Assembly (NCBI GenBank): GCA_016841365.1 | Contig: JAENZI010000001.1 | Span: forward strand, 310,001-374,000 | Direction: 5' to 3' | Length of the DNA stretch: 64,000 nt | DNA from: Anaerolineaceae bacterium | GTDB taxonomy: Bacteria; Chloroflexota; Anaerolineae; Anaerolineales; Anaerolineaceae | Shown: positions 1 through 64,000 of the stretch, in pieces | Position numbering within the stretch: the stretch's first letter is position 1 | How the letters are laid out: every line of letters starts with the position of its first letter | The notes under the pieces: model-generated | Databases searched by the model: none | Seen by the model: the letters and a program-made list of their open reading frames with translations, nothing else | Told to the model about the DNA's origin: nothing | Program-made: the position numbers and the translations under genes

Positions 1-1148
1 GGGGTTAGTTTCCAATCTTTGATCGTTTGCGGTTCAATGTCTGAAACAACGATCACATTCAGCCTGACAGCTTCTCTCGCAATTTGAAACGCTTTGTGAG
101 GTCCAATCTTAAAGAAGCCTTCTTCAAAATCCCGCAGGATTGAACGGTGCGATTCCGCCTTGGAAACATAGTTTTCATAGGATTGACTGCCGGAACCCTC
201 CGGGCAGGCTGCCAGCAGGATCACCCAGCCGTTATCCCGCGTGATGCGTGCAGCGTGAGTCAGCCCCTTTTGTGCTTGATACAGATTGATGTCTTTTGGG
301 GCTCCGCCGGGGGATGCAATCACCAAATCGTAAGGATGGGAGACTGTCACACCAAAAATCTCCCCGATGAGGGGGATGGCTGATTTCATCACTAGTGCTG
401 GATCGCCAAAAAACGCGTTTAAAATCTGTTTTTCCTCGTTCAGGATGGTTCCCAGCGCAAAGTGAATATCCATCTTCTGACCGATTTCTTCAACATCCTG
501 GCGCATCGGGTTGATGTGAAAAACCCCCGATTTTGCCTGAGGATGTTTCAGCATGGCATGGTTGGTGTTGATTGTCTCACGACCAGCGAGCCCGATGGCT
601 GCGGTCTTAACCCCGCCCGAGAAGCCCATAAAGTGATGCGGTTCGATGTTGCCGACGACAATTTTGAGATCGCAGTTGAAAAAATCTGCGTTGACTTTGA
701 TAGGCGTTTTGTGGTTGGTCGTCCCAAGGTCTGTCATTGGTGATTGATCGCAATCATGGACGATGACCTGATAATTTTCGATGATGTCTTCTCTGAGGAT
801 CAGGATTAAATCAGATGGCGGCATTGGGGCGTGGGTGCCTGAGCTGACGAACAGGGTGATATTGTCCCGGTCAAAGCCCAGCGAGTGCAAGTGGTCGATC
901 AGCGCATAAAGCGGGTTGGGTTGAGGAAGAGGGCGTGTTTTGTCATTGATGGCAATTCCAATTGAGTGCACGTCCGCAAAAGATTCCAGTTTCCGCCTGC
1001 CGAGGGGGTGTATGAAGGCTTGTCTGAGGGTTGATTCAACATCCTCAAGGGGATGAACTTCTTCTGGCAGAAGTTCGTCAGTTACGAAGTTTTGTGGGAT
1101 GCGGAAAGATAATTTTGTCTTGCCATAAGGCAGTGAGAATTCGGTCAC
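1..1148 (-). CDS. LarA-family nickel-pincer racemase/epimerase (C-terminus outside window)
   Basis: The minus strand is open from a GTG at 1148 to the window edge, giving 382 residues of a family that is usually about 420 long, so only the C-terminus is missing. The protein shows the lactate racemase LarA signature: R72, H106 in SSGTHAPM, the EPHHFMGFSGGVK segment with H171/H172 and K181, and H197. These match by position the cofactor-binding Lys and catalytic His residues of Lactobacillus plantarum LarA. The family uses a nickel-pincer nucleotide to racemise or epimerise 2-hydroxy acids. The substrate cannot be read from sequence, and the cofactor genes larB, larC and larE are not in the window. 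The GTG start overlaps the TGA stop of the upstream isomerase gene by four bases (GTGA), so the two are probably translationally coupled. Confidence 0.85.
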   Translation of the reverse strand, partial: MTEFSLPYGKTKLSFRIPQNFVTDELLPEEVHPLEDVESTLRQAFIHPLGRRKLESFADVHSIGIAINDKTRPLPQPNPLYALIDHLHSLGFDRDNITLFVSSGTHAPMPPSDLILILREDIIENYQVIVHDCDQSPMTDLGTTNHKTPIKVNADFFNCDLKIVVGNIEPHHFMGFSGGVKTAAIGLAGRETINTNHAMLKHPQAKSGVFHINPMRQDVEEIGQKMDIHFALGTILNEEKQILNAFFGDPALVMKSAIPLIGEIFGVTVSHPYDLVIASPGGAPKDINLYQAQKGLTHAARITRDNGWVILLAACPEGSGSQSYENYVSKAESHRSILRDFEEGFFKIGPHKAFQIAREAVRLNVIVVSDIEPQTIKDWKLT

Positions 1149-2035
1149 GTGATTGCTCCTGTGCTGCGAAGGTGTGATAGCGAGGTTTGGGCTCCCTGTA
1201 GGGAAAGCTCAAAAATGATTGGGCCATCGAAGTTTACTTTTAATAAATGGTCAAGCAACCATTTAGAATCAAGGTCGCCTGTTCCCAGGGGTTGATGGTC
1301 TTTACCATAGCCCAGCTCACCTGTTTTCATATAATTCAGGGAGTCATGCAAGTGTATCTCTGCCAGGCGGGGGAAGCAAGCAGTAAGGGCATCTTCTAAC
1401 GGTGCCTCACCAGAGAAACCCGCCAGAACATGGCCAGTGTCTAAACAAATAGAGAGATCAAGCAGTTCCGCAATCTCCAATGTAAGGTCCAAGGGGAATT
1501 CGATAGTCTCGATTGCGATTTGGCGGGAATCGATGCCCGTTTCTTCCAGTATCGTTTGAATCGAGCTGATTGCGCCACCCTGGAATTGTTTGAGCGCGAG
1601 GGATTTTGCGGCAGGAGGCAGGTCCATGCGATAGAATTCTGCGGCTAATGCCCCGGTGGCATGCAGTACGTAAAGTTCGGGCTTAAGGGGTTCGACGGCA
1701 TCCATGATTTCTAAAATCGCATCGACAGAGCCTAACCTGACAGGCTCTAATGGTGTGGAAGGTTCCACAGACCAAATTGGCAGGTGAAGCGTGTAAGAGA
1801 GGTCAAGGTTTTGTTTGAGGGCTGACAAGCGCTGAATATTTTTCTCTTCATACGCGGTCGGAAAGAACAACCCAAGATCGCCGCCTAACTCGATGTGCTG
1901 AAAACCCTGTTTTGCGAGGCCGCAAACCAGTTGACTGCGGTCAAAATTTAGGATGCCTTCGACGGCATCCCGTCCCGTAATGTTTGATGGAACGAGCTGC
2001 TCTAATTGCATTTCCATAATGCCAAATTTGAACAT
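1145..2035 (-). CDS. Sugar phosphate isomerase/epimerase, xylose isomerase-like TIM barrel
   Basis: This protein of about 296 residues has the layout of the AP endonuclease 2/xylose-isomerase-like TIM barrel family. Typical pieces are IELGGDLGLFFP near the start, QIAIETIEF, SICLDTGHVLAGF and AEIHLHDSLNYMKTGELGYGKDHQPLGTG; the last two carry the His, Asp and Glu metal ligands of the family. I chose the ATG at 2035 because AAAGG lies seven bases upstream; a TTG start at 2050 would put that site inside the gene. The likely role is isomerisation or epimerisation of a sugar or sugar acid. The four-base overlap with the downstream LarA-like gene suggests both enzymes act on the same hydroxy-acid or sugar-acid route. 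The substrate is unknown. Confidence 0.8.
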   Translation of the reverse strand: MFKFGIMEMQLEQLVPSNITGRDAVEGILNFDRSQLVCGLAKQGFQHIELGGDLGLFFPTAYEEKNIQRLSALKQNLDLSYTLHLPIWSVEPSTPLEPVRLGSVDAILEIMDAVEPLKPELYVLHATGALAAEFYRMDLPPAAKSLALKQFQGGAISSIQTILEETGIDSRQIAIETIEFPLDLTLEIAELLDLSICLDTGHVLAGFSGEAPLEDALTACFPRLAEIHLHDSLNYMKTGELGYGKDHQPLGTGDLDSKWLLDHLLKVNFDGPIIFELSLQGAQTSLSHLRSTGAIT

Positions 2036-2171
2036 GGTAAAACCTTTCAATCAAGGAACCGATTCGCGTATCGCATACCTTACTTATTATAACTGCTGCC
2101 TATGTCAAAGGTGAATTTCTGACTGATTTTCATGACAATCTTGCAGGATTTCTATCGTAATGATCTGCTGA

Positions 2172-2783
2172 TTAGATCTTGATGTGAAATTGTTCTTCCA
2201 GGGCATTTTGTAAAGCGCAGGCATTGGTGAATCGATAAGCTCTCCAAACAGCCGCGATTGCCCCATCGACGTTTTTTTGCTGATCATCAATGAATAAGAT
2301 TTCATCGGGATGAAGATGGTGGATTTCACAAAACCGGTCATAAATTTCTTTATCGGGCTTAAGCAATTTTAAATCCGATGAAATGGTTATCCCAATAAAA
2401 AGGTTCAAAATATCCAGGTCTGGGGCAAAGGTGTAAAAGCTCGGGTTTGCATTTGACAACAAGTACAACGGATACCCTGCGGCATTTAGTTTTGAGACGA
2501 GACTGAACATCCCCGGCAGGTAAGGTTGGTCTTTATACCAGTTGTTAAGGATCCAGTTGATTTGGTGTGCATATTGGGGGTGGTTTTCTGTCAGCGTCTT
2601 GTCTAGTTCATCAAATGTGATTAAGCCCTGGTCGTATTGTTTCCAATAAGCCGATCTGAAGATGGTTGTGTAAAGAAATTCTTGTTCTGTGTGGTCTGCC
2701 ACGATTTTATTTACCGCACGCCGCGGGTTGTAGTCGATCAACACATTGCCCAGGTCAAAGACCAAGTTTTTAACGGGCTTCAT
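2172..2783 (-). CDS. HAD-superfamily hydrolase (subfamily IA-like phosphatase)
   Basis: This is a 203-residue cytoplasmic haloacid dehalogenase-type hydrolase. Motif I is FDLGNVLIDYNP near residue 9, where the usual DxD is replaced by DLGNV as in the YihX/epoxide-hydrolase-N subgroup. Motif II is LLSNANP, motif III is the Lys in LKPDKEIYDRF, and motif IV is LFIDDQQKNVDGA. Length and spacing fit a phosphatase of small phosphorylated metabolites, possibly a sugar phosphate. It lies 38 bases downstream of the small membrane protein gene and 136 bases upstream of the isomerase, all on the same strand, so co-transcription is plausible. The Shine-Dalgarno site before the ATG is weak. The substrate is not identified. 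Confidence 0.85.
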   Translation of the reverse strand: MKPVKNLVFDLGNVLIDYNPRRAVNKIVADHTEQEFLYTTIFRSAYWKQYDQGLITFDELDKTLTENHPQYAHQINWILNNWYKDQPYLPGMFSLVSKLNAAGYPLYLLSNANPSFYTFAPDLDILNLFIGITISSDLKLLKPDKEIYDRFCEIHHLHPDEILFIDDQQKNVDGAIAAVWRAYRFTNACALQNALEEQFHIKI

Positions 2784-2821
2784 TTTAGGAATGGGTCTAC
2801 AATGAACATAGATGTGTAAGG

Positions 2822-3085
2822 TTAATGGTCCAGGAGTTGGCGCAATTTTTGCGGCAGAAATTCTGTCAATGCAAGATATATTGTCAGGCCAGCAAAGGCG
2901 ATCCAGGCTTCAATGGCATATAGCCGGCGTTTGAGGATGACCTCAATGGGGGTTTCGACAGCACGCAAAAACAAAGGATAGCGGTTGCCACCAACAACGA
3001 AAAAGACCATATAGAAACCATACATGATCTGCAGAATGAACAAGCCGATGATGATTCTGTGGATGATTAGTTTCCATTTTTGCAT
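2822..3085 (-). CDS. Small two-helix membrane protein, unknown function
   Basis: The 87-residue product has two predicted membrane helices, roughly residues 8-30 and 57-75, separated by a short polar loop with Arg and Pro residues. Both ends are rich in Lys, Arg and His. The start is well supported by AGGAGG about eight bases before the ATG. I do not recognise a family. It is first in the run of minus-strand genes that continues with the HAD hydrolase, and has about 250 bases of leader region upstream (3086-3332) in which I see no clear gene. Confidence 0.7.
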   Translation of the reverse strand: MQKWKLIIHRIIIGLFILQIMYGFYMVFFVVGGNRYPLFLRAVETPIEVILKRRLYAIEAWIAFAGLTIYLALTEFLPQKLRQLLDH

Positions 3086-3332
3086 TGCCAGTACCTCCTA
3101 TATTTATTGTATTGCCTGACTCATTATACCTGCTGCAAAAATCAGTCTGAATGGTGTGGTTAGCAAGTTGTGGAAAAATTATCGGCCAAACGATATTCGT
3201 ATAGCCATTCTTTCTCGCAAAAATCATTTCTTCAATGAAAATCATCAAGCTAACGAACAAGAGAATCTTATTCCATTTGTATTAGTATTTGGAGATAATT
3301 AGTGAAAACAGATTGATAGATATATGTTGATA

Positions 3333-3710
3333 TCAGCCTGATAGGGGGTGATCAAATCTTTGAAACTCGATCCAGTATCCATCAGGGTCTTTCAGGAAAA
3401 AGTGATAGATTTGGAATTTGGGGTTCGCTTTGGGCGGTTCTTCAATGGATGCCCCGTTCTTCTTTAACTGGAGATACCATTCATCTACATCCTCTGTGAC
3501 CAGAGTCAAAATTATTCTGCGGCCGGCAGGGAGGGCTTCGATGTGCTCACAGAACCCGAGGAACGCTGAAGGAGTGACTTTGAATATCAGACAGGTGCCC
3601 TGGTCCCGGACAACTTCTAACCCGAGCAAGCCGTTGTAAAAATGTTTTGTGACTTTTAAATCGCTGGAATGCAGGAAGGTGATTTGTTGGCAGATTTCAC
3701 TTGGTTCCAT
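3333..3710 (-). CDS. VOC-family (glyoxalase/dioxygenase fold) protein
   Basis: The roughly 125-residue protein has the beta-alpha-beta-beta-beta arrangement of the vicinal oxygen chelate superfamily: ITFLHSSDLKVTKHFYNGLLGLEVV at the start and YHFFLKDPDGYWIEFQRF at the end, the latter containing the Glu normally used as metal ligand. The reaction is not predictable; relatives include glyoxalase I, fosfomycin-resistance proteins and extradiol dioxygenases. The stop of the FGGY kinase is directly adjacent. A start at 3725 (TAAATG junction) is possible, but GAGG six bases before the ATG at 3710 favours the shorter form. It is the last gene of the glycerol operon. Confidence 0.8.
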   Translation of the reverse strand: MEPSEICQQITFLHSSDLKVTKHFYNGLLGLEVVRDQGTCLIFKVTPSAFLGFCEHIEALPAGRRIILTLVTEDVDEWYLQLKKNGASIEEPPKANPKFQIYHFFLKDPDGYWIEFQRFDHPLSG

Positions 3711-3725
3711 AAGCTTCCTCATCAT

Positions 3726-5309
3726 TTAGCTTTCTACATCATCTGTTTTGTGACACTTTTTCTGATCTAAAATCTCACGGATTTCGTTATACAAAGGTTT
3801 CAGTCGCCCATACATCTTCATATACACTCGTTCATAAATATCCGTGTACATCTGGTGGTTTTTTGGGTTAGGTTCAAAGGCGTCTCCCAGGTGGGTCATT
3901 GCATCGACGGCCGTTTGGAAATCGGGGTGCAAGCCCAAGCCAACCGCCACATCGATCGCTGCGCCTAACCCGGAGGCTTCGTAAATGTGCGGACGGTAGA
4001 CTGGTAAGCCAAACACATCTGCGGTGATCTGAAGTGCCCCCTCGCTTTGGCTGCCGCCGCCTGCCACACGCAGCTCGGTGATCGGGATGTGTGAGCGTTT
4101 TTCGGTGCGCTCCGCGCCTTCCCGCAGGCTGTAAGCCAGCCCTTCAATGATGGCGCGGTAAAAATGCGCCCGGCTGTGCACGTCTCCAAACCCAATCACG
4201 GACCCTTTGGCTTCCGGCCCTGGGATTTTCAAACCCGGTGACCAATAGGGCTGCAAGACCAATCCCTCTGCACCAGCAGGTACGGTATGCAGCCATTCAT
4301 CAAATAAGACCTCTGCCTCCACGCCTCTGCGTTCAGCCTCGCGCTTTTCAGCCTGTCCGAATTCCTCTTTGAACCAGCTTACCATCCAAAAACCGCGATA
4401 GATTTGCACCTCAAGTGAATATGCACCAGGGACTGCCGCTGGATAGGGCGGGATCAGCGGGATGACTTCGGTGTATTTTTTGTGAGTGGTGTTGATGGTG
4501 GCTGTTGTCCCGTAACTGATGCAGCCGATGTGAGGTTCAAGGCAGCCTGCACCAATCACCTCTGTTGCCTTATCTGCTGCAGTTGCGATCAAGGGCAAAC
4601 CTTCCGGAATGCCGGTGGCTTCAGCAGCCTGTTTTGAAATGTATCCTAAGTGCTCAGTCGGTTTCACCAGGTCGACAAGCATCTCGGGTTCAACCATCAC
4701 TGCATCCCACTTCCAATCAGAGGGCTTTGCCCAATCCTGATTTTTATAATCAAAGGGCATATAGCCGACCTGACACCCAACAGAGTCAATTATTTTCCCG
4801 ATCAATTTATTGGTCAGGTAGCCAGACAGGTAAACATACTTGTCGGTATTCTCCCAAATATCTGGCTGGTGGGTCTTGATCCAGTTGGCTTCGGCTTCAG
4901 CCTGAAGGTAGCGCACAGTGTCACGCATACCTGCTATTCTGAAAAGAAGGCCCCACAACCCGCCGACCGGGTCAAGGCCTTCGGTACGGCGCTGGTCAAG
5001 CCAAACCATTGCAGGCCTGAGAGGTGTTCCGTTTTTATCCAGGTTGATGACAGTTGAGCGCTGGGTGGTCAATCCAACACCGGCGATGGCTTGCTTGTCG
5101 ACACCTTCCATCGCCCATAATCCCTGGCAAGCCTGGCAGACAGCATCCCAAAATACCTGCGGATCCTGTTCAGCCCAGCCGGGATTTATTGAGTAGTACG
5201 GTTGAATGGGAACGCGCTTTTTCGCAATCAGATTCCCGTTCAGGTCGAAGATCAATGCCCGAACGCTTTGTGTGCCGTTGTCGATCGCCAGAATGTGTTC
5301 GCCCGTCAT
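3726..5309 (-). CDS. FGGY-family carbohydrate kinase, glycerol kinase-like
   Basis: The 527-residue protein opens with the phosphate-binding motif [13 protein letters not shown] and continues with [11 protein letters not shown] and [11 protein letters not shown], as in glycerol and xylulose kinases. A second nucleotide-binding motif, [11 protein letters not shown], and the C-terminal [19 protein letters not shown] complete both FGGY domains. GGAGG precedes the ATG at 5309 with good spacing. Sitting between a glycerol-3-phosphate dehydrogenase and a VOC protein, it most likely phosphorylates glycerol or dihydroxyacetone to feed GlpD, although sequence alone does not exclude another polyol. It is moderately longer than typical glycerol kinase (about 500 residues). 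Confidence 0.88.
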
Positions 5310-5397
5310 GATTGCCTCCGGAGGGCTTAGCCGTCAAGGGCAAGCCAATTTGGTTAAAGATGTTTAATGTTTTACACTAATTATAGCCAGAAAAAGA

Positions 5398-6978
5398 TCA
5401 AGCATCTGGGAGGGTGTAATATTTTCTCCAAATAGACCCATAGCGCTCAATTTCTTCATCCCAGGTTTGGTTAGACCATCCCAAGGGTTTCTGGATGATC
5501 TCGCGGATCGCGGCAATTTTGTCCAGGCCACCGTGTTCAAGCAAAATCCCCATGCGCACTCGACGAAGCAGGAGGTCATCAAGGTGAACCACGGCTTCGT
5601 TTTCCGCTGCCCATGCTAATTCAGCCCAAAATTGCGGCATTGGCTTGATGGGGCGGAGATGGTCTGGATTGGCAGTTTGGAAGAAAGTGTCGACATCTTT
5701 ACCCAGCCGGCCAGCCATCATGATCCAATCCGGGTCAGTCGCATCTTGGCGGTTTGCTGGCTTTGGATGGATAAAACAAGGTGCCCGATGATCGAATTTG
5801 GGTTCTCCTGGCAGACGATCACTGCAAAAGTTGAGCACATCTGCAGCCATGACCCGGAAGATGGTCAATTTGCCGCCAGCGACGGTGACCAATCCGTCTT
5901 CCTCCCAAACGGCATGGGCTCGCGACTCTTTAGACGGTGTAGGCGCATTGGTGTTGATCACCGGGCGCAAACCCGAAAATGTTGAGATGATGTCCTCATC
6001 ATCCACCGGGAATGCCGGAAAAGTATGCTGTGCGGCTTCCAGAAGATAGTCCACTTCCGAGCGTGTGATTCGGGTTTCATCTTCGTACTGGTCATGGTCA
6101 AGATCGGTGGTGCCAATCATCGTACGGTTTTCCCAAGGGATGGCAAACAATGCCCTGTTATCGCGTGGGTGCAGCATGGTCACTGCCGAGTGGATGGGTA
6201 GTTTATCCTGTGAAAAGATCAGGTGGCTGCCCCGTAGTCGGCGTAGCTTAGGCTGGCCATTGATGTTTGTGCGCATCTCGTCTGACCAGGGTCCTGTAGC
6301 GTTGATCACTACACCGCCGCGTATCTCCATCTGCGTCGGTTGCAGCATCCCGCTTGCGTCTTCGACCATTACACCTTCGACCCGGCCATTTTCTGATTTG
6401 ACTAAATTGCAAACCCTGGCGTAATTGATGGCTGATCCGCCAAAACGGATACCGTCCATGATGACGCGCAACACCAATTGTGAATCGTCCACCCGGGAGT
6501 CATAATACCGAACGCCGCCTATTAGATTTTGGCCGTCGATTGCCGGCAGGGCACGTTTGACACCCTCTCGACTGAGGTTGCTGTGCTGCCACTTGGGTGC
6601 CATCAGGTCATATACGATGACGCCGAGTTTCATCATATTCGTTTCGTGCTCACTGTCCTGATATGCAGGGAAGACAAAGGCAAGCGGATCGACCAACCCA
6701 TCAGATTCACGAATTAATCGTTCACGTTCTTTGACCGATTCCCTGACGACATCGAATTGCCGGTTTTTCAGGTAGCGGATGCCGCCATGCACAAGCTTTG
6801 ATGAGCGGCTGGAAGTCCCAAACCCAAAATCACGCGCCTCTAATAAAAGGACTCTGAGTCCTTTTTGTGCCGCCATATTGAAAATGCCTGCACCGGTGAT
6901 CCCTCCGCCTATAACAATGATGTCCCACGGTTGGTCAAGATCAGACCAGGTTTTCTCGCGCCAGGTTTTATTCAGCAT
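5398..6978 (-). CDS. glpD: FAD-dependent glycerol-3-phosphate dehydrogenase
   Basis: The 526-residue flavoprotein begins with the dinucleotide-binding motif VIGGGITGAGIF (around residues 21-32) and the GlpD-specific RDFGFGTSSRSSKLVHGGIRYL. A second FAD contact, INATGPWSDEM, and the C-terminal alpha-helical domain typical of GlpD follow. The enzyme oxidises sn-glycerol 3-phosphate to dihydroxyacetone phosphate, passing electrons to the quinone pool at the membrane. GGAG ten bases before the ATG supports the start. The gene is 14 bases downstream of the AGPS-like oxidase and upstream of the kinase, so the operon covers phosphorylation and oxidation of glycerol. Confidence 0.93.
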   Translation of the reverse strand: MLNKTWREKTWSDLDQPWDIIVIGGGITGAGIFNMAAQKGLRVLLLEARDFGFGTSSRSSKLVHGGIRYLKNRQFDVVRESVKERERLIRESDGLVDPLAFVFPAYQDSEHETNMMKLGVIVYDLMAPKWQHSNLSREGVKRALPAIDGQNLIGGVRYYDSRVDDSQLVLRVIMDGIRFGGSAINYARVCNLVKSENGRVEGVMVEDASGMLQPTQMEIRGGVVINATGPWSDEMRTNINGQPKLRRLRGSHLIFSQDKLPIHSAVTMLHPRDNRALFAIPWENRTMIGTTDLDHDQYEDETRITRSEVDYLLEAAQHTFPAFPVDDEDIISTFSGLRPVINTNAPTPSKESRAHAVWEEDGLVTVAGGKLTIFRVMAADVLNFCSDRLPGEPKFDHRAPCFIHPKPANRQDATDPDWIMMAGRLGKDVDTFFQTANPDHLRPIKPMPQFWAELAWAAENEAVVHLDDLLLRRVRMGILLEHGGLDKIAAIREIIQKPLGWSNQTWDEEIERYGSIWRKYYTLPDA

Positions 6979-6992
6979 AAATTACTCCAAAT

Positions 6993-8591
6993 TTATTTAA
7001 TGTCCATTAGTTTGCCGCGGTTCATGATGGTATGCGGGTCAGCCTCTAAAATTGCCTTTTCCATGATGTGCATCCCTAAAGCCCCTTTTTCTGCAGGGAG
7101 ATAAGGCTTGTGGTCAATACCAATGCCGTGTTGGTGGGTGATCGTCCCGCCAAGCTCGACGATTTTCTGGCTTGCGGCTGTTTTCAGTTTTTGCCAGCGT
7201 TCCAGCGTGTGGTGAGGGTCTTGCGCTCGACGATAAAGGTAGGTGATATACAGTGAACCACCATTGGTATAAACGTGTGAGATATGGCTAAACACCAACA
7301 CAGGTTCATTTTCGTCTTCCAACCCATCCCGGATGACATCGAGGATCGCTGTGCGGCTTTCGGGCAGCTTATCCCAAGGGAGGGCGGTTTCGAGTGTGTC
7401 AAGGGCATAACCTAAATCCCACAAGGTGTTGCGTAGATAAGGCGTCAGAAATCGTTTTTCCATCCAGGCTTCACCTAAGTAAAACTTAACCATCATGCCC
7501 TCATGCGATCGCACCAGGTGCGCCAACCGCCGGTCTGCCAGGCGATTTTCAGCCCGACTGCCAGTTAAACCATAGATCAGCATACAGCGCTGATCGCCCT
7601 GCCCAAACAGGTTCAAGCCTTTTTTGGCAAGCGAGACCAATTTCTCCTCACCGGAAAGCTGGAAGGTGGTCTCGGTTTCCATCGCATCGCTTAATCGGAC
7701 CATGGATAGTGGTAATTCTGCCTGGGCAATTTTACGGACCGCCTCAGCGCCGATCTCAAAATTGGGGAAGAAGGCTGAATAGAAATGTTCTGCCTCAGGC
7801 AGCGGTCGGATGCGCATTGTCGCCTGGGTCAGGATGCCCATCCGGGCTTCTGAACCGAGGATAATGTGGCGTAAATCGGGACCTGCAGCACTTTTCGGCA
7901 CCCGCAAAATATCTAAAGGTCCTGCAGGGCATTCCAGGTGTCCGGAGACAAATAGGGGTTCAATTCGCCCGTAGTGATAGGATTGCTGACCGACAGAGCG
8001 TGTGACAATCCAGCCGCCCAAGGTGGAGTATTCCCAGGACTGTGGGAAGTGGCCGAGGATGTAGCCATGTTGTTTGAGCTGCTCTTCGAGCTGCGGTCCA
8101 CTCACGCCAGCGCCAAAGGTTGCCTCAAGGTTATTCTCGTTCAAATCCAAAAGCTGGTTCATTTTTGCTAGGTCCACGCTGATCGTGGGCAAACCCTCTC
8201 CGGGCGGCGTCAGGTGACCTGTGACGCTGGAACCCCCGCCATAGGGAATCAGGTTGATCTGATGTTTTTCGGCAAACTTCAACAAATCGCGTATATCCGA
8301 ATCGGATTGCGGATACGCTACCGCATCCGGAAAGGTGTTGACCAGGCCATCGTACATGTCGATCCAATCATTGAGTGACTGGCCGCGGGCATGCCTCAGA
8401 CGTTCTTCATGGTCTGTTGTAATGCGTGGGTGGGAAGGAAGGTCGGCCTCTGGGATTTTGCGGATCAGTTGTTCAATCTCAACATTTTTTAAGCGGTGAG
8501 GTTTCCCGACCACATTTTCAAGATAGGCTCTTGCAGGTTCCGGGACGGGATAATCCGTAGACGTGTTACCCCAACCTTGAATACGTTTCAT
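6993..8591 (-). CDS. FAD-binding oxidase, alkyl-DHAP synthase-like
   Basis: The 532-residue enzyme belongs to the FAD_binding_4/VAO family. The pyrophosphate-binding segment IPYGGGSSVTGHLTP and the C-terminal HQHGIGIDHKPYLPAEKG, equivalent to the HHHG active-site loop of alkyldihydroxyacetonephosphate synthase, are visible. Together with the N-terminal extension (about 100 residues before the FAD domain) this resembles AGPS more than D-lactate or glycolate oxidase. AGPS makes the ether bond of ether lipids from acyl-DHAP. Whether this bacterial homologue does the same, or oxidises a glycerol-derived hydroxy acid, is not decided by sequence. GGAGGAGCAC precedes the ATG. It is the second gene of the FadR-headed operon. 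Confidence 0.85.
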   Translation of the reverse strand: MKRIQGWGNTSTDYPVPEPARAYLENVVGKPHRLKNVEIEQLIRKIPEADLPSHPRITTDHEERLRHARGQSLNDWIDMYDGLVNTFPDAVAYPQSDSDIRDLLKFAEKHQINLIPYGGGSSVTGHLTPPGEGLPTISVDLAKMNQLLDLNENNLEATFGAGVSGPQLEEQLKQHGYILGHFPQSWEYSTLGGWIVTRSVGQQSYHYGRIEPLFVSGHLECPAGPLDILRVPKSAAGPDLRHIILGSEARMGILTQATMRIRPLPEAEHFYSAFFPNFEIGAEAVRKIAQAELPLSMVRLSDAMETETTFQLSGEEKLVSLAKKGLNLFGQGDQRCMLIYGLTGSRAENRLADRRLAHLVRSHEGMMVKFYLGEAWMEKRFLTPYLRNTLWDLGYALDTLETALPWDKLPESRTAILDVIRDGLEDENEPVLVFSHISHVYTNGGSLYITYLYRRAQDPHHTLERWQKLKTAASQKIVELGGTITHQHGIGIDHKPYLPAEKGALGMHIMEKAILEADPHTIMNRGKLMDIK

Positions 8592-8607
8592 GTGCTCCTC
8601 CGATCGA

Positions 8608-9333
8608 TTATAGATAATCTGTTTGCCGCCAGAATATGAGGCTTTCTTGCATAATTTCTTCAGTCAGCGTTCTGGCTTTTTGGGAATCTTTTTCTGATGC
8701 TGCAATTGCCAGCGCATTGTAGTATTGCATGGAGTGCGTCCGGGCAGCAGGGATTGAAAAATATTTAGGAGCTAAATTTAAGTAAAGCTCTCTAAAGCTG
8801 TTCAACAACATCACGAAGACCGGGTTATCACTGAGCAATGTGATCTCGTGCTGTAAATGCCAATCGAACTCGGAAAATTTCTGAGGTGAGTCTTGTAAAG
8901 AATGCCTGCCTTCCAGCAGTTCTGAGACGGCTGGGGCGTGATTGGCGACGGCCAACGCCGTATAGGTAGGCGCCATAGCGAGACGCACATTCAGCAAGTC
9001 CGGGATGAAATTGTTTGGCAGGTGCTCAGGGTGTTCTGAGAGGGTGTTCAATACGCCCAATTTGCCTTCTTTAAGGTAATCTCGCACACGGGTGGGTTTG
9101 CCGTGATGGATTTCGAGCCAGCCATCAACAGCTAATCGCTGCATAGCTTCCCGTAGCGTGGGGCGGGTGACACCCAGCAATTCGGCGAGTTCCCGCTCGC
9201 CAGGGAGGTGGCTGTTGACGGGGAAGGTGCCCTGCAGGATCGCCTCGACCAGGCGCGATTCGACAACTTCTGCTGGCCTTTGAATGGGCGTCCAATTTGG
9301 TGTGTTATGTATTTCATTCTGGTAAGTGGTCAT
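8608..9333 (-). CDS. FadR-type GntR-family transcriptional regulator
   Basis: The 241-residue protein aligns along its whole length with enterobacterial FadR, not only in the winged helix. The DNA-binding part contains PGERELAELLGVTRPTLRE and DGWLEIHHGKPTRV, keeping the Arg, Thr and HGK residues that contact the FadR operator. In the C-terminal acyl-CoA-binding domain, the QESLIFW segment retains the Glu, Ser and Trp of the E. coli ESGEIW segment implicated in CoA binding. A long-chain acyl-CoA-responsive role is therefore plausible. The gene heads the operon with the AGPS-like oxidase, GlpD, kinase and VOC protein. No Shine-Dalgarno sequence precedes the ATG; the promoter -10 box ends only six bases upstream, suggesting a leaderless mRNA. 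Confidence 0.88.
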   Translation of the reverse strand: MTTYQNEIHNTPNWTPIQRPAEVVESRLVEAILQGTFPVNSHLPGERELAELLGVTRPTLREAMQRLAVDGWLEIHHGKPTRVRDYLKEGKLGVLNTLSEHPEHLPNNFIPDLLNVRLAMAPTYTALAVANHAPAVSELLEGRHSLQDSPQKFSEFDWHLQHEITLLSDNPVFVMLLNSFRELYLNLAPKYFSIPAARTHSMQYYNALAIAASEKDSQKARTLTEEIMQESLIFWRQTDYL

Positions 9334-9340
9334 ACCAGTA
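9326..9340 (-). promoter_or_regulatory. FadR-like operator overlapping the fadR-like start codon
   Basis: On the minus strand this reads ACTGGTATGACCACT and contains the ATG of the regulator gene. The core TGGTATGACCA matches the core of E. coli FadR sites (CTGGTACGACCAG type) with one transition. It is nested in a wider inverted repeat, CTGGTA (9319-9324) and TACCAG (9334-9339 with flank). It sits immediately after the -10 box, so bound repressor would block transcription start. Assignment rests on similarity recalled from E. coli sites. Confidence 0.6.
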
Positions 9341-9368
9341 TGATAAACGACAAACGGCTAATTTACAA
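9340..9368 (-). promoter_or_regulatory. Sigma70-like promoter of the FadR/glycerol operon
   Basis: A -35 box TTGTAA (9363-9368) and a -10 box TATCAT (9340-9345) are separated by 17 bases on the minus strand. Transcription would begin about at the ATG at 9333, giving a leaderless transcript that agrees with the absence of a ribosome binding site. Confidence 0.6.
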
Positions 9369-9421
9369 GCAGGAATTGATTATGCAAAAGAATGGGATGA
9401 TGTGCCAATGTCAATATATCA

Positions 9422-9450
9422 AAATGCCGGAAGAACAACAACCGGCATTT
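9422..9450 (-). terminator. Terminator-like hairpin after the GNAT-like gene
   Basis: A perfect 9-base inverted repeat (AAATGCCGG / CCGGCATTT) with an 11-base loop lies 60 bases past the stop of the gene ending at 9512. The following minus-strand sequence is T-rich but interrupted (TTTTGATATATT), so it is a weak intrinsic terminator that separates this gene from the FadR operon. Confidence 0.5.
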
Positions 9451-9511
9451 GTTTATCATCTGATCTATTCTCACCAATCAGCTTTTATTTGATAACTGGA
9501 ATAGGTAAAGA

Positions 9512-10642
9512 TCACAGGTGCTTTTCATAGAGCCTGTGTTTCTTATGGAAAGTGATATCGATATTAGATGCCTCAAGCAGGCTTTTGGCGTTTTCTTCGC
9601 GGAATTGGAGCAGTTCAGCATATTGATATTGGTCAATATTCTGAAAGCTTTTATAGATTTCGTTAAACAAAATCGCTGTGACACCAGTGCGCTGGTATTC
9701 TTCTATGATTCCGATACCATTGATATCAACCCAATGTGTGGATTTGCTTTCCTTCATTATCTGCAGCCATCCAAACGGGAACAAGCGGCCTTTCGTGCGC
9801 TGTAATGCTCTGCCGATATCAGGGTAGAGAAGCAGCCAGCCGATGGGTTGATTGTCTTTATAGATCATCTTAATCAGGCGTGGATCAGCAATCCACAACA
9901 GTTGTGAAACCATTGCATCCATATCTTCGTCGGTAATGGGCGGATTGCCCGCAGGTTCCGCCAGCGATTCGTTGTAGAGATGTTTTAAATCGTCCGAAAA
10001 AGCCCGTAGTTCCGCTTTTGTTTCGAAAAGAGGGGCATAGAATCCCCGGCGCTCAAGAATTTCAGCAACTTTAAGCACCTTTTCTGGCCAGCGGGTATTG
10101 CGGTCAACCCAACCTGTGAGGATGTCTTTCACCTTGGTGAAGCCGAGGGATTCGATTAATTGCGGGTAATAGGCAGGGTTATAAGCCTGCCCAAAAGCGG
10201 GTTGGTGTTCGAATCCTTCGACGAGCATTCCAAAGCCATCCAGCACAGTGAAGCCTTTCGGCCCAAGGACATGGTCTAATCCCTGGCTTTTCGCCCATTC
10301 AAAGCCGCGCTCGAAGAGACCGCCTGCCACTTCCTGATCATCAATGCATTCAAAGTAATAGAAGAAGGCGGTTTTGGTTTGATGGAACTCATTATAACGA
10401 TGGTTATTGGCTGTGGCGAGCCGGCCGATGACCTGCCCTTGAGAATCACGCGCGAGAAAGAATGCGGCTTCTCCGTAATCATAAAATGGGTAACCGGGTT
10501 TAAATATCTGGCGCATGGACATTTTGATCGGCGGCACCCATTGAGGTGTGCTTTGATAGAGCGTAAAGGGGAATTGGATGAAGTCCCTGCGGTTTCGACG
10601 GTTTGATGGATTGAATTGGATGATTTCCATAATGCCTTTCAT
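9512..10642 (-). CDS. GNAT-like N-acetyltransferase domain protein, unknown substrate
   Basis: The product of about 376 residues resembles the large two-part GNAT-like proteins of the YghO type. The N-terminal half has PFTLYQSTPQWVPP and ARDSQGQVIGRLATANNHRYNEF, and the C-terminal half has DINGIGIIEEYQRTGVTAILFNEI, which looks like the acetyl-CoA-binding motif A of GNAT enzymes. I place the start at 10642 because GGAG lies five bases upstream; the in-frame ATG at 10669 is inside a tandem repeat. Nothing in the neighbourhood identifies the substrate. It appears monocistronic, with a hairpin after it and a triple palindromic repeat before it. Confidence 0.7.
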   Translation of the reverse strand: MKGIMEIIQFNPSNRRNRRDFIQFPFTLYQSTPQWVPPIKMSMRQIFKPGYPFYDYGEAAFFLARDSQGQVIGRLATANNHRYNEFHQTKTAFFYYFECIDDQEVAGGLFERGFEWAKSQGLDHVLGPKGFTVLDGFGMLVEGFEHQPAFGQAYNPAYYPQLIESLGFTKVKDILTGWVDRNTRWPEKVLKVAEILERRGFYAPLFETKAELRAFSDDLKHLYNESLAEPAGNPPITDEDMDAMVSQLLWIADPRLIKMIYKDNQPIGWLLLYPDIGRALQRTKGRLFPFGWLQIMKESKSTHWVDINGIGIIEEYQRTGVTAILFNEIYKSFQNIDQYQYAELLQFREENAKSLLEASNIDITFHKKHRLYEKHL

Positions 10643-10645
10643 GAT

Positions 10646-10693
10646 TGCTCCAAATATGGAGTGCTCCAAATATGGAGTGTTCCAAATATGGGT
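10646..10693 (-). repeat. Three tandem 16-base palindromic units before the GNAT-like gene
   Basis: Units at 10646-10661 and 10662-10677 are identical (TGCTCCAAATATGGAG), and the third at 10678-10693 differs at three positions. Each is itself a near-palindrome (CTCCA-N4-TGGAG). The copy nearest the gene supplies the GGAG ribosome binding site. The array could be a cooperative operator or the product of replication slippage. Confidence 0.8.
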
Positions 10694-10736
10694 TTAATAT
10701 AGACGAAAATGCGGATTTGAACAAGTGTGAAATATA

Positions 10737-10765
10737 AAAAAAGACCTGGCGCCAGGTCTTTTTTT
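10737..10765. terminator. Bidirectional intrinsic terminator
   Basis: A perfect 20-base palindrome (AAGACCTGGC/GCCAGGTCTT) is flanked by an A-run on one side and seven T on the other. It follows the minus-strand lipoprotein gene ending at 10787. Confidence 0.85.
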
Positions 10766-10786
10766 CTCACTGGTCAGTTAGTTTAC

Positions 10787-11650
10787 TTAAGGCACATTCC
10801 AATACTTAAGTTCATCAATTCGGACGGTGAAGCCATTGGTGTTCGCATAGGCGATCAGGAATCCGGTGTAGCCTTCACTTGTGATAGCGGTGTCTGTGGC
10901 AGTGCCGACTTCTTCGCCGTCAATATAGAACGTGAATGCGCTGCCCTTCATCCAGATCCCAACCCGATGTCGCCCCTGGGCATCACCTTGCAGCGGTTCA
11001 GCCGATTGATAACCGATAATCTGCTGGATGTTCACATCTGGTTCCATGCGGAAAAAGCCCCAGCGTCCGTCACAGGTCAGCATGATGAAATAGAAATTTT
11101 GCCCGTCGGAACTGGCACGGACTGCTAAACCAAACCGATCAGAACCCGAGCAGCCAGAAATGTCATAAGTCGTTTCGACATAGGCATTGGTCAGTTTTGG
11201 GCTGGATACATACCAGCTATGCCAGTTGGGGTTGGCTTTTGCGGTTAAATTCAGGTAGCCATTCTCGGTTTTGAACGTCGCCTGATCGGATTCAAAATCC
11301 CATGCGCTGGTTGTGCCGCTGAAATCTTGCGCCCATGCTGGCGAACCCAACTGGGTGGCAGGGTCGCTCTGATCCAGGGTCGGGGTCAGTGTTTCCGTGG
11401 TAGTTGCCGTTGAGGTGGGCGTTGATGTTGATTCCATCATAGTTGCCGTTGAAGTAGGTTGTGGTGCTGCCGTGTCGGCTGGTACGGGCTGCGTTTCCTG
11501 GGGGAGGGCGATTGCCGTTTCAGTCAGGACGATGGATACCTGGGTCGCAATCAACCCTTCGGTTTCAGGTGTCGGTTGTGTGAATAAGTTGCAGCCTGCA
11601 AGAACCAGTAAAATCAAGGATGTTATGGTGGGGGGTAAAATTTTTTTCAT
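10787..11650 (-). CDS. Secreted lipoprotein with Thr/Pro linker and lectin-like C-terminal domain
   Basis: The 287-residue protein starts at the ATG at 11650, preceded by AGGAGG; a longer frame from 11707 lacks a good start. It has a type II signal peptide with lipobox LVLAGC, so Cys20 is probably lipidated. A Thr/Pro/Ser-rich linker (about residues 45-95) leads to a beta-rich domain of about 180 residues with SGCSGSDRFGLAVRASSD and a final RIDELKYWNVP. That domain resembles concanavalin-like/DUF1080-type folds that bind carbohydrate. A paralogue with the same order lies at 13094-14008, and the two flank the SPT-like gene. The binding target is not known. Confidence 0.75.
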   Translation of the reverse strand: MKKILPPTITSLILLVLAGCNLFTQPTPETEGLIATQVSIVLTETAIALPQETQPVPADTAAPQPTSTATMMESTSTPTSTATTTETLTPTLDQSDPATQLGSPAWAQDFSGTTSAWDFESDQATFKTENGYLNLTAKANPNWHSWYVSSPKLTNAYVETTYDISGCSGSDRFGLAVRASSDGQNFYFIMLTCDGRWGFFRMEPDVNIQQIIGYQSAEPLQGDAQGRHRVGIWMKGSAFTFYIDGEEVGTATDTAITSEGYTGFLIAYANTNGFTVRIDELKYWNVP

Positions 11651-11797
11651 GGGGATTACCTCCTGTAATGAGAAGGGTCTATCATTAACATTATAGATGA
11701 GGTGCAAGCCAAACGCAACTCATAAGGTCAGCGACGGTTAATGATGTTGATTATGCTGATCTCTATATCGTTACGGTTTCAAGACACTTTTTTCTAG

Positions 11798-11803
11798 TAT
11801 AAT
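11798..11803 (+). promoter_or_regulatory. -10 box before the SPT-like gene
   Basis: A perfect TATAAT lies 39 bases before the ATG at 11843. No convincing -35 box is seen at 16-18 bases, so this is a partial promoter call. Confidence 0.4.
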
Positions 11804-11842
11804 CAGCCCTGTTGTTCGTTTTCTAATGTAGAGGATGGCATT

Positions 11843-13021
11843 ATGGATATTTTTGAAAAATGTTTTCGTTATTCCACGGTTAAAGACGCCAAAGCTAGCG
11901 GGATTTATCCTTATTTTATCCCTTTGGATGAAAATGAAGGCACCGAAGTGATCTATCATGGGCGCCACATCATCATGTGCGGTTCAAATAATTACCTTGG
12001 GCTGACAACACACCCAAAAGTGCGCGAAGCAGCCATCGAGGCGACAAAACGCTACGGCACAAGCTGCACTGGTTCACGTTTCTTGAATGGCAATATGACC
12101 TTGCATGAACGGTTGGAAGAAGAGCTGGCAGATTGGGTGGGCATGGAAGCCTCCCTGGTGTTCTCAACGGGTATGCAAGTGAACCTGGGGACGATCAGCG
12201 CATTGGTCGGACGGGGTGATATCATCATCCTCGATAAGGAAGACCACGCCAGCATCGTGGACGGGTCCTTCTTGAGCGGCGGGAAAATTGAACGTTACCG
12301 CCACAATGATATGGATCACCTGAAGCGGGTATTGAAGAGCCTGCCTGAAGACAAGGGCAAATTGATGGTGGTGGATGGCCTGTTCAGCATGGAAGGGGAT
12401 ATTGCACCGCTGCCTGAGATCATCCCATTGTGCAAGGAATATGGCGTGCGGTTGATGGTGGATGATGCCCATGCGATGGGCGTTTTGGGCGGCGGTAGGG
12501 GAACGGCTGCTCACTTTGGCATGACCGAAGACGTGGATTTGATCATGTCCACGTTCAGCAAGTCTTTTGCTTCTTTGGGCGGTTTTATCGCTGGCAGCAA
12601 GGATGTTGTAGAGTATATCCAGCATCATGCGCGCAGCCTGATCTTCAGCGCCAGTATCCCGCCTGCCAACGCTGCGGCAGCCCTGGCTGCACTGCAGGTG
12701 ATGCGCGAAGAGCCTGAAAGGATTGCACGTGTAAATGAAATCGGTGCAAAAATGCGCAAAGCCTACCAGGACTTGGGCTTTGACACCGGGGATTCTGTGA
12801 CACCGGTCATCCCGATCATCATCGGGGATGATGACCTCACGTTCTTGACCTGGAAGATGCTATTCGAGCACGGGGTGTTTGTGAACCCGGTCATCTCGCC
12901 TGCGGTATCACCCGGGCGCCAGTTACTGCGTACCAGCTATATGGCAACCCATACGGAAGAACAGCTCGATCAGGTGCTGGGGATCTTCGAAGAAGTTGGT
13001 AAGAAATTAGGCTTGATTTAG
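11843..13021 (+). CDS. PLP-dependent alpha-oxoamine synthase, serine palmitoyltransferase-like
   Basis: The 392-residue enzyme belongs to the AONS/KBL/SPT family, which joins an amino acid to an acyl-CoA with loss of CO2. Visible features are CGSNNYLGLTTHPKV, GTSCTGSRFLNG, the cofactor-holding VDDAHAMGVLGGGRGT and the Schiff-base lysine K240 in STFSKSFASLGG. The N-terminus (MDIFEKCFRY, SGIYPYFIPLDENEG) looks like bacterial serine palmitoyltransferases more than like BioF or Kbl. No biotin or threonine-degradation gene is near, which also favours a lipid role, but 2-amino-3-ketobutyrate ligase remains possible. GAGG precedes the ATG by nine bases. Confidence 0.82.
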   Translation: MDIFEKCFRYSTVKDAKASGIYPYFIPLDENEGTEVIYHGRHIIMCGSNNYLGLTTHPKVREAAIEATKRYGTSCTGSRFLNGNMTLHERLEEELADWVGMEASLVFSTGMQVNLGTISALVGRGDIIILDKEDHASIVDGSFLSGGKIERYRHNDMDHLKRVLKSLPEDKGKLMVVDGLFSMEGDIAPLPEIIPLCKEYGVRLMVDDAHAMGVLGGGRGTAAHFGMTEDVDLIMSTFSKSFASLGGFIAGSKDVVEYIQHHARSLIFSASIPPANAAAALAALQVMREEPERIARVNEIGAKMRKAYQDLGFDTGDSVTPVIPIIIGDDDLTFLTWKMLFEHGVFVNPVISPAVSPGRQLLRTSYMATHTEEQLDQVLGIFEEVGKKLGLI

Positions 13022-13040
13022 CGATCAGATAATCAAACAA

Positions 13041-13074
13041 AAAACAGCGGTCAATTGATTGACCGCTGTTTTGC
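13041..13074. terminator. Bidirectional intrinsic terminator
   Basis: A perfect 14-base stem (AAAACAGCGGTCAA / TTGACCGCTGTTTT) with a TTGA loop sits between the convergent SPT-like gene and the lipoprotein gene ending at 13094. The stem itself supplies the A and T runs for both directions. Confidence 0.85.
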
Positions 13075-13093
13075 ATTTAAGGGGTTTGATTAA

Positions 13094-14008
13094 CTAATCA
13101 AGTTCCCAGTAGCGAATCTGGTCTACCCAAACCTCAAGGTCTTCGACATTGTCGCTGCCGACAAAGAAGCCGAAGGTGCCTGCCAGGTAGGCATCATCTG
13201 TCAGTTCTTTGACTTTGACGCCGTTGATATAAAGGCTCAGTTTGGCGCCATCCGCCATCACACCCAGCGTATTGACAACATCTTCACCGGCGTTGATCTC
13301 ATCACTGGCGGTTGCACCCACCGGGAAGTACATGGTTTGCCCGTCCCAGCGGCGCAAGCTAAACTTGCCGTCGCAGGTGATCCCGAACAAATAGCCCTTA
13401 TTGGCATTTGAATTCTCAGGCACACGGAACATCAGACCAAAATGATCACTGCCATCGCATTCCGGTGTTTGCAGTTTGGCTTCAAGGTAAAAGTCCTCAA
13501 GGTAAGGCCAGGAGAGGCGCCAGCCGTCGATATCGCTTTCAGCCTTGAGCTTTAAGAAGCTGTCTTCAAATTTGATGCTGGTGTAATCACTGTAACCGGT
13601 TGCCCAATTGTCACCATTGGCCATGTTATCCACCCAGTCAGGGTCTCCTAAAGTGAGGACAGGATCGGTGTCAGCGACTTGTGTTTCTGTTGGTTCAGCC
13701 GTTGGGGTTTCAGTGGGTTCAGGCGTAGGCGTTGCTTCCTCTTCTTCTTCCTCCTCAGGCTCGGGTGTCGCTGTGGCGGGTGGTTGAGTCTCTTCTGTTT
13801 CAACGGGCTGCGTGGGTTCCTCTTCTTCCACCGGCATTGTGGCGGAGGGTTGAATCTCGACGGGCGTGCCGGTCAGAATTTTCGAGATTTCAGTCGCCAT
13901 TGCATCATCCGATTGCTCGGGAACTGCGGTTTCTTCAAAACCGGGGAAGTTGCAGGCTGATAGAACCAGCGCTAATAAAACAAGTGTGAAAATTGAGAAT
14001 TTTTTCAT
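13094..14008 (-). CDS. Secreted lipoprotein with acidic Pro/Thr linker, paralogue of the 10.8 kb lipoprotein
   Basis: The 304-residue protein starts at the ATG at 14008 (MKKFSIFTLV). Its lipobox LVLSAC predicts lipidation at about Cys19. Residues 45-130 form a linker rich in Pro, Thr and Glu with a run of glutamates. The C-terminal domain of about 170 residues contains PECDGSDHFGLMFRVPE and ends in VWVDQIRYWELD, parallel to SGCSGSDRFGLAVRA and RIDELKYWNVP in the first lipoprotein. The pair probably arose by duplication and faces the cell exterior, perhaps binding a polysaccharide. The ribosome binding site is weak. Confidence 0.75.
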   Translation of the reverse strand: MKKFSIFTLVLLALVLSACNFPGFEETAVPEQSDDAMATEISKILTGTPVEIQPSATMPVEEEEPTQPVETEETQPPATATPEPEEEEEEEATPTPEPTETPTAEPTETQVADTDPVLTLGDPDWVDNMANGDNWATGYSDYTSIKFEDSFLKLKAESDIDGWRLSWPYLEDFYLEAKLQTPECDGSDHFGLMFRVPENSNANKGYLFGITCDGKFSLRRWDGQTMYFPVGATASDEINAGEDVVNTLGVMADGAKLSLYINGVKVKELTDDAYLAGTFGFFVGSDNVEDLEVWVDQIRYWELD

Positions 14009-14258
14009 TTTATACCATCCATTTCTTTCTTGACGATTGATTATCTCTTTTATGGACGTTGTAAGGTTCAAAAAGGTTCCATATAATTCAATTTTAGCAT
14101 AAGTTGATAAACTTATCTGCATTTTCGTCCGAGAATTGCCATGGTCTACCCATTTGTGAAGATGTGCGGGGAGGGTAACATGGTAAAATTTACAAAATCA
14201 GGGTCTGTCATCCTGGTGACGACCGGTTTTTTTGTTTAAGTCCGGAGGTTTTCTTCTT

Positions 14259-14960
14259 GTGCAGGCGCTTGTAGCCATTTCTACCCTTCTGTATATTTTT
14301 TGGCCGCTGATCATTTTCTTTGGTGTCAGGGAATTGTTCCTACGCGGGACTCCTTTTCTTCACAGGATCCGGTTATGGCTGAAGTGGGTCTTTATCGGGT
14401 GGATGGTTTGGGCACTTTTTCTCGGGCTGATCTATTGGCAAGGGGGGCAGCCGATTTTGGTCATGCCGCCTGGCCTGGACCATCTGCTTTTCGCAGGGCT
14501 GGGTGTGCTCAGCGGGAGTGTGACGATTGGCTGGATAATTTTTGCTTTCCAGGAACGCCGGATCAGGCTTTCGGATGCGCAAAATCTTGATGCGTTATTG
14601 GCGCTTTCACCCGAGAAGTTTGAGAGGGTCGTCGCAGAAGTGTTCAAGGCGTATGGGCATCAAACGCAGGTTTTGGGTGGAAGTTCGGATCACGGCGTGG
14701 ATATCATCGTCACACCAAATGAAGGGGAGAAGTGGGTGGTGCAATGCAAACGCTACAGCGGGTCGGTCGGCGAACCGATCGTGCGGGATCTGTTCGGCAC
14801 CATGCAGCATGAGGGGGCGCAGCGTGCGTACTTGATCACCACCGGCAGTTTTACTGCCCAGGCGCTGGAATGGGCTGAGGGCAAGCCGATGGTGCTTTAC
14901 GATGGCGACGCCCTGGTGACCCTGATCAGGCGGACACAGCAACGTAAAAAGCGATCATAA
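14259..14960 (+). CDS. Membrane-anchored Mrr-type restriction endonuclease domain protein
   Basis: The 233-residue protein has three predicted membrane helices in the first 100 residues and then a PD-(D/E)XK nuclease domain of the Mrr_cat type. The catalytic pieces are LSPEKFERVVAEVFKAYG, the Asp of SSDHGVDIIV and the Q-x-K of EKWVVQCKRYSG. Mrr domains cut DNA, often methylated DNA, but membrane-anchored versions also occur in proteins of unknown role. I chose GTG 14259, which has GGAGG ten bases upstream; a TTG at 14232 would place that site inside the gene. No methyltransferase or specificity gene is adjacent, so this is not a classical restriction-modification pair. Confidence 0.8.
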   Translation: MQALVAISTLLYIFWPLIIFFGVRELFLRGTPFLHRIRLWLKWVFIGWMVWALFLGLIYWQGGQPILVMPPGLDHLLFAGLGVLSGSVTIGWIIFAFQERRIRLSDAQNLDALLALSPEKFERVVAEVFKAYGHQTQVLGGSSDHGVDIIVTPNEGEKWVVQCKRYSGSVGEPIVRDLFGTMQHEGAQRAYLITTGSFTAQALEWAEGKPMVLYDGDALVTLIRRTQQRKKRS

Positions 14961-14966
14961 ACGATT

Positions 14967-16040
14967 TCATTCAGAGAGGATACAATCAGCAATATCCTGC
15001 AGCAAGCGCTGCACGATGATGGCATGCGCGAGATCCGGGACTGCACTTATCCCTGGGTCACCGCCCAGGAATAAGTAATGGTTGTGCACCATTGCACGCA
15101 GCCATCCGGAAGGCACATAATCGGAGGGGGATTTTGAGGCGGGAAGGTAATCGCTGTAAACCGTGTGCCTGCGCCACCCTTCATCCGGCAGGTAGGATTG
15201 ATAGCAATCGGGCTGAGCGGTATCGAACAAGATGGCTCCGTTAAAGCCGCGCAATTCCAGGGAGAGCTGGTCACCCGTCCCAGCAGAAATGCGGCTGGCA
15301 ACCAGGGTGCCAATTGCACCTGACTGCGGTTGTTCAAGCATGACGGTGGTGCATAGATCGGTGTTTTCGGGTACGTCCGGCAAGCGTCCGCTGGCTTTTG
15401 CCGTGAGGACTTTTAGATCTTCTCCGAGGAAGGCGGTCAACAGGCTGAGCACATGCGACCCAAGGTCGGCGGCAGCGCCATTTTCAGGGATTTGCAGGAG
15501 GCGTTCAGGGTGCTGACGGCGATAAGACGGGTTGAGATAGCTGCTGTGCAGATACTCCGCCCTGAAGTGCACCAATTCGCCAAAATCCCCGCTTTGCCAA
15601 TGGGCAAGTGCCTGGCGCAAAGGTGATTTGTGGAGAAATTGGAAACCCGCCATAATGAACTTGCCATGGGCGGATTGATCGAGTGATTCTAAGGCTTCAA
15701 TATCCTGCCGGGTGGTCCCAACGGGCTTTTCGACATAAATCCGCTTGATGTGGGGGAGGCTGGCGGCTTTGATCAACTGCGGCGTATGGGTGGGGTTCGG
15801 CCCGAGGATGTAGAGGGTGTCGATGTCTTCCCGCCCCCAGATGGTTTCTGGTGCGATGGCTTCCTGAAAGCCAAACCGCGCCGCAAAACGCTCACGATTA
15901 GCCCGGGTGGGAGAAGCCACGACGGCTTTTTCGATGTTTGGCGCATCAGAATAATAAAATTTCAAGGCATCCAGCGCGTAGGCATGTGCCTGGGCAATAC
16001 CGCCAGAGCCTAAAAAACCGACGCCGATTGTTTTCTCCAT
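14967..16040 (-). CDS. Gfo/Idh/MocA-family NAD(P)-dependent oxidoreductase
   Basis: The 357-residue protein starts at the ATG at 16040 with AAAGGA five bases upstream. The Rossmann motif VGFLGSGGIAQAHAYAL lies at the N-terminus, the family EKPVG motif (VEKPVGTTRQDIEAL) at about residue 107, and the GFQFLHKSP segment follows. The C-terminal alpha/beta domain has the ADLGSHVLSLL element that carries a catalytic His in this family. Members oxidise or reduce sugars, inositols or sugar nucleotides; no specific substrate is evident. It converges on the Mrr-type gene with only six bases between stops. Confidence 0.88.
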   Translation of the reverse strand: MEKTIGVGFLGSGGIAQAHAYALDALKFYYSDAPNIEKAVVASPTRANRERFAARFGFQEAIAPETIWGREDIDTLYILGPNPTHTPQLIKAASLPHIKRIYVEKPVGTTRQDIEALESLDQSAHGKFIMAGFQFLHKSPLRQALAHWQSGDFGELVHFRAEYLHSSYLNPSYRRQHPERLLQIPENGAAADLGSHVLSLLTAFLGEDLKVLTAKASGRLPDVPENTDLCTTVMLEQPQSGAIGTLVASRISAGTGDQLSLELRGFNGAILFDTAQPDCYQSYLPDEGWRRHTVYSDYLPASKSPSDYVPSGWLRAMVHNHYLFLGGDPGISAVPDLAHAIIVQRLLQDIADCILSE

Positions 16041-16200
16041 AATTATCCTTTCAGGTGCTGGTAAAAGCCTCAATCCAAATCAGGACATAAAGGTTTTTGC
16101 GTTCTGATCAGCACAAAGTGATCAATTTGTATTGTATTATAAAGCCAATGCAGGGCGCGGAAAAGTTGTCAGATCAAACGATGACTAAAATCGTGTGCAT

Positions 16201-17790
16201 TTAGGGGAGGGCTGTTTGCCTGAACAGCAGGTAGGTGTATTCCGTCTCGCCGAAGAATTGGTTTTGCTGCTGGATCAGGTGGTAATGGTCATACAGGTAG
16301 GGTATGGGGAGGTTTTCCGCAGGCTCAGACGCTGAAAGCCGGGTGACAACAAATTCCACCAGCCGGTCTTTGATATAGCGATTTTGCTCGTCCATATTGA
16401 GCGGAAATTCAGCGTAATCAAGGTTGTACTTTTCAAAGAAGCGGACGTTGGGCGTGATCCCGGTGACGGTGTAAAAACCGCCATCCTGGAACCCGTAATT
16501 TAACAGTGTGGGATTTTCGGATTGGTTGATGGTTGCAGCAAATTGATATTGAACCATATCCGCTTTTTGCCAATCCAGCATGTAGGCATTGCGATTAAAG
16601 CGGAGGGTGTAACCAAAACCTCCGGCGATGAGGGCGAACAAAAGCACCACGAAGAGGATTTTTGATTTGATTTTGCCGTAGGATTCTGCGTAAAGATTTG
16701 CCAGCACGATCAAACCCAGGATGATGAAAGGTGAGAAAATCTGGAAATAGTAAATATAGTCCTTGCCATTGCTGTACACACCCAATGCCAATGCCCCGAT
16801 GCAGGCAAGCAGCCCCAACCGGTGCCAGACGTTTTTGATGAATTTCTTATGGGTCAGAAAAACCAGGGCGCCCAAAACCATCAGGCTGACGGAAATGGGA
16901 TTCAGGTAGAGATGCCGGCGGAATGAAAGCAGGGCAGTGCGGAGGATTCCATTGAGGGACAGGCTTTCGGTGTAGATCGACAGGTTCAGGAAGAAGTAGG
17001 TCTCGAAGAAATCGGGTAATGCCCGGTTGAGGCCGAAATAGATCAGCCACGGCAGGGACGCGGCAAGCATCCCGCCGAGAAACACCAGGCCGGCAAGTAA
17101 AGCCTCTCGGAACTGCCTGTTGATCAGCATGCTCAACCCCAACACCGCTGACCAGCCGATCCAGAAGCCCAAAAATGAGAACTTGATCCACAATACACAG
17201 CCAGCCAGGATGCCGTTGATGAGAAACACGTGCAAGGGCAGGGGTATTGGGTCGGTTTGTTTGAAGTATTTGAGCAGGTAATAGAGGCTCGCCACCAGGA
17301 ACGACAGCACGAATTCTTCGGCGGTGTCGCCATGGGCAAAACTGCGCATGTTCAACACGGCAACTGTGACGAATGGCAGGGTCAACAACGCGTATTGTTT
17401 ATGAACGAAGAGGGAAAGGGCTTTGACGCTGAAGTATAAAAAGAGGGTGAACGCGATCGCTTCCACAAGATACACCCCCAAGAAACTGGTGTGGGAAACC
17501 GTGTAAGCCAGCCCGTGCAGGAAAAACAACAAAGGGCCTTTGTGTTCAAAGAGGTCACGGTAGGGCACCCGGCCGTTCATCATCCCTTTGCCCAGGGTGA
17601 AGTAGGTATTGGGGTCCGTCCAGTCATTGAGGGGGTAGAGCGGGGAAGACTTGGTGGCTATCAGCAGGAAGAGGAGAGACAGGGATAAGCAAAGTAACCA
17701 GACCGGCCAATTGATTGGGCGATTTGTTCTGCTCTGATCTTTCTCAGGGCTTACAACGTGATTTTGGGTTGGAAGAACGTCTGTGCCCAA
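16201..17790 (-). CDS. Polytopic GT-C/ArnT-like glycosyltransferase, putative
   Basis: The protein of up to 529 residues has about ten to twelve predicted membrane helices and a C-terminal soluble tail of about 110 residues. After the first helix comes a loop with DPNTYFTLGKGMMNG and YRDLFEHKGPLL, the acidic first extracytoplasmic loop typical of GT-C enzymes that take sugars from lipid carriers (PMT/ArnT/GT39-like). The start is uncertain: TTG at 17790 opens the frame but has no ribosome binding site. An 11-helix membrane protein of unknown function is the conservative alternative. No glycan-biosynthesis gene lies next to it. Confidence 0.6.
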   Translation of the reverse strand: MGTDVLPTQNHVVSPEKDQSRTNRPINWPVWLLCLSLSLLFLLIATKSSPLYPLNDWTDPNTYFTLGKGMMNGRVPYRDLFEHKGPLLFFLHGLAYTVSHTSFLGVYLVEAIAFTLFLYFSVKALSLFVHKQYALLTLPFVTVAVLNMRSFAHGDTAEEFVLSFLVASLYYLLKYFKQTDPIPLPLHVFLINGILAGCVLWIKFSFLGFWIGWSAVLGLSMLINRQFREALLAGLVFLGGMLAASLPWLIYFGLNRALPDFFETYFFLNLSIYTESLSLNGILRTALLSFRRHLYLNPISVSLMVLGALVFLTHKKFIKNVWHRLGLLACIGALALGVYSNGKDYIYYFQIFSPFIILGLIVLANLYAESYGKIKSKILFVVLLFALIAGGFGYTLRFNRNAYMLDWQKADMVQYQFAATINQSENPTLLNYGFQDGGFYTVTGITPNVRFFEKYNLDYAEFPLNMDEQNRYIKDRLVEFVVTRLSASEPAENLPIPYLYDHYHLIQQQNQFFGETEYTYLLFRQTALP

Positions 17791-17923
17791 GGTTGCCTGG
17801 ATTCTTTGCGCGGTTGCAAATGAAACTGCAAAATTACGGTGAAATTATACTCCTGATTGGGCGCTTGATTTTGTAAAGCAAGCATTTCGTTGATCAGGTT
17901 GCACCAGGAAGTTTAATTGGTGG

Positions 17924-17958
17924 GGGAGGCTGCCTGTTTTACACCATGGCAGCCTCCC
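17924..17958 (-). terminator. Hairpin after the cadherin-like gene
   Basis: An 11-base perfect inverted repeat (GGGAGGCTGCC / GGCAGCCTCCC) with a 13-base loop lies 18 bases past the stop at 17976. It lacks a clear T-run, so termination is likely but not textbook. Confidence 0.55.
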
Positions 17959-17975
17959 TTGTGTGGCATTCGTGA

Positions 17976-18584
17976 TTAATGCCCGATAAGCGGTAAATAG
18001 ATTTGGTAGATCGGGGTGGATGTTTCGAGCACATTAATTGTGAAGGCTTTTTCGTAAAACAAGCCGCCTGAATCTGTTGTGCGAACGCGGATGGAATAGG
18101 TGGTTTGCTGGTCATAATCCAATATTTGGGAGGTGCGGAGCAGCGCGCCTGAGATATTGAAGGCGCTGTTCCCCGAATCACCCGCGCCACTGACCAGTGT
18201 GTAGATGAAAATGTCGCCCGCATCGGGGTCGGTGGTTGTCAGCGTGCCAACCTGCGTGTTGGCTGGCAACCCTTCTTCAATGGTGTTGTTGTCAAGCTGG
18301 ATATTCGTGGGTGCCTGGTTTTCAACGGTCAACCCGCCGCTCCAGAACCCGCTGGCGAGGGTGAAATCCCCGCCAGCACTCACACCGGCATCGGGCTGAC
18401 CGGCAGCACCACTCAGGGCATAGCCCCCGCCGCTGCTTGAACCACCCCCATCAATAGAGTGCCATGACAAATCAAACAGGCCCCCCGTTTGCGCCAGCAC
18501 CGGCACCACCGCAAGCAAGGTGATTAAAAGGACGGCAGGTGCCCACCAGGGAGTTTTAGGTAGGTTGTGCTTGATGTGTTTCAT
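17976..18584 (-). CDS. Secreted cadherin-like repeat protein
   Basis: The 202-residue protein has an N-terminal signal segment ([15 protein letters not shown]), a Ser/Gly stretch, then one cadherin-like beta-sandwich domain with [20 protein letters not shown] and [21 protein letters not shown], the latter carrying the calcium-type DxD elements. It ends in [11 protein letters not shown], a hydrophobic YLPLI ending that I recall from many Chloroflexota secreted proteins and that may be a sorting or processing signal. Its ATG overlaps the stop of the giant S74 protein (ATGA) and GGAGG precedes it, so the two secreted proteins are translated together and may interact. Confidence 0.75.
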
Positions 18585-21500
18585 AATTCACCTCCGGGCC
18601 GGCGGCGCACAAAGTACACACCACCGAAGACGAGCAAACCAACACCCAAAAGCCATTGGAAGGGGACAGCATCGGCGTGATTTTGGTGATTCCCTGCGTT
18701 CATCATTTGTTCGAGGGTGGTTAATCGTGCTTCAAGGTCATCCACCTGGGCTTTAAGCTCCTGGTTCTCAGCATACAAGCCCTGGATGGCAGCCAGTGCC
18801 ACACCGTCCGCGTCCATGCTGTTGATGAAATCGGCGCCTTCGCCGCCCAAACCCGCCACCAGGCTGTTGAATTCATCCGCCATCATGCCGATGTGGATGC
18901 TGGATTCGTCCTGGGATTTGTAATTCCAGGTGGTGATGGGGTATTCTGCCAGCGCCTCCAGCAGGGCAGCATTATCGACCGGTATGAAGTTCTCTTTGTG
19001 TTCACGGTTGCTGACATTGCTCCAGCCGCTGTCTCCTGCGGCGATATATGACCCTAAGTTCAAATCAGCACTCGTGTAGAAATACACGCCGCCAGTGGCA
19101 CGCGCCACCCAGCGGTTATCAACATCACAAATCACATCTGCCAGGGTGGAATCCCCCCAGACAAAGCAGCCAGGGTTGTTGGCTTTTGCCTGGGTGCCAG
19201 CGGCAAAGCTGAAGGTTCCCACGGCAGAATTACCATAGCCACCCGGGATAGCTGCAAGTGCCCCGCTGGCGGTATTGTCCTGACCCCCACCCACCGTGCT
19301 AAATTCACCGCTGGCAGTGTTTTCCTGCCCGCCCGCTACCGTGGCATAGGTGGCACTTGTGGGGTATGCATCATTGTCGCCAGCCTGGTTGCCGGCGCCG
19401 CCGCCCACCGTGCAGTAGTCATCGGTTGCATAGTTTGCCCGTAAAAGGGGATCGTCAGCATCCGGCTCATAGGGCCCGCCGCCGGAGATGGTGGTGTATG
19501 CCGCTGTGGCTTGGTTATAGTATCCCCCGCCAATTGTTGAACGAACACCGCTGGCGGTGTTGCTAATTCCGCCACCAATGGCACTAGCAATACCGCTGGT
19601 GGCGTTGCCCCCGCCGCCGCTAATGGTGCTGGTATATCCGCTGGCGGTGTTGCTATCCCCACCGCCAATTGTTGAATTACTACTACTGGCAACATTAAAT
19701 TGGCCTCCTGAAATTGTTGACATATAACCAGAGGCAGCATTATCGTACCCTCCACCCACAGTGCTAAAGCCTCCTGAAGCCTCGTTTAGTTCACCGCCAG
19801 CAACTGTTGCATACTCTTCACGTGCTCTATTATGTGTCCCCCCGCCAACGGTTGTATAAGCTGCTGAAGCATCGTTACTCCTTCCTCCGCCGATAGTAGC
19901 ATAATTGCTTAACAGAGGGTCTCCGTCATCCCATCCAGCCTGGTTGTTACCGCCGCCGCCGATCGTGCCGTAGTCATCAAAGACATTGTTGTTGCGGAAG
20001 GTTGGGAGTGCCGGGTCACTGGGTCCGCCACCGGCGATGGTCGCGTAAGCCGCATTGGCAAAGTTGTTCCAACCGCCGCCGATCGTGGCAAAAAGTCCGT
20101 TGGCGATATTGTCCTTGCCTCCACTGACCGTGGCGTAGGTGGCACTTGTGGGGTCTCCATCATTGTCGCCAGCATGGTTGCCGGCACCGCCGCCCACCGT
20201 GCAGTAGTCATCGGTTGCATAATTCGCCCTCAAGATAGGATTCTCAGCATCCAGGTCATAGGGTCCGCCGCCGGAGATGGTGGTGTATGCCGCTGTGGCT
20301 TGGTTATAGTATCCCCCTCCAATTGTTGAACGATCGCCGCTGGCGGTGTTGTCATAGCCACCACCAATGGCACTAGCAATACCGCTGGTGGCGTTGCCCC
20401 CGCCGCCAGCGATGGTAGATCCTCCACCGCTGGCGGTGTTGCTAGCCCCACCGCCAATTGTTGAATTACCTCCGCTGGCAACATTAACTTGACCTCCTGA
20501 AATTGTTGACATATAACCAGAGGCAGCATTATCGTACCCTCCACCCTCAGTGCTAAAGCCTCCTGAAGCCTCGTTTTGATAACCGCCAGCAACCGTTGCA
20601 AAATTTTCACGTGCTTCATTATCCTCCCCCCCACCAACGGTTGTAAAAGCTGCTGTAGCATAGTTAAATCTTCCTCCGCTGACGGTAGCATACTCGCTTA
20701 ACTGAGGGTCTCCATCATCCCATCCAGCCCGGTTGCCCCCACCGCCGCCGATAGTGCCGTAGTCATCAAAGATTTCGTTGTTGGAAGTGGTTGGGGATGC
20801 CAGGCTACTGGGTCCGCCGCCAGCGATGGTCGCGTAAGCCGCATTGGCAAAGTTGTTCCAACCGCCGCCGATTGTGGCAAAAAGTCCGCTGGCAGTGTTT
20901 TCCTGCCCGCCCGCTACCGTGGCGTAGGTGGCACTTGTGGGGTCTGCATCATTGTCGCCGGCCTGGTTGCCGCCGCCGCCGCCGATGGTGCCGTAGTCAT
21001 CAAAGATAGTGTTGTTGGTGGTGGTTGGGAATGCCGGGTCACTGGGTCCCCCACCGGATATGGTCGCGAAAGCCGCATTGGCAAAGTTGTTCCAACCGCC
21101 ACCGACGAAGGCGTAATGGCTATTCTGGGGGTCGATATCATTGCTCCCAGCCTGGTTGCCGGCGCCGCCGCCGATGGTGCCGTAATTATCAAAGATTGTG
21201 TTGGTTGAGCCGCCGCCCAAAAAGGCATACAGACCGCTGGCGGTGTTTCCCTGGCCGCCGCCCAAAAAAGCATAGTTACCGCTGGCGGTGTTGGCCGTGC
21301 CGCCGCCTAAAACGGCAAACGGACTGCTGGCAGTATTCCCAATTCCACCGCCCAGAACGGCATACAACCCGCTGGCTGTGTTCTGATATCCCCCGCCGAT
21401 GAGGCTGCGATTGGCGCTGGCGATGTTCAGATACCCGCCCGTGATGGCGGCGTAATCCCCTGAAGCCTGGTTAGCGGATCCGCCACTGATGGTGCTGGCA

Positions 21501-23659
21501 TATCCGCTGGTAGCGTTCGTGGTACCGCCGCCAACGGTGCTATTCGCGGCGCTGGCAGCATTTTGGAACCCGCCGCCCACTGTGGCATATGCAGCATCGG
21601 TTGCCGTGCCTGCGTTATCGCCTGCCTGGTTGCCGGCGCCCCCGCCCACCGTGCAGAAGTCATCGGTGGCACGATTGTTGGTTGTGGTGGGATTGCCAAG
21701 GTCGCTGGGTCCGCCACCGGACACCGTGGTGTATGCCGCCCCAGCAAGGTTGTAATACCCGCCGCTGATCGTTGCATAGTCGAAGTTCGCACTGTTATTC
21801 GTGCCGCCGCCAATTGCCGCAGATACCCCCGAGGCTGCGTTAGAAGCGCCGCCAGGGATGGCGGCGTATAAACCGCCGGCTGTATTTAAATATCCCCCGC
21901 CCAAAAAGGCATAACTGCCGCTGGCGGTGTTCTGATACCCCCCGCCGATGAGGCTGCGGTTGGCATTGGCGATGTTCTGGTAGCCGCCAGCGATGGCGGC
22001 GTAATCTCCTGAAGCCTGGTTATAGGATCCGCCACTGATGGTACTGGCATATCCGCTGGCAGCATTCGTGGTACCGCCGCCAATCGTTGTGTTTGAGGCA
22101 CTGGCAGTATTCAGGAAACCGCCACCCACCGTGGCATAAGTCGCATCGGTTGCCGTGCCGGCGTTATCACCTGCCTGGTTGCCGGCGCCCCCGCCCACCG
22201 TGCCGAAATCATCGGTTGCGGTGTTCTGTATGGACGAGGTTGGATTTTCCGGGTCGCTGGGTCCGCCGCCGGACACCGTGGTGTAAGCCGCCCCGGCAAG
22301 GTTGTAATACCCGCCGCCGACAACGGCGTAGAGACCGCTGGCGGTATTGGAGATGCCGCCGCCAATCACGGCTGAATCTCCCGCCTGGTTGCCGCCCCCG
22401 CCGCCCACCGTCCCGAAGATGCCTGTGACGCTGTTTTCCAACCCGGCACCCCCGCCGCCCGAGATGGTAGCGCCATGCAATCCCGTTGATAGCCAGTTGC
22501 CTGAAAAACCGCCGATCAGGTTGGGGCTGGTGGCATGTGGTTCAAAGCGGAAGACCCGTTCGCCTTTGACCTTGACCTCCAATGGCTGGTCGTCGCTGGT
22601 GCCAAGGTAGTTACTCCCTGGTGTGGTGTCGGCATTGCCGGTTAAAGACCATCCAACACTGCCCCCGCCGCTGACCGGTTCGCATACCACGCTGCCATCG
22701 GCGTTGATGGATTGGATGGCGTAACCCTCACCGCAGCCAGTGCCCACGCGGGCTTGCAGCACGGATAAGTCTGCATCGAATGCCGAGCCCGTAAGGGTCA
22801 GCCCTGTGCCCGCGGTGTAGGTGGTATTGTCATCCGTTTCACAGGTTACCGTGCCGTCTTGATCAATGGCGCGGATGGCACTGCCTGCCATACAGGTCTC
22901 GCTGACACGGCGCTGGATATATGTGGGGTCAGCAGACAGGGTCACGTCGCCAATGGTGCCGCCGCCTAACATTCCCGTGCCGGCAATTACAGCAGTGATA
23001 TCACCGGCGCCGCCCGCCACGGCTTCGCACAACACCGTCCCGTCCAGGTTGACCTGCCGGATGGCATAACCACTGCCGCAGCTCTCGCTGATGCGTGCCT
23101 GGATGGCGGTTGTGTCTACGGAGAAGGTTGTGGCGGAGAGGGTCAAACCCGTCCCGGCTGTGTAAGTGGTGTTGTCGTCAACCGCGTCTGCAAAGCCAGC
23201 GGGCATGCCAGTTATACCGGTCCAGGGCACCTGGTCAGCAAGTGCTGCAGTTTTTGAATATAAGGCGTAGGGCGCTGCTGAGAGAAATTGACGGGGTGAA
23301 AGCGGGGTAAAGGTACCCGTGCCCGCCGGGCAGCGCACGGCGATATCCAACCAGCGGTTTTCACCCTGAAAGGCACCGGGTCCATAATCCAGCTGGACCG
23401 TGAAATATCCCTCATTAATGGGGATGCCGGATAAGATCCGTTCGCCGATTTGTGCGCCTTCGGTGAGTGCGTCATACAGCCCAAAGGTGAAATCGCATGT
23501 GCCAGAATACGGGGTACCACTGTTCTCTAATTGACCCTGGAAGGTGAAGGCTGTGCTCAACGGTGTGCTTCTCGACGCTTGCGCAGCAGCCATTCCGGGT
23601 AAAAGAAAAAGTAAGATTAAGCCCATCAGGCAAAAGATGAAAGTAAATCTGCTCTTCAT
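18581..23659 (-). CDS. Giant repetitive surface protein with S74 intramolecular chaperone domain
   Basis: The 1692-residue protein starts at the ATG at 23659 (AAGGAG upstream). It has a signal peptide ending in MAAAQA, a domain of about 110 residues with [18 protein letters not shown], and linker repeats. From about residue 400 to 1480 it consists of about 15-residue units around (I/V)GGGxxNxASG, interrupted by longer spacers with [10 protein letters not shown]. The repeats suggest a stacked beta-roll like YadA-type heads. Next comes a peptidase S74 domain with the Ser/Lys dyad S1550 and K1555 (SNREHK), a coiled coil, and a C-terminal membrane helix (1667-1685) followed by RRR. S74 domains drive trimer assembly of phage tail spikes and then cleave themselves off. 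Here the product is probably a trimeric cell-surface fibre. Confidence 0.8.
19230..22440 (-). repeat. Long-period coding tandem duplications inside the S74 protein gene
   Basis: The element around TCATTGTCGCC recurs at 19371, 20160 and 20949, an exact 789-base period (263 codons). Upstream in the gene, TTGCCGTGCC recurs at 21601 and 22150, a 549-base period (183 codons). The shorter unit of about 45 bases (15 codons) is superimposed. Both long periods keep the reading frame, so copy number can change without breaking the gene. Confidence 0.85.
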
Positions 23660-23838
23660 GTCTGTTCTCCTTTTGTTGAAGCAATGTAATCCGAAGGACC
23701 GCACGATTAAAAAAAGACCCACGCCACCGGGGATATTCAGTGAGTGGGCTGCGTAGGATAGGACATCTCGACTGGGACTTTGCCCCAGGCTTACAGCAAT
23801 ATTAAATTATGGCTCTGATGGTTGGGCTTATGTTTGAT
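23660..23838 (-). promoter_or_regulatory. Structured 5' leader with attenuator, candidate riboswitch
   Basis: The transcript predicted from the promoter at 23845-23873 has about 180 bases before the start codon. It contains a small hairpin CTGGG-GCAAAGT-CCCAG (about 23780) in a conserved-looking purine-rich context and then an intrinsic terminator 45 bases before the ribosome binding site. I compared it by memory with c-di-GMP, SAM, TPP, cobalamin and THF aptamers and found no match, so the class is unassigned. Confidence 0.5.
23709..23748 (-). terminator. Intrinsic terminator inside the S74 gene leader
   Basis: On the minus strand CCCAC pairs with GTGGG (plus an inner CAC/GTG) and is followed directly by TC and seven T. 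It stands upstream of the gene's ribosome binding site, where it can only act as an attenuator. Confidence 0.65.
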
Positions 23839-23844
23839 ATTAAA

Positions 23845-23873
23845 ATTATATAAGGCAATTGTTATTCTTACAA
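23845..23873 (-). promoter_or_regulatory. Promoter of the S74 surface protein operon
   Basis: A -35 box TTGTAA (23868-23873) and a perfect -10 box TATAAT (23845-23850) are spaced by 17 bases on the minus strand. The remaining sequence up to the tRNA terminator (23874-24101) is AT-rich and I see no gene in it. Confidence 0.65.
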
Positions 23874-24101
23874 CAACAAAACAGATGACCTAATCTTAAA
23901 AATTCTTAATAAATGAAGGTATTCTCACTTAGAATTGATGGATTAAATAAATAATGGGGGATCGCCTGTGAAAGCATTTTTGATATGTGAGATGATCGAT
24001 AGATGCGGCATCGTATTTAAAACTTAGCCTGATGATGACCTCTTTAAATTTCAATATGAAATTTGGGTTGTCAATGATTTTCGTTAAACGGGTTGGAAAA
24101 C

Positions 24102-24131
24102 AAAAAAACCGCTAATCAACTTAGCGGTTTT
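24102..24131 (-). terminator. Intrinsic terminator of the tRNA-Pro transcript
   Basis: An 11-base stem (AAAACCGCTAA / TTAGCGGTTTT) with loop TCAAC is followed on the minus strand by a run of seven T. It lies six bases past the tRNA. Confidence 0.85.
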
Positions 24132-24137
24132 AAGAAG

Positions 24138-24212
24138 TCGGGGCGCTGGGATTCGAACCCAGGGCCTCTTACACCCCATGCAAGCGCGCTAGCCGGACTG
24201 CGCCACGCCCCG
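24138..24212 (-). tRNA. tRNA-Pro (anticodon GGG)
   Basis: The minus strand folds into a complete cloverleaf: acceptor CGGGGCG pairing with CGCCCCG, D stem GCGC/GCGC, anticodon stem CTTGC/GTAAG with loop ATGGGGT (anticodon GGG), and a T arm with GGTTCGAATCC. The discriminator is A, as usual for bacterial tRNA-Pro. CCA is not encoded, so it must be added after transcription. It is the only complete tRNA seen in the window. Confidence 0.96.
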
Positions 24213-24273
24213 ATTTCAGAGCCTTATTATAGCCGTCTTTATTTGATTTGGCAAGCAAAATCAATTTTTGTGA

Positions 24274-25074
24274 TCAGGGTACGGTTCCAATTGCGTAGAA
24301 GGTTGGGATGAACAGGATGCGCTCCCGGTTGTGACGGGCACGCTGGTCAATGGCTTTAAATTCCGCCAGCCTTTCAGCCCTCAAATGGGATGCAAGGTCA
24401 TGCTGCAAAGCCATCCATTCGACCTCGTCTGGCTGTTCCCAGGTGGTTTGCGACCACAATGCCCCCAAAATGCCGACTTCAATGTCTTGCAAGCCGATTT
24501 GATGAAACAACTGACCGAGCCTGCGTCCAACAGCCACATGCGCGCCCTGGTTGCGAAGGGCTTGTGTTTGCAGTCCGCCCAATTCATCCAACGGTGGCGG
24601 AAAGTCAATCCGTGAAGGATGATCCGGTTCAGCCAGTGCAATGACGCTCCCCCCGGGGTGCGTCACACGCCGCATTTCCTGCAAGATTTGACGGGGGTGT
24701 TCGATCCACAATAAAAGGTAGTGGCACAGGGTGATCCCAAAGGTATGTTCCGCAAAGGGCAGGCGGTAGCCATCCGCTTGCGCCATCAATGCGGGGATAG
24801 GCTGATCTTGGGAGAAACGCAGGCTGAGTGGGTCAATGTCGATGCCGGTGAGTTGGTAATCGCCCTCCTGTTCCAAGCAAGTAAGCAGCGCGCCGGTCCC
24901 TGAGCCAACTTCAAGCACGTTGTGATTTACCTCAGAACCGGCTTTCTTGAGCAGGTAAGCCCGAATGTCAGCCGTCCACTGCGCCTGCTGCAGGTAACGC
25001 TGATGCCATCTTGCCAGTTCGTTTGCCTGATCGTCACCGGGGGTCACGAATGCTAATCCCAGATCGCTTCCCAT
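24274..25074 (-). CDS. Class I SAM-dependent methyltransferase in the radical SAM operon
   Basis: The protein of up to 266 residues has a seven-strand Rossmann methyltransferase fold. Motif I is HNVLEVGSGTGALLTCLE, the acidic residue that binds the SAM ribose is in GIDIDPLSLRF, motif IV is ITLCHYLLLW and motif VI is PGGSVIALAEPDH. The start is either ATG 25074, overlapping the preceding gene by 22 bases, or GTG 25047, five bases after that gene's stop; neither has a strong ribosome binding site, which fits translational coupling. As last gene of the operon with the Cys-Ala tail protein and two radical SAM homologues, it may methylate the same substrate. A small-molecule substrate cannot be excluded. 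Confidence 0.8.
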   Translation of the reverse strand: MGSDLGLAFVTPGDDQANELARWHQRYLQQAQWTADIRAYLLKKAGSEVNHNVLEVGSGTGALLTCLEQEGDYQLTGIDIDPLSLRFSQDQPIPALMAQADGYRLPFAEHTFGITLCHYLLLWIEHPRQILQEMRRVTHPGGSVIALAEPDHPSRIDFPPPLDELGGLQTQALRNQGAHVAVGRRLGQLFHQIGLQDIEVGILGALWSQTTWEQPDEVEWMALQHDLASHLRAERLAEFKAIDQRARHNRERILFIPTFYAIGTVP

Positions 25075-26204
25075 GGGTCTGTCAGCAGGTTGCCCAGCAC
25101 CCGGTCGTACATACCCTGTGCGGGTAAAACATCTCCATCTGGTTCGACATATAGCCAGGCTTTGCCTGCGCCTTCGGGCGGCTCCTGTGTCTCAGCGTTC
25201 TCTAATTCCAGTGAAACGGGGTTATTCCTCGAATAGGGCACCGGGAGATCCCAGACCAGCTCCAACTGCTGCACAGCGGCAAAGTCGCGCAAATTTTGCA
25301 GTTCCTCAGAAAGTCCGGCATCGGACGCACTCAGTGAGAGGGCGTTTGCCCCCATCTCAGCCAGGCGTGTGATATGCGGACGCAGGTTGTGTCCCTTTTC
25401 GAGGGTGAGGTGGACGGTTGTGTGGATGTCTTCAGGCAGGACTTTTGCCAGCGACTCCCATACGTTGGGGTTGTCCGGATCCAGGACAACCATCAAGTGA
25501 TCCAGACCGTTGAGCAGTAACTGCTGACGGAAATCATCATCCTTCAATCTCAGACCGTCTGTCAGCACACCTGTGACCAAACCCAGCTCTTCCGCCTTCA
25601 GGAGCAGTTCTGGTAAATCTTCTCGCAATGTCGGCTCGCCGCCGGTGAACAGGACGTGCGGAATGCCGATCTCGAACGCTTTTTGCAGGATGGTGACCCA
25701 CTCATCAGCCGTCAGCTCGCGATTGACCCGGTCGAGGGGTGCATGTTCGCTGTGGCTGCCTTCACCGACACGGTAGGTCAGGGCACAATCCAGTCGGTAA
25801 GGTGCAGCGATTTCTCCGGAGTAAGGTTCTTGCCTTTCAATATCAAAATAGGTGACGGGGTCAAGATCTGGTGTGTGAATGATTGTCTGGATCTGGTTGA
25901 GGAATTTGCCGAAGTCCAGCCGGGCTTGATCTTTTTCCACCTGGTAGCGGCGGGAAATTTCGTCCACAGCCTTATCCAAATCGTGTTTCTTGATAAAGTG
26001 ATAGGCGAATTCCGCCGCGGTTTGGTTGAGATGAAGTACGGTGGCGGCATTGATGATTAGGATGCCCGTACCGTCTTTCTCGATTCGAAGATGCAGCCGA
26101 TATTGCTCCTTCTCATCCGGCGGGGTTTGGTAACTGAACATGCCTGACGGGAGCGGTTCTTTTTCTGAAAATAAACGCTTGATGGATTGAAATAAGCTTG
26201 TCAT
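25053..26204 (-). CDS. Cysteine-less radical SAM pseudoenzyme with N-terminal PqqD-like domain
   Basis: The 383-residue protein is a paralogue of its upstream neighbour along its length. Residues about 40-110 form a PqqD-like peptide-recognition domain (LHLNQTAAEFAYHF, ISRRYQVEKDQARLDFGKFL). The radical SAM core keeps APYRLDCALTYR and the SAM-binding GGEPT (HVLFTGGEPTLREDLPEL). The three cluster cysteines are replaced: V146, S150 and E153 stand where the partner has C148, C152 and C155. The SPASM cysteines are also gone (GDVLPAQ for GDVLPCQ) and the last Cys-rich part is missing. Only one Cys (C140) remains in the protein. It cannot hold the 4Fe-4S cluster and probably acts as a scaffold or regulatory subunit. 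The start ATG 26204 has GGAG five bases upstream. Confidence 0.85.
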   Translation of the reverse strand: MTSLFQSIKRLFSEKEPLPSGMFSYQTPPDEKEQYRLHLRIEKDGTGILIINAATVLHLNQTAAEFAYHFIKKHDLDKAVDEISRRYQVEKDQARLDFGKFLNQIQTIIHTPDLDPVTYFDIERQEPYSGEIAAPYRLDCALTYRVGEGSHSEHAPLDRVNRELTADEWVTILQKAFEIGIPHVLFTGGEPTLREDLPELLLKAEELGLVTGVLTDGLRLKDDDFRQQLLLNGLDHLMVVLDPDNPNVWESLAKVLPEDIHTTVHLTLEKGHNLRPHITRLAEMGANALSLSASDAGLSEELQNLRDFAAVQQLELVWDLPVPYSRNNPVSLELENAETQEPPEGAGKAWLYVEPDGDVLPAQGMYDRVLGNLLTDPWEAIWD

Positions 26205-26215
26205 GTTCACTCCGT

Positions 26216-27592
26216 TCAATTGATGAACTCAAGATGATGGACTGGTTTTATGGTTTGGTGTTCTCTGGCTAAGGGGCAGCCGCCGCCGCATTCGATCAAA
26301 AAATCACAGGTGCGGCATCCTTCAGGGACATCTTCACGGTTGCGCAGTTTGAGCGCCAGCGGATGTTCCCAAATCTCTTTCCAGGGTTTTTCGAGGAAAT
26401 TGCCGAGGGATTCGTAATAAGATTGGCAGGGAAGGACATCGCCGTTGGGCTCAATGCACATATTGTACAGCGCAGCGGTGCAGCCCTTCACGCCCAATCC
26501 GAGCTGGATGGGGTTAAAATGGCAGTATTGTGTCGGCGTATACCAGATCAGACGCTGCTGATAAGAATCGGTGATGCGCCGTGCTGTTTCCAGCAGGTCC
26601 GGCAATTCTTCTTCGTGCAAGCCGGTGCCGACCTCTTTGCCTTTCCCGGCGTAGATCAGCGCATTAAGTCCCACAGTTGGGACACCAATCTCACCCAGGA
26701 AGTGCAGGGTTTGTTCAAGGCTTCCCCTGTTGTGGGTCAGCAGAGTGGTGTTCGTCATGATATACAGTTTTGAGGCGATCACATTTTTTAAGCCGGCGAC
26801 GGTTTCTTCCCATGCGCCTTTGGCGTTCACCATCCGGTCATGGATGGCTGCATCGTGTGACTCCAGAGTAATTTGGACGTGGTCCAACCCGGCATTGATC
26901 AGCGAGTCGAGATAATCCTGATCTGCAAGTTTTCGCCCGTTGGTGTTGAGCCCGGTGATCAAGCCGGTTTCCTCCGCATAAGCGACCAATTCCGGCAAAT
27001 CACGATAGAGGGTTGGTTCACCGCCGGTGAATACCACATGCGGGATTCTGAGCGACCAGATTTTGTCAATGGCTTTTTTCCATTGATCTGCAGACATTTC
27101 AGGAAAGGTGCGCAGTCGTGCATTGTAGCAATGGCTGCAATTATTGTTACAGCGGTAAGTGATCGCTAAATCCATGCGATACGGTGCACTGAGCTGGGCA
27201 CTGAAGGGTGCGGTGGTTTCAAGGTTCAGGTCACAAACCGGGCAAGCGCCATTCGGTTCAAGCAGTGTTTCGAGATTAAGACTGAAAATCAGGTAATCTT
27301 CTTGGGCTAAAGATTTTTTAACACGATATTGTTTTCTGAAAGCCCGTACGGCTTCCTTGAATGTAATCTCTTCAAGGTGCAGATAAGCCATAAACGCTGC
27401 GGAGGGGTTTAACTGAATCACGCGGTTGGCATTGATGATCAACAGCCCGCTGCCGTTCGGATCAATGCGTAGATGGATGCGGGATTTGCCTTCCGGTTCT
27501 TCACGCTGGTAATGATAGATACCTGGGTCAGGTGGCGCGGAGACTGAGATTGAACCTTTCAGGTTACCAAATAATGATTTAAGAGATTTCAT
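26216..27592 (-). CDS. PqqD-radical SAM-SPASM peptide-modifying enzyme, putative
   Basis: The 458-residue protein has an N-terminal PqqD-like domain (about residues 45-115; IQLNPSAAFMAYLHL, FRKQYRVKKSLAQEDYLIF), a CPVC pair, and a radical SAM core with C148-x3-C152-x2-C155 (RCNNNCSHCYN) and the SAM-contacting GGEPT. The C-terminal SPASM domain carries Cys in GCTAALYNMC, LPCQ, CRTCDF and ECGGGC, enough for two auxiliary clusters. This order (recognition domain, radical SAM, SPASM) is typical of enzymes that install thioether or carbon-carbon crosslinks in ribosomal peptides. The upstream gene encodes a protein with a seven-cysteine tail, the obvious candidate substrate. Its ribosome binding site lies in a hairpin (27606-27633). 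Confidence 0.85.
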   Translation of the reverse strand: MKSLKSLFGNLKGSISVSAPPDPGIYHYQREEPEGKSRIHLRIDPNGSGLLIINANRVIQLNPSAAFMAYLHLEEITFKEAVRAFRKQYRVKKSLAQEDYLIFSLNLETLLEPNGACPVCDLNLETTAPFSAQLSAPYRMDLAITYRCNNNCSHCYNARLRTFPEMSADQWKKAIDKIWSLRIPHVVFTGGEPTLYRDLPELVAYAEETGLITGLNTNGRKLADQDYLDSLINAGLDHVQITLESHDAAIHDRMVNAKGAWEETVAGLKNVIASKLYIMTNTTLLTHNRGSLEQTLHFLGEIGVPTVGLNALIYAGKGKEVGTGLHEEELPDLLETARRITDSYQQRLIWYTPTQYCHFNPIQLGLGVKGCTAALYNMCIEPNGDVLPCQSYYESLGNFLEKPWKEIWEHPLALKLRNREDVPEGCRTCDFLIECGGGCPLAREHQTIKPVHHLEFIN

Positions 27593-27605
27593 AATGTTTA
27601 ATATC

Positions 27606-27633
27606 TCTCCTGACGACTTTTTTCATCAGGAGA
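27606..27633 (-). promoter_or_regulatory. Hairpin covering the ribosome binding site of the radical SAM gene
   Basis: TCTCCTGA and TCAGGAGA form a perfect 8-base stem with a 12-base loop in the 60-base gap between the tail-protein gene and the radical SAM gene. The downstream arm contains AGGAG, the only good ribosome binding site, about 13 bases before the ATG at 27592. There is no T-run after it, so it looks like translational control that would keep enzyme levels below substrate levels. Confidence 0.5.
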
Positions 27634-27652
27634 TGATTGAGATGTCTTCAAA

Positions 27653-29410
27653 TTAGCGGCCGCCGCCGGCACAGGCACAAGCACAGCCGGCACAGGCACA
27701 GGCACAGGCGCAAGAGCTTCCGCCGCCGCCCCTGAATCCGCCCGAGCCGCTCCTGGTTGTGGTGCTGACGGGTATCGGGTTGGTGCGGTTGGTGATGCCA
27801 CTGGTGAATGCGGTCAGGTTGCCGACAACGCCAGCAGCCATGCCTGTTGCGCCGTTGATCACATTTGCGGCGAAATCAGAACCCGGGATATGTGGCAGTG
27901 AAGCCTGCCCGCCGGTGGATGGCTTGCCGACAGATACGCCGCCTGTTCCAACAGGGGTGACGCCGCCGCCAATTTGCCGGCGGTAGGTGGGTGAATAACG
28001 CGGCCACCACATGGGCACGAAAACCGGTCCGCCTGTGAAGGTGCGGCGTGTCCGGTCCTGATATTCGTTATCCAACATCGTCCATTCAAGCGTCTGATTG
28101 TAATTTTCGCTTTTGACTTCCGGTGTTTCAGCCTCTTCGACCATCTGCCATGCCCGGCGCATAATGTCTTCATAATAGGCGATGGATTCCTTCGTCGAGA
28201 AACCTTTCATCTTGCGAGAAACGCTGTTTACCAGATCGACCATCATCTTCTGCAAGGCAGTCCGCCGCTCTTTTTCAGGGCCTCTGAACGCTTCCAAGAA
28301 ATCCACTTCATAAGGATGCAGATTTTCAGGCAATTGCTCTGGAACCTCCAATTTAAGCGGGTCTTGCTGCAGAACAATCGCTGTTTCTTTTTTAAGCGTT
28401 CCGAAGAGGATCATCGTGAGGACTTTATCCATTGGTTGTTCCATCAGGATCGCCGCTTCAACCGCCGTCAGACCGCGTTTGATCCCATGTCCCTCGATTT
28501 TCATCTTGGGTGGCAGGTATTTCATCTTGCGTTTTTGTGCCCCAACAGTGCCCTGGTAAATGCTCCAGCCGAAAATTGCCATAAAGAACAGGCCGAACCC
28601 AAAGCAGCAAATATTCCCGCCTAATAAACTCCAGATCCAACCGGCAAAGCCTGGGCTGCTGGTTGAAGAATCGGGCTCAATGAAAACGGGTTTTTCGGCA
28701 ACAGTGTCTGCAGGTACGTAAGCCGCCGGGAAGGCACCGCCAAAGGTGTACCTGGAGTGCAGGTCTGCGTTATCCGTGAACCAATAGTAGTAGACCCGGT
28801 CACCTTCAGCCGTGCGCCCGATCTCGGTTGGTTCTGACTGCCCGGGCCAATTTTCGGGTGTGTAGTACACGCCCTCTTCATCGCCGACACCCGGGGGCAA
28901 GATCAGGGCGACTGCATATTCTGTGGACCTGCTTTTATCTGATTGAGAGTCAAAATAATTTGGCATCAGGTTAAAGCTGACGTAATTTTCCTGGTCACCC
29001 TGGTCATATGGATAAAGAAAATTCTGAATACCAGGGATCCACACGGATACGGTGCCAGAGCTCCCGGGCTGGATGGCATTCGACCCCAGATTTAGGGCGA
29101 ATCCAATGTCAACATAGGGCGAGTCTTCAATTTGAGTGATCGGCTGACCGTTGACATCTGCCTCGATCAGGCTTCGATTATAAGCAGATGAGGGCAAGCC
29201 AATGTCCACATACTCCATAGGGTCAGCCGAGGGATCGTTCTGGAACTCGTAGATATAGTTCAGGGATAAAGTGCCGTCTTCTTCAATGTAGGCATTTACC
29301 TCCGCATATGTGACTTCGAAAAGATAGACATCTTGTGCGGATGCAGGCGAAGGCAGTGCGAACAGGCTGAAAAACAGCAGTAATAGGAGAAAATGTCGAT
29401 ATTTATTCAT
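27653..29410 (-). CDS. DUF2207-like membrane protein ending in a Cys-Ala repeat tail
   Basis: The 585-residue protein has a signal peptide (to about residue 25, ALPSPASA), an extracytoplasmic beta-rich domain (26-250) of DUF2207 type, one strong membrane segment (256-285, with a CC pair) and a cytoplasmic region with a winged-helix-like part (300-400; GLTAVEAAILMEQPMDKVL). A Gly/Thr-rich linker leads to the C-terminal tail, where CACACACAGCACACAGGG occupies residues 567-584 before the final Arg. It holds seven Cys (567, 569, 571, 573, 576, 578, 580) separated by Ala or Ala-Gly. The predicted topology leaves this tail in the cytoplasm, reachable by the radical SAM protein encoded next. I read it as the substrate of that enzyme; metal binding by the tail is the main alternative. 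Confidence 0.8.
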   Translation of the reverse strand: MNKYRHFLLLLLFFSLFALPSPASAQDVYLFEVTYAEVNAYIEEDGTLSLNYIYEFQNDPSADPMEYVDIGLPSSAYNRSLIEADVNGQPITQIEDSPYVDIGFALNLGSNAIQPGSSGTVSVWIPGIQNFLYPYDQGDQENYVSFNLMPNYFDSQSDKSRSTEYAVALILPPGVGDEEGVYYTPENWPGQSEPTEIGRTAEGDRVYYYWFTDNADLHSRYTFGGAFPAAYVPADTVAEKPVFIEPDSSTSSPGFAGWIWSLLGGNICCFGFGLFFMAIFGWSIYQGTVGAQKRKMKYLPPKMKIEGHGIKRGLTAVEAAILMEQPMDKVLTMILFGTLKKETAIVLQQDPLKLEVPEQLPENLHPYEVDFLEAFRGPEKERRTALQKMMVDLVNSVSRKMKGFSTKESIAYYEDIMRRAWQMVEEAETPEVKSENYNQTLEWTMLDNEYQDRTRRTFTGGPVFVPMWWPRYSPTYRRQIGGGVTPVGTGGVSVGKPSTGGQASLPHIPGSDFAANVINGATGMAAGVVGNLTAFTSGITNRTNPIPVSTTTRSGSGGFRGGGGSSCACACACAGCACACAGGGR

Positions 29411-29413
29411 AGA

Positions 29414-29782
29414 TCACCATTTTGGTTCTTCAGTTAATTGGTAGGTTGTTCCACAATGCGGGCATTCCACCACAGGTGCGCCAGCTATCATCTTAACATC
29501 ATCAGATGTGATCGGGCCACCGCAGGACTGGCACTTGATGGTATCCATGCCTACCTCACCCGGGAGGTCGATGTTGTAATTGACAATCTGGTCACCGGCT
29601 TTTTGGGGCGGGCTGAGTTTTGTCCCGACAAAGATCAAGATAAACCCGATCCCCAGGCCAATGATGCCGATAATCAGCCAGCTTGGAGAGCCTTCAGGGC
29701 TGAATGCGCCTAAAATGAAAAGAAAGGCAAAGACGATAAAAATCGCCGCTGTGACAAATGCAATAATTCTTCCTGCTTTCAT
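29414..29782 (-). CDS. Small membrane protein with C-terminal zinc ribbon
   Basis: The 122-residue protein has two predicted membrane helices (about 6-27 and 35-54) followed by a soluble zinc ribbon with CQSCGGP near residue 85 and CPHCGTTY near 108. Two CxxC pairs 20-odd residues apart fit one zinc site. Its stop lies three bases before the ATG of the Cys-Ala tail protein, so the two are translated together and probably form a membrane assembly. It is the first gene of the five-gene operon. No named family is recognised. Confidence 0.7.
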   Translation of the reverse strand: MKAGRIIAFVTAAIFIVFAFLFILGAFSPEGSPSWLIIGIIGLGIGFILIFVGTKLSPPQKAGDQIVNYNIDLPGEVGMDTIKCQSCGGPITSDDVKMIAGAPVVECPHCGTTYQLTEEPKW

Positions 29783-29899
29783 AGATCCTCCAATTAATAA
29801 ATTTTGCTTTGATTATTCAATTTTAGCGCAAGTTCAGGTTGTTTACCTTAGATTTTCTGCGGAATCTGGTGGTTAAGCGCAGCCCTATTGGATTTGGCT

Positions 29900-29905
29900 T
29901 ATAAT
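29900..29905 (+). promoter_or_regulatory. -10 box of the rex promoter
   Basis: A perfect TATAAT lies 58 bases before the rex start at 29964. The -35 region is weak. An in-frame ATG at 29904 falls inside this box and so cannot be the translation start. Confidence 0.45.
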
Positions 29906-29963
29906 GAGATTTATTACAGAAACCATAACTAAATTCGACTCAATAATTATACAGGAATTTCAC

Positions 29964-30581
29964 ATGAAAGACGATTTTGTTCCGGATGTTGTGATCAGTC
30001 GATTGCCATTGTATCTGCAAGAGCTTAATCATCTGGCAAAAGAGGGCCTGCATACAGTATCTTCGAAGGTGATGGCTGCCCGACTGGGAACGACTGCTGC
30101 ACAGATCAGGAAGGACCTTTCATATTTTGGCGGGTTTGGAAAACAGGGCAGCGGGTATCAAATTTATGATTTGATCGAGCAACTCCAAAAAATATTGAAT
30201 ATGGACCATGTTTGGCAGGTGGTGGTGGTCGGGGCTGGCGATCTGGGCCGGGCTTTGACCCATTACCAGGGCTTTGCCAGTCAGGGCATTGAAATCGTAG
30301 CACTTTTCGATGTTGACCCAAAGCTTGTTGGCACGCAGGTTGGATCAATCGCTGTGCGGCATGTGGATGAAATGGAAGATGAATTAAAAAACTTGGGAAT
30401 TAAGATCGCGATATTGACTGTTCCAGGCGGTGTCGCTCAGGAAGTGGCAGAAAAATTGGTCAAGTTTGGCGTTAGAGCGATATTAAACTATGCCCCTGTC
30501 TCACTGATGCTGCCAGAAGAGGTGCATGTCCAGCATATTGACCCGGTGCCGCATATTCAAAAGATGATGTATTACCTGTAA
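29964..30581 (+). CDS. rex: Redox-sensing transcriptional repressor Rex
   Basis: The 205-residue protein starts at the ATG at 29964 with AGGAA eleven bases upstream. It has an N-terminal winged helix (SRLPLYLQELNHLAKEG, GTTAAQIRKDLSYFGGFGKQG) and a C-terminal Rossmann domain with VVVVGAGDLGRALTHY for NADH binding, closing with the domain-swapped helix HIQKMMYYL. Rex senses the NADH/NAD ratio and represses fermentation and respiration genes when NAD predominates. This agrees with an anaerobic or facultative lifestyle. Its end overlaps the stop of the opposite gene by ten bases. No Rex operator was seen in its own promoter. Confidence 0.93.
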   Translation: MKDDFVPDVVISRLPLYLQELNHLAKEGLHTVSSKVMAARLGTTAAQIRKDLSYFGGFGKQGSGYQIYDLIEQLQKILNMDHVWQVVVVGAGDLGRALTHYQGFASQGIEIVALFDVDPKLVGTQVGSIAVRHVDEMEDELKNLGIKIAILTVPGGVAQEVAEKLVKFGVRAILNYAPVSLMLPEEVHVQHIDPVPHIQKMMYYL

Positions 30582-31405
30582 AAGGTTTGGGTATAGCTTG
30601 TCGGGGGATTTTCGATCAGGTGGAGCAATAAATCCAGATTTCTTATCTGATTCACCCGATATTCAAATTGCTTGCTGTAGTCAAGCCCACACTTGATCAT
30701 GAAATAACCGTCTTCAAATTGGGTTCCCCCAATGTCTCCCCAGTGTCTGAAGCAGTTCTTTAATTCCAGACCGTTCCTGATCGCGCTCAGGTTTTTGTTG
30801 AAAACAAGCGTTTCACCATTATTTAATCGGTGGTTGGCTTTTTCATATAAAACGGGCAATATGTTCTTTTGAAGATGCCCCGTCAGGCTTTTGAGGTCAT
30901 CACAACCTTGCTTGAGAACCCAGTTGCGCCCTTGTTTGCCGTCGAGCAGTATTTTGAGCACTTCTTCAATCGTGTTTTTACCGAATTTTACTTTTTCAAC
31001 ATAAATATCAAACCGGGTTGTGTCGTGCCAATACCAAACCTGTTCTCGTTTTCCCCGCTTGTAAATTAATCCGTTTTCGTAGAGCGTAATTTCGCTGTGG
31101 CGGTTTATTCTGGCGTATATGTACGCGGCAAATGCGAACAAAAGGCCAATAATTAAAAACGTTAACATTGTGGGTGTACGATTGACAAGGATAGCCCGTC
31201 CATGTCTTGGGATCACAGTAAACGCGTTATAGGCTTGAAGCATTACAAAAATCAGGGAAAGGACAATGATCAGGATGCTGAGGGCAGAAAAGAACCAGCG
31301 TTTGAGTTCATCTTTTTGGCAACGGTATTCCGCAATTTTACGTCCGAGGTTTTGCAGCAAACCGATGACATCGCCGTAGTGTTCTTTGTCTTTGCTGATA
31401 TCCAT
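30572..31405 (-). CDS. Membrane protein with PH-like C-terminal domain, unknown function
   Basis: The 277-residue protein has two membrane helices (about 38-60 and 80-99) separated by a short loop, then a soluble region starting ITLYENGLIYKRGKREQVWYWHD, which resembles the DUF6585/PH-like domain of membrane proteins of unknown role. AAAGGA before the ATG supports the start. It lies 17 bases downstream of the MreB-like gene on the same strand and is probably co-transcribed, so a link to the envelope or cell shape is possible but not shown. Confidence 0.65.
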   Translation of the reverse strand: MDISKDKEHYGDVIGLLQNLGRKIAEYRCQKDELKRWFFSALSILIIVLSLIFVMLQAYNAFTVIPRHGRAILVNRTPTMLTFLIIGLLFAFAAYIYARINRHSEITLYENGLIYKRGKREQVWYWHDTTRFDIYVEKVKFGKNTIEEVLKILLDGKQGRNWVLKQGCDDLKSLTGHLQKNILPVLYEKANHRLNNGETLVFNKNLSAIRNGLELKNCFRHWGDIGGTQFEDGYFMIKCGLDYSKQFEYRVNQIRNLDLLLHLIENPPTSYTQTFYR

Positions 31406-31422
31406 ATCGTTCCTTTAATTGA

Positions 31423-32433
31423 TCAAGCTTTAGGCGGCAGGTTACGGCTGAGAACTTCTAGCATTGAAAAGGCTTTTGCCGCGCCTTCTGCGACACAGGT
31501 GGTTGGGTTGTCAATCAGGTATGCGGGAATGCCCAACGCTTTCGTCAGGTATCGGTCAACACCCCGCAGCAGAGAAGTCCCGCCGCAGAGCGCTACCCCA
31601 CGGTCGATTATATCTGAAATTAGTTCTGGCGGGGTTTTCTCCATCACACGCCGGATCATTTCAGCGATGGTTTCCAGCGGCGGTTGCAGGGCTTCGACAA
31701 TTTCATCTGTGGTCAGTGTTGCAGGTCGCGGCAGGCCCGAGACCTGGTCCTGTCCCTGGATCTCCATCGTTTGCTGCTCGTCCTGCGGGATGGCTGCACC
31801 AATTCGTAATTTAAGCTGTTCAGCAGTGGGCTGCCCGATGATCAGGCCATATTTCACCCTGACGTAGTCGACGATCGCTTCGTCCAATCGTAACCCAGCC
31901 ACTCGTGAGGTTTGAGCGGATACGATGCCGTTCATCGAAAGGACTGCCGCCTGAGATGTGCCGCCGCCAAGGCAGATGACCATGTTGCCGGTTGGAGTGC
32001 CAATGGGTAAATCGATGCCGATGGCTGCAGCGAGGGGCTGCTGGATGAGATTTACGTCGCGGCTGCCGGCGCCCAGCCCAGCTTCATACACTGCACGCCG
32101 TTCGACACTCGTGACACCGAATGGCACGGTAATCATCAGCCGGGGGCGGAACAAGAGCATCCGGCCAGTGACCTTACGCACCCATTCACGTAAGAGGTTT
32201 TCGGTAATTTCATATTCGGCGATCACGCCGTAGCGCAAGGGACGGCTAACCTCAATATTTTCGGGCACACGCCCAAGCATATCCAATGCGGATTGTCCAA
32301 TTTCGACGAGTTTTAGCTCATCAAGGAGAATGGCAGCGACCGTTGGCTCCTGAATGAGGATGTCTTTACCTTCAGCGATCCGGGTATTCAATGTTCCAAG
32401 GTCAATGCCCAACTCACGAGAAAGACTGGCCAT
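31423..32433 (-). CDS. MreB-like actin homologue with substituted active-site residues
   Basis: The 336-residue protein starts at the ATG at 32433 (AAAGGA upstream). It keeps phosphate loop 1 (GIDLGTLNT, D11), the EKTPPELISDIIDRGVALCGG element and overall MreB length. Several acidic residues normal in MreB are changed: the EEP of LIEEPMAAAIG is Q131-Q132, the Asp of VDIGGGTTE is C154, and the Glu of that motif is Q161. In Thermotoga and Caulobacter MreB the equivalent Glu and Asp take part in ATP hydrolysis, so this copy may bind nucleotide without turning it over. No mreC, mreD or rodA is adjacent, unlike the usual mre operon. It may be a second, regulatory MreB. Confidence 0.82.
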   Translation of the reverse strand: MASLSRELGIDLGTLNTRIAEGKDILIQEPTVAAILLDELKLVEIGQSALDMLGRVPENIEVSRPLRYGVIAEYEITENLLREWVRKVTGRMLLFRPRLMITVPFGVTSVERRAVYEAGLGAGSRDVNLIQQPLAAAIGIDLPIGTPTGNMVICLGGGTSQAAVLSMNGIVSAQTSRVAGLRLDEAIVDYVRVKYGLIIGQPTAEQLKLRIGAAIPQDEQQTMEIQGQDQVSGLPRPATLTTDEIVEALQPPLETIAEMIRRVMEKTPPELISDIIDRGVALCGGTSLLRGVDRYLTKALGIPAYLIDNPTTCVAEGAAKAFSMLEVLSRNLPPKA

Positions 32434-32748
32434 ATTTGATTCCTTTAATTTATAAACATGCCACGCGAGAATGCGGCATACTTCTGATTGCAATAAATCT
32501 GCCAGAATATCTTAAATCGGCTCTGGCTTATTGATTTGACAAATAAGAGCACACTAAAAACCTGCGTATCGCTCAATTAATCCTTAGTATTATGTCCTAA
32601 TTTTATCATTTCTGCAAAATTAAGGTTGTGAGTGGTGATGCGTTTTTTTGTACAGGGTTTGGGAAGGTAGAATAGAAGTCAAACACATCTTTAGGTATAC
32701 TGATATATAATTAGTAGTATCTTGCTATCGTTTGGACGGAGGCTTGAC
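32434..32748. other. Intergenic region between divergent genes
   Basis: This 315-base stretch is AT-rich and must hold the promoters of the MreB-like gene and of the SRPBCC-PDZ-DinB gene. A TATAAT at about 32705 fits the latter, but a good -35 box is not visible. I see no RNA gene or small coding frame with a ribosome binding site. Confidence 0.5.
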
Positions 32749-33984
32749 ATGCCCGATACCGAATCCTTTGTTTACCAAAAGTTGATTAATGCACCTGCGG
32801 ATTTGATCTACCGCGCGTTTACTTCTTCTGCCGCCTTGCGGGAGTGGTTGTGTGATATCTCGACCACGAATCCCACTGAAGGGGGATGGATTTATTTAGC
32901 GTGGAATCGGGGTTATTTTGCCAGCGGAAAATTCACTAAACTTGTGCAAGATCAATCCGTCGAATTTGAGTGGATTGGCACAGATGAACCTGCGTGGACC
33001 CAGGTGCGGGTCAATATCATACCTGCCGAGAAAGAGGGCACCTTTTCAGTGACCCTCGAGCATGTGGGCATTGGTGATGATCCTGAGTGGGATAAATCTC
33101 GCAAGGATATCGACAAAGGCTGGAAATTGGGTATGGAAAACCTGCGGTCAACGCTTGAGGAAGGACGAGATCTGAGGGTGATAGAACGACCGTTGATTGG
33201 CATCTATCCCGAAGACTTTTCGAACCTCAATGACTCCGCACGCGATGCACTAAATGTCCCAGTGGACTTTGGGGTTCTCGTCTCTGATGTTGTGCCGGGG
33301 TTTGGGGCTGAGAAAGCGGGTATCCAGAAAGGTGATTTAATCGTGGCTATTGATGATGTCAAGGTTGACCGGATCAGGTCACTGGGAGCAGTCATCAATG
33401 AATATCAGGCGGGGGATCAGATAAAGGTGGACATCTTTCGAGGCAATGAAAAACGAACACTAATTGTGGACACAAAAACACAGAGCGTCAAAGCCTTACC
33501 CGATACACCAGAAGAATTGGCAAAACATCTTGAAGGTAGTTTTTCGGAAGAACTTGAAAAGCTTGAAAAGGTGTTAGAAGGTGTGACAGACGCAGAAGCA
33601 TCTTACTCGCCCGGAGATGGTGAATGGTCTGCCAAAGAAACGCTTGTGCATCTCATCCACAGCGAACGGGAACAGCATAGCTGGATCAATGACCTGGTTA
33701 GCGGACAAGAACGGTTTTACGATGAGTGGCCTGGCGATCCTTTGTATCGGATCAGAGCGACACTGACCACTTATCCTACTATTGATGACCTGCTCGCTGA
33801 ATTTCGCCGGAGCCTCAAAGAAACCGTGGCCACGGTGGCTTTTCTTGATCACACCTTCACACGCCGCAAAGCCAGTTACTGGCGCTTGGGGACAGAGTTA
33901 TTGGGCATGCCCAAGCATATTCAAGAGCACATTAAACAAATTGAGGATAATATCAACGCTGCTCGGCGCACAAAACCAGAATGA
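32749..33984 (+). CDS. SRPBCC-PDZ-DinB three-domain fusion protein
   Basis: The 411-residue cytoplasmic protein starts at the ATG at 32749, with GGAGG six bases upstream. Residues 1-145 form an AHSA1-type SRPBCC fold (INAPADLIYRAFTSSAALREWL, VTLEHVGIGDDPEWD). Residues about 155-255 are a PDZ domain (GVLVSDVVPGFGAEKAGIQKGDLIVAID). Residues 265-405 are a DinB-like four-helix bundle (YSPGDGEWSAKETLVHLIHSEREQ, FLDHTFTRRKASYWRLG). DinB and SRPBCC domains often bind small molecules; PDZ binds peptide C-termini. Without signal peptide or protease domain, the PDZ probably acts in the cytoplasm. I do not know a characterised protein with this order. Confidence 0.82.
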   Translation: MPDTESFVYQKLINAPADLIYRAFTSSAALREWLCDISTTNPTEGGWIYLAWNRGYFASGKFTKLVQDQSVEFEWIGTDEPAWTQVRVNIIPAEKEGTFSVTLEHVGIGDDPEWDKSRKDIDKGWKLGMENLRSTLEEGRDLRVIERPLIGIYPEDFSNLNDSARDALNVPVDFGVLVSDVVPGFGAEKAGIQKGDLIVAIDDVKVDRIRSLGAVINEYQAGDQIKVDIFRGNEKRTLIVDTKTQSVKALPDTPEELAKHLEGSFSEELEKLEKVLEGVTDAEASYSPGDGEWSAKETLVHLIHSEREQHSWINDLVSGQERFYDEWPGDPLYRIRATLTTYPTIDDLLAEFRRSLKETVATVAFLDHTFTRRKASYWRLGTELLGMPKHIQEHIKQIEDNINAARRTKPE

Positions 33985-34002
33985 TCTTACGGGAATGATT
34001 TC

Positions 34003-34031
34003 AGCCCTCATCTTTTGATGAGGGCTTTTTA
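34003..34031 (+). terminator. Intrinsic terminator after the fusion protein gene
   Basis: A perfect 10-base stem (AGCCCTCATC / GATGAGGGCT) with TTTT loop is followed by five T, about 20 bases past the stop. Confidence 0.9.
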
Positions 34032-34227
34032 ATTTATGGGAAAGTAGCGGAATTAACAATTATTACATCGACTTTGGCTGGTGGCTTACAGTCGCGGAAC
34101 AGTGATGGATGATTGAAAAATTTGCGGTAACGCGGCACTGGTGCTTTGTAAACTGCGAACGCCTATTTTGCAGTTGGGATATAATTAATTTTTGATCGAA
34201 AAATGAGTGTTGCCAAGGAAGAATATT

Positions 34228-35613
34228 ATGGAAGATGTCGAAAAAAAATATCAGGACGCATTAGATTTTTTATACAGCTTTATTGATTACAGCCTTAAAC
34301 GTAATTTTAGAAATGCTGCTGAAAAATTTAACCTCGATCGGATGCGGAATTTTATGCACCACCTTGGTGACCCGCATCAAGATTACCGGATCATCCACGT
34401 GGCTGGCACCAAAGGCAAAGGCTCGGTATCGGCTTTTTGTGCAAATGTGCTTGCCGCGCAAGGGTATAAAACCGGTTTATATACATCGCCGCACATGGTT
34501 GAATTCACGGAGCGCATCCGCATTAATGGCCAGGATATCTCAAAGGAAGCGCTTGTCGAGATCGTCGATATTCTCCGGCCGGTAACTGAAAAGGTCCAGG
34601 AAATTACAACCTTTGAACTGATGACAGCCCTGGCTTTTGTTTATTTTTCCCAACAAGAAGTTGATTTTGCTGTATTCGAGGTCGGTTTAGGAGGCAGGTT
34701 GGATGCTACCAATATCGTTGATCCAGTGGTTTCCGTCATTACCTCCATCTCGTATGATCATGTCCAGATTCTTGGCAATACCTTGAGTGAAATTGCCGGA
34801 GAAAAAGGTGGGATCATTAAACCTAACACACCGGTAGTGGTTGCTCCTCAAAAGGAAGAAGCCAGACTCAAACTGGAAGAGATTGCACAGATACGCAATG
34901 CGCCAATGATCCAGGTTGGGCGTGATTATCTTTATGCTGCAGATTCGCATGCGTTGGACGGGCAGACCTTTCTGGTTTGGACACCGGATGAACAGCCAAT
35001 GGTTGATGAATTTATTGAATCGGGCGGCAGACACGTGTGGAGTCCTTTGCGGTTAAGGATCCCATTGTTAGGATTCCACCAGGTTGAAAATGCGGCTACT
35101 GCCTACGCCGCCCTGAAAACTGCAGAAAAGTTTGGCATTGAAATTTCACAAGAAGCATTTCGCGAAGGTTTTTCCTCTGTCAGATGGCCGGGCAGGATGG
35201 AGATTATTCAACGAAACCCGATTGTGGTGATTGATTCCGCGCATAATCGCTATTCAGCGATGCGCTTACGCCAAGCGCTCGATGACTATTTCCCCGGTCT
35301 TCCGGTTGTGATGGTGCTGGGTGTATCTGAAGATAAAGATGTTGATGGAATCTGCCAGGAACTGCTGCCCCGAGTCCGCAGGGTGATCACCACACAATCC
35401 ATTCATCCGCGTGCAATGGATGCACAAACATTGGTTGACCTCGTGCACCGTGCCGGACGGTCTGCGCTCGCTGTTACACCGATTGAAAGTGCTGTGGCAA
35501 AAGCCATTGAAGAGGCTGCACAAGAAGCAGTTGTTTTGATTACTGGCAGTGTTTTTGTGGCTGCTGCGGCAAGAGAGATATTGATGGTATCTAAGGATGA
35601 TTCTGCTGAGTGA
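34228..35613 (+). CDS. folC: Bifunctional folylpolyglutamate/dihydrofolate synthase
   Basis: The 461-residue Mur-ligase-family enzyme starts at the ATG at 34228 (AAGGAAG six bases upstream); a GTG at 34207 is less likely. The P-loop is VAGTKGKGSVSAF, followed by the FolC-typical GLYTSPHMVEFTERIRINGQ, VFEVGLGGRLDATNIV and SYDHVQILGNTLSEIAGEKGGIIK. The C-terminal ligase domain has WPGRMEII and VIDSAHN. It adds glutamate to dihydropteroate and to reduced folates, retaining them in the cell. It lies 49 bases upstream of lon on the same strand. Confidence 0.93.
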   Translation: MEDVEKKYQDALDFLYSFIDYSLKRNFRNAAEKFNLDRMRNFMHHLGDPHQDYRIIHVAGTKGKGSVSAFCANVLAAQGYKTGLYTSPHMVEFTERIRINGQDISKEALVEIVDILRPVTEKVQEITTFELMTALAFVYFSQQEVDFAVFEVGLGGRLDATNIVDPVVSVITSISYDHVQILGNTLSEIAGEKGGIIKPNTPVVVAPQKEEARLKLEEIAQIRNAPMIQVGRDYLYAADSHALDGQTFLVWTPDEQPMVDEFIESGGRHVWSPLRLRIPLLGFHQVENAATAYAALKTAEKFGIEISQEAFREGFSSVRWPGRMEIIQRNPIVVIDSAHNRYSAMRLRQALDDYFPGLPVVMVLGVSEDKDVDGICQELLPRVRRVITTQSIHPRAMDAQTLVDLVHRAGRSALAVTPIESAVAKAIEEAAQEAVVLITGSVFVAAAAREILMVSKDDSAE

Positions 35614-35662
35614 CAAATGTGTTTTAATTACAATTTCTATTTGCTAATGATTTGGAGCCTTC

Positions 35663-38158
35663 ATGAACGATGATCAATGGTTTCCTCCATCTGAAAATGA
35701 TGATTTAACGGGAAATATCCATCAAAGAACCGAAGAACTTTATCGAATTTCTAACTGTGAAGTGAATGATAACGGTACCTTTACCTGCCCGGCGTTTGTC
35801 TTAAGAGATATGGTCATCTTTCCACACATGATCTCCCCAATATTCTTGAGTGAGAATCAGAGCTTTTTGGCGATTGAGGCTGCCCAGGCAAATAATGAGA
35901 CTGTTGTGTCTGTGTTTCTTGCAGAGGATAACTTTGAGGGGGATCAGGCAGCAAAATTTCTCGCTGTTGGTGTAGAGCTTGCAGTGGGCAGGATGTTATC
36001 GATCCAGGGGGGTGACCATTCAGCGCTTGCTCAAGGCAGGCGTCGAATTGAAATTGTGTCTATATTACAAACCGAACCTTATTTGATCATCGAAGCCAAG
36101 CCGGTTATCGATGATTTTCAAATCACAAGGCAATTAAAAGCATTGATGCGGACCTCGAGAAGCCTTTTTGAGAGCTGTGTGGATTTGAACGAAAGTTTGC
36201 CCGAAGAAGCCCATTTGTATTCAATGAACATTAATGATCCGGGCTGGTTGGCAGATATGATTGCCACATCACTTTCGCTTCCATTTGAAACCCGCAAAGA
36301 ATTATTGCTGCTCACGCACCCAGCTGATCGATTGAAGATGATCAATAAGAGCCTGGCGGAAGAGCTGGACGTGTTGGAGCTTGAGGACGAGATCCAGGCA
36401 CAGGTTCAGACAGAAGTTGACCGCTCTCATCGAGAATATTATCTACGCGAGCAGATGAAAGCCATTCAAATAGAGCTGGGGGAAGGGGACATCTGGACTC
36501 AGGAAATTTTGGATCTGGAAGAAAAGATCAATACCACAGATCTTCCGGAGCAGGTGAAAACCCAGGCGTTGCGAGAGCTGCAGCGTTTACAGCAAATGCC
36601 CTCTATGGCGCCTGAAGTCGGGATCATCCGTACCTATCTTGATTGGCTGCTTGAATTGCCCTGGACGGAAACAAGCGAAGATAATTTAGACGTTCTGCAT
36701 GCCAGTGAAGTTCTGGATAAGGACCATTTCGGGCTTAAGAAGGCAAAGGATCGGATTATTGAATACATCGCAATCCGGAGTTTACACCCCAAACGCCAGC
36801 ATCAACCGATATTGTGCTTTGTCGGTCCTCCGGGGACGGGAAAAACTTCTTTAGGTAAATCCATCGCCAATGCGTTGGGCAGGAAATTTGTACGCATTTC
36901 ACTGGGGGGCGTGCGGGATGAGGCTGAAATCCGCGGCCATCGCAGAACCTATATCGGTGCAATGCCTGGCCGCATTATTCAAACCATGCGGCGCGTTGGC
37001 ACCAAAAACCCATTATTTATGCTGGATGAGATTGATAAATTAGGTGCGGATTTTCGAGGGGATCCCTCGTCTGCCTTGTTGGAAGTGCTCGACCCGGAGC
37101 AGAACAATTCGTTTTCAGATCATTACCTGGAGATCGAATATGATCTCTCTGAGGTGATATTCATCACGACAGCCAATACTCTCAGTACGATTCCGCCTGC
37201 GCTGCTGGACCGGATGGAAGTGATCGAATTCTCGGGATATATTGAAGAGGAAAAGATCGAAATTGCCAAGCGGTTCTTAATCCCACGCCAATTACAGGAG
37301 ACCGGCTTAGAGGATGAAGGAATCGTTTATCAGGTAACTGCATTAATGAAAATCATTCGAGAATATACCTATGAAGCCGGTGTGAGAAACTTTGAACGTG
37401 AGATCGGCAGTGTCTTAAGGAAGATCGCGCGACTGAAGACCGAAAACAAAGACTATCCGCATCATGTGACACCGCAAGCTGTGCGAAAATTTTTAGGTCC
37501 CCAGACATTTTTTGAAACCGAAGCGGAGGGCGATGATGAGGTAGGCGTCGCGACTGCCCTGGCATGGACTGAAAATGGTGGCGAGATCATGCCGGTTGAG
37601 GTCTTGATTCTGGAAGGGAAGGGCAATCTGCAGCTCACGGGTCAGATTGGTGAAATCATGCAGGAATCAGCACAGGCTGCCTTATCATATATTAAATCCC
37701 GGGCAGAGATGCTGGATATTGACCCCGAAATATTTGAAAACGTAGATGTCCACTTGCACATTCCTGAAGGCGCGATCCCCAAAGATGGGCCTAGTGCGGG
37801 TATTACGTTGACGACTGCGATGATCTCAGCGTTTACCAATCGACCCAGCTATCACCAGGTGGGCATGACGGGTGAAATCACGCTGCGCGGACGCGTACTG
37901 CCGGTGGGCGGAATCCGCGAAAAGGTGCTTGCATCCCATCGTGCTGGGTTAAAAAAGGTGATTTTCCCGGAAAAGAATGAAAAGGATCTTGAAGACCTGC
38001 CAAAGAGCGTGCTGAAAGAGATGGAACTGGTCACGGTAAAGCATATGGACGAGGTGCTTTCGATTGCGCTGCATGAGAAAAAGCAGCATGCGCGGTCTAT
38101 GAAACGGCGGGGGATAAAGAAAACAGCATCTGAAGATTCAGATGCTGAGGGTGGATGA
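35663..38158 (+). CDS. lon: ATP-dependent protease Lon
   Basis: The 831-residue protein has the full LonA architecture: an N-terminal substrate-binding domain (residues about 30-230; [17 protein letters not shown]), a coiled middle domain, an AAA+ module with Walker [16 protein letters not shown] near residue 389 and Walker [11 protein letters not shown], and a C-terminal S16 protease domain. The catalytic dyad is Ser711 in [10 protein letters not shown] and Lys754 in [10 protein letters not shown], 43 residues apart as in E. coli Lon. It degrades misfolded and regulatory proteins in the cytoplasm. It is a slightly long but ordinary Lon with a charged C-terminal tail. Confidence 0.96.
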
Positions 38159-38205
38159 TGCAATTTGATTGACGCTAATTTACAATATTTTTCCAGGTGG
38201 TCCCG

Positions 38206-38673
38206 CTAATCAAGATCAGGGGTGCTGATATTATCGCTTTGCAGTGTCGATATGCCGTTTCGCACCTGAGACAACAGACGGTCGATGTGGATCTCTAAAT
38301 TCGTGAGGGTATCGAGGATGTATTTATCGGCTTCACGCTGTGATTCGGCTGTTTCTTTGTGCGCCTGCTCAATAATTTGATCAGCCTTGATCTTTGCTGA
38401 TTGGATCATCTCGTTATCTGTCAGGCTTTTCTCTGCTTTTTCCCGCGCAAGTGAAATCGTGCGATTCGCCTCTTCCTTTGCTTGCGCCAGGATGCGGTCT
38501 CTTTGTGTGATGATCGATTGCGCCTTCTTGATCTCCTCAGGAATGGCTACCCGCATCTGGTCGATGATATCCAACATGCGATCTTCATCCACGATCACGC
38601 TGTGAGTCAGCCAAATAGGCCGGCTTTGATTGAAGAGCTCCTCTAATCGATCAACAAGATGTAAGATATCCAT
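38206..38673 (-). CDS. Coiled-coil protein, DivIVA-like
   Basis: The 155-residue protein is almost wholly helical. After a short N-terminal segment (MDILHLVDRLEELFNQS) comes a long coiled coil from about residue 45 to 140 rich in Ala, Lys and Glu (AQAKEEANRTISLAREKAEKS). This resembles the coiled-coil part of DivIVA/SepIVA proteins or the F-ATPase b stalk, without a membrane segment. It lies directly downstream of coaD and recG on the same strand. A role in organising the envelope or division site is an inference from resemblance only. Confidence 0.65.
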   Translation of the reverse strand: MDILHLVDRLEELFNQSRPIWLTHSVIVDEDRMLDIIDQMRVAIPEEIKKAQSIITQRDRILAQAKEEANRTISLAREKAEKSLTDNEMIQSAKIKADQIIEQAHKETAESQREADKYILDTLTNLEIHIDRLLSQVRNGISTLQSDNISTPDLD

Positions 38674-38753
38674 AACTTCCTCCGCATATAATTTTCAATT
38701 ATGAGGTTGCAAGCGTTATACCAATATTAACATAAAATCAAGATTTGAGTATA

Positions 38754-39278
38754 TTAATCCCTCAATGAGGTCAGGGGGACGATGTCCTGGTCGTCGCCCA
38801 ACACATTAAACCGCTTCTTTAGGGCTTGCTCGACATGCTCAGGTACCATGCTGGAGACATCACCACCGAGTGCGGCGATTTCACGCACTGTGGTGGAGGA
38901 AAGAAAGGTGTGCTGTTCGCTTGTTATCAGAGCGATCACATCAATTTCGGGTGCCAAGCGGTTATTCGCCAGCGCCATACGGAATTCATATTCAAAATCT
39001 GAAAACACACGCAAACCCCGCACGATGGCCTGGGCGCCGACTTTTTTCGCAAATTCGACAGTCAAACCTGTATAGGATGTGACGCTGATGTTACCAGAGT
39101 TTTTAAAGGATTCTTCTACCAAAGCCAGCCGTTCTTGCGGCGGGAAGAGGATATTTTCCTGGTCTCTGGCATAGACAGCCATGATGACTTCATCGAAGAG
39201 GTTGGCAGCACGTTTGGCAATATTAATGTGCCCATAATGGATGGGGTCAAAGGTTCCGGGGAATAAGACGGTTGTCAT
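38754..39278 (-). CDS. coaD: Pantetheine-phosphate adenylyltransferase
   Basis: The 174-residue nucleotidyltransferase begins VLFPGTFDPIHYGHINI, containing the T/HxGH motif, and has the C-terminal FLSSTTVREIAALGGD corresponding to ISSTxVRE. It carries out the fourth step of coenzyme A synthesis, adding AMP to 4'-phosphopantetheine. I chose the ATG at 39278, one base after the recG stop, because AAGGAG lies about 12 bases upstream; an ATG at 39290 sits directly on that site. Close packing with recG suggests coupled translation. Confidence 0.93.
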   Translation of the reverse strand: MTTVLFPGTFDPIHYGHINIAKRAANLFDEVIMAVYARDQENILFPPQERLALVEESFKNSGNISVTSYTGLTVEFAKKVGAQAIVRGLRVFSDFEYEFRMALANNRLAPEIDVIALITSEQHTFLSSTTVREIAALGGDVSSMVPEHVEQALKKRFNVLGDDQDIVPLTSLRD

Positions 39279-39279
39279 T

Positions 39280-41778
39280 TTAGCTGACATCTCCTTCTGC
39301 AGCAGGCCAAAAATGTTCCAGGGCATCCAGCATTAATTGGTGTTCAGGCGCTGAAAGCGCAGGATCATTTTGGAGGACTTGCTGCGCATAATGTTGCGCT
39401 TTTTCAATCAAACGAATATCGGTGATATTTGCGAGCCGAAGCCCAGCATAGCCGGATTGTCGGGTTCCTAAAAACTCTCCCGGTCCGCGCTGTTTGAGGT
39501 CATATTCTGCAAGTTCAAAGCCATCGTTCGTGCGTTCCATAGCTAACAGCCGCTCATTTTCAGCCGCATCATTTGTTTCCGGGATGAGGATACAGTAGGA
39601 CTTCTCAGATCCACGCCCAACCCGTCCACGGAATTGGTGCAACTGAGCCAGTCCAAACCGGTTTGCGCCTTCAACAACCATTACCGTCGCATTGGGGATG
39701 TCTAACCCCACTTCGACGACTGAAGTTGAGACGAGGATATCGTATTCTTTGTCTCTGAATTTTCGCATGACGGTTTCCTTATCATCTGGCGCCATGCGGC
39801 CATGCAGCACTCCAACCTTAAGATCTGGAAAGATTTCCTTTTGAAGGCGTGACTGTTCTTCAACGGCAGCCTTCGTTTCTTCGTTTTCACCCTGTTCAAC
39901 CAGCGGGTAGATGATAAACGCTTGATGACCATCCTGCACTTGTGATCGGATCAATGTATAGATGCGTTCCCTTTCGGTGGGATAAACGATATGGGTATCA
40001 ACGGGTTGTCTGCCTGGTGGCATCTCATCAATGACACTGACATCCAGGTCGCCATAGATGGTCAGGGCTAATGATCTTGGGATCGGCGTGGCTGTCATTA
40101 CCAGCAAATGGGGGTTGTTGCCCTTTTCCCGCAATGCGGCGCGCTGTGCGACACCAAAGCGGTGCTGCTCGTCCACTACCGCAATTTGGAGATCGTTAAA
40201 GGTGACTGGATCTTCGATTAAGGCGTGGGTACCAATCACAAGTTTGATGGTGCCGTCTGCCAGGCCTTGTAAAATATCTGTTCGTTCACTTTGAGGTGTA
40301 TCTCCAATCAGCAAGCGGATTTCATTCTGTTTGAGAACAGCGTTTTCTTTATCTGGGTTGGCTAAAAGTTGTTTCAGGCTGCGGTAATGCTGCTCTGCAA
40401 GAATGCTGGTTGGGGCCATGAAAGCGGCCTGTGCCCCTTGATTGACGACCATGCTAACCCCTAAAGCGGCAATCACTGTTTTCCCGGATCCCACATCGCC
40501 CTGCAATAGACGGTTCATTGGGCTGCCAGAGACAAGATCCTGCCGGATATCTGCGAGCACTTTTTGCTGGGCATGTGTCAATTCATAGGGGAGGCTAATA
40601 ACCTGATCGATTAGCCATTGATCCTCAGCCTGGAAAACCCGCCCTTCCTGGTGGGTCCATTCATGCTTTTGCTTTAAAACGCCGAGCTGCAATAAGAAAA
40701 TTTCATCAAAAGCAAGCCTGCCGCGGGCTTTTTTGAGTGCATTGATGGATTCCGGGAAGTGGATTTCCTTGAGGGCGCTGGGCAAATCCATCAGATCAGC
40801 ATCTTCGAGGATATATTCTGTCATGAATTCTGGAATTTTCGGCGCCCAATAGCTGACCACCTGATGCATCACGCGGCGCAGCCACCGGTGGCTGAGACTT
40901 GCTGTGAGAGCATACACCGGCACAATGCGCTTTGTATGGAGTTGCTCTTGGTCAACCTGTTCGTAGTCGGGGTGATACATCACAAGGCGGCCCATATACT
41001 GCTCGATCTTGCCTGAGATGGACAGGAACATGTTTTTTCGGAGAGAACGAAGCTGATATTCCTGGTTGAACCACATCAATTGGATGCTGCCGGTGCTATC
41101 GGAAACAACAGCCTGAATGATCTTGCGGTTTTTGTTGCGAGTGGTGAAGGCTGACACGCTCTTGACATAAGCCAGGATGGTCACTTCTTCACCGTAGGTC
41201 AAATCTTTGATCAGTTTTAATTCTGAATAATCGTCATACCTTCTCGGGAAGTAATAAATCATGTCTTCGATGGTATGGAGCGAGAGCTTTTGGAGGAGCT
41301 GAGCTTGTTTTTGGCCGATGCCGCGCACGGATGTGGTTGGTGATTTGAGACCTTGAGGTGCGGATGTTTCTGGCAGAGGCGCTGGAAGGGTCGTTCTTTT
41401 GCGTGTCGATCCGCGGGTTTTTGTAACCTTTTTTACGGGCTCAGTTTTTTGTTCCTGGCGCGGTTTTGATATGGTTTCGGGTTTGGCTTGTGGTTCAGGT
41501 GCTGGCTCGACCTCGCCAAGGTGTTTGATTCCGGGGATATCCAGAAGATAACCGACATTTATCAAAGCTTTTTTTCGCGACGGAATATCCAGATCAGGAT
41601 AACCCTGGAGTATTTCGATGACCTGGAAGATTTTTTCGTCAGGCAAGCCGTCGGCAAGTGCTTCACCTTTCCATGAGTTGATCAGCTTTTCTAGGCCGCC
41701 GACGACGGCGCGGTTGGTGTAGCCAAATTCTGCTTCAAGTGTGAAAATTTTATACAATTTTTCCGTTGATCGTTGCAT
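39280..41778 (-). CDS. recG: ATP-dependent DNA helicase RecG with long N-terminal extension
   Basis: The 832-residue protein is about 140 residues longer than E. coli RecG. The extra N-terminal part has a helical region (1-80) and a Pro/Lys linker (85-145). From SVRGIGQKQAQLLQKL on it is standard: wedge domain with OB fold, Walker A LLQGDVGSGKTVIA, DEQHRFGV box, TATPIPRSLALT, and the C-terminal helicase lobe with STSVVEVGLDIPNATVM and QFRGRVGRG. RecG remodels stalled forks and Holliday junctions. It is the upstream gene of coaD. The start ATG has only a weak ribosome binding site. Confidence 0.93.
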   Translation of the reverse strand: MQRSTEKLYKIFTLEAEFGYTNRAVVGGLEKLINSWKGEALADGLPDEKIFQVIEILQGYPDLDIPSRKKALINVGYLLDIPGIKHLGEVEPAPEPQAKPETISKPRQEQKTEPVKKVTKTRGSTRKRTTLPAPLPETSAPQGLKSPTTSVRGIGQKQAQLLQKLSLHTIEDMIYYFPRRYDDYSELKLIKDLTYGEEVTILAYVKSVSAFTTRNKNRKIIQAVVSDSTGSIQLMWFNQEYQLRSLRKNMFLSISGKIEQYMGRLVMYHPDYEQVDQEQLHTKRIVPVYALTASLSHRWLRRVMHQVVSYWAPKIPEFMTEYILEDADLMDLPSALKEIHFPESINALKKARGRLAFDEIFLLQLGVLKQKHEWTHQEGRVFQAEDQWLIDQVISLPYELTHAQQKVLADIRQDLVSGSPMNRLLQGDVGSGKTVIAALGVSMVVNQGAQAAFMAPTSILAEQHYRSLKQLLANPDKENAVLKQNEIRLLIGDTPQSERTDILQGLADGTIKLVIGTHALIEDPVTFNDLQIAVVDEQHRFGVAQRAALREKGNNPHLLVMTATPIPRSLALTIYGDLDVSVIDEMPPGRQPVDTHIVYPTERERIYTLIRSQVQDGHQAFIIYPLVEQGENEETKAAVEEQSRLQKEIFPDLKVGVLHGRMAPDDKETVMRKFRDKEYDILVSTSVVEVGLDIPNATVMVVEGANRFGLAQLHQFRGRVGRGSEKSYCILIPETNDAAENERLLAMERTNDGFELAEYDLKQRGPGEFLGTRQSGYAGLRLANITDIRLIEKAQHYAQQVLQNDPALSAPEHQLMLDALEHFWPAAEGDVS

Positions 41779-41934
41779 TGCGTCTTAATACCTTTATTTT
41801 TAATTTCTATCGTAATTTTGACGTTAATGACTTTAATATCCGAATTATTCTTCAGCAAACTTTCATTTTATTGTATCATTTTTGTGATAATCTGTTCTAA
41901 TTACTCAGGCGTGTTCATTTTACCCCAAGCGCGA

Positions 41935-41958
41935 AGAACCCCGGAAAACCGGGGTTCT
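41935..41958. terminator. Hairpin between fakA-like gene and recG
   Basis: A perfect 10-base stem (AGAACCCCGG / CCGGGGTTCT) with AAAA loop lies 32 bases past the stop at 41990. No T-run follows in either direction. The surrounding 41779-41989 holds no other recognisable feature. Confidence 0.5.
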
Positions 41959-41989
41959 AATATACATATCACAGCTTGATAAAACACGT

Positions 41990-43675
41990 TTATTCGATTG
42001 CAATAATTAATTGGTAATGCGGCTGACCGCCTTCGTGGACTTCGATTTCATGGTCTGGATAGATAGACCTGATTTTATCGGCGAGTTCATTGACATAACT
42101 CTGTTTGATATCTTCGCCATAGAATAATGTGATCCGTTCGTAATCACTGGTGTTAGCTGCGATCAACAGCTCTTCGCAGGCGGTATCAATACTTTGGGTG
42201 GAAGTCACTAACTTGCCGTTGTGTAAGGCGATCACCTGGCCCTTTTCAACCTGGACATCGTCTATTTCGACAGTTCGGGTGGCGATGGTGATTTCGCCTG
42301 TTTCAACTTCGTCAACAGCATCCGTCATAGCTGAGACGTTTTCTTCAAAATCAGCATCCGGGATCAAGCGGAACATGGCAGAAAGCCCTTGGGGAACACT
42401 GATGGTGGGAATGACTGCCACCTTCTTGACCGTCATTGAAGCGGCTTCCTTTGCTGCGAGAATAATGTTCTTATTATTTGGCAAAATGATGACATGGTCT
42501 GTGGGGAGGTTCTCAAATGATGCCAGGAGTTCTTTGATGCTGGGGTTCATGGACTGCCCGCCGTGGATAATGGCTGCCACACCCAGGCTGGCAAAGATCC
42601 GTGAGAGACCGTGTCCGGGAGAGACGGCAACAACGGCTGTTTCTCCGGGCTTCACCTGTGCCAGATTGATCTTTGGGGAGCGATTATTTTTCCGTTCGTC
42701 CATTTGGGCGACCAGATTTTCCATCATGATCTTCTGGATTGTGCCCAGGGTCATCGTGTGCTCAATAGGCTCATAACGGTTATCGAGGGGAACGTGGATG
42801 TGCATGCGATACATGCCGTCGCCTTCCCCAACCTGAATGGAGGTGCCGATATCGCTGAGCGTCTCGTAATATGCTTCGAGGTTGAAGGTCTCATGCGGTG
42901 TGAAATCGATGACGACTTCATAATCCTGGCCTGGCTCAACCGTTTCCATGGCGTTTTCCATTTCCATCTCAGAAAGGGGCAATACTTCAGTGACTGCTTT
43001 GTCGAGCGGGTCACCATTGAGGAAGCGCAGCATCCCTTCAAAGATATAGAATAAGCCCTTCCCGCCAGAGTCAACGACACCAGCTTGCTTGAGAATGGGG
43101 AGCAGTTCCGGGGTCCGCTCGACTGATGCAGCACCTGCATCCACGATATCTTTTAGAACCTCGGTAAAGATGTTGGTGCGCTGCGCCGATGTTTCTGCCT
43201 GGGCGGCAATATCCTTGACGACTGTCAGGATGGTGCCCTCAACAGGGCGGACAACGCCTTTATAGGCTGTAACTTTTGCTTCGTTGAGTGCTTCTGCTAA
43301 TAGATGAACGTCCATGGTGGGGTGGTCTGTAAGCGCTCGAGCGAATCCACGCCAAATTTGCGATAGGATCACTCCGGAGTTGCCGCGGGCACCCATCAAA
43401 GCCCCGCGAGCAACCGCATGTGCCAGTTCTCCGATGTTCTGTGTGCCTGAGGAATCAACTTCGTCAAATGCAGCCTGCATGGTGAGAAGCATATTGGTGC
43501 CCGTGTCGCCATCAGGGACCGGGAATACATTCAATCGGTTGACGATCTGCTGGTTAGTTTTAAGCCACACCATCCCTGCTTCAAGCAGGGTTTTTAGCCC
43601 CTGACCGGTCACCGGTACTGAGACGAGCTTATGTCTCTCTTCAGCACTTAACTTCATTAGTTCAACTGCACTCAT
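41990..43675 (-). CDS. fakA: DAK2-domain protein, fatty acid kinase subunit A-like
   Basis: The 561-residue protein has an N-terminal DhaL/DAK2 domain (residues about 25-205) with NVFPVPDGDTGTNMLLTM and ARGALMGARGNSGVILSQIWRGFA, which bind ADP and magnesium, and the C-terminal YloV/FakA domain. FakA phosphorylates fatty acids delivered by FakB so that exogenous fatty acids can enter phospholipid synthesis. No fakB is in the window. The gene follows the Asp23-type gene, as the yloU-yloV pair does in Firmicutes, and GGAG precedes the ATG. A lipid-metabolism role is consistent with the FadR-type regulator elsewhere in the window. Confidence 0.88.
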   Translation of the reverse strand: MSAVELMKLSAEERHKLVSVPVTGQGLKTLLEAGMVWLKTNQQIVNRLNVFPVPDGDTGTNMLLTMQAAFDEVDSSGTQNIGELAHAVARGALMGARGNSGVILSQIWRGFARALTDHPTMDVHLLAEALNEAKVTAYKGVVRPVEGTILTVVKDIAAQAETSAQRTNIFTEVLKDIVDAGAASVERTPELLPILKQAGVVDSGGKGLFYIFEGMLRFLNGDPLDKAVTEVLPLSEMEMENAMETVEPGQDYEVVIDFTPHETFNLEAYYETLSDIGTSIQVGEGDGMYRMHIHVPLDNRYEPIEHTMTLGTIQKIMMENLVAQMDERKNNRSPKINLAQVKPGETAVVAVSPGHGLSRIFASLGVAAIIHGGQSMNPSIKELLASFENLPTDHVIILPNNKNIILAAKEAASMTVKKVAVIPTISVPQGLSAMFRLIPDADFEENVSAMTDAVDEVETGEITIATRTVEIDDVQVEKGQVIALHNGKLVTSTQSIDTACEELLIAANTSDYERITLFYGEDIKQSYVNELADKIRSIYPDHEIEVHEGGQPHYQLIIAIE

Positions 43676-43733
43676 AATTCTCCAAAGGATAATAAACGCG
43701 ATAATAACATGCTTGTGAATGGATACTCGTCAA

Positions 43734-44099
43734 CTAATCCATGTTGCTGATGCGCAAGCCGCGCACATGCACATTGATCCGGCGGACAGGTAAGCCTACC
43801 GTCTTTTCGACATTGTATTTTACGCTGTTGACGATGCTGTTTGTGATTGATTTGATACGCGTGCCGTATTCGACCATAATGTAGAGGTCGATCAATAAAC
43901 CCTCATGGTCAAATTCGACATCAACGCCATATTTGGCATCCTTAACCAGGATTTGCCGGATATTCTCAAGCAAGTTCTTGGGTGCTAATCCGACAACGCC
44001 ATAGGATTGCAGCGTCGATTGACGGGCGATGGAGGCGATGGCATCCTTTTCGATCAGGATGCTGCCTAATTCATTGAAATTGTTTTCGTTTTCTGGCAT
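43734..44099 (-). CDS. Asp23/Gls24-family envelope stress protein (YloU-like)
   Basis: The 121-residue protein matches the Asp23 family in length and motifs: GSILIEKDAIASIARQSTL at the start, VDVEFDHEGLLIDLYIMVEYGTRI in the middle and INVHVRGLRI at the end. In Firmicutes such proteins are linked to envelope stress and always sit next to yloV/fakA and rpmB; the same neighbours are here, with rpmB divergent. GGTGAG precedes the ATG. Confidence 0.9.
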   Translation of the reverse strand: MPENENNFNELGSILIEKDAIASIARQSTLQSYGVVGLAPKNLLENIRQILVKDAKYGVDVEFDHEGLLIDLYIMVEYGTRIKSITNSIVNSVKYNVEKTVGLPVRRINVHVRGLRISNMD

Positions 44100-44217
44100 A
44101 ATTTTCTCACCTAATTTGCTTGTCGCTTTAAGTAGAGTATGGTAGAATAATTCGCTGTTTGAACAGGTAAAAATAAAACCTTGTCATTATAACTTAAGTT
44201 TTGAAAGGACGACAACC

Positions 44218-44403
44218 ATGGCTATCTGCGAACATTGTGGAAAAAAGACCACATTTGGACAAAATCGAAGTCACTCAATGCGAGCAACCAAACGACAATT
44301 CAAACCGAACCTTCAAAAGGTTTCCGTTTTCGAAAACGGTCGAATGGTCCGCAAGACTTTATGCACTCGCTGCATCCGAACCTTGTCCAAATCCACTAAA
44401 TAA
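44218..44403 (+). CDS. rpmB: 50S ribosomal protein L28, zinc-binding form
   Basis: The 61-residue protein is typical bL28: MAICEHCGKKTTFGQNRSHS followed by TKRQFKPNLQKVSV. Four cysteines in two CxxC pairs (CEHC and CTRC) mark the zinc-containing form. AAAGGA lies before the ATG. It is transcribed away from the Asp23-type gene and followed by an intrinsic terminator. Confidence 0.96.
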   Translation: MAICEHCGKKTTFGQNRSHSMRATKRQFKPNLQKVSVFENGRMVRKTLCTRCIRTLSKSTK

Positions 44404-44428
44404 TATTAACACCTATTGAAGGCAATCG

Positions 44429-44453
44429 TCGCGGCATTGATGCCGCGATTTTT
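44429..44453. terminator. Intrinsic terminator between convergent rpmB and rpe
   Basis: A perfect 9-base stem (TCGCGGCAT / ATGCCGCGA) with a two-base centre is followed by five T on the plus strand; the rpe stop is four bases further on, so it mainly serves rpmB. Confidence 0.88.
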
Positions 44454-44456
44454 GCT

Positions 44457-45128
44457 TTAATGATCATTCCCTGCGAGAGCGTCACGTAAAGCGTGTATGC
44501 CGGCCGCAATCCCATCTTTGTGCTTGAAAATTGATGAACCAGCAATGAAATTGGTCGCGCCAGCTTCATAACAGCCTTTTACGGTTTCACTGCTGATCCC
44601 GCCATCCACCTGGATAGTAGCATTTGAGCCAGTGTGATCAAGAAGCGCCTTTGTTCTGCGGATTTTATCGTACATCGTTTCGATAAAGGATTGCCCGCCA
44701 AACCCAGGATTGACAGTCATGATCAATGCATTATCAAAGTCGTGTGTTAGTTCACTCAATGTGTTCACCGGTGTTCCGGGGTTGATCACAATCCCCGGTG
44801 ACATGCCCATCTCTCGAATGCTTTGCAGCGTCCGCTGGATGTGGGGGCATGTTTCGTAGTGGACGGTAAGATGATTTGTACCCGCATTCGCAAACGCCCG
44901 CAAGTGCCGTTCGGGCTCGACGATCATCAGGTGGACATCAATAGGCAGATCAGTAACCCTGCGCACGGCTTCGACAACCACAGGGCCGAAGGTGATGTTG
45001 GGGACGAAGCTGCCGTCCATCACATCCACATGGATCCAATTTGCCCCGCCATCTTCAGCTTGGCGCACCTGGTCGTCAAGTTGTGATAAATCTGATGCAA
45101 GAATGGAAGGCGCTATGATGATTGACAT
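44457..45128 (-). CDS. rpe: Ribulose-phosphate 3-epimerase
   Basis: The 223-residue TIM-barrel enzyme has all family signatures: IAPSILASDLSQL, WIHVDVMDGSFVPNITFGP, DVHLMIVEP, VNPGFGGQSF and QVDGGISSETV. It interconverts ribulose 5-phosphate and xylulose 5-phosphate in the pentose phosphate pathway. The ATG at 45128 has AGAGG seven bases upstream and is preferred over the in-frame start at 45146. Its neighbour upstream is the Ser/Thr kinase gene, 25 bases away on the same strand, the arrangement seen in many bacteria (kinase, rsgA, rpe), although rsgA is missing here. Confidence 0.95.
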   Translation of the reverse strand: MSIIIAPSILASDLSQLDDQVRQAEDGGANWIHVDVMDGSFVPNITFGPVVVEAVRRVTDLPIDVHLMIVEPERHLRAFANAGTNHLTVHYETCPHIQRTLQSIREMGMSPGIVINPGTPVNTLSELTHDFDNALIMTVNPGFGGQSFIETMYDKIRRTKALLDHTGSNATIQVDGGISSETVKGCYEAGATNFIAGSSIFKHKDGIAAGIHALRDALAGNDH

Positions 45129-45153
45129 GTTATTACCTCTACTCATAAAATAC

Positions 45154-46248
45154 TCAGGGGTTAAGTGTGAAGTAAATAAAAAGCCAAAATGGGATCAGAC
45201 CCAAAACAGCTGTAAAGGCGAGTAAACCAAGCATCCATGTGACCCAATCCATCGGTCTGGTGTCTTCACTTTCTTCTTCAAGGGGCTGTGCAGGTTCAGA
45301 AACGGTTTGGGGTTGACTGGAAGGCGTTTCGGGTATTGGTGACGGTTTTGGCTTTGAGGGATTTGGGCTTACCTTAACCGAATTAGCGGGTTTGGGAAGC
45401 ACGATTGGCCCGGTTTTGTCTTTGTTAAGACTGCCGAAAGACATTAATACCCGGCCTAATTGATCAGCCGTGCGATAGCGTGCGGCAGGTTCTTTTGAAA
45501 GCACTTTGAGTGTGATATCTTCCAGTGCTTTAGGGATGGCTGGGTTCAGCCTGCGGGGTGGTATGGGCTGCTCAACTTGGTGCATTTTTGCAAGATCAGT
45601 CGCTTCGCTGGCTTCAAAGGGCAATTTTCCAGTGAGCATTTCATACAGGATGATGCCCAGTGAATAGACATCTGATGCAGGTGATGGTGCACCACCGCCA
45701 GCCTGTTCTGGGGAGAAGTAATGCGGTGAGCCCCAAACCACTTCACTTTTTTCTTCTGGATGAATCGTGGCAAGGGCACGGGCGATGCCAAAGTCAGTAA
45801 CTTTCAACCTGAACTCACGGGAAACGAGCATGTTGTGAGGTTTGATGTCGCAATGCACCAGCCCGGCACGGTGAGCATAGCCGACGCCGGCACAGGCTTG
45901 TACCATCAATCCGACAGTTTCTTCAACGCTGAAGCGCCCTTTTTCTCGGATGAGTGATTTAAGATCGGTGCCGTCCACATATTCGATGACGATAAAAACC
46001 TGGTCGTCATCAAAGCCGAAGTCATACACTGTGACAATGTTGGGGTGTGAGAGATTTGCCGCCGCTTTTGCTTCCTGCTTGAACTGTTCACGAAAATTAG
46101 TGTCAGAGGAATAGTCCTCACGCAAAATTTTAACCGCAACAGTTCTTTCAAGCATGGTATCAATCGCTCTATGAATGACAGCCATGCCGCCGGAACCGAG
46201 CGGTTCGATGAGCTTATAGCGGTTGTTTAATAAGGTTTGTTCTTCCAT
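45154..46248 (-). CDS. Membrane-anchored serine/threonine protein kinase (PknB-like)
   Basis: The 364-residue protein has an N-terminal Hanks-type kinase domain (residues 10-265): Gly loop LGSGGMAVIHRA, VAVKIL lysine, catalytic loop VHCDIKPHN, DFG in VTDFGIARA, and SDVYSLGIILYEMLTGKLP. The catalytic loop reads HCD rather than HRD, so activation-loop control may differ from RD kinases. A Pro/Ser-rich linker leads to a single C-terminal membrane helix (about 337-360) with almost no extracellular part, so there are no PASTA sensors. It is paired with the PP2C phosphatase at 47003 across the SH3-type gene. Confidence 0.92.
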   Translation of the reverse strand: MEEQTLLNNRYKLIEPLGSGGMAVIHRAIDTMLERTVAVKILREDYSSDTNFREQFKQEAKAAANLSHPNIVTVYDFGFDDDQVFIVIEYVDGTDLKSLIREKGRFSVEETVGLMVQACAGVGYAHRAGLVHCDIKPHNMLVSREFRLKVTDFGIARALATIHPEEKSEVVWGSPHYFSPEQAGGGAPSPASDVYSLGIILYEMLTGKLPFEASEATDLAKMHQVEQPIPPRRLNPAIPKALEDITLKVLSKEPAARYRTADQLGRVLMSFGSLNKDKTGPIVLPKPANSVKVSPNPSKPKPSPIPETPSSQPQTVSEPAQPLEEESEDTRPMDWVTWMLGLLAFTAVLGLIPFWLFIYFTLNP

Positions 46249-46340
46249 ATTTTTGATAATTCTCTAAAATTATACATCATAATCATACCCCGTCTTTTAT
46301 TTAGTGCAGGCGGGATCGTTTGCATGAGGTGCCTCAATTA

Positions 46341-46370
46341 TTGGTCGTCTGAGCCAGCTTGGGCTATAAT
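46341..46370 (+). promoter_or_regulatory. Promoter of the SH3-type protein gene
   Basis: A -35 box TTGGTC (46341-46346) and a perfect -10 box TATAAT (46365-46370) are 18 bases apart. The transcript would start near 46377, leaving a leader of under 20 bases before the ATG at 46395. Confidence 0.65.
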
Positions 46371-46394
46371 AAAACAAAAAACAAAAGAAATTTA

Positions 46395-46898
46395 ATGAAA
46401 AAACCAAATGTAACTCGAAAACCAAAGGCATTCTTAAATCCGATCACGTTGATAACTGCTTTAATTTTTTTGGTAGGTTTCGTTTTGATCGGATTGGCTG
46501 TGTTTTTCTTGGGGCGAGACCCTGCACTCGCAGGCATCCCAACGCCGGTGGTAACCAAGCTTGCGGCACCCACACTGACACCTAAAATTATTAATCCTAC
46601 AGCAACACCTTCGCCAACGCCCACATCCATCTTCTTTTTACCTGAAGGGGAGATCGGCGTAGGTGCTTACGTTCAGGTGGGGGGCACGGATGGTGCAGGA
46701 TTACGGATGCGGGCAGAACCTGGATTAGCTGGAGAGATCCGGTTTTCTGCGCTTGATTCAGAGGTCTTTCTCGTGATTGATGGGCCTGTAGAAGCCGATG
46801 GCTATGTGTGGTGGCATCTTGAAGCGCCGTATGATCAAACCCGGAATGGTTGGTCGGCTGGTGATTTTTTAACCCCGATTGTTGAAGAAGATAATTAA
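46395..46898 (+). CDS. Membrane-anchored bacterial SH3-type domain protein
   Basis: The 167-residue protein has a positively charged N-terminus, one membrane helix (about residues 18-42) and a Thr/Pro linker, then an SH3b-like domain with AGLRMRAEPGLAGEIRFSAL and WWHLEAPYDQTRNGWSAGDFL. SH3b domains in bacteria usually bind peptidoglycan or target envelope proteins. Topology places the domain outside. Standing between the kinase and the phosphatase, it could be their envelope partner, but this is context only. I rejected an earlier TTG start because it lies upstream of the predicted transcription start. Confidence 0.75.
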   Translation: MKKPNVTRKPKAFLNPITLITALIFLVGFVLIGLAVFFLGRDPALAGIPTPVVTKLAAPTLTPKIINPTATPSPTPTSIFFLPEGEIGVGAYVQVGGTDGAGLRMRAEPGLAGEIRFSALDSEVFLVIDGPVEADGYVWWHLEAPYDQTRNGWSAGDFLTPIVEEDN

Positions 46899-47002
46899 TC
46901 ATCTCAAGGCTGCACAAGTGATGCATTTCTTTAGTAATTTGGATAAATCAAGTACAATTAACAAGGTTTAAACAAAGGTTATCTGGTATTGGAGTTTCGC
47001 CT

Positions 47003-47896
47003 GTGTTTGAGACGATAAAACGACTAATTTCTGGCAAGAATGATCATCGAAAAAAACTGGGTGCGTCTAAAAACAGAGACATTGACCAAAGTCAGGACGC
47101 TTCCAGCAGTTCTCTGATGAAGAGCAATTACCAGGTGACGAGTTGTCTTTCGCCTGGCAAGGAGCGCTCGCATAATGAGGATGCGCTTTTTACACTGACC
47201 GCCGCCCTCGACGGTTTAGAGACTTCGGCCACATTTGGTCTATACCTTGTGGCAGATGGTATGGGCGGACATCAAAGCGGGGAATTAGCCAGCAGATTCG
47301 CGGTTAATGCAGCCAGCAAATTCCTGATGGATCAGGTTTTTGATGCTTATATTTACGATCAACAATCATTGACGGATGAAAAGCTCCGCTCACTTGTTTC
47401 AGAAGCTGTCGATGAGGCGCAAAAGCTGGTGCAAAAGAAGGTGCCAGGGGGGGGCACAACGCTGATACTTGTGATGGGCATTGATGATCGGTTCTTTTTT
47501 GCACATGTGGGTGACAGCCGTTTATACATCATCGATCGAGATGGAAAAATTTCTCTGAAGACTAAGGACCACTCATTGGTCAAGCGGCTGGTGGATTTAG
47601 GCGAGATCACCGAAGAACAAGCAGGGTCGCACCCACAGCGCAATTTACTTTACCGGGCACTGGGGCAATCTGACCCATTTGAACCTGATATTGATCAATT
47701 TTCGATGCAGTCGGGTGATTCGCTTCTGATCTGTTCGGACGGTTTATGGGGTGTCGTCCCTGAGGAACGCATATCGAAGATTATCAATGGCTATGATGAT
47801 TTAGATGGATGTGCCTGTGCACTGGTTGACGCCGCCAATCAAGCAGGCGGACCAGACAACATCAGCGTGGTGCTGGTGAAGCGAACAGGGTCATAG
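47003..47896 (+). CDS. PP2C-family serine/threonine phosphatase
   Basis: The 297-residue protein starts with GTG at 47003, eight bases after GGAG. The N-terminal 45 residues are a charged, Ser-rich extension. The PP2C domain shows [49 protein letters not shown] and [11 protein letters not shown], which hold the metal-binding Asp residues. It dephosphorylates Ser/Thr-phosphorylated proteins, presumably substrates of the kinase at 45154. The OmpR-type regulator starts 41 bases downstream, so the genes are probably co-transcribed. Confidence 0.92.
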
Positions 47897-47937
47897 AATG
47901 TTGGGTAGAAATGTCATCATTATTTGGAGGAAAACGA

Positions 47938-48663
47938 ATGCTTGACACAACATCACGAAAATATCGCATTTTGGTGGTTGATGATGAACGCCGCATGGTG
48001 GGGTTCATCCGCCTGAACCTTGAACAGGATGGTTTTGAAGTGATTGAAGCCTATAATGGCACCCAGGCACTGGAACGACTTCGTGATTCCTTGCCGGACT
48101 TGATTTTGCTGGATGTGATGATGCCAGATATTGACGGCTTTGAAGTGCTGCGGATGATCCGTGAAATCAGCCAGGTGCCAGTGATCATGCTGACAGCCAA
48201 AGGCGAAGAGAATGACAAGGTCAAGGGACTTGAGCTGGGCGCGGATGACTATGTCACCAAGCCCTTTAGCCCGCGAGAGCTTGTCAGCCGGGTGAAAGCT
48301 GTTTTGCGTCGTGGTTCAACATTTGAAGAAGATGAAGAGGGAGTGATCGAAGTCGATGATCGGTTGAAGATCGATTTTAGCCGCCGTGAAGTTTGGGTGG
48401 ATGATGAACTGGTCAAGTTGCGGCCAACCGAATATCGTTTACTGTATCACCTGGTTCAAAATGCGGGTTGGGTTCTGACCCATGACCAGATATTGACCAA
48501 GGTTTGGGGTTATGAATACCGTGACGAACCTCATTATGTTCGCCTCTACATTAATTACTTGCGGAAGAAGATTGAGGAAGACCCCTCCAATCCAGAATAT
48601 ATTCTGACTGAACGAGGTGTAGGTTATCGATTTGTTGATTACAAACGGGATGACACACCTTAA
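47938..48663 (+). CDS. OmpR/PhoB-family response regulator
   Basis: The 241-residue protein starts at the ATG at 47938 with GGAGG seven bases upstream. The receiver domain has ILVVDDERR, the phospho-acceptor Asp in [10 protein letters not shown] and the conserved Lys in [11 protein letters not shown]. The C-terminal winged helix has [17 protein letters not shown] and [18 protein letters not shown]. Such proteins bind tandem promoter sites as dimers. No histidine kinase gene is adjacent; phosphorylation from a remote kinase, or control by the neighbouring Ser/Thr kinase, are both possible. Confidence 0.93.
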
Positions 48664-48679
48664 GTGAAAGAAGTTGTGC

Positions 48680-49339
48680 ATGGAAAAGAAGAAAATTTTA
48701 CTGGTAGATGATCATGAAGTGGTCCGGATCGGGTTAAAATCCCTGCTGGAACACAATGATAAGTTCGATGTTGTGGCGGAAGCAGGAACAGCTAACGAAG
48801 CAATTGAAAAGGTCGAGGAATTTCAACCGGATGTGGTCTTGATGGACATCCGCCTGCCGGGTGCATCTGGGATTGATGCCTGCGAAGAAATCACAGAGCG
48901 CTGGCCGGATGTTCGTGTGGTGATCCTCACTTCTTATGCTGAAGATGATATGCTTTTCTCCGCCATTCGTGCAGGCGCAAGCGGTTATGTGCTCAAGCAG
49001 ATTGGGGCTGATGGCTTGGTAACAGCGATTGAAGCAGCCTGCCGCGGTGAAGCCTTGCTGGACCCGGCGGTAACTCAACGGGTTTTCCAGGAAGTGCGGC
49101 GTGCGGTTAAAGAGGAGGAAGCGGCCGCATTTTCCGGCTTGAGCCAGCAGGAGAAACACGTGTTAGCACTGGTGTCTGAGGGCAAAACGAATCGCGAGAT
49201 CGCTGAAGCGTTGTTCTTGGGTGAAGGCACCGTCCGCAATTATGTGAGCAGCATTCTTTCAAAGCTGGGCGTCAGCAACCGTGCGGAAGCTGCAGCCTAT
49301 GCGGTGGGGCATAGCCTGAAGGAATATATTGACCAGTAA
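48680..49339 (+). CDS. NarL/LuxR-family response regulator
   Basis: The 219-residue protein begins MEKKKILLVDDHEVVRIG, has its phospho-acceptor Asp in DVVLMDIRLPG and ends with a LuxR-type helix-turn-helix (LSQQEKHVLALVSEGKTNREIAEALF, VRNYVSSILSKLGVSNRAEA). It starts 16 bases after the OmpR-type gene and has no cognate histidine kinase here. The layout resembles DevR/LiaR-type regulators. An intrinsic terminator follows. Confidence 0.93.
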   Translation: MEKKKILLVDDHEVVRIGLKSLLEHNDKFDVVAEAGTANEAIEKVEEFQPDVVLMDIRLPGASGIDACEEITERWPDVRVVILTSYAEDDMLFSAIRAGASGYVLKQIGADGLVTAIEAACRGEALLDPAVTQRVFQEVRRAVKEEEAAAFSGLSQQEKHVLALVSEGKTNREIAEALFLGEGTVRNYVSSILSKLGVSNRAEAAAYAVGHSLKEYIDQ

Positions 49340-49386
49340 GCCCAAGACCTAATAAGTTGGTACCAAGACTAAATATGAACAAAAGC

Positions 49387-49415
49387 AAACGACGCCCATT
49401 CGGGGCGTCGTTTTT
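49387..49415 (+). terminator. Intrinsic terminator after the NarL-type regulator
   Basis: An 11-base stem (AAACGACGCCC / GGGCGTCGTTT) with loop ATTCG is followed by further T. It closes the kinase/phosphatase/regulator cluster and faces the end of the acetyltransferase gene at 49435. Confidence 0.9.
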
Positions 49416-49434
49416 ATATTGAGAAGAGTGAATT

Positions 49435-50616
49435 TTAATATTCAGCGTGCATGTGGGGGGCGGCCGGTGGGAACATTTGCCTTAATACCGCTTGCTGTTC
49501 GGGGTTTGGGTTGCCCCAGCCGCGCAGAGCAAATTCGTCAGGGTCATGAACGCCATACACCAGGGCGGTCAGCCCATGGATGGATAAGGCGCAATCCGCC
49601 CGTCCGTCTTCTGCGAGCACCAATCCGCCATTTTGGCTTGAAAGATGCCAAACGCCATTATTCCATTCGCAATCCGGATCTGTAATTTCTACTGTGATCT
49701 CGCCCTCGCCAATGGGTAAACCCGAGAGCGCGGAGATGTTCGTCACCCTGGCCATCGGCGGGATGTGAGAACTGGAGTGATCGGGTGTGATATCGGTATA
49801 AAAAAGCTCGCCAAAAAGCTCGGGTTTGAGTTTCAAAATAATGGTTGTTGCCTGGTCAATATGCCTGGCGATCCAGTTGAGCAACATAAATTTTCCGTGA
49901 GCATTGCTGTAATAAAATACCGGCGCTTCAAGCGTTTGATGCATTATCTGCCCGCTGAGGGTGTAATTCATTACGCCGACCACCTCATCGTCTACCCGAG
50001 CAAACACAATCCATGCATCCTGTTTTTGAAAGATTCTCTCCTGAGAGGTCTCGAAAAGTGCCATACCATGCGTTTGCCGCTGGAATTTTTCAAGATAGTC
50101 ACGGTATTGAGGATAGCCTTCATCGACCTGGAGCATTTCATACGATCCCTCAAGCGGCATTTTGAGCAGTGGTCTCAAACATTCGGGCTTGAATGTGATT
50201 TTTCTGGCTTGCGGCAGCGTAACGTAGCCAAATTTTTCGTAAAAGACTTCCTTAAATGGGTATAGGCATGAAGTTGCCATCTGATTCTGTTTGAAATGCT
50301 GGAATAGCTGATCCATCAAGGCGCGCACGTAACCCTTTCGACGCCCGGCAGGGTGGGTGCTGACGCTGGCGACACCGCCCATTGGGAATTTCTTACCCCG
50401 CAGGTTTTGATCGAGGGGCGTCGTCGCCCGGCAGATTGCCATGGGTTGACCGTCCTCGATCACGCCGAAATATGTTGCACCAGCCCTGCTGCGCACATGT
50501 TCCGCATAAGTCTCAAATTCAGGCAGGGGCGGGGTGGGCGTGAACGCATAACTGGATATGAAATGCAGTATTTTTGTGGCTTCTTCAAGGCTTAGTTTGC
50601 GGATTTCAATACTCAT
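49435..50616 (-). CDS. Eis-like GNAT family N-acetyltransferase
   Basis: The 393-residue protein starts at the ATG at 50616 (AAGGA upstream). The N-terminal GNAT domain has GGVASVSTHPAGRRKGYVRALM, which is the acetyl-CoA pyrophosphate-binding motif V-x5-R-x-x-G-x-A form. A second, degenerate GNAT domain and a C-terminal sterol-carrier-like domain (EITVEITDPDCEWNNGVW, GLTALVYGVHDPDEFALRG) complete the Eis layout. Eis proteins acetylate aminoglycosides, other amines or proteins in actinobacteria; here the natural substrate is unknown. The gene lies 13 bases after tatD. Confidence 0.85.
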   Translation of the reverse strand: MSIEIRKLSLEEATKILHFISSYAFTPTPPLPEFETYAEHVRSRAGATYFGVIEDGQPMAICRATTPLDQNLRGKKFPMGGVASVSTHPAGRRKGYVRALMDQLFQHFKQNQMATSCLYPFKEVFYEKFGYVTLPQARKITFKPECLRPLLKMPLEGSYEMLQVDEGYPQYRDYLEKFQRQTHGMALFETSQERIFQKQDAWIVFARVDDEVVGVMNYTLSGQIMHQTLEAPVFYYSNAHGKFMLLNWIARHIDQATTIILKLKPELFGELFYTDITPDHSSSHIPPMARVTNISALSGLPIGEGEITVEITDPDCEWNNGVWHLSSQNGGLVLAEDGRADCALSIHGLTALVYGVHDPDEFALRGWGNPNPEQQAVLRQMFPPAAPHMHAEY

Positions 50617-50629
50617 TGGGTTTTCCTTA

Positions 50630-51445
50630 TTAATTTGGTGGTGCTGGCAGGTCAAATAAGCGCATAGCATTCGTATAGGTTTGTTCGGCCACTTTCTCTG
50701 GAGATGTGTGGTGTAGCCGGGCTATTTCCTTGGCGATCAATGGGATATAGGCGGGTTCGTTGCGCTTGCCGCGGTTTGGGTGGGGCGCTAAGAAAGGGGC
50801 GTCTGTTTCAAGCAATAGGTGCTCGAGTGGGATTTGGCTGGTGATCGCTTTGCGGTCCGGGGCATTGGTAAAGGTCACCGGTCCGCTGATGCCGATGTAA
50901 AAATTCATCCTGATGGCTTTTTGGGCGGTAGCCAGGTCAGCGCTGTAGCTGTGCAAAACACCTGGCCGTTCCGCCAGCGGGTGACCTCCACTAACCAGAC
51001 TTCCGTGCCATGCTGAAAGGATCGCCATCAAATCATCTTCGGCGTCTCGATTATGGATGATGACTGGCAGACCGAGCTGAGCGGCAAGCTCAAGCTGGTC
51101 TTTAAACATCCTGCGCTGCTGATCGAAGGGTGTATGTTGACGGTAGTAATCCAGGCCGATTTCGCCAATGGCAACAACCTCAGGCTGTTGGGCTTGGATT
51201 TTTAATTTTTCGAGAGTTTCAGCCGTCCACAATTTGCCGTGATTTGGGTGGATGCCAACAGCAGCACTGATCCTGCCCGGGTAGGTTTTTGCCAGGTTGA
51301 TGGCAGCCTGGTTTGTTTCCAGGTCAATCCCGGGGATCAGCACCCACACCAGGCCTGCGTCCCAGGCGCGCTGCAAGACCTGTTCTCTGTCGTTATCAAA
51401 TTGCTCAAAATCAAGGTGGCAATGCATATCAGTATAAGCCTGCAT
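50630..51445 (-). CDS. TatD-family metal-dependent hydrolase
   Basis: The 271-residue TIM-barrel hydrolase shows the family signature: DMHCHLDFEQFDNDRE with the HxH metal ligands, GEIGLDYYRQHTPFDQQRRMF, LPVIIHNRDAEDDL and LLETDAPFLAPHPNRGKRNEPAYI. Members are 3'-5' DNA exonucleases or D-aminoacyl-tRNA-linked hydrolases. It is divergent from mnmA with about 80 bases between. The start codon has no strong ribosome binding site. Confidence 0.92.
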   Translation of the reverse strand: MQAYTDMHCHLDFEQFDNDREQVLQRAWDAGLVWVLIPGIDLETNQAAINLAKTYPGRISAAVGIHPNHGKLWTAETLEKLKIQAQQPEVVAIGEIGLDYYRQHTPFDQQRRMFKDQLELAAQLGLPVIIHNRDAEDDLMAILSAWHGSLVSGGHPLAERPGVLHSYSADLATAQKAIRMNFYIGISGPVTFTNAPDRKAITSQIPLEHLLLETDAPFLAPHPNRGKRNEPAYIPLIAKEIARLHHTSPEKVAEQTYTNAMRLFDLPAPPN

Positions 51446-51526
51446 AGGGTTAATCGCTTCCTTCTGGTTGCTTCAACTTTATAATTATAACCGGCTTGTA
51501 AACCTGCTTAAGGTAAAATTGATGGC

Positions 51527-52606
51527 ATGAATGATCAACCTCATGTTTATGTCGCCATGAGCGGCGGCGTGGATAGCGCCGTGGCAGCCGCGTTATTGCT
51601 GGAAGAAGGATATCGGGTTACCGGTGTCTATATGGATACCTGGAAAGACCCGAAATTCGAAGCAGAAGCCGGTGAGGATTTGGCAACCTCAGCCGACCTG
51701 GCAAAACGCGTGGCTGAGACGCTTGGCATCCTATTTAAGATCGTTGACGTGCGAGATCGGTTTTATACCGATGTGGTTCGAGCCTTTATCCGCAAATATC
51801 TCTCAGGGCAAACGCCCAACCCCTGTTTATTCTGCAACCCGCAGGTTAAGTGGGGCATCTTACAGGTGCACGCATTAGCCCAAGGTGCGGACTTTTTTGC
51901 AACGGGGCATTATGCCCGGTTGGTGCGATCTGGATCGGGACAAGTCAGCCTGTTGCGCGGTGTTGACCGATCAAAGGATCAATCCTATGTGCTGTCGATG
52001 CTGACCCAAACCCAACTGCAGCACAGCCTGCTCCCGCTGGGCGGGATGACCAAGGACGAAGTGCGTAAAGCGGCCGAGGGACTGCGTCTGCCCGTAGCGG
52101 ACCGGCAGGATAGTCAGGATTTGTGTTTCTTGGGGCATATTGATTATCGTGATTTTTTGGAGCGATTTGCGCCCGATTCGAATGAACCGGGTGATATCGT
52201 CAATCTGGAAGGTGAAGTGTTAGGACAGCATGAAGGGTTGGCCTTCTATACCGTCGGTCAGCGCAAGGGCATCAAAGTGGCTGCTGCAGAACCTTATTAT
52301 GTGGTTGACAAGGATATGGCGCAGAACCGGCTGATTGTCGGCTTTGCGGACCAGGTTGGCAGAAGCGGATTGACGGCAGCCCAGCCAAACTGGATTGCCG
52401 GCGAACAGCCTGATGTAGGTGAAACTTATGATGTGATGATCCGTTACCGGGCAAAACCGGTGCCGGCTGTCCTTTCGGCTGTCAGCGAAGCTCAATTTCG
52501 ATTAGAATTTGATCAAGCGGTGGGCGGGATCACGCCGGGGCAGGTTGCCGTTCTTTATCGCGATGAAAAATGTTTAGGCGGTGGTGTGATCCAATCATCG
52601 CATTAA
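51527..52606 (+). CDS. mnmA: tRNA-specific 2-thiouridylase
   Basis: The 359-residue enzyme opens with the PP-loop VAMSGGVDSAVAAALL and has the catalytic cysteines in PNPCLFCNPQVKWG and DSQDLCFLG, with the tRNA-binding FATGHYARL and KDQSYVLSML. The C-terminal beta-barrel ends with GQVAVLYRDEKCLGGGVI. It thiolates U34 of Lys, Glu and Gln tRNAs using sulfur from a cysteine desulfurase relay. Next to it are a small membrane protein and an S9 peptidase, which look functionally unrelated. Confidence 0.95.
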   Translation: MNDQPHVYVAMSGGVDSAVAAALLLEEGYRVTGVYMDTWKDPKFEAEAGEDLATSADLAKRVAETLGILFKIVDVRDRFYTDVVRAFIRKYLSGQTPNPCLFCNPQVKWGILQVHALAQGADFFATGHYARLVRSGSGQVSLLRGVDRSKDQSYVLSMLTQTQLQHSLLPLGGMTKDEVRKAAEGLRLPVADRQDSQDLCFLGHIDYRDFLERFAPDSNEPGDIVNLEGEVLGQHEGLAFYTVGQRKGIKVAAAEPYYVVDKDMAQNRLIVGFADQVGRSGLTAAQPNWIAGEQPDVGETYDVMIRYRAKPVPAVLSAVSEAQFRLEFDQAVGGITPGQVAVLYRDEKCLGGGVIQSSH

Positions 52607-52637
52607 TTAAATGTAACTTGGGTAAAGCGAGGTGTAA

Positions 52638-52907
52638 TTGATGACTTTTCCAGCAATCGTATTTTCCTTTTTTGTAGCCACTTTGTTTGGCAGTTTTCTG
52701 CACTTTTGGCGTGGGGGGAGTTTGTTCAGGTTGGGGCTGTACCTGGTGTTGAGTTGGATTGGGTTCTTTGCTGGGCACTGGATCGCTGAAAGCCTTTCGA
52801 TTAGGTTTATTGATGTCGGAACGATTCATTTGGGGTTTGGGATTCTCGGCACATTGGTGTTTTTAGGACTGGGTTACTGGTTAAGCCAGTTTGATCAACA
52901 AAATTGA
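52638..52907 (+). CDS. Small membrane protein, unknown function
   Basis: The 89-residue protein has about three hydrophobic segments (residues 3-20, 29-47 and 60-81) and ends in QFDQQN. GAGG about 12 bases before the ATG and tight spacing to mnmA (31 bases) and to the S9 peptidase gene (18 bases) support it as a real gene of a three-gene run. No family is recognised. Confidence 0.65.
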   Translation: MMTFPAIVFSFFVATLFGSFLHFWRGGSLFRLGLYLVLSWIGFFAGHWIAESLSIRFIDVGTIHLGFGILGTLVFLGLGYWLSQFDQQN

Positions 52908-52925
52908 GTTAAAGGGAGCGCTGTA

Positions 52926-54836
52926 ATGCATCGAATTGAAGCACTTTTATCCGCACGGTTATTTTTACGTCCGGTTTTGGTCAAGAACCGGATCTATTTT
53001 CTTTCAAATTTGAGCGGGCACAACAGCCTGTACGTGATGGACCACGGGGGCAGCGTGCCTGAACCCTTACTCCCCCCTGATATTGTTCTGCAAAATCCGC
53101 ACCTGATTGGCGGGGAATCCTTTGCCGTTTTCCCTGACCTCGAGAAAATTTTGGTGGTGATTGACCGTGATGGTGATGAGAATTACCTGCCCATGCAGAT
53201 CCCGATGACGGGCGGTTTCCCTGAACCCGCCTTTAATAATTTCTTTGAGAACACCCGCTGCCATCTTGGGCTGGTGGACGCAAAGAAAAACCTCTGTGTG
53301 ATTGCAGCGGAATCACGCGAAGAGGGTTTGGTGCGAACGTATCTCTGCCGTTTCGACAGCGGCGAGGTGGAAGAGATTTATGCCAGCCCCTACGGCGGAT
53401 ATCCAGCAGCGGTCAATGATGATTACTCCCGTATTGGGCTGGTTGAAGGCTACATGGTCGGGGACACCGTAACTTACCTGTGGGAGAAGAATGAAGAACT
53501 GCGGGTGATCTATGGCAAACCGCTCCAGGAACGTGAGGAGGGCGAACAGGTACCGTTGATCGCGTTTGGCGGCGGTTTTTTCACCGAGGATGAGCGGGAA
53601 CTTGTGTTTTCCAACGCCCTGTTCACCGATACCTATGGTTTAGGTTGGCTGGCAGTAGATCATCCCGGTGAAGCGCACGAAGTGACCTTTGATGGACTTG
53701 TTCACAGCGGTGCGGGCGAATTTGAAGGCCTGGAACCACTTGAGAACGGAAAGTATTTGCTTCAATTCAATATTGACGGTGTTTCATGGGCTTATGAGGC
53801 AGCGTATGACGCGGACGCGAAGGTTATGCGTGCCGAGCATGTTTTGGTGGGGCAGGGCGACCTGTCGGAAGGCGTGCTCGAGGCGATCAAGTATGATGAA
53901 GAATCCGACCGTTTTGCTCTGGCATTTTCGACCGCCGTTTCACCGACCCAAATCTACACGACTGAAGGCAAAGATCGGGCAACGGTCCTGCGGCATACTA
54001 ATGAAGCGATCCTTGGCATCCCTGAGCAAATGCTTTCACGCGGCGAGGATGCATCGTACACGACTTTTGACGGCTTGCGCGTTTCCGCCCGCTTATACCT
54101 GCCCTCTGATGGGCTGGGGTTTGAGGGGAAGCGCCCGATCGTCTACTATTTGCACGGCGGTCCGCAGGGGCAGGAACGCCCTGATTTTTCGTGGTTCTCG
54201 ATGCCGCTTATCCAGTTTCTGACGCTGCAGGGTTTTGCGGTATTCGTCCCGAATGTGCGGGGCAGCACCGGCTACGGCTTGAGCTATACCAAACACGTTG
54301 ACCGGGACTGGGGTGGGCAAGACCGGTTGGACCATGTGCACGCGATGGAGGAAGTGCTGCCGAAGGATGAACGGTTGGACATCACCCGCACCGGCGTGGT
54401 CGGACGTTCCTATGGGGGCTACATGACCCTGACCCTGGCTGGCCGTCACCCGGAGCTGTGGGCGGCGGCAGTCGACATGTTTGGCCCTTATGACCTGCTC
54501 ACCTTCCTCGAGCGCATCCCGCCCACGTGGAAGCCTTACTTCTATGTGGCGTTGGGCAACCCGGAAAACCCTGATGACCTGGCATTTTTGCAGGATCGCT
54601 CACCCAAGACACACATTGAGAACATTCAATTCCCGATGCTGGTGATCCAGGGGCGGAATGACCCCCGTGTGGTCGCAGAGGAATCAGAAGACCTGGTCAA
54701 ACACCTGCAGGACATCGGCAAGGATGTGAAATTGCTGTTGTTTGAGAATGAGGGTCACGGCGTGGAAAAATATGAGAACAAGGTGACCTGTTACAACCGG
54801 ATCACGGACTTCTTTAAAGAAACGCTTAAACCATGA
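52926..54836 (+). CDS. S9-family prolyl oligopeptidase-like serine peptidase
   Basis: The 636-residue protein has an N-terminal beta-propeller (residues 1-370) and a C-terminal alpha/beta hydrolase domain. The catalytic Ser is in VVGRSYGGYMTL (about residue 494), the Asp in VIQGRNDPRVV and the His in NEGHGVEKYEN. Another hallmark is PIVYYLHGGPQGQ forming the oxyanion region. There is no signal peptide, so it should cleave short peptides in the cytoplasm. GGGAGCGC precedes the ATG. Confidence 0.92.
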   Translation: MHRIEALLSARLFLRPVLVKNRIYFLSNLSGHNSLYVMDHGGSVPEPLLPPDIVLQNPHLIGGESFAVFPDLEKILVVIDRDGDENYLPMQIPMTGGFPEPAFNNFFENTRCHLGLVDAKKNLCVIAAESREEGLVRTYLCRFDSGEVEEIYASPYGGYPAAVNDDYSRIGLVEGYMVGDTVTYLWEKNEELRVIYGKPLQEREEGEQVPLIAFGGGFFTEDERELVFSNALFTDTYGLGWLAVDHPGEAHEVTFDGLVHSGAGEFEGLEPLENGKYLLQFNIDGVSWAYEAAYDADAKVMRAEHVLVGQGDLSEGVLEAIKYDEESDRFALAFSTAVSPTQIYTTEGKDRATVLRHTNEAILGIPEQMLSRGEDASYTTFDGLRVSARLYLPSDGLGFEGKRPIVYYLHGGPQGQERPDFSWFSMPLIQFLTLQGFAVFVPNVRGSTGYGLSYTKHVDRDWGGQDRLDHVHAMEEVLPKDERLDITRTGVVGRSYGGYMTLTLAGRHPELWAAAVDMFGPYDLLTFLERIPPTWKPYFYVALGNPENPDDLAFLQDRSPKTHIENIQFPMLVIQGRNDPRVVAEESEDLVKHLQDIGKDVKLLLFENEGHGVEKYENKVTCYNRITDFFKETLKP

Positions 54837-54853
54837 TTGATTGTGGGAGGACC

Positions 54854-54881
54854 AAAGGGCAGGTAAGGATCTGCCCTTTTT
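54854..54881 (+). terminator. Intrinsic terminator after the S9 peptidase
   Basis: A 9-base stem (AAAGGGCAG / CTGCCCTTT) with an 8-base loop runs into further T, 17 bases past the stop. Confidence 0.8.
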
Positions 54882-54914
54882 GGTTGACACTCTAACCGAA
54901 GAAGGAGATTTGCG

Positions 54915-55724
54915 GTGACGTGGAAAAATTATGATGTGATCGCACAGGCAGGTGACCTGGTGCAGTTGTTGGGCAGCCGGCACAAGAGCCACTACATTCA
55001 GCTTAAACCGGGTGCCGTTTTCCAGACTCATCGCGGTGAAATTCAGCATGATGAGATCATCGGAAAACCCTGGGGGACACGGCTTGTGAGCCACACAGGC
55101 AATCCCTTTTTCTTGATGCGCCCCGGGCTGGCGAACCTGATCACAGAGATCAAACGCAACACGCAGATCATTTATCCTAAAGACATTGGCTATATCGTGA
55201 TGGTGATGGGGATCGGCCCCGGTGTGCATGTGCTGGAAGCGGGTACCGGCTCGGGTGCGCTGACGACAGCATTCGCCTTCTTGGTGGGGGATACAGGCAG
55301 GGTCACTTCCTATGATAACCGTCAGGAGATGCAGAATCTTGCTCGTAAAAACTTAGACCGGGTCGGTTTGCTGGATCGTGTCGACCTGAAATTGGGGGAT
55401 GTGGTCGACGGCTTTGAAGAACGTGAAGTGGATGCGATCTTCCTTGATCTGCCCAACCCCTATGACTACATGCCCCAGGTGAAAGCCTCACTTAAACTGG
55501 GCGGCTTTTTCGGTATGATCTTGCCAACGACCAACCAGGTCAGCCGGGCGATTGGTGCTCTGCGGGCGCACGATTTTGCTTTTATCGAAGTTTGCGAGAT
55601 CATGCTGCGCTTTTATAAGCCGGATTTTGACCGGCTTCGCCCGACAGATCGGATGGTCGCCCATACCGGCTACCTTGTGTTTGCCCGGTCGGTGATAGAA
55701 ACGCCCGAGGATCACACCATCTGA
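54915..55724 (+). CDS. trmI: tRNA (adenine-N1)-methyltransferase TrmI-like
   Basis: The 269-residue protein starts with GTG at 54915, seven bases after AGGAG. The small N-terminal domain is followed by the TrmI catalytic domain with YPKDIGYIVMVMGIGPGVHVLEAG, motif I EAGTGSGALTTAF, DNRQEM for SAM binding and IFLDLPNPYDYM. It methylates A58 in the T loop of tRNAs as a tetramer. The following 55725-56011 (287 bases) is AT-rich and holds no gene that I can see; it must contain the sigma factor promoter. Confidence 0.92.
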   Translation: MTWKNYDVIAQAGDLVQLLGSRHKSHYIQLKPGAVFQTHRGEIQHDEIIGKPWGTRLVSHTGNPFFLMRPGLANLITEIKRNTQIIYPKDIGYIVMVMGIGPGVHVLEAGTGSGALTTAFAFLVGDTGRVTSYDNRQEMQNLARKNLDRVGLLDRVDLKLGDVVDGFEEREVDAIFLDLPNPYDYMPQVKASLKLGGFFGMILPTTNQVSRAIGALRAHDFAFIEVCEIMLRFYKPDFDRLRPTDRMVAHTGYLVFARSVIETPEDHTI

Positions 55725-56011
55725 TTTCGAGGGTGGTTCAGATTGGTTTTTAGTGGACAAATTTCATCATTTTAATTATTTTTTAGCCTGTAATTCATCA
55801 TTCGTTTCATTATTATCATAACAAATGTGCATGTGTCCGAGTGCAAAATGAATTTCGGCATAAATATGTTCGAGAAGAGCAAGCCTCACTCTTAATTTGA
55901 GCATTAGGCACATTTTCTCGCCTTTACAAGTTATTATTGATCATTGTCACCCCACCAATTTCACTGATTCTGTAACAAAAGGATATCCATTACGTCTTAT
56001 AGGATAGCGAG

Positions 56012-56569
56012 ATGAGGAAATCGGAAGAATTACCAGAAGATCATCTTATACAACGCGCAGCCGATGGAGATAAACGAGCTTTTGGAATTCTATACGAGCG
56101 TTATCTCGATGAGATCTATCGCTTTGCCTTTTATAAGGTCAGCATTGAGAACATCGCAGAGGATATCACTGAAGAGACCTTTTTGAGGATTTGGGAGAAA
56201 CTGCCATCCATCTATCGGAGCGAAGGGAAGATCGATAACTTTAGAGCTTATGTCTATCGGATGGCGAACAATTTGGTGATTGACTACTATCGCAGAAGGA
56301 AATCGGTTGAAATGGATTTGACGCTCTCTATCTCTAAAAACCCAAGCCCAGAAGCCGTGCTGGATTTCAAGAACACATCGCAGCACCTGGCAGAAGCGAT
56401 CAAAGGGTTAGAACCGGAATTCCAGCAGATCATCCTCCTGCGCTTCGTCAACCAGCTCTCCCATAAGGAAATTGCCAAAATCATGGGGATCAGTGATGCG
56501 AATTCCCGGGTGATGCAATTTAGAGCATTAAAAAGATTAAAGGAAATCCTTTCGACTGAGGAAAGTTGA
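56012..56569 (+). CDS. ECF-type RNA polymerase sigma factor
   Basis: The 185-residue protein has region 2 (FGILYERYLDEIYRFAFYKV, AEDITEETFLRIWEKL, FRAYVYRMANNLVIDYYRRRK) and region 4 (LEPEFQQIILLRFVNQLSHKEIAKIMGISDANSRVMQFRALKRL) of extracytoplasmic-function sigma factors, and no region 3. AGGATAGCGAG precedes the ATG. The downstream gene begins one base after its stop and encodes a membrane protein that is very likely its anti-sigma factor, so promoter recognition would be switched by an envelope signal. Confidence 0.93.
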   Translation: MRKSEELPEDHLIQRAADGDKRAFGILYERYLDEIYRFAFYKVSIENIAEDITEETFLRIWEKLPSIYRSEGKIDNFRAYVYRMANNLVIDYYRRRKSVEMDLTLSISKNPSPEAVLDFKNTSQHLAEAIKGLEPEFQQIILLRFVNQLSHKEIAKIMGISDANSRVMQFRALKRLKEILSTEES

Positions 56570-56570
56570 A

Positions 56571-57596
56571 ATGAAAGAAACGATTGAACAAGCATTTGCG
56601 AAGTGCCTTGAGATGATGACCGACAACGGCGAACATGTCTCAGATTGTTTGGCGCTTTATCCCCAATTTGAAAACGAATTGCGTGAGCTGTTTTTGCTGC
56701 GCGCAGACCTGGCAGAACTTTCAGACGCACACCCTTCACAGCAATTTGTACAAAACGCTGCGGCTAACCTGATCGCAAAACTGCCGGACCACAAACTGCC
56801 GTTTTTTGCCAGGGTAAATCGGTCGATGCAGGTCAATTTCCTTCAGCCTGTGCGCAAAATGGGGATGGTTCCTGTCATCATCGGCCTGATTCTTCTCTTC
56901 TTAGTGGTTGCTGGCGGAATCCGCGTGGTGGATGCTTCTGCGCCCGGGGATGTGTTCTATAACCTTGACCGGACACTTGAGCAGGTGCGCTTGCGCCTGG
57001 CGGATGTGCCAGAAAACGCGATGACGATCCGGCTGGAATATGCTTTTGAGCGGCTGGAAGAAGCAAACCGCAAACTGGCAGAGGATGAATTAGAGCAGGC
57101 TGTGGTCGCCTTCGATGGCTATCATTGCCAGGTTTACCAGATTGCTAAGATGATCGCCGGCACACAGGGAGAACAGCGTGAGGCGCTGCTCGCTCAGTTC
57201 TATGGTGTGCTGGGTGTCCAGCGCGCCGACATCAAAGAGACGATCCAATCGGTGCCAGAAAAAGCGCGGATTGAAATCCAAAATGCGCTCGATGCTGCGC
57301 CGGCGCTCGATGCCCAGATGCGGGATGATCTCGAGGCGCCCATTGAAAACGGCCCGCAAGGGACGGATGAGGAAGCTCCGCAAGAACCCCCGGAAGAGGC
57401 ACCGCAGGCGCCGCCTGAGGATGCCCCGCAGGGTGATGAAGGCGAGGGGCAATGCCCGCCCGAAGACGCACCAGAGGGTCCACCCGAGGACGCCCCGCAG
57501 GAACCCCCCAAGGACGCCCCGCAAGGGCAGATTGAGGATGACACACAAGGCTCAATAAAGGGTATTCACCAGGGGAGGGTCAGCAAGACGCCGTAG
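56571..57596 (+). CDS. Anti-sigma-like DUF5667 membrane protein with Pro/acidic repeat tail
   Basis: The 341-residue protein has a cytoplasmic N-terminal region (1-100) with paired Cys and helices (DCLALYPQFENELRELFLL), one membrane helix (about 102-122), then an extracytoplasmic DUF5667-type helical domain beginning ASAPGDVFYNLDRTLEQVRL. The last 90 residues are repeats of the form PPEDAPQ. It starts one base after the sigma factor stop, and GAGG in the sigma gene's end supplies the ribosome binding site. The arrangement is that of an anti-sigma factor. The C-terminal repeat is shared with the secreted protein at 57771. Confidence 0.8.
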   Translation: MKETIEQAFAKCLEMMTDNGEHVSDCLALYPQFENELRELFLLRADLAELSDAHPSQQFVQNAAANLIAKLPDHKLPFFARVNRSMQVNFLQPVRKMGMVPVIIGLILLFLVVAGGIRVVDASAPGDVFYNLDRTLEQVRLRLADVPENAMTIRLEYAFERLEEANRKLAEDELEQAVVAFDGYHCQVYQIAKMIAGTQGEQREALLAQFYGVLGVQRADIKETIQSVPEKARIEIQNALDAAPALDAQMRDDLEAPIENGPQGTDEEAPQEPPEEAPQAPPEDAPQGDEGEGQCPPEDAPEGPPEDAPQEPPKDAPQGQIEDDTQGSIKGIHQGRVSKTP

Positions 57597-57661
57597 TGTG
57601 ACTCGAACCCCGGGCTTAGGCCGGAAAATGGCCTGATGCATCCTGTTAGACCAAGGAGTGT
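57597..57661 (-). pseudogene. tRNA-like remnant
   Basis: On the minus strand this reads as a decayed tRNA: a D-arm-like TGGTCTAACAGGATGCA, a perfect 5-base anticodon stem (AGGCC/GGCCT at 57618-57634) with loop ATTTTCC, and a T loop GGGTTCGAGTC. The T stem and the acceptor stem do not pair, so it cannot be a working tRNA. The best resemblance is tRNA-Glu or tRNA-Lys. It could also be chance. Confidence 0.35.
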
Positions 57662-57770
57662 ACGAGATCGGATAAACATTTGGTTGTCGTTTGATCAGCT
57701 TGATGGGAAAGGTTGAAAAGGAGAAGAACCCCTTTGAGGTAAAGTTTTAGGGAAAGGTAGACGTGAAAAT

Positions 57771-58286
57771 ATGAAAAAAAGAATGATTGCGTTGATCGTA
57801 TTAGGATTGTTAGTAAGCACCTTCACGGTCGTGATGGCTGGCGGTGACCAGGTGACCGGCGGCACAGGCAATGGCAAGGGTGAACAGCTCACACATGAGT
57901 ACGGGTGTGAGGATCAACCCTGCTCAGGGGATGCCCCACAGGAACCCCCGGAAGATGTCGCTCAAGGCCCATCCGCAGAAGACCCCCAGGGACCGCCAGA
58001 AGAAGCACCCCAGGGCGAAGACGCCGTAGGGCAGGGGCCAAGAGAAGGCGCACCGCAGAGCCCGCGTGAAGATTACCGCAAAGGCTCTTCGGGTGAAGCA
58101 CCCTTAGGCCCGCGGGAAGATGCCCCCCAGGCACCGCCAGAGACAGCGCCCCAGGGACCTGCAGAAGATGCACCCCAGGGTGAGACCGGCCAGGGTGAAG
58201 GCCCGGGTGAAGATGCCCAACAAGCCCCCCCTGAGGATGCCCCCCAAGGGCCACCAGAAGATGCCCCGCAGGGACCAAGCTTGTAA
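57771..58286 (+). CDS. Secreted low-complexity protein with PPEDAPQG repeats
   Basis: The 171-residue protein has a signal peptide (MKKRMIALIVLGLLVSTFTV, cleavage after VMA) and a short region with one Cys pair (CEDQPC). Then come about 120 residues of repeats around PPEDAPQGP that end PPEDAPQGPSL. Such Pro, Gln, acidic sequence is disordered. The same repeat forms the outer tail of the anti-sigma-like protein just upstream, suggesting a shared partner, co-evolution or duplication. AAAGG precedes the ATG by about 13 bases. Cross-hybridising DNA repeats make recombination between the two genes possible. Confidence 0.75.
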   Translation: MKKRMIALIVLGLLVSTFTVVMAGGDQVTGGTGNGKGEQLTHEYGCEDQPCSGDAPQEPPEDVAQGPSAEDPQGPPEEAPQGEDAVGQGPREGAPQSPREDYRKGSSGEAPLGPREDAPQAPPETAPQGPAEDAPQGETGQGEGPGEDAQQAPPEDAPQGPPEDAPQGPSL

Positions 58287-58463
58287 GACCCGCTTGATTT
58301 AGATTTGTTAATACGTCCTCCTCACTCGACAAGTGTTGACAGCGGGAACACATCTCCCGCTGTCAACCAGGGTGGAGGCAAGTTTGCGTTCAAATGCTGT
58401 ACCCAACAGGTAAAAATTTGGCGATAGAAAAATAAATAGAAAATAAACATTAAAATATTATTA

Positions 58464-58505
58464 ATAGCCGTCCACTTAAGATTAGAGTGGGACGGCTATT
58501 TTGTT
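58464..58505 (+). terminator. Terminator hairpin after the repeat protein gene
   Basis: An 11-base stem with imperfect inner pairs and a T-rich run (TATTTTGTTG). It lies 180 bases past the stop at 58286, after another T-less hairpin. Confidence 0.6.
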
Positions 58506-58659
58506 GTGAATTTATTGAAAAACCTCCCTGAGGAACGCATAAAATTATGAATTAATGCAAATAGAACACCAATATAATGGGTGGATATTTTGCTGTGGAA
58601 TTGGGAAATCACAATAAAAAGAGCAATCTTAAAGAATTGATTAATCACAAAATTATTCC

Positions 58660-58688
58660 TTGACTAATCCTACGAACTTTTGTAAAAT
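58660..58688 (+). promoter_or_regulatory. Sigma70-like promoter of the 1409-residue secreted protein gene
   Basis: A -35 box TTGACT (58660-58665) and a -10 box TAAAAT (58683-58688) are 17 bases apart. Transcription from here leaves a leader of about 290 bases. Confidence 0.65.
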
Positions 58689-58859
58689 AAACTATATTAA
58701 ATTAATCTTAATATGCAAATTAATGAATATGAATTAGATGGGAATTCATTGATGTTTGGTGGTGAGATTAATTTTATTGGCATCAACGAGTGTAAAAGAA
58801 AAATGAACAGGAGGATGGTATCGAGGGAGAGCGACTTATGTAAATGGCTGGATTAGGAC

Positions 58860-58970
58860 CGTCTGAGTGAGGATTGCTTGAGGCAGGGCGCAGACGAAGT
58901 GACCTGACAGGACAGGCACCTCTCACAATTTCACTCAGCCCGGGGATTTTAATTCTGCTTAGCCTGTCAG
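58860..58970 (+). promoter_or_regulatory. Structured leader with interleaved helices (possible pseudoknot switch)
   Basis: CTGAGTGA (58863-58870) can pair with TCACTCAG (58931-58938), and CTGACAGG (58904-58911) with CCTGTCAG (58963-58970). The order A-B-A'-B' is that of a pseudoknot. CGTCTG (58860-58865) and CAGACG (58891-58896) form a competing hairpin. The last arm ends just before the ribosome binding region (AAAGGA) of the gene starting at 58987. Confidence 0.45.
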
Positions 58971-58986
58971 AATAGAGAAAAGGACA

Positions 58987-61900
58987 ATGCATTACCATAA
59001 ATTCAAAAAGATATTTGTGTTATTGTTTTTGATCGTCCTGTTAGCGCCAACCTTTGCTGCCAGTGCGCAAGACATTATCGTTGATCCATACCTGGGCGGC
59101 AGGCAGCAGGGCATCCTGATTGGTTCCGAAGGGGAGCAAATCGGTATTGCAGAATACTGGAACCAGAAAAATCGATTTGTGATCGAAATGTCTTTCTTTG
59201 AGGAAGTGACCCTAAAAGAAACCCAGGTGTTCCTGGATAGGGAGCAGCCGCTTTATGATCCGCTCTACAAGAATGGCAAACCTGTTCCAGGAGCGTTCCC
59301 CTGCAAGAATGATTTCGATTATGTTGGCCAAACCTTTATGACCACCTGTGAATTTGAGCAGGTGTCTGAGTTTGCCTGGGGGCAGAACCGTCATCTCTAT
59401 GCGGCGGTGCACGGCGATCTCAGCAATAATGATTTCTGGGTGCAGCCAGCCAGCATTGAATTCAACCCAGAAAGCTGGATCACGTATGATAAGTCGAAGT
59501 GGGGCGGTTATTTTGATGTGAAGTTAACCCACCCCGCCCGCGGGCATTTCATTGATTCGCCCGTGTTTGGCCTGGGGTACGAAACCTCCACGCAGTGGGG
59601 CATGACCGATCTCGGTGGTGGTTTTGATTACTTCCCCAGCGAATATGTTGACTTCTATGTGGGATCCTATCATTTAGGCAGTGCGATTGCCGATCACAAA
59701 GTTACCCCGCTGGATATGTTCCAGGGATATGACACCTCACTGGAATACATCACAGATCCTGATACCGGCGTGCAGACGCTTGTACTGCCCGTCACCAATC
59801 CGGTGATCAACATGGCGCGCTTTTTACAGAGTCTGGATGCGGACGGTGACCCCAAACAGGGCATCAGCATCACCGAACCCGTGGTCTATTGCTTTGAAAC
59901 AGCCATGGATGAACTGCAATACGATGAACTTTATTTTACTCTTGGAGGTCAGATCGAGAATATCCTCGTAAAGACACAAGAAGTTTGTAATGACGTTGAT
60001 GGCGTTACGATCAACATCGTCACCTACGAGGACGCCAAGGCTGCGCTTGATAAAGCCCTCGACAATACCATGTTCCGCAAGAATGTTTCGAAGACGCCGG
60101 ATATGAGCAGTTCCAAATCTAAGCTGAATACGATGCGGGTGTGGTTCCCGGCAATGCGTGCCAATGGTGAACTGTTTACGTATGTAGATGGTGAATCGAT
60201 CGTCACAGGTATTCCTTATTATGATGAATCTGGTGAATTGATCAGCACCGAAATCGAAGCCCAACCGATTGTGGTGGCTTACACGGATCAGATTCAGGAT
60301 GAGGACGGCACCCTTTATGGAGAGGATATTTGGGTTGCCATCTCACGCGATGACGGCAACACCTTTAAGCGAATGAATGTCGCCCGTGCTGCGGATAAAT
60401 CCTCATTTGATGTGACCGTGAAGGAATACGACGAATTAGGAAATGTTGTTGCCGAATATTTAGCCCCATATTACGGTGAAGCCAAAAAACCCGTGATGGC
60501 GGTACAGGATAACAACATTTTTGTCGCCTGGACCAGCAAGTACTGCAAGGGCGGACGCCCGACCTATTCCATCAAGCTTGAGGATACGTTGGATGACCCG
60601 GATACCCCTGAAGATGAATTTGAAGCCGATTACCCATACGATAATCCATATTACGAAGAGGATATCTGGGGTGTTTCTGGCCCGCAGCGCTCGGTAGATT
60701 ACGCTGAGCAGGGCTTCCCGGAAGTGGGCGAAGTGCCTTATTCCTGTGTGTGGACGGCACGCGGCACGATCGTCACCCAGGAAATGATTGCCGCTGGCGG
60801 TTACTGGGCACAATTAAAATCTGACGGCACTGGATATTATGAGGTGGGCGATATCCAGTGGTTCAAGCCCGAACGACTGACCTCAGGGCGGCGCGATGCC
60901 AACCAGGTCTTCATGGGCAGCTTTGATGGTGCAGGCTTTGCCATCGCCTGGCAGGAAGACCCCGAAGGCTTGCGCCCCGGGCAGGCGAAAGGCCCCGGCC
61001 CCGGATGGGGCGGCGCCACCACCAACCACAAGACCGACATTTGGTACTCCTACATCCATATGGATAACTTCCTGGCGGTGGATGAGAACTTTGTCCCCGG
61101 TGGCGATCCACAGCATGATCTGGATCGGGAAGTGCTTGGCCGACCGAAGGCGTTGGTGCCGATGTCCCTGCCGATCCGCATTACGGATAACGATGTGCTC
61201 AACACCGATAACCTGATGGTTTTACTGGGTGAAGACGGGCTACCCGTTGAAGATGAAAATGGGGATTGGATCAAAATCGTCAAAGAGGACTTCCCCGAAG
61301 ACTCGAACGGTGACCACGACGGTTCCCATGACTACGGGATTGTTTACCGTGACGAATTGTGTGTTGAATTTGTTGAAAAGATCAATCAACAAGGTGTGAC
61401 GAAACAGGTCTGCAAGACCGCTGACGGCCGCATGCTCGATGGCGACACCGGTGCCTCGCGGCCCAACCTGTTCTTACAGGGGTACACACATGACAATGGC
61501 ACACCAAAAGACACTTCAGATGATTACACCAGTGCTTGGGCGATCTTTGCCTACGACGAATCCAAGGGTGTGGGCAACGGTCCACCCGACCATGAAGAAG
61601 GCGGCGGCCCTTATGGGGATGAATACGTCGCAGAATCCGGTAAGAATTCTTTTTACCAGTCCTTTGACTTCATGAACCCGCCCCATGTCAGCGCTGGCAC
61701 GATCATCAACCTGCCTGAGAAGGAATATGACATCACCTATGACGAATTAGGCAACCCGGTTGGTTACACGGTTGTCAGCAACGTCACATACGTGATGGAT
61801 GAGGTTGTGGATGAAAACGGTGAGCCCGTGTTAGATTCTGAAGGCAACCCAACATATACGCCCAGGCTGGATGACAACGGCTTACTGCAGATCAACTACG

Positions 61901-63216
61901 AAAACGCTCGCCGGCCCCGCTTCATCATCCAGGGCAAGGGTAATATGGGCCCTTCCAAGACGATCATGATGATGCTTTACAAGGAAGGCGAAGAGGGCAG
62001 CGGACGTCCATCCGACATCATGCTGCGGCGCGTGGTCGTGCCCACAACAGATACAAAGATGATGAATCCCTATCGGCCGGAGAACATTGTCTGTAATGTA
62101 ACCGAGACGGTAGACCTTGACCCGACAGAGGGTGTGCACGAAGTCACGGTGTGTGTGGACGGCGCTCAGAACGTGAGCACGGTTATGCCAACCGTCACCA
62201 CGCCATCCATGGGCGACCCGACCACGGAAGACCCCTACGGCGCGATCAAGGTGGTGGAATGGGAGCAAACCCCCGACATCCTGGCCTGGCCTTCCGGCGT
62301 CAATCACTACGAAGATGCCCGCGCTCACCGCGGTGCCCTGGACAAAGACTTCGTGATCATGGGCTACTCCTATACCCCCAACTGGGCGGCTTACCGCAAC
62401 GGTAACGACAAATACGACTTCTTTATTCGCCGTTCCTTTGACGGCGGGCAAACCTGGACGACGGATCCGAACGGCGTGCTGGCCTTTGACATTGTTACAA
62501 ATACTGAAACGGGCCAGCCAGAAGCATTGCCTGGTACAACCTATTCTGTCGTAAACTGTGATACCTTTACTGACCCGACGCTGACAGAAGATGGCTCCGC
62601 AATTGGTGAAGGCGATCCCACGACCGGGCCGCACTATCATTACACGGTCTGCACGGGTTACCTGCCTGGCGAATTTGAACAGGCGCGTAACATGTCGCAG
62701 CTCCCGAATGCCAAGAGCAGCGTGATCGAACCCCGCATCGTTAAATCCCCCGGCACCAATGCTGAGGGTGTGGCAGCCGGACATCTAACCGACACACATC
62801 GCTACGGCATGTACTACGTCAGCTACGGCACCTCAACCAACCCCAAGAAGGAAAAGGTCTACGACGAGTCGCTGGATGAATGGATTTCTTTGCAGGAAGA
62901 ACCCGCTCCGATGGATCTGTACTATAGCTTCAGCCTCGATCTGGGTGAGACGCACGAACTGGTCTCGTGGATTGTTAATCCTGAAAGTGAAGGTAATTAT
63001 GCAGGTGAAGAAGTTACCCGCTGGGATTGGCTGGCAAAGGGCGACCGTGAGCAGGGTGAAGCGCAACTGCGCATGACCCCTGACGGTTCCCGCTTCTACG
63101 CAGTGTGGGTCGAAGAAGGGTTTGATAATAAGGGCGAGTACGGTTCCGACATCTGGTTCCGCCGGATCATGCCCCCAGCGTTCCCGAACAATGTTGCACC
63201 TGTGATAGGTGAATAG
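58987..63216 (+). CDS. Very large secreted protein with BNR-like repeats, unknown function
   Basis: The 1409-residue protein has a signal peptide (to about residue 28, TFAASAQ). The rest is acidic and beta-rich. At least two Asp-box/BNR-like turns are visible, WVAISRDDGNTFKRM near residue 455 and RRSFDGGQTWTTDP near 1155, suggesting a propeller fold like sialidase-type proteins. Several Cys pairs (ACKNDF, TTCEFEQ, CNVTETVD) would form disulfides outside the cell. There is no C-terminal membrane anchor or YLPLI ending; the protein stops at APVIGE. It resembles choice-of-anchor type surface proteins, but I cannot confirm the family. AAAGGACA precedes the ATG. Confidence 0.78.
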   Translation: MHYHKFKKIFVLLFLIVLLAPTFAASAQDIIVDPYLGGRQQGILIGSEGEQIGIAEYWNQKNRFVIEMSFFEEVTLKETQVFLDREQPLYDPLYKNGKPVPGAFPCKNDFDYVGQTFMTTCEFEQVSEFAWGQNRHLYAAVHGDLSNNDFWVQPASIEFNPESWITYDKSKWGGYFDVKLTHPARGHFIDSPVFGLGYETSTQWGMTDLGGGFDYFPSEYVDFYVGSYHLGSAIADHKVTPLDMFQGYDTSLEYITDPDTGVQTLVLPVTNPVINMARFLQSLDADGDPKQGISITEPVVYCFETAMDELQYDELYFTLGGQIENILVKTQEVCNDVDGVTINIVTYEDAKAALDKALDNTMFRKNVSKTPDMSSSKSKLNTMRVWFPAMRANGELFTYVDGESIVTGIPYYDESGELISTEIEAQPIVVAYTDQIQDEDGTLYGEDIWVAISRDDGNTFKRMNVARAADKSSFDVTVKEYDELGNVVAEYLAPYYGEAKKPVMAVQDNNIFVAWTSKYCKGGRPTYSIKLEDTLDDPDTPEDEFEADYPYDNPYYEEDIWGVSGPQRSVDYAEQGFPEVGEVPYSCVWTARGTIVTQEMIAAGGYWAQLKSDGTGYYEVGDIQWFKPERLTSGRRDANQVFMGSFDGAGFAIAWQEDPEGLRPGQAKGPGPGWGGATTNHKTDIWYSYIHMDNFLAVDENFVPGGDPQHDLDREVLGRPKALVPMSLPIRITDNDVLNTDNLMVLLGEDGLPVEDENGDWIKIVKEDFPEDSNGDHDGSHDYGIVYRDELCVEFVEKINQQGVTKQVCKTADGRMLDGDTGASRPNLFLQGYTHDNGTPKDTSDDYTSAWAIFAYDESKGVGNGPPDHEEGGGPYGDEYVAESGKNSFYQSFDFMNPPHVSAGTIINLPEKEYDITYDELGNPVGYTVVSNVTYVMDEVVDENGEPVLDSEGNPTYTPRLDDNGLLQINYENARRPRFIIQGKGNMGPSKTIMMMLYKEGEEGSGRPSDIMLRRVVVPTTDTKMMNPYRPENIVCNVTETVDLDPTEGVHEVTVCVDGAQNVSTVMPTVTTPSMGDPTTEDPYGAIKVVEWEQTPDILAWPSGVNHYEDARAHRGALDKDFVIMGYSYTPNWAAYRNGNDKYDFFIRRSFDGGQTWTTDPNGVLAFDIVTNTETGQPEALPGTTYSVVNCDTFTDPTLTEDGSAIGEGDPTTGPHYHYTVCTGYLPGEFEQARNMSQLPNAKSSVIEPRIVKSPGTNAEGVAAGHLTDTHRYGMYYVSYGTSTNPKKEKVYDESLDEWISLQEEPAPMDLYYSFSLDLGETHELVSWIVNPESEGNYAGEEVTRWDWLAKGDREQGEAQLRMTPDGSRFYAVWVEEGFDNKGEYGSDIWFRRIMPPAFPNNVAPVIGE

Positions 63217-63254
63217 TTAACGAAATGACGGCTGATTGAGCGTCAACGACAATA

Positions 63255-63285
63255 AAAGAGGCTGCCCAAGCCGGGCAGCCTCTTT
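63255..63285 (+). terminator. Intrinsic terminator after the large secreted protein gene
   Basis: A perfect 13-base stem (AAAGAGGCTGCCC / GGGCAGCCTCTTT) with loop AAGCC, 40 bases past the stop. A weaker inverted repeat (AAAACCG / CGGTTTT) follows at about 63288-63312. Confidence 0.88.
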
Positions 63286-63402
63286 GCAAAACCGGCCGCG
63301 ATGGCGGTTTTGTGCTGGCATTATTTTGCGCACGTTTTTTGTGCCGCGATTTGTTTTTATGATTAGTTGCACGTCTTAATGGTGGATTGAGGAGATGGAT
63401 GT

Positions 63403-64000
63403 ATGAAAACCAGGTGGATCGGGTTATTGAATCTGCTGCTCCTTTTTATGCTGGTTGTTTCGCGGGCGTCGGCACAGGCGCCTGTGCCGTACGATCCGCG
63501 TACCGAAGGTTTATCTGCACCAATTTTTGTGACTGAGGACGAGATTGAGCTGATCCAGCCGTCTGCAGAACCAGCATTTTACCGGATTGCGCTGGCGGAG
63601 GCGGCGGCAGACCCTGATGCTGACCGGCAAGGCGCATTCCTGGCGCGTGCAGAAGCCCTTCTGGGGCGACCCCTGCAGATCGAGCCGGGTGATCTTACAG
63701 TAGCGAACAGCCTGGTGTTGCAATTGCGCCCGGAGGAAGCCAGGCAACTGGCACGGTTGGCGGGTGTGGTGAGCGTCTCCCTACTGGAAGCCCAGGCAGA
63801 TATTTTTGATTTAGACAGCACAACGGCAGACGTAAGCGACCCGGTGGTACAGACTGGCGACCCCCTGCCGGTGACCAAACAGGTCAGCCAGACGCTGGCC
63901 AACCCGGGGGATACCCTGATCTATACCCTGACAGTCCCGGTTAATACCACGGGGGCGGACCTGGATTATGCGATCAGCGATACCCTGCCGGCTGGGGTGA
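63403..64000 (+). CDS. Secreted protein with propeptide-like and DUF11-like regions (3' end outside window)
   Basis: The frame opens at the ATG at 63403, with AGGAG eight bases upstream, and runs to the window edge (199 codons). It has a signal peptide (LLNLLLLFMLVVSRASA). Residues about 95-130, with LRPEEARQLARLAGVVSVS, resemble the I9-type propeptide that precedes subtilisin-family S8 peptidases. Residues 155-199, with NPGDTLIYTLTVPVN and ISDTLPAGV, are the start of a DUF11-type beta-sandwich repeat common in surface proteins. Whether a peptidase domain follows cannot be seen. Confidence 0.75.
   Translation, partial: MKTRWIGLLNLLLLFMLVVSRASAQAPVPYDPRTEGLSAPIFVTEDEIELIQPSAEPAFYRIALAEAAADPDADRQGAFLARAEALLGRPLQIEPGDLTVANSLVLQLRPEEARQLARLAGVVSVSLLEAQADIFDLDSTTADVSDPVVQTGDPLPVTKQVSQTLANPGDTLIYTLTVPVNTTGADLDYAISDTLPAGV

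Follow-up and report, generated by a model that had tools for sequence, protein, structure and literature searches.

RRE-radical SAM-SPASM enzymes are known chiefly for secreted peptides and cofactors. A locus in an Anaerolineaceae bacterium (contig JAENZI010000001.1) raises the question of whether an enzyme of this kind acts on the C-terminal tail of a resident membrane protein. An earlier note on this DNA had described five tightly packed genes within the window (the whole stretch of DNA that was analysed, 64,000 nucleotides). All five open reading frames are present at the coordinates listed below, all on the minus strand, and the packing is indeed tight, with spacings of 3, 60 and 11 bases followed by a 22-base overlap.

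29414..29782, minus strand: zinc-ribbon protein (ZnR), 122 aa; it has two transmembrane helices and, at the C-terminus, a zinc ribbon (CxxC...CxxC), with EEPKW as its last residues
27653..29410, minus strand: tail protein, 585 aa, with full-length homologues in 49 of 61 relatives
27656..27715, minus strand: Cys-Ala tail, residues 566-585 of the tail protein, SCACACACAGCACACAGGGR, with seven cysteines and its end at the stop codon
26216..27592, minus strand: RRE/PqqD-radical SAM-SPASM enzyme, 458 aa, recognised by cluster motifs and fold
25053..26204, minus strand: pseudo-radical SAM paralogue, with an RRE, a radical SAM-like barrel and a SPASM remnant, without cluster cysteines
24274..25074, minus strand: class I SAM-dependent methyltransferase, 266 aa, with a methyltransferase Pfam match

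A conserved operon encodes a receptor-like membrane protein

The order ZnR, tail protein, radical SAM enzyme, paralogue and methyltransferase was observed across genera and families of Anaerolineae. This rests on the neighbourhoods of 39 of the 49 tail-protein genomes, few of which show insertions or missing members, and the position of the ZnR gene upstream of the tail gene is kept in nearly all neighbourhoods. Neither the tail protein nor the zinc-ribbon protein reached a Pfam cutoff, and the tail protein and both radical SAM proteins stayed below every NCBIfam cutoff; membership of a known named family was rejected for the tail protein and the radical SAM proteins on these Pfam and NCBIfam cutoffs.

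Several features of the surrounding DNA were recorded. A gene for Rex, an NADH-sensing repressor, lies divergently beside the operon in this genus (29904-30581), with MreB and DUF6585 genes beyond it, and a tRNA-Pro(ggg) gene (24137-24212) lies immediately downstream of the methyltransferase gene. The window also encodes a 1713-aa repetitive surface protein of GGG..N.A type with a C-terminal Peptidase_S74 (endosialidase chaperone) domain (18581-23722), followed by a cadherin-domain gene, and a 420-aa protein in which AHSA1, PDZ and DinB domains are fused (32722-33984). In some families, genes for a CDP-alcohol phosphatidyltransferase, a lipid A-type acyltransferase and a PAP2 phosphatase (L049, 12671-14806; L068, 11347-14142; and L054) are inserted between the radical SAM genes or directly after them, hinting at a link to membrane lipids.

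The tail protein is, as had been claimed, a 585-residue membrane protein whose terminus, SSCACACACAGCACACAGGGR, alternates between Cys and Ala. Its layout comprises a signal peptide, a beta-sandwich ectodomain (residues 31-230), one transmembrane helix (about 255-296), a cytoplasmic part with winged-helix-like and helical domains (316-458), a disordered linker and the Cys-Ala tail, and the transmembrane and signal predictions agree with the earlier placement of the tail on the cytoplasmic side. In the predicted model (mean pLDDT 83.6), the best solved match to the ectodomain is ribophorin I/OST1 (Z 16.7 over 185 residues, rmsd 2.8), followed by M1 aminopeptidase domains (Z 12.7). Ribophorin I resembles the tail protein in having the same ectodomain fold in a luminal domain that precedes a transmembrane helix, but identity is only 13% and the cytoplasmic part differs; there was no match to the Ribophorin_I Pfam, and a profile search of PDB sequences did not return ribophorin I. 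This modelled likeness is one of fold only and is no proof of a common function.

The label “DUF2207-like” proposed earlier gained no Pfam support above cutoff: the window protein has no PF09972 or PF20990 match and the few family members that match do so only below cutoff. As far as is known, DUF2207 members have Gly-rich ends without the Cys-Ala motif, while sharing with the tail protein a signal peptide, an extracytoplasmic domain, a transmembrane helix and a cytoplasmic domain. A DUF2207 gene knockout has been studied in Streptococcus mutans (PMC10457818).

About 5-8 kb before the window start (L031, 2441-5077; G000:C13:302441-305077), a gene encodes a serine/threonine kinase that has a transmembrane helix and, at its C-terminus, an FGE-sulfatase domain; its ectodomain shares 62% identity with the ectodomain of the tail protein, which suggests a sensor module that can be reused. 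The cytoplasmic domain has tail-less paralogues (L066, 4323-5195; L273, 7102-8112; L280, 8794-9504), two of which adjoin a radical SAM gene of a second type with a long C-terminal extension.

The Cys-Ala tail is conserved and widespread

The seven cysteines noted earlier in the tail were confirmed and are arranged 4+3 on either side of one Gly. The exact tail pattern occurs as one copy per genome in 48 of the 61 relatives; in the 49th tail-protein genome (G041) the gene runs off the contig end and the tail is not visible. In an alignment of 48 sequences, conservation was observed to be highest in the tail, with a mean of 0.94, and other regions of the protein reach only 0.37-0.55. The members of this alignment were partly picked by the tail pattern; that pattern fixes neither the six residues of CAGGGR nor the position of the stop, yet these are nearly invariant. 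The spacer residues are almost always Ala, and synonymous codons vary freely in the tails, where every codon of each residue is used, including six for the final Arg. Chance or a low-complexity artefact was ruled out by this codon variation together with a reversed control pattern, which gave zero matches in the same 61 relatives.

Tails of the form (CA)3-5-[G/S]-(CA)3-4-GGGR came in at least 152 distinct versions, each ending exactly at the stop codon; among the 152 tabulated, the arm counts are 4+3 (n = 100), 3+3 (n = 20), 5+3 (n = 17) and 3+4 (n = 15). A scan of 84,980 species returned at least 119 tail-pattern stretches, nearly all at the exact C-terminus, and nine of the 119 listed matches (Mediterranea, Alphaproteobacteria, Streptomyces and similar) were dropped as spurious because of wrong context or tiny open reading frames. 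The tails extend to numerous anaerobic bacteria, in at least about a dozen phyla, and to a number of archaea, Asgard archaea among them, so the earlier framing of the system within Chloroflexota alone was too narrow. Variants include CACACASCACACACVSCACACAGGGVGR in Bathyarchaeota, CACACACVSCACACAGGGR in Hermodarchaeota and, in gut Clostridia, a conserved extension, AGCSxKDFY, beyond GGGR. There is no wide spread in Lachnospirales, where only 2 of 196 genomes have the exact CACAGGGRAGC pattern, and a tblastn search of plasmids with a composite tail query gave no match.

Many of the surveyed genomes are metagenome-assembled (MAGs). Contamination was ruled out for the Hodarchaeal case, in which a contig of 4.94 Mb carries the operon at 4.76 Mb, and the archaeal enzymes cluster together in the enzyme tree, for which only a quick tree was built. 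In one Hermodarchaeal genome, two Cys-Ala tails that differ from each other were found, each on its own contig (L269 and L270).

The tail protein and a radical SAM enzyme co-occur

A tail that was widespread without the radical SAM genes would have refuted the link drawn in the earlier note. This was not the case: the family radical SAM enzyme was observed in 69 of 69 tail-protein genomes that were searched and was missing from 17 of 17 searched relatives without the tail protein. Among the relatives, where the enzyme was scored at E below 1e-30 and tail-protein homologues were found with the whole protein, 49 of 61 genomes have both and the other 12 have neither. Outside Anaerolineae, the enzyme was detected in all 20 tail-bearing genomes (Asgard, Bathyarchaeota, Clostridia, Coatesbacteria, Edwardsbacteria, Planctomycetes and other Chloroflexota) and in none of five tail-less Hodarchaeal relatives; the match in one genome (G674) is partial. 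As these genomes are related, the counts are not independent events. A tail-blind profile applied to 400 Chloroflexota gave 29 strong tail-protein homologues, in exactly the 29 tail-bearing genomes; this sample covers the tail protein against the tail only and not the radical SAM enzyme. Both the whole-protein homologue search and the tail-blind profile are unbiased by the tail pattern.

The genes lie on different contigs in a Lokiarchaeote (G455), a Sigynarchaeote (G459) and a Hermodarchaeote (G460), with the enzyme still present, and are about 130 kb apart in one member of the Chloroflexota (G057). Because the coupling persists when the genes are unlinked, the association is not merely operon hitch-hiking. 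The proposal of a PqqD-radical SAM operon dedicated to the tail is supported by this co-occurrence, in unlinked genomes too, while the modification itself is inferred.

Three Chloroflexota genomes encode, at L248, L279 and L281, a tail-protein homologue with a terminal repeat of (CHSA)n type, in which Cys mostly recurs at every fourth residue and which has an Ala-Cys step in common with the main tail. Each adjoins an RRE-radical SAM gene with CxxxCxxC, so that tail type and enzyme diverge together, and such joint change is what a substrate relation predicts.

The enzyme resembles peptide maturases

The radical SAM cluster motif CxxxCxxC is present in the enzyme as CNNNCSHC (residues 148-155), and its cysteines are invariant across 32 diverse homologues. 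SPASM cysteines, for which the expected signature is CX9-15GX4C ... CX2CX5CX3C, are found as CX12GX4C (371-389) and CX2CX5CX3C (426-439); the final, seventh SPASM Cys is not evident in the window enzyme, and in the enzymes of gut Clostridia the second SPASM cysteine set is mostly missing. Pfam matches comprise Radical_SAM (99 bits) and SPASM (40.4 bits, cutoff 21.5), with PqqD falling below its gathering score (17.5 against 23.4). The N-terminal RRE/PqqD domain was instead recognised by fold, since in the model (mean pLDDT 89.5) the alignments to SkfB and SuiB cover the N-terminal domain, starting at model residues 37 and 26, respectively, and reaching 441/449.

SkfB is the closest solved enzyme both by sequence profile (E = 3.5e-32) and by fold (Z 28.6 over 351 residues), SuiB (Z 27.9 over 370 residues) and CteB are also close, and PqqE is among the closest solved relatives. 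The nearest solved structures are peptide maturases. None of the named NCBIfam radical SAM families scored above cutoff (the best was NirJ2, 139 bits against 500; PqqE, 123 against 381), and the same was true of Clostridial and Bathyarchaeal homologues.

The paralogue and methyltransferase are accessory

The second radical SAM-like protein had been called cysteine-less. It does lack CxxxCxxC and the SPASM cysteines, but one Cys remains in its 388 residues. The ATG at 26204, which gives 383 aa, is a likelier start codon than the TTG at 26219. CxxxCxxC is absent from all complete paralogue homologues listed; by Pfam, the radical SAM match is weak and PqqD is above cutoff (29.0 bits). In systems with mirrored 3+4 tails (Armatimonadota, Planctomycetota and some Chloroflexota), the second radical SAM-like protein is a different one, from which CxxxCxxC has been lost but in which some SPASM cysteines survive. 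In thuricin CD, TrnC and TrnD form a tight complex in which only the radical SAM activity of TrnC is strictly essential (PMC12093266), which parallels the active/dead enzyme pair of this operon.

Methyltransferase homologues adjoin the tail/radical SAM pair in Asgard archaea too, and the paralogue is absent beside the pair in the archaeal loci inspected. Neither paralogue nor methyltransferase was found beside the pair in gut Clostridia. A two-gene version, with a radical SAM gene and a short tail protein, occurs in gut or rumen Clostridia, including Hungatella hathewayi (L271, L272, L276 and L277), and no methyltransferase or ZnR gene was seen adjoining these four loci. The core of the system is the tail protein and the radical SAM enzyme; the methyltransferase and ZnR are common, and the cysteine-poor paralogue belongs to Anaerolineae. 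The paralogue and methyltransferase, both missing beside the Clostridial pair, are accessory and not part of the core.

A proposed modification of the tail

We interpret the locus as a dedicated protein-tail modification system in which the RRE/PqqD-radical SAM-SPASM enzyme acts on the Cys-Ala tail, and we put the probability of this at about 0.7, the role of the tail as substrate being inferred. On our best reading, the tail would be a permanently attached RiPP-like substrate, probably thioether-crosslinked, although the thioether chemistry is an inference that rests solely on the tail cysteines and the nearest relatives of the enzyme. The RRE domain would dock the conserved cytoplasmic end of the membrane protein, and the enzyme would act on the (CA)n-G-(CA)n-GGGR tail by means of a 5'-deoxyadenosyl radical. 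The likeliest reaction would crosslink cysteine sulfurs as thioethers to neighbouring or opposing backbone positions, in a sactionine- or ranthipeptide-like manner, and the two Cys-Ala arms about a central Gly or Ser suggest a hairpin; the bond type is likewise inferred. In Anaerolineae, the dead paralogue would probably form a complex with the active enzyme and hold the substrate, and in most lineages the methyltransferase may contribute a further step or mark, both of these being putative roles. Since no peptidase or exporter is encoded with the system, the product is likely retained on the protein. The modified tail would probably not be excised and may persist on the cytoplasmic face of this receptor-like membrane protein as an element that is rigid or redox/metal-active, a function that is again inferred.

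The main rival reading is cluster assembly, in which the tail is a metal or Fe-S ligand that receives a cluster, loaded or assembled by the radical SAM enzyme, or in which the unmodified tail stores metal or electrons or delivers them to the enzyme. Seven close-set cysteines, a zinc-ribbon protein encoded alongside and strict coupling to an Fe-S enzyme are all compatible with this, and the co-occurrence would be equally expected if the tail served the enzyme, for example as a cluster or electron donor, rather than being its substrate. We nevertheless consider it unlikely, as near-constant Ala spacers and the GGGR end exceed what simple thiolate ligation should require, the enzyme is nearest to RRE-bearing peptide crosslinking maturases and not to cluster-assembly radical SAM proteins, and conserved cluster-assembly genes were not seen in the neighbourhoods.

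PqqA and MftA are consumed to yield PQQ and mycofactocin, and the tail could similarly be modified and then cleaved from the protein as the precursor of a small redox cofactor or signal. The PqqD-type domain with a SPASM enzyme, the presence of PqqE among the nearest solved relatives and the C-terminal site behind a flexible Gly-rich linker would all suit such a route. It is made improbable by an operon without a conserved peptidase or exporter, by the fusion of the tail to a conserved membrane protein in every lineage and by the AGCSxKDFY extension that gut Clostridia keep past GGGR. Lastly, operon order alone is no proof of substrate and the methyltransferase target is unknown, but there is very little room for enzymes that act on another peptide or protein with the tail protein merely an operon-sharing membrane anchor or partner, given that co-occurrence survives gene unlinking, that no other conserved small Cys-rich open reading frame was noticed in the neighbourhoods inspected and that tail type shifts with the enzyme in the CHSA set.

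Modification of a tail that stays on its protein remains our preferred reading. A broader proposal, which we advance tentatively and at somewhat less than even odds, is that this is an undescribed covalent modification common to bacteria and Asgard archaea, in which the (CA)n-G-(CA)n tail of a receptor-like membrane protein is permanently turned by a radical SAM enzyme into a crosslinked or cofactor-like structure with a role in a conserved membrane process; RiPP chemistry would then be used for a housekeeping or signalling protein and not for a secreted product. If the tail is modified, this would be a new kind of post-translational modification on a resident membrane protein, in Asgard archaea and gut bacteria, and if the modification can be demonstrated the system could form its own class. 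A membrane protein whose almost unvarying tail is strictly coupled to an enzyme of this kind in two domains of life is left unnamed by Pfam and NCBIfam. A system of one tail and one enzyme lets the chemistry be tested directly, with the CHSA-tailed sisters as a natural comparison set.

Comparison with known systems

No paper on the motif, on DUF2207 together with radical SAM enzymes or on a comparable system was found in the open-access literature. The kind of enzyme is already known; for the kind of substrate, the spread over two domains and the strict coupling at one tail per genome, we know of no precedent. SPASM enzymes catalyse many reactions, and to our knowledge none that has been characterised has a (CA)n substrate.

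SkfB, CteB and TrnC/TrnD of thuricin CD are likewise RRE-radical SAM-SPASM enzymes that work on a Cys-rich stretch. The present system differs from sactipeptide and ranthipeptide systems in that its presumed substrate, the cytoplasmic C-terminal end of a membrane protein of 585 aa, is not a small leader-core peptide, in that there is no protease or exporter, and in that it is kept in bacteria and archaea, unlike strain-specific antibiotics. The small, cleaved and exported precursor that defines those classes is not matched here, with no conserved peptidase or exporter in the neighbourhoods inspected. anSME, also a radical SAM enzyme with a SPASM domain, has a large protein as its substrate, in which it modifies a cysteine, and it is a good fold match to the window enzyme (Z 25.4). 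However, the sulfatase CxPxR/CxAxR motif is absent here, the candidate site comprises seven C-terminal cysteines, and the enzyme carries an RRE.

Follow-up and report, generated by a model that had tools for sequence, protein, structure and literature searches.

A conserved radical SAM paralogue lacking all cluster cysteines is encoded beside a sactisynthase-like enzyme in Anaerolineaceae

Introduction

Radical SAM maturases that carry an RRE are usually regarded as single self-sufficient enzymes. The closest described systems are SkfB, SuiB and related RRE-radical SAM-SPASM/Twitch RiPP maturases, in which the RRE is followed by a partial barrel and a SPASM or Twitch domain; for SkfB, binding of the leader peptide is ascribed to the RRE, and the clusters sit in the barrel and in the Twitch domain (PMC6231123). 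Dph1-Dph2 (diphthamide) is a single radical SAM enzyme built as a heterodimer, with non-canonical chemistry and, as reported, Cys-bound clusters in both subunits. A conserved dead radical SAM protein is not new as a kind, since NCBIfam already holds a curated family named pseudo-SAM/SPASM (TIGR04347, haloarchaeal by name). A text search of the literature, partial in coverage and weak as a test, returned no described pair of active and dead radical SAM RiPP proteins and no mention of the Cys-Ala tail reported below.

Here we analyze a window of 64,000 nucleotides from an Anaerolineaceae bacterium (GCA_016841365.1, contig JAENZI010000001.1, positions 310,001 to 374,000), the window being this whole stretch, from whose first letter all coordinates are counted. 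It encodes two paralogues, P0001 and P0002, with the domain order of SkfB and SuiB. The locus differs from those systems in that two paralogues stand side by side, P0001 has no cluster cysteines, and the enzyme probably acts on a membrane protein's C-terminal tail rather than on a small precursor peptide. Unlike in Dph1-Dph2, the second paralogue, P0001, is devoid of cluster ligands.

Results

The pseudo-radical-SAM protein P0001 (383 aa; 25053..26204, minus strand) comprises a PqqD-like RRE, a partial barrel and a truncated SPASM hairpin with zero cluster cysteines. Its reading frame runs from an ATG at 26204, preceded by a GGAG-like ribosome site, to a stop codon ending at 25053. The original prediction of an intact frame that overlaps both neighbours holds for the frame but only in part for the overlaps: the 3' end overlaps the methyltransferase gene P0003 by 22 nt, whereas 11 nt separate the stop codon of P0002 from the ATG of P0001.

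P0001 and P0002 are 35% identical (E 8e-72) over an alignment that spans nearly all of P0001, and this alignment bears out the earlier description of a paralogue stripped of every cluster cysteine. C148, C152 and C155 of P0002 correspond to V146, S150 and E153, in a former CxxxCxxC loop (25746..25769, minus strand) that is variable among orthologues. The LPCQ of the SPASM hairpin reads LPAQ (A362) within an otherwise retained, Cys-free EPDGDVLPAQG, and the CX2CX5CX3C part is missing because the protein stops approximately where the second, Cys-rich SPASM half of its partner starts. The single cysteine that had been counted in the 383 residues is C140 (codon 25785..25787, minus strand), located in predicted barrel strand 1. 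Retention of GGEPT, the GGE SAM-binding motif, and of the PqqD-like domain likewise proved correct, PqqD matching at 29.0 bits (Pfam cutoff 23.4). The RRE assignment (residues 21-110) combines this match with the predicted strands and helices, and PqqD was matched in 24 of 27 members (E 0.1). Radical_SAM scored above its cutoff (39 vs 29.5 bits) and SPASM below (15.4 vs 21.5 bits). P0001 contains neither the catalytic CxxxCxxC motif or a variant of it nor the seven-cysteine motif by which we judged SPASM domains (CX9-15GX4C-CX2CX5CX3C-C); kinship of the fold is nevertheless clear from the Radical_SAM score and from fold comparison. The predicted structure (mean pLDDT 78, built with 9 sequences) is matched along its length by SkfB and SuiB; the TM-scores are modest (0.55-0.61). 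Membership in TIGR04347 was rejected, as P0001 reaches 38.3 bits where the cutoff is 525, and the active partner scores better on that model. Prokaryotic viperin (defence) was rejected as well, the matches being partial and generic (32.8 and 60.7 bits) and the architecture being that of RRE/SPASM proteins.

The active radical SAM/SPASM partner P0002 (458 aa; 26216..27592, minus strand) carries an RRE, the motif C148NNNC152SHC155, and the SPASM motifs CX12GX4C and CX2CX5CX3C. By sequence its best PDB match is SkfB (6EFN, 6e-22), and PqqE (6C8V) is also matched. P0002 and its relatives thus combine RRE, radical SAM domain and SPASM cluster motifs as expected of sactisynthases and RiPP maturases. 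Because the active paralogue has an RRE of its own, a second one is not obviously needed; the idea that the pseudoenzyme makes up for a missing RRE in its partner is unsupported as such, given PqqD matches in 20 of 21 active partners (E 0.1). Two active enzymes from genus g9, which is without the pseudoenzyme, gave no PqqD match.

Both genes belong to a cassette that recurs with the same order in loci of the families f1, f2 and f3: first the gene of a small membrane protein whose C-terminal domain is zinc-ribbon-like (P0006; 29414..29782, minus strand), then those of the tail protein, the active enzyme, the pseudoenzyme, and the class I SAM methyltransferase P0003 (24274..25074, minus strand). 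In several f2 loci extra genes are inserted and separate the pseudoenzyme from the active enzyme, e.g., L111 5056-6453 (-) and L098 9752-10792 (+); the inserts encode a small PAS-like protein (21.0 bits, cutoff 23.1) and a protein of ~347 aa without Pfam match. Directly downstream of the methyltransferase gene lies a tRNA-Pro (ggg) gene (24137-24212, minus strand). The gene at 18581-23722 (minus strand) encodes a 1713-aa protein with dozens of GGG..NTASG-like repeats, a C-terminal Peptidase_S74 chaperone domain and a hydrophobic end; this is a large, repeat-rich surface protein from a member of the Chloroflexota.

The enzyme family is present in 129 of 147 family genomes, usually as two adjacent matches, one active and one inactive, and the named records that carry it belong to Anaerolineaceae, other Anaerolineae/Anaerolineales MAGs and Ornatilinea apprima, a named strain whose cassette is locus L039. 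Not one of 66 distinct full-length pseudoenzyme orthologues, drawn from Anaerolineaceae and two families sister to it, has CxxxCxxC, while CxxxCxHC, CX12GX4C and CX2CX5CX3C are each found in 70/70 distinct active partners; with such counts the loss pattern is not due to chance. Pseudoenzyme orthologues that retain the motif were found nowhere in f1, f2 or f3, and internal stops occurred in none of the matches listed in the family-wide search. Length limits of 330 and 380 aa removed the pseudoenzyme fragment L041 and short partner fragments from these counts, which also leave out the window's own loci (L001 and L002), fragments of the pseudoenzyme cut by contig or stretch ends and, among partners, the distant outgroup L149 and L150. 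The annotation HMMs were built without L015, L035 and L041, and L113 yielded no homologue.

In a tree of 107 proteins, one fully supported branch parts 49 pseudoenzymes from 58 active enzymes; the root was placed at the midpoint, and the order of the deepest branches is tentative. Given this single separating branch, the simplest reading is that the clusters were lost once, before the split of f1, f2 and f3, and that the pseudoenzyme probably has one ancient origin. Selection on the gene is purifying. NG86 estimates of dN/dS for close pairs, as the original prediction had proposed to compute, are 0.08-0.28 for the pseudoenzyme and 0.05-0.26 for the partner in the nine computable pairs of ten, one pair being saturated and several ORFs carrying untrimmed 5' extensions. 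The pseudoenzyme value exceeded that of the partner in 9/9 computable pairs, so that constraint is strong but slightly weaker than on the active enzyme. Among the readings weighed in this study, a recently inactivated, decaying gene has a vanishingly small chance of being right. The somewhat raised dN/dS would suit it, but the motif is gone in 66/66 orthologues across three families, frames are intact, and residues specific to the pseudoenzyme are invariant; the orthologue survey and dN/dS together rule it out. Both signs of decay named beforehand, orthologues with CxxxCxxC and frequently broken genes, were looked for, and with zero orthologues carrying the motif and no broken frame among the matches listed, the view of P0001 as a maintained pseudoenzyme is well supported. 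P0001 is a maintained paralogue without cluster ligands that is conserved order-wide.

Of 110 columns that are at least 95% conserved in active enzymes, core pseudoenzymes retain 49 and have changed 61. Some changed positions are again invariant in the pseudoenzymes (N281 to H265, C357 to S325, C379 to Y352, and G308 to S290), whereas N216, N218, E244 and S245, conserved in the active enzymes, are not kept. C140 occurs in 39/39 core pseudoenzymes, and a cysteine is found at this position or the next residue in 66/66 distinct full-length orthologues; the equivalent is Leu in 91% of active enzymes. The pseudoenzyme hence lost its cluster cysteines but gained one that persists. The original prediction had noted neither this gain nor the probable substrate described below. 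The GGE motif reads GGEPT in 51 of the 66, GGEAT in 10, GGEPA in one and GGEPL in one, and was missed by the pattern in three, two of which (L087 and L088) genuinely lack GGEPT. Within f2, where the active enzyme has changed GGEPT to GGEA/ST, the pseudoenzyme changed likewise in 10/14 cases, vs 0/29 where the active enzyme keeps GGEPT (pseudoenzyme motif read as A or P, kinship ignored). This parallel change suggests a coupling of both paralogues, albeit from few events. Gene conversion was rejected as its cause, third-position identity not being raised there in A/A pairs. Codons 181-205 of the radical SAM gene in L104 are 93% identical to the pseudoenzyme at the nucleotide level (92% at third positions), a possible local gene conversion.

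Upstream of P0002 lies the gene of a 585-aa membrane protein, P0004 (27653..29410, minus strand), the likely substrate. It has a signal peptide, a beta ectodomain, one long membrane helix, a helical domain and a disordered linker; the signal peptide and the topology, with the helical part in the cytoplasm, were assigned by eye. In the predicted structure (mean pLDDT 57), confidence is limited to the ectodomain and a portion of the helical domain. P0004 had no NCBIfam match and a single Pfam model far below its cutoff (E up to 0.1). It may be called DUF2207-like on the basis of a relative in L150, the N-terminal domain of which matches DUF2207 (25.4 bits, cutoff 24.4); TIGR04222 was matched weakly and below cutoff in L149 and L150.

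The protein ends in the tail CACACACAGCACACAGGGR (residues 567-585; 27656..27712, minus strand), a putative modification site that none of the matched family models covers. Sactisynthase and RiPP maturase systems have the gene of a Cys-rich ribosomal substrate next to that of the enzyme; the gene adjoining P0002 does encode a near-invariant Cys-Ala tail, but as part of a 585-aa membrane protein. The last 17 residues are invariant in six aligned members, and among 60 distinct DNA sequences of the tail, 50 end in CACACAGCACACAGGGR (44 + 4 + 2 by length). The 10 deviant tails all come from loci of g9, the genus without pseudoenzyme; the g9 difference counts as one phylogenetic event. Cys is encoded by TGC 209 times and by TGT 206 times, and Arg by all six codons; with codons free and residues near-invariant, selection acts on the residues. 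The tail DNA pattern was found in 119 of the 147 family genomes and in 28 of 400 genomes from the phylum, and the reversed control pattern was absent from the matches listed. Across the 147 genomes, tail pattern and enzyme family occur together in 118, neither in 17, the tail only in 1 and the enzyme only in 11 (Fisher p 5e-14, kinship ignored). Four of the 11 enzyme-only genomes (G036, G044, G048, G049) do encode the tail protein, its tail being a variant, and in G100 the contig breaks off within the partner gene. Outside the order, in G281 and G157, a distant single radical SAM homologue adjoins a membrane protein whose Cys-repeat tail is of another kind. At L149 8093-9847 (-) and L150 4052-5824 (-), related membrane proteins, with C-terminal Cys/His repeats of the ACHSACHSAC type, lie beside a single radical SAM/SPASM homologue, a second version of this type of system. 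Based on these two loci, the association of a radical SAM enzyme with a Cys-repeat-tailed membrane protein recurs with different tails.

Two genera depart from the common pattern. In g26 (10 sequences) the pseudoenzyme is degraded further: the SPASM hairpin and the remodelled residues drift, and identity among orthologues is 0.28 in the C-terminal part vs 0.63 elsewhere. For the RRE the values are nearly the same (0.49 in g26 vs 0.52 elsewhere), and L087 and L088, both from g26, have no Pfam Radical_SAM match while PqqD is still matched. Conservation of the RRE while the rest decays gives the strongest indication that this domain is the part that matters. In g9 the active enzyme is present in 12/14 genomes and the tail protein in the same 12. 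No pseudoenzyme was detected at the g9 loci examined, and the family search returned at most one match per genome, with a score as for the active enzyme; these single copies fall within the active side of the tree. As f2 and f3 have both genes, loss of the pseudoenzyme in g9 is the simplest reading, and since g9 does without it, the pseudoenzyme is not strictly needed for the job of the active enzyme.

Individual genomes deviate as well. G157 is from another family and has a contamination of 8%; its tail is canonical-like, and its locus lacks a pseudoenzyme. In G242 (97% complete, 140 contigs) the pseudoenzyme is intact, and the active enzyme and tail protein were not detected in the genome; this orphan (L148 2601-3752, minus strand) stands beside genes that by eye resemble those of leucine biosynthesis. 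The pseudoenzyme had also seemed missing in G058, G060, G072, G118 and G120, a reading we rejected, as the gene is cut there by the end of the contig or stretch. In G020, G080, G085 and G126 the contig ends before the pseudoenzyme position.

Discussion

P0002 is sactisynthase-like, P0001 has a predicted fold like those of SkfB and SuiB, and the RRE of SkfB is taken to bind its substrate's leader; on these grounds we read P0001 as an RRE subunit or presenter. We give a probability of about 0.5 to the reading that P0001 is a non-catalytic, RRE-bearing partner that serves P0002 in modifying the tail of P0004. The RRE of P0001, together in most lineages with the remodelled barrel pocket and its invariant C140, would bind the Cys-Ala tail, which is disordered and cytoplasmic, and present it to P0002. 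P0002 would then introduce radical modifications, most plausibly thioether cross-links as in sactisynthases, a suggestion that draws on the enzyme family and the Cys-rich tail, and the methyltransferase P0003 may add a further mark. We infer the partnership, the substrate, the chemistry and the role of C140 from the comparisons above, and a pair of active and inactive subunits, as the original prediction had envisaged, is plausible. A more specific version would be a two-component maturase in which the dead twin, with its RRE and its gained cysteine, offers the tail to the live one and also holds that tail to its strict form, the tail having drifted where the dead twin was lost; we regard it as tentative and somewhat doubtful. 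Against a partner role stand g9 without the pseudoenzyme, the tail in G157 without one at its locus, the orphan in G242, the single event behind the g9 tail difference, and the RRE that P0002 itself possesses.

Some of the same observations would be expected if the pseudoenzyme merely shared the locus and had a role independent of radical chemistry, e.g., as a chaperone, regulator or membrane tether of the tail protein. G242 retains it with active enzyme and tail protein undetected, other genes part it from the active enzyme in several f2 loci, and even GGEPT is lost in L087 and L088. However, the other pseudoenzyme loci with sufficient contig have the active enzyme nearby in the same order, and the tail protein too where the stretch reached it, and the GGEPT to GGEA/ST change is shared in 10/14 vs 0/29 cases, within one family and with kinship ignored; we consider an independent role rather unlikely. 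Alternatively, the Cys-Ala tail could bind metals or thiols and be unrelated to the radical SAM pair, which would target something else. Its alternating cysteines and the Cys/His repeats of L149 and L150 suit metal binding, and in the g9 genomes G041, G045, G046 and G047 the active enzyme is encoded on another contig than the tail protein. Yet tail and radical SAM pair show strong co-occurrence and adjacency, and all 14 g9 genomes have both or neither of enzyme and tail protein, which makes a separate function of the tail unlikely.

It is quite unlikely that the pseudoenzyme is a catalyst of another kind, in which a pocket formed by C140, H265, S290, S325 and Y352 would bind SAM or the Cys tail for non-radical chemistry. 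Such a function would fit the GGEPT or GGEAT found in 51 + 10 of the 66 orthologues and the new invariant residues H265, S325, Y352 and S290 that replace invariants of the active enzyme, but N216, N218, E244 and S245 are not kept and the remodelled residues drift in g26.

The order-wide cluster-free twin forms, together with the degradation of most of the protein except the RRE in g26 and the loss in g9, a natural series on the non-catalytic parts of enzymes of this class. The cassette also suggests that a membrane protein is radically modified on its cytoplasmic tail, and such a target would extend the substrate range known for radical SAM maturases.

Follow-up and report, generated by a model that had tools for sequence, protein, structure and literature searches.

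A conserved cysteine-alanine tail on a bacterial membrane protein and the neighbouring radical-SAM enzyme proposed to modify it

What purpose may be served by a strip of regularly alternating cysteines placed at the very end of a membrane protein, and is there an enzyme dedicated to it? The window analysed here (the whole stretch of 64,000 nucleotides) contains an open reading frame (27653-29410, (-) strand) coding for a protein of 585 amino acids, the C-terminus of which is ...RSGSGGFRGGGGSS-CACACACAGCACACAGGGR followed by the stop codon. The tail CACACACAGCACACAGGGR corresponds to the residues 567 to 585 (27656-27712, (-)) and is proposed to be a core-like modification site. It contains seven cysteines in strict alternation with alanine, with a single glycine between the fourth and the fifth Cys-Ala unit, and two cysteines are found in the remaining 566 residues. 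A linker rich in Gly and Ser (residues 554-566; 27713-27751, (-)), variable in length and sequence among the homologues, precedes the tail. A sequence-only reading of this locus had reported the residues 567 to 584 as CACACACAGCACACAGGG and described seven alternating cysteines after a Gly-rich linker; the letters and the arrangement both agree with the translation, where CACACACAGCACACAGGG is followed by Arg585 and the stop codon.

Directly downstream of the tail gene is located a gene for a radical SAM/SPASM enzyme of 458 amino acids (26216-27592, (-)), the proposed maturase of the tail. The Radical_SAM domain (PF04055, 99.1 bits for a cut-off of 29.5) and the SPASM domain (PF13186, 40.4 bits for a cut-off of 21.5) are both present. 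The radical SAM motif CNNNCSHC is found at residues 148-155 (27128-27151, (-)) and the SPASM domain (auxiliary Fe-S) at residues 371-430 (26303-26482, (-)). The Pfam PqqD profile scores below threshold in this enzyme (17.5 bits, cut-off 23.4) and reaches 27.8 bits in the archaeal homologue L042 and 29.0 bits in the pseudo-partner presented below, both above the cut-off. In the AlphaFold model (mean pLDDT 81), the residues 24-111 (27260-27523, (-)) form an RRE-like N-terminus composed of four strands (24-61) then three helices (63-111), and the enzyme is on this basis predicted to bear an RRE (PqqD-like) domain. The closest solved structures are SkfB, PqqE and SuiB by sequence and SkfB, SuiB and CteB by fold, the sactionine maturase SkfB being the nearest by both; all four are enzymes that mature peptides. 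None of the NCBIfam radical-SAM equivalogs (NirJ2, PqqE, SkfB, StsB, ACGX system etc.) reached its cut-off with the window, archaeal or clostridial enzymes; the best score was that of NirJ2 (139.1, cut-off 500). Two candidate systems were rejected. The ACGX-repeat system gave a weak match far below its cut-off and no papers on it were found. The 25 best NCBIfam matches of the clostridial enzymes, none of which reached its cut-off, did not include CcpM/CLI_3235, a clostridial Cys-rich peptide system, and no useful paper was found. The clostridial enzymes have a reduced SPASM half, so that the chemistry may differ between the branches.

The other genes of the operon display the same orientation. 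A pseudo-radical-SAM protein of 388 amino acids (25053-26219, (-)) has kept the PqqD/RRE domain and lost the motif CX3CX2C, which is absent in all its homologues: this motif is conserved in the 74 full-length relatives of the active enzyme (74/74) versus none of the 25 pseudo-proteins, which form two groups. A SAM-dependent class I methyltransferase (24274-25074, (-)) is conserved in the majority of those tail loci of Chloroflexota and archaea that have enough flanking sequence. Upstream of the tail gene, a membrane protein of 122 amino acids with a four-Cys zinc ribbon (29414-29782, (-)) is a conserved partner which, like the methyltransferase, recurs in many loci; in Clostridia, the zinc ribbon is located inside the tail protein itself. 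The Rex redox repressor gene (29904-30581, (+)), divergent from the operon, was rejected as a component of the system, being its neighbour only in its own genus.

The gene of the radical-SAM/SPASM enzyme adjoins, or is near, the tail gene in nearly all the Cys-Ala tail loci with enough flank, in five phyla. Among 249 genomes of the class, the tail pattern was detected in 31 and the reversed-pattern control in none (0/249), whereas the enzyme, counted with an E value below 1e-100, was detected in 34. Both are present in 30 genomes, the tail alone in one and the enzyme alone in four (Fisher p about 3e-33; this p-value and that given below for the second tail type ignore phylogeny and are descriptive only). 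The match of the tail-only genome (G044) is probably spurious, because no open reading frame of at least 60 amino acids carries it, and most of the four enzyme-only genomes have the enzyme near a contig end or an incomplete assembly. In six genomes (G100, G173, G198, G229, G234 and G239) the two genes are on different contigs, so that their pairing is more than an effect of adjacency, and several genomes contain two carriers per enzyme. That the pairing is near-obligate is well supported by these genomic counts.

A second type of tail was detected in distant homologues (E 1e-4 to 1e-8), which end in about 50 residues of (HSAC)n and have an adjacent radical-SAM gene. These HSAC-tailed, DUF2207-type membrane proteins were observed in the loci L157-L166, L188, L189, L204-L206, L208 and L209. 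The HSAC pattern is present in 29 of the 249 genomes (control 0), with 27 genomes containing both this tail and its own branch of the enzyme, two the tail only and two the enzyme only (p about 1.5e-31). No genome among the 249 has both tail types. In a tree of 98 rows, the tail type follows the enzyme clades, changing six times for seven groups, the minimum possible, in a quick reconstruction where the long HSAC and clostridial branches may attract each other.

The sequence-only reading had left three roles for the tail, a crosslinked peptide, a metal-binding strip or a site of cofactor attachment. Of these, a peptide that is crosslinked or modified in another way has the best support, since the gene of an RRE-radical-SAM/SPASM enzyme is directly downstream and co-occurs with the tail, also across contigs. 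Our best overall explanation, to which we give a probability of about 0.62, is that the tail is a portable, cytosolic, core-peptide-like element modified by the neighbouring enzyme on a protein staying in the cell. The Cys-Ala strip would be a dedicated substrate, similar to the core of a RiPP, carried by a resident membrane protein. The RRE would bind a conserved segment that precedes the linker and is composed of helices (residues 510-543; 27782-27883, (-)), a candidate leader-like recognition element. In the homologues this segment is written LPGxxFA..V..G......V......FTxxVTxxTNPxP, and it is retained in a kinase fusion (L202) described below. The enzyme would act on the strip in the cytoplasm, most likely abstracting a hydrogen from alanine and forming several thioether bridges between cysteines and alanine carbons. 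The product would be a short, rigid and multi-bridged tip on a flexible Gly linker, in a place from which it could report on the extracytoplasmic domain or respond to it; its role could be for instance in sensing, scaffolding or redox. For the pseudo-radical-SAM protein, which bears an RRE, the probable role is that of a partner binding to the enzyme; the methyltransferase probably performs a second tailoring step. Considered separately, modification of the tail by the enzyme is highly probable and permanent attachment of the modified tail is likely; for thioether chemistry, once modification is granted, the chances appear even.

Alanine is a known acceptor in ruminococcin C1, where a Cys5-Ala12 S-to-C-alpha bridge is formed (PMC8172795), and experiments with d4-Ala labelling were performed on RumMC2 (PMC8188230). 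Against the thioether model, sactipeptides use varied acceptors and a hairpin topology, and AlbA rejects Ala acceptor mutants (PMC8172795); a strictly alternating Cys-Ala strip is also without direct precedent. It is conceivable, although rather unlikely, that the enzyme modifies the tail without thioether bridging, by C-C or C-O links, by oxidation of cysteine as in anaerobic sulfatase maturation, by epimerisation, or by methylation with the neighbouring methyltransferase. Many chemistries are carried out on the radical-SAM/SPASM fold, SuiB (C-C) and PqqE are nearly as close to the enzyme as SkfB, and the conservation of the methyltransferase in many loci goes in the same direction; however, the nearest structure by sequence and fold remains a sactionine synthase, and Cys, paired with Ala, is the sole reactive feature common to all tails.

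The proposed system, with thioether bridges on a resident protein, displays similarities with several known ones. As in the sactipeptide maturases (SkfB, AlbA, RumMC2, TrnC/TrnD), an enzyme with RRE, radical SAM and SPASM domains is found beside a Cys-rich substrate. In thuricin CD, TrnC and TrnD form a complex via their RREs and only the radical-SAM activity of TrnC is strictly essential (PMC12093266), an organization in which two enzymes and one essential activity resemble the pair found here. The differences are that the proposed substrate, with its strict Cys-Ala alternation, forms the C-terminus of a large membrane protein, that no protease or exporter is conserved, and that the partner is a true pseudo-enzyme without the cluster motif. 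The radical-SAM enzyme QhpD forms thioether bridges in a resident protein, not in a released peptide (PMC7876137, PMC8172795). Its target QhpC (quinohemoprotein amine dehydrogenase gamma subunit) is however a small subunit of an enzyme, has Cys-Asp/Glu bridges and loses its leader, whereas the target here would be the tip of a membrane protein where Ala is the sole repeated neighbour available. Finally, the TIGR04222 proteins are membrane proteins with unstructured, Gly/Ser-rich and Cys-bearing C-termini, predicted to be substrates of an adjacent RiPP enzyme (PMC12452194). That enzyme is an MNIO rather than a radical-SAM protein and the TIGR04222 tail is predicted to be periplasmic; the TIGR04222 profile has no match in the window protein, and no MNIO (DUF692) gene was detected with Pfam among the five operon genes.

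The carrier protein consists of a signal peptide, a beta-rich extracytoplasmic domain (residues 31-228 approximately; 28727-29320, (-)) and a single transmembrane helix, extending over the residues 255-294 in the model (28529-28648, (-)) and 259-277 by hydropathy. The stretch following the helix has a net positive charge (+3 to +5) in most homologues, which fits a cytoplasmic tail; in the window protein, KRK sits just past the 15 residues that were counted. Hydropathy, the positive-inside rule and the model thus support a position of the tail on the cytosolic side of the membrane. Radical-SAM enzymes are oxygen-sensitive and cytosolic, and this, together with the hydropathy, speaks for the cytoplasmic location advanced by the sequence-only reading. 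Comparison of the carrier profile with PDB sequences gave no convincing match, and the fold search returned M1-peptidase and ribophorin-like beta domains for the ectodomain with uninformative values (TM about 0.2).

A conventional RiPP, in which the tail would be cleaved and exported as a small product, seems improbable. RRE-radical-SAM enzymes usually serve RiPPs, with the same logic as RumMC2 and TrnC/D (PMC8188230, PMC12093266), but the carrier is a membrane protein of 585 amino acids with its tail toward the cytoplasm, and the near-invariant sequence differs from that of typical diversifying bacteriocins. Around the loci sampled, we found no conserved family of proteases or exporters, so that release of the tail is not expected. 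A small precursor, a leader removed by a protease and an exported product, which together characterize RiPPs, are not what is observed.

The designation DUF2207 used in the sequence-only reading applies only loosely to the protein. PF09972 (DUF2207) has no match in the window protein at an E value of 1, and none was found in its whole genome. The HSAC-tailed distant homologues L157 and L160 do pass the Pfam cut-off, and the profiles of the window family and of the DUF2207-like HSAC proteins align with a probability of 99.8% (E 5e-29). Ordinary DUF2207 proteins share with the carrier a signal peptide, an ectodomain, a transmembrane helix, a cytosolic domain and a Gly/Ser-rich end (PMC10457818), but are devoid of the Cys tail and of the enzyme. 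In S. mutans, one of them has an effect on stress tolerance and on biofilm (PMC10457818), which is a distant hint only. A link to 5-thiohistidine, suggested by a DUF2207 gene near an OvoA homologue, was dismissed by the very paper describing that neighbourhood.

DUF2207 membership alone was rejected as an explanation of the tail. Among 80 genomes of the class, 58 contain ordinary DUF2207 proteins. A set of 20 of them was used as negative control (one being a fragment): nearly all end in a Gly/Ser-rich sequence, a terminal Cys strip is found in none of them, and in 19 of the 20 cases no related radical-SAM gene lies within about 5 kb. The exception is L246, where the nearby enzyme is that of the HSAC locus of the same genome, a few kb away. 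Because ordinary members have neither the tail nor the enzyme nearby, the Cys tail appears to be grafted onto a Gly-rich end only where the enzyme is present. Its modular, portable character is well supported by sequence comparison. A Ser/Thr kinase-AAA_16 protein of 1143 amino acids (G048:C353, corresponding to L202:978-4406, (+)) was also observed to end in CACACACAGCACACAGGGR. This fusion contains the tail, the upstream helix and a TNPPP segment, and is encoded beside the enzyme and the methyltransferase; a standard carrier is present on another contig of the same genome.

A search of the 249 genomes recovered homologues of the carrier in 43 of them. From the alignment of 37 homologues (28-72% identity, mean column identity 36%), we observe that 14 of the 30 invariant columns fall in the tail, namely Cys569, Ala570, Cys571, Ala572, Cys576, Ala577, Cys578, Ala579, Cys580, Ala581, Gly582, Gly583, Gly584 and Arg585. 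Close full-length homologues share the tail type even at 33-45% identity. The general form of the tail is (CA)n[G](CA)m-GGGR, with the variants CACACACAGCACACAGGGR (22 cases), CACACAGCACACACAGGGR (10), CACACACACAGCACACAGGGR (6), CACACACACACAGGGR (4, in archaea) and others (6). Free drift of the tail length and of the number of cysteines, an outcome that the sequence-only reading had set against its own proposal, was looked for among the compared carriers: the linker drifts (11 to 30 residues after the motif TNPxP), whereas neither the Cys-Ala alternation nor the GGGR end varies and the number of cysteines stays between five and eight, so that the tail withstood this test. The identical tail of 19 amino acids present in 28 homologues is encoded by 28 different nucleotide sequences, with a mean of 11.6 differences over 57 nucleotides, all synonymous. 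Selection on the tail at the protein level is well supported by these comparisons.

The tail could also be an unmodified thiolate strip binding a metal (copper, zinc or Fe-S), with the radical-SAM gene serving another purpose. Seven free thiols in a Cys-rich tail could simply bind metal, the partner gene encodes a zinc ribbon, and the HSAC tail is rich in His, a good metal ligand. We nevertheless consider this very doubtful, given the near-obligate co-occurrence with two distinct branches of RRE-radical-SAM peptide maturase and a strict alternation with invariant GGGR that is tighter than metal-thiolate proteins need. A repeat artefact of the DNA or a low-complexity drift of a Gly-rich end, brought to mind by TRF, which scores the tail DNA as a short tandem repeat with a unit of 6 nucleotides, has a negligible probability and is rejected, because the 28 nucleotide sequences encode one amino-acid tail, the reversed pattern is absent from the 249 genomes and the Gly-rich ends of ordinary DUF2207 proteins contain no Cys strip.

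A homology-blind scan for (Cys-Ala)x4 in the DNA of 85,000 species genomes recovered at least 119 stretches. After sorting by reading frame, at least about 25 true tail genes are found among the matches listed, the rest being chance frames and microsatellites; the distribution outside the class is a lower bound. Among the matches listed, GGGR at the very end is found in Chloroflexota, Thermoplasmatota (Methanomassiliicoccales and another Thermoplasmatota), Heimdallarchaeota and Fermentibacterota (Sabulitectum). The clostridial tails (Lachnospiraceae, Oscillospiraceae and other Clostridia) have, among the same matches, an extension GGGRAGCSxKDFYxT past GGGR, and their carriers align with the window family across the ectodomain (profile comparison, 99.8%). 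The archaeal and clostridial tails lack the central Gly found in those of Chloroflexota. Four pattern matches came from viral contigs and one of them is real: a relative of the f51-type carrier bears the short tail CACACAGGGR (5863-5888 of the IMG/VR contig L212). The others are spurious, and a phage origin of the tail was rejected; the contig labelled as viral is probably host DNA or the edge of a provirus.

Most of what is known about radical-SAM peptide enzymes comes from cofactors and small secreted peptides. The tail, a highly constant sequence found in both bacteria and archaea, points to a resident use of such enzymes, on a membrane protein that has a domain outside the cytoplasm, and offers a first functional entry point to some of the DUF2207-like proteins. 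Since one repeated dipeptide is an unusually simple substrate, the bond and the role of the pseudo-radical-SAM partner should be directly testable in vitro. More tentatively, and with odds slightly below even, we propose that RRE-radical-SAM enzymes, in some cases accompanied by a pseudo-enzyme, form a system widespread in bacteria and archaea which would build multi-bridged Cys-Ala tips, and separately His-Ser-Ala-Cys tips, on membrane proteins staying in the cell and on at least one kinase of the signalling type; these tips, with a novel crosslink topology, would be a permanent part of the protein and not a released product. No named family or paper describing the tail-enzyme system was found in the open-access literature.

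Some other sequences were also observed. A protein of 878 amino acids (L002:679-3315, (-)), whose gene is located some 6 kb to the left of where the window begins, combines a kinase, a homologue of the ectodomain of the window protein and an FGE-sulfatase domain, without the tail. A homologue of the pseudo-radical-SAM protein (L192:2601-3743) belongs to a genome, G192, where no tail or active enzyme was detected and where the locus is possibly decaying. Finally, the window contains (18581-23722, (-)) a gene for a protein of 1713 amino acids in which GGGxxNxASGxxSTIGGG-like units are repeated and a C-terminal segment resembles an S74-type chaperone; tandem repeats are located at 19547-19669 and 21198-21382.
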